The notes beneath the pieces are model-generated. The model did no database searches, was not told the DNA's origin, and saw only the letters and a list, made by a program, of their open reading frames with translations. From Spirochaeta sp. (GTDB taxonomy: Bacteria > Spirochaetota > Spirochaetia > DSM-2461): 19,648 nucleotides of DNA. This document shows, one piece after another, positions 1-19,648 of the stretch; within the stretch, counting starts at the first letter, position 1, and every line of letters begins with the position of its first letter. The translations under genes were made by a program, and so were the position numbers. The stretch is taken from NCBI GenBank assembly GCA_030635565.1, contig DAOVYP010000004.1, positions 1-19,648 on the forward strand, written 5' to 3'.

Positions 1-1
1 C

Positions 2-1528
2 GCTCTGGGGGCATTGAGATTCAATCGGCCTGTGAAGATAACCCTGTCCAGAGTGGAGTCCCTCCGGGTGGCTCAGAAAAAGCATCCCTCCGAATTCAAC
101 GTCAAACTCGGGCTGGACGGTTCCGGCCGTTTCAAGGCGTTAGTGGCGGATATCGTCACCGACAAAGGGGCTTATGCCACATTGGGATTCGATATTATCG
201 AGAACATGATGGCCTTCATCGGGGGCTCATATTACATCCCGACAGTTCTGGTGAACGGACGATCCGTTTATACCCACAATGTCATGTCCGGCGCCATGCG
301 GGGATTCGGAGCGAATCAGAGTAATTTCGTCATCGAATCGCTGGTGGACGTGGCCGCCCGTAAGACAGGCCTCAACCCATTTGAGATACGTTTAATCAAC
401 GCCCTCAAGCCCGGTCTTCCCACCATCACCGATCATGTGCTGGAGCCCGGGATACCCGGTGTCGTCGAAGTCCTTGAAGCGGCACGTACAGCTGTGGAAC
501 AGGAGCGTGTCCCGGAAGTTCCCGAAGGGATGGTTCCGGGGTTCGGTATTGCCTGCGGAGTCAAGAATGTGGGTTTCGGTCACAGCCTTCCGGAAAGCGC
601 CGGCGCCCGGGTGGTTCTTTCTTCCGAAGGGAACTGCCGCCTTTTTGTTACCCATCATGAATACGGCCAGGGTGCCGTTATCGGAGAAGCCCGGATCGCA
701 TCCGAAGTACTTGGAATACCCATCGACAGGATTTCCGTGAATGAGCCGGATACAAAACTGACTCCATATACAGGTGCTTCCACCGCGTCCCGTCAGACTT
801 TCCTCTCGGGAAACGCCACAGTGGGAGCCTGCAATAATCTTCTATCCGATCTATTGATACGGGCATCCGGGAGGATGGGGATTCTCGATCCGGCTTCTCT
901 GGCCATCGAAGGCGACATGATTGTCGAGAAAGGCGGAGACAGACGTATCCTCCTGTCGGACCTGGGTGAAGATTTTCAGGCCGAGTTCCGCTTTATGGCT
1001 CCGGAAACCGATGGATTCCCGGAAGGGAGTCAACACCTATTCGGCAGCCCGGAATTCAAGAGCCGCAGGACTCATTGGGCCTATGCCTATGGAGCCCAGG
1101 CCGCATGGGTCGCCATCGATGAAAAAACCGGAAATGTATCGGTGCTGAAAATCGTCACAGTCAGCGATGTCGGTAAAGTTCTGAATCGGCGGGCTGTGGA
1201 AGGTCAGCAGGATGGCGGGGTGATGATGGGAGTGGGGTATGCTCTGAGTGAAGAATTCATCGTCAAAAACGGCAGAAACATCACCCGTGATTTACGAGGC
1301 AGCGGTATTCCCAAAGCCGGCGATACACCGGAAATCGTTAATATCATCGTGGAAGTTCCCCATCCCGGGGGACCCCTGGGTGCCAAGGGATTCGCAGAGG
1401 CCCCCTCTCTGGCGACGGCACCGGCGGTGGCCAACGCGATATACGATGCCGTCGGCGTCAGAATGTACAAGCTGCCCATGACGCCGGAGCGTGTTAAAGG
1501 AGCGATGGATATTAAATCCCGGAGTTAG
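2..1528 (+). CDS. Xanthine dehydrogenase family molybdopterin-binding (large) subunit, 5'-truncated by window edge
   Basis: This is the C-terminal ~508 residues of a molybdenum hydroxylase catalytic subunit. The frame is open to the left edge (codons for A-L-G-A-L-R-F-N-R-P-V-K), matching the family's 'GRPVKL' region, so the TTG at 14 is not a start. Family landmarks are GAMRGFGANQ, whose Arg corresponds to the substrate-binding Arg of bovine XDH (FRGFGGPQ); EYGQG, followed by a DT..TPYTGASTASRQT segment typical of the molybdopterin-binding domain; and, near the C terminus, GAKGFAEAPSLATAPAVANA, whose Glu matches the catalytic base. Such enzymes hydroxylate purines or other N-heterocycles in the cytoplasm and need FeS and FAD subunits, not visible here. 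The next genes on the same strand make and import the molybdenum cofactor, which fits. The substrate cannot be assigned; xanthine dehydrogenase and the XdhD/selenium-dependent hydroxylase group are both possible. Its stop overlaps the stop of the convergent gene. Confidence 0.93.
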   Translation, partial: ALGALRFNRPVKITLSRVESLRVAQKKHPSEFNVKLGLDGSGRFKALVADIVTDKGAYATLGFDIIENMMAFIGGSYYIPTVLVNGRSVYTHNVMSGAMRGFGANQSNFVIESLVDVAARKTGLNPFEIRLINALKPGLPTITDHVLEPGIPGVVEVLEAARTAVEQERVPEVPEGMVPGFGIACGVKNVGFGHSLPESAGARVVLSSEGNCRLFVTHHEYGQGAVIGEARIASEVLGIPIDRISVNEPDTKLTPYTGASTASRQTFLSGNATVGACNNLLSDLLIRASGRMGILDPASLAIEGDMIVEKGGDRRILLSDLGEDFQAEFRFMAPETDGFPEGSQHLFGSPEFKSRRTHWAYAYGAQAAWVAIDEKTGNVSVLKIVTVSDVGKVLNRRAVEGQQDGGVMMGVGYALSEEFIVKNGRNITRDLRGSGIPKAGDTPEIVNIIVEVPHPGGPLGAKGFAEAPSLATAPAVANAIYDAVGVRMYKLPMTPERVKGAMDIKSRS

Positions 1529-2058
1529 AACGTCCAGCGGGCGAATGCCGTCCCGACGAAGGCGAAATCGCTCATGCTGGAAGCAGATGGAGCCAATACG
1601 AAGGTTCCTGCGGTTCCTAAACTGAATATTTTACGTTTGCCCAATCTGTATGCAACTGATAATTCAGGAAGGAATACAGCATCCGCCTCAAAGGCATTAT
1701 GCAAGCCAAAAAACAGAAAAAGCCCTCCACCGAAACTGGCGTTGATAACAAAATTCCCCAGATTGGATTCCAGGGATATTATGGGATAAACTGCAGTTTC
1801 CAGAATCAATGTGAACAACCTGAGTCCCATACCGAAATGAATCTTTTCAGAACCGAAGTAATAATGCCATTTCACGTCGGGTATGAGGAATAAATACTGG
1901 CTGAATTCACTCAGGTCACCGCTGCTGGATTCGATTCCGACGTAATATGGAACATTCAAAGTGATATCCCATTGACTTTCAGCGCTTGCCTGACCGGTGA
2001 TAAACAGAAAAAGGGCAAACAGTACAATGAAACGAATCCACTTCTTACTCTTGTTCAT
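1525..2058 (-). CDS. Secreted protein, probable small outer-membrane beta-barrel
   Basis: Product of 177 residues, family not recognised by name. I chose the ATG at 2058 (MNKSKKWIRF) over an upstream in-frame ATG at 2100 because a perfect AGGAGG lies 6 nt before it (2065-2070 on the plus strand). The N terminus is a clear Sec signal peptide: basic start, hydrophobic FIVLFALFLFITG, then ASA before ESQWD. The mature part has alternating aromatic/hydrophobic strands, Gly-rich turns (FGGGLFLFFG) and ends in RWTF; a C-terminal Phe is the usual outer-membrane barrel signal. This suggests a small barrel of about 155 residues. It converges with the molybdenum hydroxylase, and the two stop codons overlap (TAG 1526-1528, TAA as TTA 1525-1527). 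The gene looks more AT-rich than its neighbours. Function unknown. Confidence 0.82.
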   Translation of the reverse strand: MNKSKKWIRFIVLFALFLFITGQASAESQWDITLNVPYYVGIESSSGDLSEFSQYLFLIPDVKWHYYFGSEKIHFGMGLRLFTLILETAVYPIISLESNLGNFVINASFGGGLFLFFGLHNAFEADAVFLPELSVAYRLGKRKIFSLGTAGTFVLAPSASSMSDFAFVGTAFARWTF

Positions 2059-2173
2059 AATTTGCCTCCTGTTCCAATTATACTTCGGATAAAGTCTCAT
2101 TAACCGCCAATTACTAAATTATCATGAGTTTTCCTCAGTTTCAACATAATCCGGTTTTCCTGAAATATTCTAT

Positions 2174-2202
2174 TTGACTAGTGGATTAATTCGGTTTAAC
2201 CT
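2174..2202 (+). promoter_or_regulatory. Candidate sigma70-type promoter of the molybdenum operon
   Basis: TTGACT (2174-2179) is a good -35 box. A 17-nt spacer leads to TAACCT (2197-2202), a weak -10 with the first T-A and last T conserved. Transcription would begin near 2209, a few bases before the riboswitch core, which makes the position sensible. It is the only such pair I found in the 2059-2323 gap. Support is sequence inspection only. Confidence 0.4.
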
Positions 2203-2219
2203 GTTCCCGACTCGACAGC

Positions 2220-2321
2220 TTAACTCCGAGTTGCTTTTCCTAAGACTTTCCACGTTATGGAAAAACAACCGATGGGTGCCGTTGGAAACGGCTGCGCCTC
2301 CCGTGTTTGGAAAGGAGATTT
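2220..2321 (+). promoter_or_regulatory. Moco (molybdenum cofactor) riboswitch
   Basis: The segment CGCCTCCCGTGTTTGGAAAGG (2295-2315 region) matches, almost base for base, the 3' conserved half of the Moco riboswitch as I recall it from E. coli moaA (CGCCTCCCGTATCTGGAAAGG). Upstream lie a hairpin TTTCCA/TGGAAA (2247-2252 with 2258-2263) and a hairpin GCCGTT/AACGGC (2278-2283 with 2287-2292), the latter placed like the stem just before the conserved CCTCCCGT. The outer stem P1 could form between AACTCC (2222-2227) and GGAGATT (2314-2320, one bulge). P1 then includes the GGAG of the ribosome binding site of the TTG start at 2324, suggesting translational control. All genes downstream are molybdenum genes. 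Whether it senses Moco or the tungsten cofactor cannot be read from this. Confidence 0.85.
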
Positions 2322-2323
2322 CA

Positions 2324-2716
2324 TTGAAACCCCACAGGATAGTTCTGTCTGCTCTCGTGTTCCTATTGATGGCTGTAACGGTTTCTGCCGGTGACAAGCC
2401 GCTGGAACTCAGTTCCGCATACCCGACTGATGCATCAATCACACTTACTTTCAGCAAGAATATCGTGAATTTTGCCGTCGCTGAAGAGAATACACGCTGC
2501 TTTCATCTGGAATCCGCTTTCGGGGATACTGTGGGGGTTGAAATCCTGATGGCCGACGATCAGCTCGAACCGGAATTGAAACGAATTGTGAATGTATTGC
2601 CTGCTGAACCCCTGGCGGCAGGAACCGAATATGTCCTGATAATCTCCGGCACCCTCCGGTCCAAGAGCGGTCAGACTCTCGGCGAGGATGTGTTCATCAG
2701 ATTCATCATTGAATAA
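2324..2716 (+). CDS. Small secreted Ig-like domain protein, first gene of the molybdenum transporter operon
   Basis: Product of 130 residues. The start is taken as TTG at 2324: AAAGGAGA at 2311-2318 gives a 5-nt spacing, and the longer frame upstream is riboswitch rather than protein. The N terminus is a signal peptide (KPHRIVLSALVFLLMAVTVSA, cleavage before GDKP), with no lipobox Cys. The rest resembles one bacterial Ig-like domain of the Big_5/SbsA type: a PTDASITLTFSKNI edge, an NTRCF segment, LAAGTEYVLIISGTLRSKSGQTL and a final FIRF strand. It would lie in the periplasm or on the cell surface. It ends 3 nt before the permease gene and is under the riboswitch, so it probably serves the importer, perhaps as an accessory or scaffold. 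That role is inference; no known molybdate system that I recall requires such a protein. Confidence 0.78.
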   Translation: MKPHRIVLSALVFLLMAVTVSAGDKPLELSSAYPTDASITLTFSKNIVNFAVAEENTRCFHLESAFGDTVGVEILMADDQLEPELKRIVNVLPAEPLAAGTEYVLIISGTLRSKSGQTLGEDVFIRFIIE

Positions 2717-2719
2717 TCG

Positions 2720-3730
2720 ATGCGTATTCGCCGGCTACTTTATCCGTTTATTTTCCTCAGCCCGATACTCTGCATCCTCCTATCTCTCTATTGGGGACGT
2801 TACCCGATCACTTTCGCTGAAGTGACAGCTGTCCTGCTGCATCGCCTTCCTTTCATCAGAACTCCTGCCGTGAATGAGACCCATATCGCTGTCGTCGAGA
2901 TAATCCGACTGCCCCGGGCCCTCTTCGGTGCTTTGGTAGGCGGGGCCCTGTCCATCAGCGGCGCGGCCTTCCAGGGGCTGTTCCGCAATCCTCTGGTGAG
3001 TTCCGGAATGCTGGGAGTCAGCTCCGGTGCCGGTTTCGGTGCGGCCCTGGCAATACTGCTTTTCACTCAGAAATCCTTTCTCTACATCTTTGCTTTCACA
3101 TTCGGGTTCGCGGCCGTCGCAGCGGCCTATCTGATCGGCCGGATCTACCGGACCACCACCTCCATCACCCTGGTTCTCGGCGGTATCGTAGTGGGATCCA
3201 TTTTCGCCGCTCTCACGTCATTCGCGAAATTCGTTGCCGATCCCTACAATCAGCTTCCCACCATCGTGTTCTGGCTGATGGGCAGTCTCGCATCCGCCCA
3301 ACGGTCGCAGATTCTCATTGCCGGTATCCCGATGATGATAGGTTCGGCAGGACTCATGCTGATGCGGTGGCGCATAAACATTCTTTCCATGGGGGAGCGG
3401 GAGAGTCAGGCTCTGGGGGTAAATCTTCAACTGAGCCAGCTCCTGATCGTATTCTTCGCAACCCTGGCCACAGCTGGAGCGGTGAGCATCGCCGGGGTTA
3501 TCGGATGGGTGGGACTGGTAGTTCCTCACATGGGCCGGATGATTGTCGGCAGCGACAACAGGGTTCTCTTGCCGGTGAGTTTTTCTCTCGGCGCTTCGTT
3601 CCTGATACTGGTGGACAGCCTGGCCCGTTCCATTACCGGGGGTGAGATTCCACTGGGTGTACTGACCGCCCTGGTCGGCGGCCCCTTCTTTATCTATCTC
3701 CTGAAGCAAACAAGGGCCAGGGGGTGGTGA
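2720..3730 (+). CDS. FecCD/BtuC-family ABC transporter permease, probable molybdate/tungstate importer
   Basis: Product of 336 residues, normal for the family. It begins with a basic N terminus and a hydrophobic first helix and continues as about ten membrane segments. Diagnostic motifs: IIRLPRALFGALVGGALSISGAAFQGLFRNPL in the first third; the cytoplasmic coupling helix LSMGERESQALGV; VIGWVGLVVPHMGRMIVG; and GGEIPLGVLTALVGGPFFIYLLK at the C terminus. The family imports chelated iron, haem, cobalamin and, in Haemophilus influenzae MolBC, molybdate. The Moco riboswitch upstream and the Moco synthesis genes downstream favour molybdate or tungstate. It starts 3 nt after the Ig-like gene and overlaps the ATPase start by 1 nt (TGATG). 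It would work as a dimer with two ATPase copies in the inner membrane. If molybdate is confirmed, the name molB would apply. Confidence 0.93.
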   Translation: MRIRRLLYPFIFLSPILCILLSLYWGRYPITFAEVTAVLLHRLPFIRTPAVNETHIAVVEIIRLPRALFGALVGGALSISGAAFQGLFRNPLVSSGMLGVSSGAGFGAALAILLFTQKSFLYIFAFTFGFAAVAAAYLIGRIYRTTTSITLVLGGIVVGSIFAALTSFAKFVADPYNQLPTIVFWLMGSLASAQRSQILIAGIPMMIGSAGLMLMRWRINILSMGERESQALGVNLQLSQLLIVFFATLATAGAVSIAGVIGWVGLVVPHMGRMIVGSDNRVLLPVSFSLGASFLILVDSLARSITGGEIPLGVLTALVGGPFFIYLLKQTRARGW

Positions 3731-4560
3731 TGGTTAAGTCCCCCCTCATCAGCATGCATGCCGGTACCTTCGCTTATTCTCAGGAGAATCCGGTATTCGA
3801 AGATATCGGATTCTCGGTCTGCCCAGGCGAAGTCCTGTGTATCCTCGGGCCCAACGGCTGCGGGAAAACCACCCTTCTGGACACATTGCTGGGATACCAT
3901 CGCCTCCAGGGTGGTGAAATCCTTGTTGAAGGCAAAAATGCCGATAGGATGACCGCCCGGGAAAGGGCGATGAAAATCGCCTACGTGCCACAAAATCATG
4001 AGAAAACCTTTCCTTATACCGTGAATCAGGTGGTGCAGATGGGACGGGCACCTCATCTTCCTTTTCATACCGGCCCCGGGACTGACGACCTGCGTAAAGT
4101 AGAGGAAGTCATTAAAAAGATGAAACTCTCCTCCCTGAAGGAACAGGAGTACACGCGGCTTTCCGGCGGTGAAACTCAGCTCGTGCTGATTGCCCGGGCT
4201 CTGGTTCAGGAAAGCCGGGTATTGATACTGGATGAGCCCACGAGTCATCTCGATTTTACCAATGAGCTGATAATCCTGGAAACAATTGTACGGCTTGTAA
4301 AAGAGAGTCACATCGCTGTCATCATGGCCAGTCATGTACCGAATCATGCCTTTTATTTCGAAAATCGCCGTGTTCCGGTCAGGGTTGCGCTGATGCGGAA
4401 CCGGGGTTTCTCCCATATCGGGACTCCCGGGGAAGTGCTGACACAGAAAACGATGGCGGAAGTGTACAACGTGGAAGCCAGAATCATCAGCTATGCCTGC
4501 GGGGATGACGAACGGCCCTTGAGCCATGTCGTTCCCCTCAGTCTCAAAGGAGAATCATGA
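3730..4560 (+). CDS. ABC transporter ATP-binding protein of the FecCD-type importer
   Basis: Product of 276 residues from ATG 3730; two in-frame GTG codons lie just upstream (3724, 3727), but the ATG overlaps the permease stop as TGATG and follows a CCAGGGGG ribosome site. ATPase motifs: Walker A GPNGCGKT at residues 40-47, Q-loop Gln in YVPQ near 88, signature LSGGE at 144-148, Walker B LILDEP at 165-170, D-loop HLD, and switch His at 202 in ASHVPNH. It belongs to the FecE/BtuD/MolC group. The C-terminal ~65 residues after the switch are longer and less conserved, ending in a Cys- and acid-containing tail (YACGDDERP). It energises import through the permease; its ATGA junction with the binding-protein gene indicates coupled translation. 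Confidence 0.95.
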   Translation: MVKSPLISMHAGTFAYSQENPVFEDIGFSVCPGEVLCILGPNGCGKTTLLDTLLGYHRLQGGEILVEGKNADRMTARERAMKIAYVPQNHEKTFPYTVNQVVQMGRAPHLPFHTGPGTDDLRKVEEVIKKMKLSSLKEQEYTRLSGGETQLVLIARALVQESRVLILDEPTSHLDFTNELIILETIVRLVKESHIAVIMASHVPNHAFYFENRRVPVRVALMRNRGFSHIGTPGEVLTQKTMAEVYNVEARIISYACGDDERPLSHVVPLSLKGES

Positions 4561-5657
4561 ATATTCTGAAATGCAGATTGACCTCTGGCACCCTCCTGTT
4601 TCTGCTTCTATCCGCTCGTCTGGCTGCCGTCGGGGTCGAAGAAACCACCGGCGCGCCAGCAGTATCCTCACCCTCCCGGGTCGTTGTTGACAGCTTCAAC
4701 CGGGAAGTTCCACTCCCCAGGGAGATAGGCACTATTGCCTGTCTGTACGCCTTCAGTGCTCATGTCGTCACCATGCTCGGTGAAGATGAGCGAATCGGCG
4801 CCGTGGTCCGGGGATCCAAACGCGACAGGTTATTGAACGAAATCTCTCCTAGCATCCGGAAGGCGGCGACTCCTTCCGACGACGGCATCATCAATATCGA
4901 AGAGCTGCTGGCCGTCGATCCTGATATCGTATTCCTGAAGGGAGAAACGGCCCTGCTGGAGGAGGAAACAGCCAAACTGGAACTCTTCTCGATTCCCTAT
5001 GTTGTCATCGACTTCACCGATATAGCCTCGCAGATGAGGGCCATCGAAGTGATCGGCGAAGTGCTGGGGAAGGAAGATAAGGCCGCGGACTTCAACCGTT
5101 ATTACCGGAAGGTTCTGGATGAAACCCGGGAACGTTTTGTGAACTTGAGAGAAGATGACCGGGTCCGGCTCTACCATTCGGTGAACGAGGCGACACGAAC
5201 TGATGCGGCAGGCACCCTGATGGCTGAATGGACAGAAGCCGCAGGTGCCGTCAATGTTTCGGTGGGTGAGGAACTCAGAATCTTCGAGAACAAGTATTTC
5301 GCCGGTATCGAACAGATACTGTTCTGGGACCCGGAAGTGATTATCTGCAACGAGTACGGCGTCGACAGCTACATCCTGTCCAATGAAAAATGGGCCTCCA
5401 TTACCGCGGTGAAAGAGGGCAGGGTCTGGATAATTCCCACCGGGATTTCCCGCTGGGGGCATCCCGGCGGAATGGAAACGCCCCTGGCGATACTCTGGAC
5501 TGCCGACAGACTGTATCCGGATCTGACGGAAGATATCGACATGACTGAACTGACCCGGAATTTCTACAGGGATTTCTTCGATTATGAAATCGATGATGAA
5601 CTATTAAATCATATGCTGTCCGGAGGCCGGATGAGGATGCCGAGAAACAATGGCTGA
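4557..5657 (+). CDS. Periplasmic substrate-binding protein of the probable molybdate/tungstate importer
   Basis: Product of 366 residues, type III periplasmic-binding fold (PF01497-like). A Sec signal peptide runs over about residues 1-25 (LTSGTLLFLLLSARLAAVG); there is no lipobox Cys, so it is probably a free periplasmic protein. The first lobe shows VVDSFNREVPLPREIGTIACLY (45-64) and NIEELLAVDPDIVFLKG (113-129); the second lobe shows FWDPEVIICNE (256-266) and, near the end, RWGHPGGMETPLAILWTADRLYPD (299-322), a stretch typical of many metal-oxyanion and siderophore binders. Ligand assignment rests on context (Moco riboswitch and Moco genes), not on recognisable ligand residues. It starts inside the ATPase stop (ATGA) and ends 8 nt into the next gene. 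Confidence 0.9.
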   Translation: MNILKCRLTSGTLLFLLLSARLAAVGVEETTGAPAVSSPSRVVVDSFNREVPLPREIGTIACLYAFSAHVVTMLGEDERIGAVVRGSKRDRLLNEISPSIRKAATPSDDGIINIEELLAVDPDIVFLKGETALLEEETAKLELFSIPYVVIDFTDIASQMRAIEVIGEVLGKEDKAADFNRYYRKVLDETRERFVNLREDDRVRLYHSVNEATRTDAAGTLMAEWTEAAGAVNVSVGEELRIFENKYFAGIEQILFWDPEVIICNEYGVDSYILSNEKWASITAVKEGRVWIIPTGISRWGHPGGMETPLAILWTADRLYPDLTEDIDMTELTRNFYRDFFDYEIDDELLNHMLSGGRMRMPRNNG

Positions 5658-6540
5658 TTCCCAAACGAACGAGAGAAATGAAAATCTTTCATTTCCGAGT
5701 GAGAGCAGGGAAGAGAGGTCTCATACCCCGCAGCTTGCCGCGGCAAGAAGTCGCCAGGGGCGACTTCGGGTCCAGGGCTCAGCCCTGGGGTATGATACCT
5801 CTCATTACTTTCTTTCAATCGATGATACAGACAACGAATCCAGTCCCGGAACAGGACATGTCCTGGAAGCGATCGGCAAGGTGCTTGAATCGAAGGGGCT
5901 CGGTAAGCCATCGCGTATCAGCCGGCATCAGCTGTTCGTGCATCCTGATATACCCTATACCTCCCACAACAGTGCGATGTGCATGGTTCTGAAGGATGTT
6001 GCCGATCAGGCCTCACTCATCTCCGTTACCGAAGAGGAGCTTGTCCGCCGGGCGGCTGAAGGATCGGATCCGGGAATATGTTGTGCCGGACTTTTTGACG
6101 TCGTTGATACCAACACACTTCTTTCCTGGGGTATGCGGGCGAAGATGGAAGTACTGACCATGGAAGAAGCCTATCGGACGGCCGGGAGCTGCGGATTGTA
6201 TCTGAATGAGCTCGGCGGCAGCGGGGACGGGATTATCGGTGCCCTTGCAGGTGTCGCCCTGCGCCTCGGCGGCAGCGACGGCCGCTTTCGCGGCAGAATC
6301 CCGGTCTCCATCGACTTTGGAGATAAAAACTGCACAGCGGAGGCCTTATTGGCCATCCCGGAAGTTGATGCCTGCTGCTGTGCCGATACTCGTGCCCCGG
6401 TCCCGGACTCTGACCCTGTCTTGAGTCCATCTGAGATTAAAACCGTACTCCTGAATGGGAAATCCGTGCTTCCCCTGCGGCGCAGCGGTGATATCTGGCG
6501 CTGCCTGACTCGGGAGGAAACGAAGGAAATGTTTGCATGA
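5650..6540 (+). CDS. TiaS-like 'DDTD' domain protein of unknown bacterial function, with a repeat-derived N-terminal extension
   Basis: Product of 296 residues. From residue ~53 it carries FLSIDDTDN..SPGTGH, the nucleotide/metal-binding signature of the N-terminal domain of archaeal tRNA(Ile2) agmatinylcytidine synthetase (TiaS), followed by SRISRHQLFVHPDIPYTSHNSA and a Cys/Gly-rich GSDPGICCAG. It lacks the zinc-ribbon and RNA-binding C terminus of TiaS. Bacteria modify this tRNA with TilS, so tRNA work is unlikely; its place between the importer and moeA suggests a molybdenum-related role, but this is inference. The start ATG 5650 is the only in-frame start; GAGGA at 5634-5638 is a weak ribosome site. 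About 45 residues before the conserved domain are Arg/Ser-rich and encoded largely by a palindromic element (5713-5803). It overlaps the binding-protein gene by 8 nt and moeA by 4 nt. Confidence 0.8.
   Translation: MADSQTNERNENLSFPSESREERSHTPQLAAARSRQGRLRVQGSALGYDTSHYFLSIDDTDNESSPGTGHVLEAIGKVLESKGLGKPSRISRHQLFVHPDIPYTSHNSAMCMVLKDVADQASLISVTEEELVRRAAEGSDPGICCAGLFDVVDTNTLLSWGMRAKMEVLTMEEAYRTAGSCGLYLNELGGSGDGIIGALAGVALRLGGSDGRFRGRIPVSIDFGDKNCTAEALLAIPEVDACCCADTRAPVPDSDPVLSPSEIKTVLLNGKSVLPLRRSGDIWRCLTREETKEMFA
5675..5695. repeat. Perfect 9-bp hairpin within the 5' coding part of the TiaS-like gene
   Basis: GAAATGAAA (5675-5683), loop ATC, TTTCATTTC (5687-5695). It sits 17 bases before the larger palindromic element and may belong to the same insertion or structured leader. 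Confidence 0.7.
5713..5803. repeat. Nested palindromic element: 17-nt outer arms enclosing three hairpins
   Basis: The outer arms 5713-5729 and 5787-5803 pair at 16 of 17 positions (GAGAGGT.TCATACCCC; single mismatch C5720/T5796). Inside are three compact palindromes in a row: CTTGCCGCGGCAAG (5734-5747), AAGTCGCC-AGG-GGCGACTT (5748-5766) and CCAGGGCT-C-AGCCCTGG (5772-5788, its last two bases shared with the outer arm). The whole can fold as a four-way, cloverleaf-like junction. It is not a tRNA: no T-loop TTCRA pattern and no anticodon-arm layout. It is translated in frame as part of the N terminus of the TiaS-like protein, reminiscent of the Rickettsia palindromic elements that insert into genes. 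I see no second copy in the window. Confidence 0.85.
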
Positions 6541-7769
6541 TCGATATGAAAGACGCCTATAAGCTCGTGATAGATAACAGCCTGGAATTGGAAATCGAAT
6601 CCGTTCCCCTGCGGGAGGCCGCCGGACGATTTCTATCCGGGCCGGTTGTCTCACCAATTGATTCCCCCCCCTTCGACAAATCCGCCATGGACGGTTATGC
6701 GGTTACGGTTGGGGATGAAACCTCTCAATCGGCCGGGTTTGCCATTCTCGAGACCGTCGCCGCTGGGGAGGTTCCCTCGAAGAAACTTGTTCCGGGATCC
6801 TGTATTAAAATCATGACCGGCGCGATGCTGCCGGAAAACGCCGGGAAAGTCATTCGGGTGGAATACACCGATGAATCCGACGGGGTGATGCGTGTCACGG
6901 CACCCGAGCCCTATGAAAACATCATCAGACGAGGCGAGAACCTGAAGGCCGGTGATGAATTCATACAGGTAAAACGTCTCGGTCCCGGGGATATCGGCAG
7001 CCTGGCCGCTTCCGGGATACACCGGGTAAACGTACGCCGTCGGCTGAGGGTGGGCATCATCACCACCGGCTCCGAACTGAGGGAACCGGGAGAGCCCCTC
7101 GGCCCCGGCGAAATCTACAACAGCAGCGGAATCCAGCTCTCCACCCAGATTGCGGCAGCCGGCGCGCTTCCAGTTAAATATGGAATCGTTCCCGATGATG
7201 CGGACGAACATGCCGAGGCTGTTAAAACCGGCATTAAAGAGTGCGATCTGCTTCTTATGACAGGGGGTGTCTCCAAGGGTGATTTTGACTATGTACCGGA
7301 CACCCTCAGGGAAGCCGGGGTTGAAATCGTATTTCATGGGGTTAAGGTGAAACCCGGGCGCCCGACTCTCTTCGGCCGGCGGCTCAGTGCCGGGGATAGG
7401 GATAACACCTTTATTTTCGGCCTGCCGGGGAATCCGGTCTCCACTTACATTCTGTTTGAAGTGCTTGTCAAAGCGTTCATATACCGTTTAAACGGGCTGA
7501 CTTACAGACTTCCGGTAATGCAGGGGCGCCTGGCATCGGAAATCAGACGCCGGGATACCGAGCGTATGGAGTTCCGGCCGGTAAAGCTCACCGGTACCGA
7601 GGTTGATGTGCACGGCGTCGAAGCTGTCGCCGTGAGAACGATCGAACCGGTGCGCTACATGGGTTCAGCCCATCTGAATGCCCTGGTTGAGGCCGACGGC
7701 ATTGTTGTGCTCGAACCGGGATTGGATCGAATTGAGGAGGGAGTGCTCATCGATGTTAGACTCATTTGA
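6537..7769 (+). CDS. moeA: Molybdopterin molybdenumtransferase MoeA
   Basis: Product of 410 residues, normal length. MoeA inserts molybdate into adenylated molybdopterin in the cytoplasm, the last common step of Moco synthesis. Domain order: MoeA N-terminal domains (about 1-165) with PPFDKSAMDGYAV at 44-56 and IMTGAMLP at 92-99; a MoCF-binding domain (about 170-310) with GIITTGSEL (173-181), TGGVSKGDFDYV (242-253), KPGRPTLFG (272-280) and GLPGNPVS (295-302); and a C-terminal beta domain (about 320-410). The start ATG 6537 overlaps the preceding stop as ATGA; a second in-frame ATG lies at 6546. It is followed by moaA, which begins inside its last 20 bases. Confidence 0.97.
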   Translation: MIDMKDAYKLVIDNSLELEIESVPLREAAGRFLSGPVVSPIDSPPFDKSAMDGYAVTVGDETSQSAGFAILETVAAGEVPSKKLVPGSCIKIMTGAMLPENAGKVIRVEYTDESDGVMRVTAPEPYENIIRRGENLKAGDEFIQVKRLGPGDIGSLAASGIHRVNVRRRLRVGIITTGSELREPGEPLGPGEIYNSSGIQLSTQIAAAGALPVKYGIVPDDADEHAEAVKTGIKECDLLLMTGGVSKGDFDYVPDTLREAGVEIVFHGVKVKPGRPTLFGRRLSAGDRDNTFIFGLPGNPVSTYILFEVLVKAFIYRLNGLTYRLPVMQGRLASEIRRRDTERMEFRPVKLTGTEVDVHGVEAVAVRTIEPVRYMGSAHLNALVEADGIVVLEPGLDRIEEGVLIDVRLI

Positions 7770-8553
7770 CCGGGATATCCGCTATCTTCGGATATCCGTC
7801 ACTGACAAGTGCAACCTGCGATGCACCTACTGCATGCCTGAAGAGGGTGTGGCGCCGATGGCCCATTCAGACCTGCTTCGCTTTGAACAGATTGTCGAAA
7901 TTGCTCAGGACGCGGCAGAACTCGGTTTCAACAAGATCCGCCTTACCGGCGGTGAACCCCTGGTGCGAAGAGGTATTGTCGGCCTCGTGGAGATGCTTCA
8001 CGCCGTGGAGGGAGTCGAATTTCTGGCGATGACGAGTAACGGAATACTGCTGCCTGAATTCGCAGAGCCTCTCAGGTCCGCAGGGCTTGATGCCCTGAAC
8101 ATCTCCCTGGATACTCTCGATCCTGATCAATATTCTAAAATTACCCGATGCGGCAGCTTGCAGTCGGCGCTGGACGGTATCGAAGCGGCGAGGCAGGCCG
8201 GATTCGAGAAAATCAAGATCAACATGGTAGTCTCAGATGATACCGGCCCTGAAGAAATAGCCGGGATGGAGCGCTACTGCAGGGATAAGAGCCTCATACT
8301 GCAGAAAATTCATCAATACTCCCTTACCGAAGTCAAAACCGATAACCACAATTACGATCGTCCGCCCCGTTGCGGCGGTTGTGACAGGCTGCGCCTCACC
8401 AGTGACGGTTACTTCAAACCCTGCCTGCATTCCGACAGGGAAATCAAAGTGAATTTCAATGATATACGGGCATCAATTATCGAGGCGGTTCAGGTAAAAC
8501 CGATGCGCGGCGATGTCTGCAGCGACAGAGCAATGATATCGATAGGAGGTTGA
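7753..8553 (+). CDS. moaA: GTP 3',8-cyclase MoaA, short form
   Basis: Radical SAM enzyme that, with MoaC, converts GTP to cyclic pyranopterin monophosphate. The start is ATG 7753, with GAGGAGGGAG at 7734-7743 as ribosome site; the frame upstream is moeA. The product has 266 residues, against about 320-340 for typical MoaA. The N-terminal cluster motif CNLRCTYC spans 20-27 (CX3CX2C), GGEP is at 66-69, and the C-terminal cluster motif is C207-X2-C210-X13-C224. RLRLT after the second Cys pair keeps the two GTP-binding Arg residues, and the chain ends in the Gly-Gly tail (MISIGG) needed for catalysis. The missing length lies mainly between strand INMVV (156-160) and Cys207, where ordinary MoaA has the RFIE region and about 50 more residues. 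All catalytic elements remain, so it is probably active. It overlaps moeA by 17 nt. Confidence 0.92.
   Translation: MLDSFDRDIRYLRISVTDKCNLRCTYCMPEEGVAPMAHSDLLRFEQIVEIAQDAAELGFNKIRLTGGEPLVRRGIVGLVEMLHAVEGVEFLAMTSNGILLPEFAEPLRSAGLDALNISLDTLDPDQYSKITRCGSLQSALDGIEAARQAGFEKIKINMVVSDDTGPEEIAGMERYCRDKSLILQKIHQYSLTEVKTDNHNYDRPPRCGGCDRLRLTSDGYFKPCLHSDREIKVNFNDIRASIIEAVQVKPMRGDVCSDRAMISIGG
8544..8550 (+). promoter_or_regulatory. moaC ribosome binding site overlapping the codons of the MoaA Gly-Gly tail
   Basis: AGGAGGT (8544-8550), 7 nt before the moaC ATG at 8558. The same bases make up most of the final ATA GGA GGT codons of moaA, so an optimal Shine-Dalgarno and the catalytic C-terminal Gly-Gly share sequence. 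Confidence 0.85.
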
Positions 8554-8557
8554 ACGC

Positions 8558-9010
8558 ATGGATTTTTCTCATCTGGATTCCAAAGGCAGGGCCCGTATGG
8601 TGGATGTATCCGCCAAAGACATTGTTCGCCGGACGGCAATTGCCCGGGGGGAGATTCTCCTGAATTCCGAAACCATCAAGGCGATTAAGGACCGGAAGCT
8701 TCCCAAGGGTGATGTGCTGACGGTAGCCATGGTGGCCGGAATCAACGCCGCCAAGAAAACCGGGAGCGTTATTCCGCTCTGCCATCCGGTCATCCTGGAT
8801 CAGGTGGACGTGACTTTCGAAATCAGGGACGAGCGCATCATCATCGAATCGACGGCTGTCTGTGCCGGCAGGACCGGTGTTGAAATGGAAGCCTTGAGTG
8901 CCGTTTCAGGTGCGGCACTGGGAATCTATGACATGTGCAAAGCCGTCGACAAAAAAATGTCGATTTCAGACATCAGACTTGTGAAAAAACTCAAGGAGCC
9001 CATGAAATGA
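8558..9010 (+). CDS. moaC: Cyclic pyranopterin monophosphate synthase MoaC
   Basis: Product of 150 residues, typical length. MoaC rearranges the MoaA product (3',8-cyclo-GTP) to cyclic pyranopterin monophosphate in the cytoplasm, as a hexamer in known cases. Visible family motifs: LDSKGRARMVDVSAK (6-20), AGINAAKKT (60-68), PLCHP (73-77), GRTGVEMEAL (104-113) and DMCKAVDK (125-132), the last holding the conserved Asp-Lys region. The start has a near-perfect ribosome site formed by the end of moaA. The stop overlaps the following MOSC gene by 4 nt. No fused MogA or other domain is present. Confidence 0.97.
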   Translation: MDFSHLDSKGRARMVDVSAKDIVRRTAIARGEILLNSETIKAIKDRKLPKGDVLTVAMVAGINAAKKTGSVIPLCHPVILDQVDVTFEIRDERIIIESTAVCAGRTGVEMEALSAVSGAALGIYDMCKAVDKKMSISDIRLVKKLKEPMK

Positions 9011-9447
9011 ACAAGGACTTCTCCCTCGTCTCATTGAACATCTCCCTGAAGAAAGGAGAACAAAAAATTCCGGTGGACCAGGCGGAACTCAAGCCGGATC
9101 ATGGAATTGTCGACGACGCCCATGCCGGTGACTGGCATCGTCAGATATCGCTTCTGGCCGACGAGGATGTGGAAACCATGAGGGGAAACGGTATCGAACT
9201 GAATCCCGGCGATTTTGCCGAGAATATCACTACCAGAGGCGTGGATCTCAGCATGCTTCCCGTTGGAACCCGACTGTTTCTCGGCGAGACCGAAATCGAG
9301 GTCACCCAGATCGGTAAGGAATGTCACCACGGATGTGCCATTTACCAGGCCATCGGTGATTGCGTCATGCCGCGGAAGGGCATCTTCGCCAAGGTCATCA
9401 GGGGCGGAAGGATTACAAGTGAAAGTCGTTGTCATTACAGTCTCTGA
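9007..9447 (+). CDS. MOSC domain-containing protein
   Basis: Product of 146 residues consisting of a single MOSC (Moco sulfurase C-terminal) domain. Start ATG 9007 overlaps the moaC stop (ATGA). Family features are HGIVDDAHAGDWHRQISLL (32-50), GDFAENI (68-74), LPVGTRLFLGE (84-94) and GKECHHGCAIY (103-113) with Cys106 and Cys110; the first Cys of this motif is conserved in stand-alone MOSC proteins. MOSC domains are thought to bind molybdopterin or carry sulfur for sulfuration of the cofactor used by xanthine-dehydrogenase-type enzymes, and such an enzyme is encoded at the window start. Exact role here is inferred. Its 3' end overlaps the mogA-like gene by 29 nt in another frame. Confidence 0.93.
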   Translation: MNKDFSLVSLNISLKKGEQKIPVDQAELKPDHGIVDDAHAGDWHRQISLLADEDVETMRGNGIELNPGDFAENITTRGVDLSMLPVGTRLFLGETEIEVTQIGKECHHGCAIYQAIGDCVMPRKGIFAKVIRGGRITSESRCHYSL

Positions 9448-9901
9448 CCGGGCGTCCCGGGGGGAATACGAAGATCTGTCGGGGCCGGAAATTCGGCGTA
9501 TCCTCAGCGGGCATTTCGCTGATGAGCTTGAATGCCGCGCCGAAATTGTTCCTGATGAAGAGGATGAAATACTCAAAGCCCTGGATCGTGCCGCTGCCGG
9601 AGACAATCCCGCCGACGCAATAATCACCACCGGCGGTACCGGTATCGGTCCTCGCGACCTCACTCCCGATATAAGCCGAACCTGGTGTGATAAGGAACTC
9701 CCGGGAATTGCCGAGATGCTCAGGGCCGAATCCTACAAGGAAACGACTTCCGCAGTTCTGAGCCGGGGTTATGCCGGTTTGAAGGGGAGGACTCTGCTCA
9801 TCAACTTCCCCGGGTCCGTCAATGCGGTAAAGTTATGTACAAGGTTGATTCTACCGGTTCTGAACCATGCACCGGCCATGCTCTCAGGCGGGGGGCATTA
9901 A
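9419..9901 (+). CDS. MogA/MoaB-family molybdopterin adenylyltransferase
   Basis: Product of 160 residues. The start is GTG 9419 (VKVVVITVSDRAS), which matches the family N terminus; AAGGA at 9408-9412 is 6 nt upstream. The much longer upstream frame is a shadow of the MOSC gene. Motifs: ITVSDRASRGEYEDLSGP (6-23), TTGGTGIGPRDLTPD (70-84), LSRG (114-117) and a closing FPGSV (130-134). This family adenylates molybdopterin to the form MoeA uses. MogA and MoaB cannot be separated with certainty from sequence alone, so no symbol is given. It is the last gene of the molybdenum block and ends 16 nt before the convergent minus-strand gene; I see no clear terminator between them. Confidence 0.93.
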   Translation: MKVVVITVSDRASRGEYEDLSGPEIRRILSGHFADELECRAEIVPDEEDEILKALDRAAAGDNPADAIITTGGTGIGPRDLTPDISRTWCDKELPGIAEMLRAESYKETTSAVLSRGYAGLKGRTLLINFPGSVNAVKLCTRLILPVLNHAPAMLSGGGH

Positions 9902-9917
9902 CGGAATCGGCGGCGCC

Positions 9918-10235
9918 CTAATGCTTGATTTTCTCTTCCCTCCAGATCATCAGGGCCGCCATCATCCGGGGAAACCCCGCGGTGGTGGCCGTCTGGAGAA
10001 TGGCATGCTCCACCTCATCCGGAGTGCATCCGGCATTCAGTGCCTTTTCAATGTGGCTGCGCAGGGCCAGATTATACTGGCTTGCCGCGGCGATACCCAG
10101 TTTCACCAGGGCGCAGGTTTTGGCATCCAGAGGTCCGCCTTCCGAACCAAGGGCCTTGCCGAAAGCCTCATACGCATCATGGGCCTCGGTATAGGTATGA
10201 CGAAAATATTTCCAGTTTTCTTTTCGTGCTTCCAT
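9918..10235 (-). CDS. Carboxymuconolactone decarboxylase (AhpD-like) family protein lacking CXXC
   Basis: Product of 105 residues from ATG 10235, which has GGGGGA 7 nt upstream; the longer upstream frame has no ribosome site. The sequence follows the CMD fold: LDAKTCALVKLGIAAASQYNLALRSHIEKALNAGCTPDEVEHAILQTATTAGFP, with the conserved His of the helix (SHIEKAL) and the GCTPDEV turn. The CXXC pair of AhpD alkylhydroperoxidases is absent: the position before the His holds LALRS. Thiol peroxidase activity is therefore unlikely, and it is closer to the Cys-less decarboxylase-like branch of unknown substrate. It converges with the molybdenum operon and diverges from the kinase gene, with a 67-nt gap. 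No obvious link to molybdenum metabolism. Confidence 0.88.
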   Translation of the reverse strand: MEARKENWKYFRHTYTEAHDAYEAFGKALGSEGGPLDAKTCALVKLGIAAASQYNLALRSHIEKALNAGCTPDEVEHAILQTATTAGFPRMMAALMIWREEKIKH

Positions 10236-10262
10236 TAGTAATCCCCCGATCAAATATATAAA

Positions 10263-10276
10263 GTGTAGTATAACAC
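10263..10276. promoter_or_regulatory. Possible overlapping divergent -10 elements
   Basis: In the 67-nt gap between the divergent CMD-like and kinase genes, GTGTAGTATAACAC gives TATAAC on plus (10269-10274) and TATACT on minus (10267-10272). No convincing -35 boxes accompany them, so this is weak. Confidence 0.28.
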
Positions 10277-10302
10277 CCTGGAGCCTGTGATATGCTCTTA
10301 AT

Positions 10303-11361
10303 GTGAAGAAACCTTTTCGGAGTGAACAGTTTGTACTCAGGACGCATGAACTCTGGTTCGGGAAGTTATGGGTCAGGATTATCGCATCGTTAATCTCGCT
10401 CCTGATATATGCCACGGCTATCCTTTGCCTGGCTCCCGCTCTCAGAATCGCCGTCAATTATTTTGTCATCATACCCGTTATCGTCTGTTCCCTGGCTTTT
10501 GGAATCAAAGGCGGCGTCATATCGGGGGCTTTTGGACTTATATCGAACAACCTGCTTCTGATTATCATAGGGCTGCCGCAGTACATGCCGGAGAATCATC
10601 CGGTGGCTCTGATTACAGGTCTGGTGCTGGGAACCACTTTGGGAATCCTCGCCAATCACTACAGGAGTCTGGGTCGGGAAATCGTCCGGCGCCGGGAGAT
10701 AGACCTCCGGCTCAGGAATGCGCTGAAGGAACGGACTCTGCTTCTTCGTGAGGTTCATCATCGGGTCAAGAACAACCTGAACGTCATCCACAGCCTTATC
10801 GGTCTGCAATCCGGATATCTCAAAGATGCCCATTCCGTGGAATTGCTGAATGACCTCTCGCGACGTATCGGCAGCATGGCTTTCGTTCACGATCAGCTTA
10901 ACGACAAGCCTTATACCGGGGCCTTGCGGCTCAACCGGTACATCCCTTCCCTGGTGGAACACATCCTGAGTTCCCAAACCACCGGCGAAATCGATGTGAA
11001 ATTCCTTATCGATGACAATCTTCCCGAAATTACACTGTCCAGGGCCACGACTCTGGGACTTATCATCAACGAAGTTCTCATCAACTCCCTGAAGCATGCG
11101 TTTACCGACACCGGGGATCAGCGACTGCAGATTACAGCGGTTTCCGAAGGGGAGCGTATCAAAATCCGTATCAATGACAACGGATCCGGATTCAATCCTG
11201 AAACGGTGACAAAAGGTCTCGGCTCCAGCCTGATTGAAGCCCTGGTCCGACAGCTCGAAGGCGAATACGGTTATACCCTTGTTGCCGGGACCGAATTTTC
11301 ATTGGAGATTCCTGTGGCCGACGCTCCCCGGAGTATCGGTCGAATTGAATCTGAGATATGA
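10303..11361 (+). CDS. Membrane sensor histidine kinase, HisKA_2 type
   Basis: Product of 352 residues. The start is GTG 10303; a stop lies at 10288-10290, so no earlier start exists, and the ribosome site is poor. Residues about 23-118 form several membrane segments with very short loops (LWVRIIASLISLLIYATAIL, YFVIIPVIVCSLAFG, NNLLLIIIG, LITGLVLGTTLGILA), with no periplasmic sensor domain. Then comes a basic linker, the H-box EVHHRVKNNLNVIHSL (150-165), an N-box INEVLINSLKHAF (255-267), the G1 box NDNGSGF (291-297) and the G2 box GLGSSL (305-310). The kinase class is the HisKA_2 group often paired with light, stress or stand-alone regulators. No response regulator is encoded next to it, so it is an orphan here. 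Signal unknown. Confidence 0.92.
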   Translation: MKKPFRSEQFVLRTHELWFGKLWVRIIASLISLLIYATAILCLAPALRIAVNYFVIIPVIVCSLAFGIKGGVISGAFGLISNNLLLIIIGLPQYMPENHPVALITGLVLGTTLGILANHYRSLGREIVRRREIDLRLRNALKERTLLLREVHHRVKNNLNVIHSLIGLQSGYLKDAHSVELLNDLSRRIGSMAFVHDQLNDKPYTGALRLNRYIPSLVEHILSSQTTGEIDVKFLIDDNLPEITLSRATTLGLIINEVLINSLKHAFTDTGDQRLQITAVSEGERIKIRINDNGSGFNPETVTKGLGSSLIEALVRQLEGEYGYTLVAGTEFSLEIPVADAPRSIGRIESEI

Positions 11362-11389
11362 TGGTGTGATAATATAAATGATCCAAGGA

Positions 11390-11424
11390 GGTAATTTCAA
11401 AAATCCCAGATTTTTAAAATTACC
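11390..11424. other. Inverted repeat 1 of the LUD leader (16-nt arms)
   Basis: Arms 11390-11405 and 11409-11424 (GGTAATTT.AAAAATC with its complement) pair at 15 of 16 positions around a 3-nt loop CCA. AT-rich; no T-run follows, so it is not a textbook terminator, though it could end the kinase transcript. Its left arm begins within an AAGGAGG that has no start codon after it. Confidence 0.75.
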
Positions 11425-11435
11425 CAGACCTTTAG

Positions 11436-11472
11436 AAAAGTTATTTTATTATTGTATAAGAAAATAACTTTT
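11436..11472. terminator. Inverted repeat 2 of the LUD leader, possible terminator
   Basis: Perfect 12-bp stem AAAAGTTATTTT (11436-11447) / AAAATAACTTTT (11461-11472) with a 13-nt loop. A-run before and T-run after resemble a bidirectional intrinsic terminator, but the stem has only two G-C pairs, so termination would be weak. A protein-binding site or mobile-element end is an alternative. Confidence 0.4.
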
Positions 11473-11485
11473 CGGCCCCATACTT

Positions 11486-11521
11486 GAGGATCTTTCAGAA
11501 TGGTAATTATGAAAGATCCTC
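11486..11521. promoter_or_regulatory. Inverted repeat 3 directly before the LUD ribosome site
   Basis: Perfect 12-bp stem GAGGATCTTTCA (11486-11497) / TGAAAGATCCTC (11510-11521) with a 12-nt loop. It ends 1-2 nt before CAAGGAG (11522-11528), the ribosome site of the LUD gene, so it could be an operator or a leader hairpin affecting translation. Confidence 0.6.
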
Positions 11522-11534
11522 CAAGGAGATTATC

Positions 11535-12188
11535 ATGGACGAATCGGTAACGACTTATGGACGAATCAAACTCGATAAAGTACGGAAGGCGCTGGAAGAG
11601 AATCGCTTCGAGGCCTATGTTGCCGAAAGTACCGATGAGGCCGGTAAACTGGTTCTGAAGACTATCATCCCCTCATTGGGGGGCGGTGTCGTCTCATGGG
11701 GCGGTTCGCTGACGCTGAATGAATGCGGTATCAAGAAATGGTTTTTCGAAAGCCGGGATTGGGACGTTATCGATACCGGTGAGAAGGGACTCGATGCCGC
11801 CGGGAAACTCGAATATCGGAGGCAGGCTCTTTTATCGGATTTGTATTTTCTGGGTGCCAACGCCGTTACCGAAGACGGAGTGCTGGTGAACCTGGACATG
11901 ATCGGGAACCGCGTTGCGGCCCTCACGTTCGGACCGAAAAAAGTCGTTGTACTTGTCGGCCGAAACAAAATCTGTGCGGATCTTTTTTCTGCCATGGAAC
12001 GGGTGAAGGAATATGCCTCGCCGGCCAACTGTATGAGGCTGAACATGAAAACTCCCTGTATCAAGAGCGCATCATGTCTCGAATGTTCCACGGACGACCG
12101 GATCTGCAATTACTGGACCATTACCGAGAAATCCTTCCCCCCCCGGCGAACGACGGTAGTGCTTATCAATGAGGATCTGGGCCTGTAG
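11535..12188 (+). CDS. LUD-domain protein (LutC/YkgG-like, DUF162)
   Basis: Product of 217 residues from ATG 11535, chosen for AAGGAG at 11523-11528 with 6-nt spacing; a longer in-frame start at 11484 would place coding sequence through a hairpin. The protein shows the LUD pattern: GGGVVSWGGSLTLNECGI, the strand-turn FLGANAVTEDGVLVNLDMIGNRVAALTFGPKKVVVLVGRNKI, and the Cys-rich C-terminal segment TPCIKSASCLECSTDDRICNYW. LUD proteins occur with LutA/LutB in lactate oxidation, but many stand alone with unknown function. No lutA or lutB is nearby, so lactate use should not be assumed. The leader has three strong inverted repeats. It converges with the RNA-ligase gene across a 169-base gap. Confidence 0.9.
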   Translation: MDESVTTYGRIKLDKVRKALEENRFEAYVAESTDEAGKLVLKTIIPSLGGGVVSWGGSLTLNECGIKKWFFESRDWDVIDTGEKGLDAAGKLEYRRQALLSDLYFLGANAVTEDGVLVNLDMIGNRVAALTFGPKKVVVLVGRNKICADLFSAMERVKEYASPANCMRLNMKTPCIKSASCLECSTDDRICNYWTITEKSFPPRRTTVVLINEDLGL

Positions 12189-12227
12189 TGTGATGTCCTG
12201 TAATTACCTCTGTATATAAGCATCACG

Positions 12228-12336
12228 TTCCGGGAGCAGGACTGTTCGGGAGCATTGCGAATAAGCCATTTCATGCTCCGTTCCGACGAACTTCCGGCAG
12301 CTTTTCTCCATACTCCCGAACAGTCCCATTCCGGGA
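12228..12336. repeat. MITE-like or terminator-like inverted-repeat element flanked by 8-bp direct repeats
   Basis: This fills most of the gap between the convergent LUD and RNA-ligase genes. Perfect 14-bp inverted repeats GGACTGTTCGGGAG (12239-12252) and CTCCCGAACAGTCC (12313-12326) enclose 60 bases, which hold a 7-bp stem GGAGCAT/ATGCTCC (12249-12255 with 12273-12279) competing with the left arm, and a small GTTC-CGAC-GAAC hairpin (12280-12291). The block is flanked by direct repeats TTCCGGGA (12228-12235 and 12329-12336). Flanking duplications plus near-terminal inverted repeats resemble a miniature inverted-repeat element; a bidirectional terminator is also possible, though no T-tract follows. 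Confidence 0.65.
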
Positions 12337-12357
12337 TACCACACAAACGGGCTTACC

Positions 12358-13122
12358 TCAATCAAATTTCTCCTGCTCTTCGATTTCATCACGTCCTGTT
12401 TGTGAGTAATCGAATATCTCAATCTTGTCGGAGATATACCAGTCAAACATATCTCTCCGTAATTTTGCCCGCCAGATTTTTCCCTCTGCCTGGCGTTTGA
12501 GATTATAGAACACGGCTCCTTCTGCCATGACTTTATCCGTTAATCCTAATTTTGAGGCTCTTTTTGTGTAATACCTGGAATAGAGCCAATCTTTGAACCA
12601 GCTGCTCCAGTTATCAAAGTTTCTTTCGTGTTCATCAAATGATTTGAACCTGAGACGATCTATTGCCGTTAAGAATGGATACCATTCATGCATATCGAGT
12701 TTATAAGGATTGCCCTGCAGTTTTGGACCAATCAGTTCACCGGCCTGTTCACCATCAGGTTTTATCAGTCCCTTGCCGGCCGACATAAGAACACCTTCGA
12801 CAATAAAGGTCTTTCCCTTGATTATCTGCAGTGGGTCTATGACATTCTTCCTGTTCTGAATTTTGACGAGCCTGCCGCCTTCAGTAAGTATTTTCACATT
12901 GGACCCATCAAGTTTCTCAACGGCAAATGTCTCAGGATCATCAAAAACCCATTCATATCCCGGATTAATTTTATCGACGACAAGGTAGGCCTCCGGAGAC
13001 CGCAGCCCCAGACTGGAGCCATGCTTTTTCCAATCATCTCTGTTTACCTTGAAAGTCTGCCGTATGAAGGGACAATAAATTTTTGGAAAATCTGTAAGAT
13101 TACCATATTCAACAATATCCAT
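12358..13122 (-). CDS. RNA ligase (nucleotidyltransferase) family protein
   Basis: Product of 254 residues. Start ATG 13122 is preferred: GGGAG lies 5 nt upstream, while the in-frame GTG at 13128 is immediately against it. Covalent nucleotidyltransferase motifs: motif I EKLDGSN with the adenylated Lys at 70, IVEGVLM (107-113), GELIGPKLQGNPY (128-140) like the GEL.G.iQ segment of T4 Rnl2-type ligases, motif IV AEGAVFY (200-206) and motif V KIWRAK (215-220). It probably seals or caps RNA ends with ATP; repair of cleaved tRNA or rRNA is a common role, but the substrate here is unknown. It is clearly more AT-rich than pbpC and the molybdenum genes and borders an inverted-repeat element, so it may be acquired. 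It starts 29 nt after the pbpC stop on the same strand and may be cotranscribed. No partner kinase or phosphatase is seen. Confidence 0.85.
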   Translation of the reverse strand: MDIVEYGNLTDFPKIYCPFIRQTFKVNRDDWKKHGSSLGLRSPEAYLVVDKINPGYEWVFDDPETFAVEKLDGSNVKILTEGGRLVKIQNRKNVIDPLQIIKGKTFIVEGVLMSAGKGLIKPDGEQAGELIGPKLQGNPYKLDMHEWYPFLTAIDRLRFKSFDEHERNFDNWSSWFKDWLYSRYYTKRASKLGLTDKVMAEGAVFYNLKRQAEGKIWRAKLRRDMFDWYISDKIEIFDYSQTGRDEIEEQEKFD

Positions 13123-13151
13123 ATTCACTCCCGGGGGTATGTTACCATTTA

Positions 13152-15407
13152 TTACCTGACCTCGATACTTCTGATAACTCTCTTTCCTCTGTGCTCGAGA
13201 ACGATGTCGGTGTATCCCGGCTCCATCGGCCAGAGGACTTCGGATGGAAGTGATCCTTCGTAGAGGATGCGACCGTTGATACTGAGGGTTGCATTTCCGG
13301 ATCCGGTCAGGCGGACCGGAATAACCTGGGATCCCGATGGGGCCCCGGGGTCAAGATAGTACACGGAACCCTCCGCGGGATGGACAATACCAAGGACGGC
13401 GCTTTCGGAAAAGTCGATGTCGTAGCCGTAACGGTTTGCCCAATATGAGTACTCCTGGGGATATCGGACCACCGACCGGGCCCTACCCGCGGCATCGGCG
13501 TGCCAGTTGCAGGGAACCGGTGCGGTACCCGGGGCGAAGAGCTCGTCCATGGTGTAAGTGCAATGGGGCGTGTACCCAAGCCCGCTGATGCTGCATATCC
13601 TCCTGATTTCCAATTCCGTGTGCCGTGGAAGGGCGCCTTTTGCGCTCCATGCGTCGAAGGCTTCGTGCAGAACGATGGCCGGGAGTGATGATCCGGGGGC
13701 ACCCATTACCGTGGTACCGTCGAAATTGCCCATCCACACCCCTCCGATGAGATCGGAGGTGAATCCCAGGGCCCAGATGTTGTTGAACTGATTCGAGGTT
13801 CCGGTTTTGATGGCCGCGGGGTAGTCGAACCGGACCGGCCCGCTCCGGCCGAAGGTCATTACCCGGTCGTCGACACTGCTGATGATGTCGGCGATGATGT
13901 CTGCCGAGCTGGAAGACCAGACCTGCCTTCCATATCCCACCTCGTCGCTGATGAAACTGAGCGGCCGGACAACGCCTCCGTTGTAGAGACCGCCGTATGC
14001 CTGAACCAGTTCTGCGAGGCTCACTTCGCCGCCGCCGATGGCCAGACTGACCCCGAGCTTCCCCCGTTGATCCTCAAGACCGGCGAATCCGGCGTCGATG
14101 AGTGTTTCGGTGAAGTTCTCCACGCCCAGGCGTTCCAGGGTGAATACCGCGGGAACGTTGAGGCTGGCGGCCAGGGCCTGGCGCAGGCGTATGGGGCCGT
14201 GGTATTGCTCGTTGTAGTTTTCCGGTGAATAGACGAACAGACCTCCGAAATCGGTGGGTATGTCCGGCAGAATCGTGGAGGCGGTCCAGCCTTCCTCCAG
14301 TGCTTCGGCGTAGAGCAGGGGCTTGAGGGTTGATCCCGGCTCCCTGAGCATACGGATGCCGTCCACCTGGCCGTCGTTTTCCGTATCGCGAAAATCGGCC
14401 GATCCGATATAGGCCAGAATGCCCATGGTCGCCGGATCCGCGAGGATGAGGGCCCCGTTGCTGATCCGGAAGGCCCCGGCGATGTCCACGTGGTGACGGA
14501 GCAGACGCTGGGCTTTGCGCTGAATCACCAGATCGAGGGTCGTGGGTATCGGTTCGAGGCCTCTACGCCTCCCGGCCGGCCAATCATCGCGATTGATCAT
14601 GATGTATTCCGAGAAATGCGGAGCCTCGAAGGGCCATTGATATGGCGTATCGAGCAGCCGGCGATGGGCTGAGTCGGCGAAACCGGCGCGTTCATCGGAA
14701 TCGAGGACTCTGACGGCCAGTCGGGCGGCGGCTTCGTGGTTCTTCTCGGGGAAGAGTATCGGGTCGAATCGTCCGGGGGCCCGTGGAATGACCGTCAGGA
14801 CGCAGAATTCCACAGGGTTCAGTTCCGGGAGATCCCGGCCGAAATACAGCCGGGCGGCGGCGGGATACCCTTCGACATTCCGGCCGAACGGCACCAGATT
14901 GATGTACAGTTCCAGGATTTCTCTTTTGGTGAACCGGGATTCAATCTGCAGGGCTTCCCAGGCTTCCTTCGCTTTCATCCCGATTGTCACCGGAGCCGAC
15001 GGAGGACGCGGGTCGATGATCCGGGCCAGCTGCATACTGATGGTGCTTCCACCTCCTTTCGGAGCGCCTGACCGGGCAAAGCGGAAGCCGGCTCGGGTCA
15101 GGGACGGCGGATCGATCCCGGGGTGCAGGTAGAAGCGGCGATCCTCGCTTTTCCGGACGATGGTCAACAGCTCCTCCGGTATCCCGTCCCAGGGAACGAA
15201 GATTCGCCTGAGACCCTCGCCGTTAACCGGCCTGACCTGGATCAGGCGGCCCTCCCGGTCGAGGATGCGATGAGACCAGATCATGGCGTCCAGGGTGTCC
15301 TCGCCGCCCCAGGGGACGAGCCGGGGCAGGATGCGCACCGAGGCAAGATAGAGGAACACGAGACTTCCGGCAATGATGAGGGCCCGGCGGAGGTTTTTTC
15401 GCGCCAT
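13152..15407 (-). CDS. pbpC: Penicillin-binding protein 1C, bifunctional glycosyltransferase/transpeptidase
   Basis: Product of 751 residues, normal for PBP1C. Start ATG 15407 overlaps the stop of the upstream macroglobulin gene (TGATG), with GGGGAG just before; an adjacent GTG (15410) is possible. One N-terminal membrane anchor (about 9-22) is followed by a GT51 glycosyltransferase domain with SEDRRFYLHPG (87-97), GGGSTISMQL (118-127) and KREILELYINLVPFGRN (161-177). The transpeptidase domain shows the SXXK serine at 359 (PGSTLKP), SLN at 415-417 and KTGTS at 534-538. The C terminus (about 660-751) is the BiPBP_C-type beta domain. It would polymerise and crosslink peptidoglycan in the periplasm. 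Pairing with an alpha-2-macroglobulin gene is widespread and suggests envelope defence or repair after protease attack. Confidence 0.95.
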   Translation of the reverse strand: MARKNLRRALIIAGSLVFLYLASVRILPRLVPWGGEDTLDAMIWSHRILDREGRLIQVRPVNGEGLRRIFVPWDGIPEELLTIVRKSEDRRFYLHPGIDPPSLTRAGFRFARSGAPKGGGSTISMQLARIIDPRPPSAPVTIGMKAKEAWEALQIESRFTKREILELYINLVPFGRNVEGYPAAARLYFGRDLPELNPVEFCVLTVIPRAPGRFDPILFPEKNHEAAARLAVRVLDSDERAGFADSAHRRLLDTPYQWPFEAPHFSEYIMINRDDWPAGRRRGLEPIPTTLDLVIQRKAQRLLRHHVDIAGAFRISNGALILADPATMGILAYIGSADFRDTENDGQVDGIRMLREPGSTLKPLLYAEALEEGWTASTILPDIPTDFGGLFVYSPENYNEQYHGPIRLRQALAASLNVPAVFTLERLGVENFTETLIDAGFAGLEDQRGKLGVSLAIGGGEVSLAELVQAYGGLYNGGVVRPLSFISDEVGYGRQVWSSSSADIIADIISSVDDRVMTFGRSGPVRFDYPAAIKTGTSNQFNNIWALGFTSDLIGGVWMGNFDGTTVMGAPGSSLPAIVLHEAFDAWSAKGALPRHTELEIRRICSISGLGYTPHCTYTMDELFAPGTAPVPCNWHADAAGRARSVVRYPQEYSYWANRYGYDIDFSESAVLGIVHPAEGSVYYLDPGAPSGSQVIPVRLTGSGNATLSINGRILYEGSLPSEVLWPMEPGYTDIVLEHRGKRVIRSIEVR

Positions 15408-18400
15408 CACTCTCCCCGAATCACAGCCAGGCGCCCGCCACCGCGACCGAATACCTCTGGCTCGAACTCAAGGCTCGCAGAGATGGGGGGTGTCGGGTAC
15501 ACCCCCGGCGTAGTGGTCCGGATGAGGAAGGTGATTTCACGTTGTCCCGGGTAGAAATCCTCCCATGTATAGGTGACGGTATTGTCGTACACTTTCTGAA
15601 TCGGCCGATAGAACCAGAATGACCAGGCGCCGGGTCCGAAAGTGGCATAACCTTCGGCTACGAATGTCGCAGTATCCCCATAGACAGTCTCCCGGGTCCA
15701 GGACTCACCGCCGGTCCCCCCGGCATCGCCGTAACTGCCGGTGGTGGAGAAGCTCGGATCCACGATTTCAGTCCCTGAGGGAACGGGAACTACGAGTTTC
15801 AGGAAACTCCTCCTGGATAATGTGCTCAGGGTGACCCGCATCCGCAGTGTCTCCCCCAGGGGAAGGTTTCCTTCATCCAGAATCTCCCCATCCAGGGTTT
15901 CCACCTGGCTGAAGATTTCGATGCCCTCGTCCCGGGGCAGGGCTGTTTCCGTCGGAAGGGCGTATGACAGGGTCGCGGCGTAGTAGATGTCGCCCGATCC
16001 GTCCTTCCCGATTCTCAGAGCCAGGGGAACCCCCTTCTCCATCTCTGAAAGTGGAGATTCCGCCAGAGGGAAATCTCCCCGGACCGATTCTCCTTCCATC
16101 ATCCGTTTATCCTCGAGATCGATGGTGAGCCCGTAGTTCGTGCGGCGGGCTTCCCGGGCAAGCAGCGGCATGAATCCTGTGACGACCCAGAAATCGTCGA
16201 AACGGGATCCGAAACGACGGGAATTCCGGTTCCCGTTCAGGGCCCCCGCCATCCGGAGCACGAGTTCCGGTTCCTCATCGCGCGATACGGCGGTCTTGAG
16301 CATCAATGCCAGTTCAGCCTCTTTGGAGGAGAAATAGCCCACCGCTTCGTACGTCTCGGTGATATCGATGAGGCGGGTACCGATGGTGATGAAATTCCGG
16401 CTTCGATCATAAAGTGCCCCGGCTTCTTCCTCCCGTCCCAATACTCCATAGGCCTGGGAGAGCAGGTTGTATCCGGCGATGCCGAGCCGGTCTTCCGAAT
16501 CGTACAGCCAGGAAAGGTCCGTCGGGATCACCACCCCGTTTTCCGCCAGGATCCATGCCGTCCAGGCTGCCAGAAATGATACCTCATCATCCCCGGCGGC
16601 GGCGTTCAGCATTTCGGTCAGGTATGTGTTCAGGGCGGCGCTATCCACCGGATTGTCGAAACGCGTTTCCGATCCGGATATTTCCAGAAGGACATGAGCC
16701 GCCAGGGCGGAGAGAAACCAGCTCGGTTTTGTATAATCCAAACCGGGAGACCGGTATCCGATGCCGCCGTCGGCGAATTGAAGATCCGCCAGCTTGCCGA
16801 ATACCTCTTTCGCCCCGGTCGCTTCACCCGTCGCGGCCAGATTCGCCACAAGGCCGTAGAGGAGGTCGTTCTGAGACGGGTAGGGAATGTTCCTGAGCTT
16901 ATTCAGACGGCCTTCGATATAGGGCCGCAGCGTTGAGTCGACTACCAGGGAGAGCCCGCCGAATCCTTCGGCGGCATGGATGGGTATTACCAGGGTTTCA
17001 ACAACCGGTTCCCCATCACCGACAATCCCGATGGTGGCGAAGGCCTCGGTCACCAGAGGACGTTCCACAATCACCTTCTCTTCGAGGATTTCGTTGAGCA
17101 CGTCGCTCCGGATTGTGAAACGAATTACCCCCTCGCCTTCCACGGCGGCTTCGAGGGCGAACGGCAGTTCGGTTGTGGAGTTCGCCGGCAGAACCAGGGA
17201 TTTACGGGCTCCTCCGATGATAGAAAGGATGTCCGAATCGGCCGTCACCGTTACCTCCCGATCCACATCCGACATATTGGTGAGAACAACTCCCGCCGCG
17301 GCGGTATCCCGGTTACGGAAACGCCGGGGCAGGGCCGTTCGGACATTGATGGGGTTGCTGACCCGGAATTCGTCCTCGTCGAAGCCGAGCCTCACGCCGT
17401 CCAGGGCCACGGCGGTGAGCCGGTAGGTACTCAGGTTATCCGGAAGCTTCATCTTGAGACGGACCGCCCCGTCCGGACCGGTTCTGAGATAAGGCTCGAA
17501 CAGTGCCAGGGGGTTGAAGTCCTTCCGCACCTCGAGTTTGGCTGAATCGCCCCCCTGGAGGTTGGAAATCTCGTAAGTGACCGGCCGGAGCAGGAGCCTG
17601 CGGCTGTCATCTCCCATCACTCCATGGGGGAAATGGTACTCATCGTAGAAATAATCCAGGGGATTGGGAACATGGTAGTTGATGAGATCAAGGACGCCCC
17701 GGTCCACTGCCAGAACGGTGATTTCCGCCCCTTCCACCGGTCGTCCGTCCCGTTTCACGCGAACGACAATTTCAGCCTCATCTCCCGGGCCGTAACTCTC
17801 GAGGACGGATTCGACGTCGACATCGAGTTCCACCGGCGTTGTGGCCACACGAACCGTGGTGAGCCCGAAGAGGCCCCGGGGCCGGCCCAGGTCGGGTTCG
17901 AAATAATCGTCTTCGGTATCTGTCCTCTCGGTGAAACCTGAAAGCGCCACGTAGAAGACCGGGAGATATTCTTCCTTCACGGGGATTTCGATAATCTCGC
18001 TGGAACCCTCGAGGGTGACGATCCTCTGTTCAAGGATGCCTTCCCGTTCCACCGTGAGGAGATAACGGCCTTTGGGAATCGGCGATTCGACCAGAATTCT
18101 GGCGGTATCTCCCGGCTCGTAAAGACTTTTATCGACGATGAGGTTGATGTCGCTTGGCGTCCGGCTGGCCCGTTGAACCCATCCGCTGCCAGTGGCGTAG
18201 AAGTCGATTTCCGTCCGTGCCGGCCGACCGGCTTCGTCGGTATAAATGAAAAAGAGGGTGTAACGGCCCGGGTCTTTCACTGAGACACGCAACTCCGATC
18301 CACCGTCCTTAAGGGGTTTCTCCTCTCTCCACAGTTCTTCCTCGACGAACTCCCAGCGGGTGTTCACCCGGCCGTAGAGGCCTTGCTGACTTGCCGATTT

Positions 18401-19648
18401 CCATTCCCCTTTCACCAGGCCCACCGTCAATGCGCCGCCGGGATCAACTCGTCCGCCCCGGACGTCGGTCAGCCGGGCCAGGACCGTCACTTCTTCTCCT
18501 GTCGGAACGAAACGTGACCACCAGCCGTCGACAGATCCCCGATCGAATCGTGCGGCGACGTAATACTCGGCGGGGTGCACGACGGCCGACGTGATACTGG
18601 ATACCACCTGACGATCGATGTCCTCAACGGTGGTCTCCAGGGTGTATCGGTAGGCTTTCCCGGTAACTTCGTGATCAATAGTGCCCTCGCTGATCCGGAC
18701 CGAACCGGCTCCGGACAGATTCCCGTCGCCGGATGACAATGTCTGTTCGGGCGCCCAGGCGGAGGTTCCGAATACCCAATCTTCCCATTCTTTCCCGGGA
18801 GGCGTATAACGGACCGGCTTACGGGTCCAAAAGTAGTGGTAACCGGCCGAAGGCAGGGCACCGCCGGCCAGGTAGGAAGAATTTACTGTGGCTTCCACCG
18901 CATCCCCGTGGTAGTAGTCTCCCTCCCGAACGGAAGAATTCACCTGGAAGGCAACGCGCCGGAACGAAGCAATGCGGAACGATGCGCTGCGCCGGGCACC
19001 CCGGCCCTCGTAGATAATCTGGAACGATCCCGGATCAAGATCCTCAGGGAGTCTCAGGCGATGGGCGAATCCGCCGGATTCCGTAGTTCTGCCGCCCTGC
19101 GACCATACAGCTTCCCCGGTATCCGCCTCGACGATGCGGATGTCATAGGATCCCGAGTAACTTTCGAAGCCCCCGGGATTCTGCATCCAGTGTATGCCCC
19201 TGAAGGCCAATTCTTCCCCGGGTTTGTAGAGTCCGCGGTCGGTGAACATGTGAATTCTGTCTACGGCTTCCTCGACTTGCCCGGGATTAACCGTGTTGTA
19301 GACGCCGAATGCGTAGGATCCTTGAGTATTCTGCACCCGCATCTCGGCCAGATCGCCGCCTTTCTCGGCTCTGACGTGGACCGAATCCGTCCGGGTACCG
19401 GAACGGTTATAGAATGCCTGTCCGAATTCTTTTTCGGGGATCACTACCGACGCCAGCCCCGTCCCGTCGGTGACCGCCCCGTAGCTTTTGCCGTTCAGGT
19501 TGAACACCGTAACCTTGGCGCCGGAAACCGGCTGCCCGTCGGAAAGCCGATTCACCCAGACCAGGACCCGATTGTAGGCCACCCGGACAGAGAGGCCCAG
19601 GTCGGTCACCTGGACAGCTACCTCGCCGTTCCGCCACTGCCGCTTCTC
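15407..19648 (-). CDS. Bacterial alpha-2-macroglobulin-like protein, 5'-truncated by window edge, thioester site degenerate
   Basis: At least 1413 residues; the frame stays open to 19648 (reading E-K-R-Q-W-R-N-G-E-V before VQVTDLGLS), so the GTG at 19609 is not the start and the signal peptide/lipobox lies outside. The order follows bacterial A2M: macroglobulin domains beginning at TDLGLSVRVAYNRVLVWVNRLSDGQPVSGAKV, a bait-like stretch, the core segment LALFEPYLRTGPDGAVRLKMKLPDNLSTYRLTAVAL (split here as one conserved run), an alpha-helical thioester-type domain, and a receptor-like C-terminal domain ending near PPISASLEFEPEVFGRGGG. Where thioester members have PYGCxEQ, this one reads PYPSQND (about 16870-16887), so the Cys and Gln are gone. 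It should act in the periplasm on proteases without covalent trapping. It is coupled to pbpC by a 1-nt stop/start overlap. Confidence 0.93.
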   Translation of the reverse strand, partial: EKRQWRNGEVAVQVTDLGLSVRVAYNRVLVWVNRLSDGQPVSGAKVTVFNLNGKSYGAVTDGTGLASVVIPEKEFGQAFYNRSGTRTDSVHVRAEKGGDLAEMRVQNTQGSYAFGVYNTVNPGQVEEAVDRIHMFTDRGLYKPGEELAFRGIHWMQNPGGFESYSGSYDIRIVEADTGEAVWSQGGRTTESGGFAHRLRLPEDLDPGSFQIIYEGRGARRSASFRIASFRRVAFQVNSSVREGDYYHGDAVEATVNSSYLAGGALPSAGYHYFWTRKPVRYTPPGKEWEDWVFGTSAWAPEQTLSSGDGNLSGAGSVRISEGTIDHEVTGKAYRYTLETTVEDIDRQVVSSITSAVVHPAEYYVAARFDRGSVDGWWSRFVPTGEEVTVLARLTDVRGGRVDPGGALTVGLVKGEWKSASQQGLYGRVNTRWEFVEEELWREEKPLKDGGSELRVSVKDPGRYTLFFIYTDEAGRPARTEIDFYATGSGWVQRASRTPSDINLIVDKSLYEPGDTARILVESPIPKGRYLLTVEREGILEQRIVTLEGSSEIIEIPVKEEYLPVFYVALSGFTERTDTEDDYFEPDLGRPRGLFGLTTVRVATTPVELDVDVESVLESYGPGDEAEIVVRVKRDGRPVEGAEITVLAVDRGVLDLINYHVPNPLDYFYDEYHFPHGVMGDDSRRLLLRPVTYEISNLQGGDSAKLEVRKDFNPLALFEPYLRTGPDGAVRLKMKLPDNLSTYRLTAVALDGVRLGFDEDEFRVSNPINVRTALPRRFRNRDTAAAGVVLTNMSDVDREVTVTADSDILSIIGGARKSLVLPANSTTELPFALEAAVEGEGVIRFTIRSDVLNEILEEKVIVERPLVTEAFATIGIVGDGEPVVETLVIPIHAAEGFGGLSLVVDSTLRPYIEGRLNKLRNIPYPSQNDLLYGLVANLAATGEATGAKEVFGKLADLQFADGGIGYRSPGLDYTKPSWFLSALAAHVLLEISGSETRFDNPVDSAALNTYLTEMLNAAAGDDEVSFLAAWTAWILAENGVVIPTDLSWLYDSEDRLGIAGYNLLSQAYGVLGREEEAGALYDRSRNFITIGTRLIDITETYEAVGYFSSKEAELALMLKTAVSRDEEPELVLRMAGALNGNRNSRRFGSRFDDFWVVTGFMPLLAREARRTNYGLTIDLEDKRMMEGESVRGDFPLAESPLSEMEKGVPLALRIGKDGSGDIYYAATLSYALPTETALPRDEGIEIFSQVETLDGEILDEGNLPLGETLRMRVTLSTLSRRSFLKLVVPVPSGTEIVDPSFSTTGSYGDAGGTGGESWTRETVYGDTATFVAEGYATFGPGAWSFWFYRPIQKVYDNTVTYTWEDFYPGQREITFLIRTTTPGVYPTPPISASLEFEPEVFGRGGGRLAVIRGE

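Follow-up and report, generated by a model that had tools for sequence, protein, structure and literature searches.

The palindromic segment at the start of a TiaS-like gene in the window (the whole stretch of 19,648 nucleotides of Spirochaeta DNA analysed here) is one copy of a dispersed repeat that has been inserted precisely and has retained its reading frame, whose fold is conserved and whose location in genomes is non-random. We consider it very probable, at roughly 0.8, that this is a selfish structured element, copies of which persist after stop codons, between genes, near N-termini and in signal peptides, where the residues they encode would be discarded. A sequence-only reading of this DNA had put forward two explanations for the segment. 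The first, a palindromic element inserted into a gene in the manner of the Rickettsia palindromic elements (RPE), is upheld by the finding of dispersed copies and of homologues without exactly this segment; the second, an RNA structure within the operon, is taken up in the final section.

The window copy and its empty site

As a net insert, this copy of the dispersed palindromic element comprises 147 nt, or 49 codons, at positions 5659..5805 (+), as judged from the alignment of copies, a reconstruction of the empty site and the start of a homologue, MDDYYLSIDDTDN. It is flanked by the target tetranucleotide TGAT (5655..5658, +), in which the TGA (5655-5657) also terminates the upstream gene. 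Because ATT is common to both ends, the empty site is identical whichever 147-nt stretch, from 5657-5803 to 5659-5805, is taken out. Within the copy, a 5' domain (5658..5712, +) has an outer stem, formed by TTCCC (5658-5662) and GGGAA (5708-5712) and marked by compensatory changes, around an inner 9-bp hairpin (5675-5683/5687-5695, +). A 3' domain (5713..5803, +) has 17-nt arms (5713-5729/5787-5803), which are 94% complementary, around palindromes at 5734-5747, 5747-5767 and 5772-5788.

Much of this architecture had been recognised from the letters alone. The 9-bp hairpin, followed 17 bases on by the 17-nt arms, is present as described, and the three hairpins placed within the arms exist as palindromes in the sequence, but the lowest-energy fold of 5713-5803 is one long imperfect hairpin, not three separate ones. 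On the window strand this fold has an energy of -58 kcal/mol compared with a mean of -33.4 (sd 3.4) for shuffled sequences (z = -7.2), with 0 of 200 shuffles as good, and a transcript of the element would be expected to be strongly structured. The extent originally proposed, 5675-5803, lies within the repeat unit but is too small, because other copies match the window from 5655 to about 5806: in the layout of 30 matches from the same genome the unit begins at 5655/5656 (TGATTCCC) and ends at about 5806 (CTCATT). Since the unit starts there, the first hairpin (5675-5695) is part of it.

The TiaS-like gene (5650..6540, +; 296 aa, with 3007 homologues) reads through the element. As had been claimed, the element lies inside a coding region, in that the frame from ATG 5650 to the stop at 6540 is open throughout, although the added codons number 49 rather than about 45. 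It was also correctly noted that no in-frame start follows the element, there being no ATG, GTG or TTG in that frame between the element and DDTDN. The protein has no Pfam match at E 0.001, and its similarity to NCBIfam TIGR03280 and to TiaS NF040849 is weak and far below cut-off.

When the insert is removed, the gene starts MADYFLSIDDTDN, and the closest homologue among the best 120, P0002 (72% identity), starts MDDYYLSIDDTDN, with equal length. The offset of the DDTD motif is 7-9 residues in 111 of the best 120 of the 3007 homologues, 12-33 in seven more, and the motif is absent from one short entry; an offset of 57 is found only in the window protein. In two genomes of the same family (G024 and G014), the orthologues can start MKLLIAFDDTDN and MKILIAMDDTDN, at the same place as the other homologues, and the DNA before them is, by inspection, the end of a related upstream gene, with no element at the junction. 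These comparisons of starts and DDTD offsets provide the check that had been proposed, namely whether relatives lack exactly this segment, and the homologues do lack it.

Upstream lies a periplasmic binding-protein gene (4557..5657, +; PF01497), the end of which overlaps the TiaS-like start and the TGA stop of which overlaps the insertion target. This TGA and the downstream ATG overlap as ATGGCTGA, with the target TGA falling within codons 2 and 3 of the TiaS-like gene, and both signals are kept after insertion. We propose that a non-autonomous structured mobile element added 147 nt at T[G/T]AT(T), without duplication beyond 2-3 shared nucleotides, the probable target in the window having been the TGA stop of the binding-protein gene. 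Because the insert has a length divisible by three, contains no in-frame stop and leaves the upstream stop and downstream ATG in place, both genes remain readable. The TiaS-like protein should then carry 49 extra residues after Met-Ala-Asp, a prediction in which the insertion comes from comparison and the translation from the open frame.

Dispersed copies, conserved ends and mobilisation

The proposed search for other copies in the host genome and its relatives was productive. Window 5700-5815 has at least 33 matches in its own genome, the window copy included (E ≤ 0.001; 40 of 45 candidates scored, in a draft that is 78% complete), and matches were obtained in 10 of 61 genomes, again including its own, with at most 13 candidates scored in most carriers. 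Three genomes of the same genus yielded at least 58, 33 and 33 matches, from 40 scored candidates out of 57, 42 and 41 respectively, where a single copy may yield several matches. Searching the fetched loci with a profile yielded 161 non-redundant hits, reverse-strand and partial hits included, 78 of which reach both ends. Some copies have further palindromes in the 5' domain (e.g. L003, L011, L013) or in the 3' domain (e.g. L154). At one site, L002 from the window's own genome and L154 from G005 share the same flanks and differ in the inner 5' hairpin, L154 having the extra 3'-domain palindrome; this may represent either one insertion altered in place or two insertions at one site.

The ends of the element are sharply defined. 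In 77 full-length copies, the left end reads TGATT in 47, TTATT in 20 and otherwise in 10. The right end is TCAT in 67; the next base is T in 57 of them, C in 5, A in 3 and G in 2, and beyond it there is no base preference. Such variation at the last position speaks against a strict duplication of 3 bp, ATT; insertion without duplication beside T[G/T]AT and a 2-bp duplication of AT both fit the ends. Since the two ends, TGATTCCC and CTTTCATT, are not reverse complements, there is no terminal inverted repeat, including one of the roughly 12-bp RPE type. A classical MITE, moved by a DDE transposase, is rejected because the ends lack such repeats.

The fold is likewise conserved across copies. 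In an alignment of 26 copies, hand-picked from 28 listed and drawn from the genus and from five more distantly related genomes, both sides have changed with pairing kept in 18 of the 40 consensus pairs; the rows are related, so that the pair changes are not independent events. The outer 5' stem, for example, occurs as TTCCC/GGGAA, TTCTC/GAGAA and TTCGC/GCGAA. The hairpins are presumably conserved because a mobilising enzyme recognises the folded strand.

The exact right-end pattern was found in 66 stretches of a genome collection from which records of the window's own genome may be absent: 20 in spirochaete-named records and 46 in others, the right end being common to all 46 by construction. 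The full-length profile matches nearly end to end in 6 of these 46, from Moranbacteria (L229, L231, L239, L265), Parcubacteria (L249, best E = 1e-21) and Taylorbacteria (L247), all of which we take to be Patescibacteria. In records of Bacteroidales, Clostridiales, Roseburia and other Bacillota the match extends over the 3' domain at most, and the 5' part is different. The family is nearly full-length in Spirochaetes and Patescibacteria and represented by the 3' domain alone in Bacteroidales and Clostridia. One Bacteroidales record (L234, L235, L241 and others) contains many near-identical shorter elements with the same 3' domain and a different 5' part; a search of this genome for PF01797 gave no match.

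Recurrence in unrelated phyla points to some mobilising system. A possible, if doubtful, candidate is a Y1 (HUH) transposase, which would move the family as a passenger of IS200/IS605 or REP/RAYT type, with a fixed tetranucleotide and no target duplication. Passengers derived from IS200/IS605 and REP/RAYT systems are palindromic, lack terminal inverted repeats and have a fixed flanking tetranucleotide. The spirochaete element is likewise palindromic and without terminal inverted repeats, and its ends would suit a fixed tetranucleotide as they would a 2-bp duplication of AT: 67 of 77 copies have TGATT or TTATT as their left flank, the right end is TCAT, with a variable next base, in the same proportion (67 of 77), and the subterminal hairpins are conserved. 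In addition, Y1 genes occur in the carriers G005 and G047, and PF01797 is present in 15 of the 61 relatives and in 3 of 8 further carriers. Against this, the carriers G000, G006 and G008 have no PF01797 match, although these are incomplete drafts in which absence is not proof, and the domain was not found in 5 of the 8 further carriers, including the Bacteroidales, Roseburia and Clostridiales records, which are also drafts. Several carriers of the spirochaete element differ from IS200/IS605 and REP/RAYT systems in having no Y1 transposase match. Moreover, in 29 loci around Y1 genes nothing resembling the ends of the element was found beyond chance matches of at most 23 nt, and no mobilising enzyme emerged from the PF01797 searches of the 61 relatives and 8 further carriers. 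In the available part of one account, REPs are also said to be rather short, at 14-40 nt in E. coli, and to overlap coding regions only seldom (PMC12306157), in comparison with about 150-200 nt for the spirochaete element.

In-frame copies and export signals

To describe where copies sit, 76 of the 78 full-length copies were examined by removing the element and seeking ORFs that span the junction and have at least 100 codons, regardless of whether the element was open; L143 and L187, which begin at a contig end, were left out of this survey, and counts of openness and ends used 77 copies. In 12 sense copies the junction is in codon phase, with ATT as a codon (phase 0), and 10 of these are open through the element: L011, L014 (minus strand), L016, L017, L020, L022, L023, L037, L182 and L184. 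The other two, L003 and L144, were both scored as failures. By inspection, nine of the ten open copies lie in N-terminal export signals, as illustrated by the junctions (at the slash) MFRHLIKTVSFVFLI/LTLLLSSC, MTSSRPRMKLI/LLALIFIPALSA, MYGFRRSLI/FSFFVVFLTSAALSA and RFHLLYLLII/ALLLLAGC; these signal peptides were called by eye and from hydropathy. The tenth, L017, is six codons before a stop and outside signal peptides. L182 is a weak case with degenerate ends, and it may precede the true start of its gene, since its TGA is also an upstream stop; the start codon of the L014 gene is uncertain because its orthologues lack the ATG nearest the signal.

Ten further sense copies lie in other phases, and the only open one is the window copy. 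It is atypical of the family: the TiaS-like protein is enzyme-like and has no signal peptide, and its 49 residues enter after residue 3 in a different phase. Antisense copies account for 25 ORF rows, with five open: L016 (opposite its sense gene), L044, L036, L148 and L152. The copy in L036 (1306-2013, +; G008) is in frame at the N-terminus of a HypD-like protein (PF01924), and that in L148 (1219-2487, +; G005) is in frame inside a GHMP-kinase-like protein whose Pfam match is just under cut-off; the open antisense copy in L152 precedes an ApbE protein and is perhaps upstream of its true start.

Three comparisons support the retained frame and the non-random location of the copies, with the caveat that the thresholds of 45, 80 and 100 codons were set after the copies had been seen and that copies within a genome are not fully independent. 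Elements that are open and a multiple of three make up 10 of the 12 embedded phase-0 sense copies and 18 of the 65 other full copies (Fisher p = 4e-4). No more than 45 codons separate the first possible start from eight of the 10 open phase-0 sense copies (L022 is at 73 codons). The same holds for 135 of 611 controls, which were T[G/T]ATT sites lying in phase 0 within ORFs (p = 2e-4; leaving out L182 gives 7/9 and p = 6e-4). Finally, among the 49 copies that start with TGA, this triplet is the stop of an upstream ORF 80 or more codons long in 9, compared with 43 of 1075 control TGATT sites taken from genus loci (p = 1e-4), two of the nine stop copies being in the distant genome G020.

In all nine signal-peptide copies the hydrophobic core is kept. 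The end of the element together with the downstream sequence reaches a best 10-residue hydropathy of 2.5-3.8; a value of 2.3 is reached within the first 35 residues by 20% of 204 ORFs. The element usually closes with the codons ATG ATA CCW TTC ATT, encoding MIPFI, which runs into the hydrophobic core that remains. Orthologues were sought for five of the nine copies, and the sister-species genome G005 has an uninterrupted orthologue, of equal length around the site, for all five loci: L011, L016, L020, L014 and L023. Other orthologues from the genus, where the stretch reached the N-terminus, are also without the element. The empty sites in sister species serve as natural controls. At L037 (G006), the host gene starts, before the copy, with DNA (ATGATACCATTCAC, read as MIPFT) similar to the right end of an element. 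This suggests repeated insertion into one signal peptide, with an older decayed copy just before the present one.

These data are consistent with a model in which genus copies persist where they do little damage: in intergenic DNA, immediately behind TGA stops, or in frame close to N-termini. In the signal-peptide copies, some 40-65 inserted residues would be cut off along with the signal peptide. The location pattern is most simply explained by survivorship, with the loss of harmful insertions, and by a contributing property of the target, which reads as a hydrophobic residue followed by Ile in a signal core. More tentatively, and with somewhat less than even odds, we suggest a multi-hairpin selfish family that crosses phyla and has signal peptides as a safe harbour, in which the T[G/T]ATT target and open frame permit insertion, MIPFI rebuilds the core and signal peptidase discards the peptide. 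The position of most in-frame sense copies in signal peptides offers a simple and testable reason for their tolerance, since what is inserted would be discarded in export. It also bears on annotation, as the N-termini of several exported spirochaete proteins would be misread.

A different account of the signal-peptide copies, which we regard as unlikely, is that translation restarts at the ATG of the element (MIPFI...), so that the element donates a new start. This ATG is in frame in the signal-peptide copies, and in L182 it is followed by MRPRIRQLFTALVLSSLLMLAAC, which reads as a complete lipoprotein signal, but a restart would not require the upstream frame to be open, the resulting signal has no basic N-region for most copies, the ATG adjoins a stable hairpin and, in the window copy, it is out of frame. 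Less probable still is that the insert is present in the gene and missing from the protein, either through ribosome bypass or through RNA removal by way of the matched terminal ATT triplets; the translational bypass elements of yeast mitochondria provide an analogy for the former. The strong fold would suit such a process, as would the match, in signal-peptide copies, between the ATT codon before the element and the ATT at its end, such that skipping would restore the ancestral protein exactly. Yet bypass or splicing needs no open frame, which is at odds with the openness of 10 of the 12 phase-0 sense copies versus 18 of the 65 others, and the frame of the window copy gives GAT before the element and CAT at its end, which do not match.

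Relation to known elements and to the host operon

Most known protein-coding selfish palindromes come from Rickettsia and Wolbachia. In the accessible portions of two accounts, RPEs are fused in frame within protein genes, with a guanylate kinase that carries one still active (PMC2229807, PMC10969869). Like the element described here, RPEs and the Wolbachia protein-coding palindromic repeats are about 100-150 bp long, palindromic and present in many copies, and they occur in frame in unrelated protein genes and also between genes, as far as those portions describe them (PMC2229807, PMC10969869). Measured against the RPE description of a palindromic repeat of about 105-146 bp in many copies, the spirochaete element has 147 nt, a strong fold and at least 33 matches, and it too is inserted in frame in unrelated protein genes that have element-free relatives. 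The two differ in that RPEs have a 12-bp terminal inverted repeat (given in a table of PMC2229807, the source being available in part), which the spirochaete element lacks, and belong to another phylum; moreover, the concentration of in-frame sense copies in signal peptides that is present here is unmentioned in the parts of the RPE accounts at hand (PMC2229807, PMC10969869). The spirochaete element thus works like an RPE and is set apart by the absence of a terminal inverted repeat, the likeness being one of organisation.

A second parallel is offered by the enterobacterial RU-1/RU-2 repeats (ERIC/YPAL), including the case of Yersinia YPO1552, which are likewise small mobile repeats with an open frame and, according to the available text, help to form the signal in a putative new exported protein (PMC2759123). 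In contrast, the copies described here interrupt an existing signal that has element-free orthologues, and the core continues after the element. Titles and the beginnings of abstracts among the matches listed from the open-licence literature yielded no account of this element, or of in-frame palindromic elements concentrated in signal peptides.

The remaining explanation, a structured regulatory RNA dedicated to the operon and separating its importer from its cofactor-synthesis genes, is highly improbable and was rejected on the dispersal of copies: the element does lie where importer genes give way to synthesis genes, and its fold is far more stable than those of shuffles, but copies of the same family lie at many places beside unrelated genes, the junction in G024 and G014 has no element, and no Rfam family covers it (covariance models at gathering score gave 0 matches in seven carrier loci, and window 5400-6100 has two sub-threshold matches only, both outside the element).

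Directly downstream of the TiaS-like gene, and overlapping its end, is a MoeA gene (6537..7769, +; Pfam MoeA_N, MoCF_biosynth and MoeA_C). It is followed by a short MoaA-like radical SAM protein (7741-8553, +; 270 aa), which matches only positions 71-98 of 128 in the profile of the C-terminal Mob_synth_C domain, below cut-off, and which we take to be a shortened or divergent MoaA. Elsewhere in the window, a 256-aa protein (12358-13128, -) has a weak, below-cut-off RNA-ligase match (PF09414), and a penicillin-binding-protein-1C-like gene (13152-15410, -; TIGR02073, 472.9 bits versus a cut-off of 494.2) directly follows a 1400-aa ORF (15407-19609, -) that presumably resembles alpha-2-macroglobulin.
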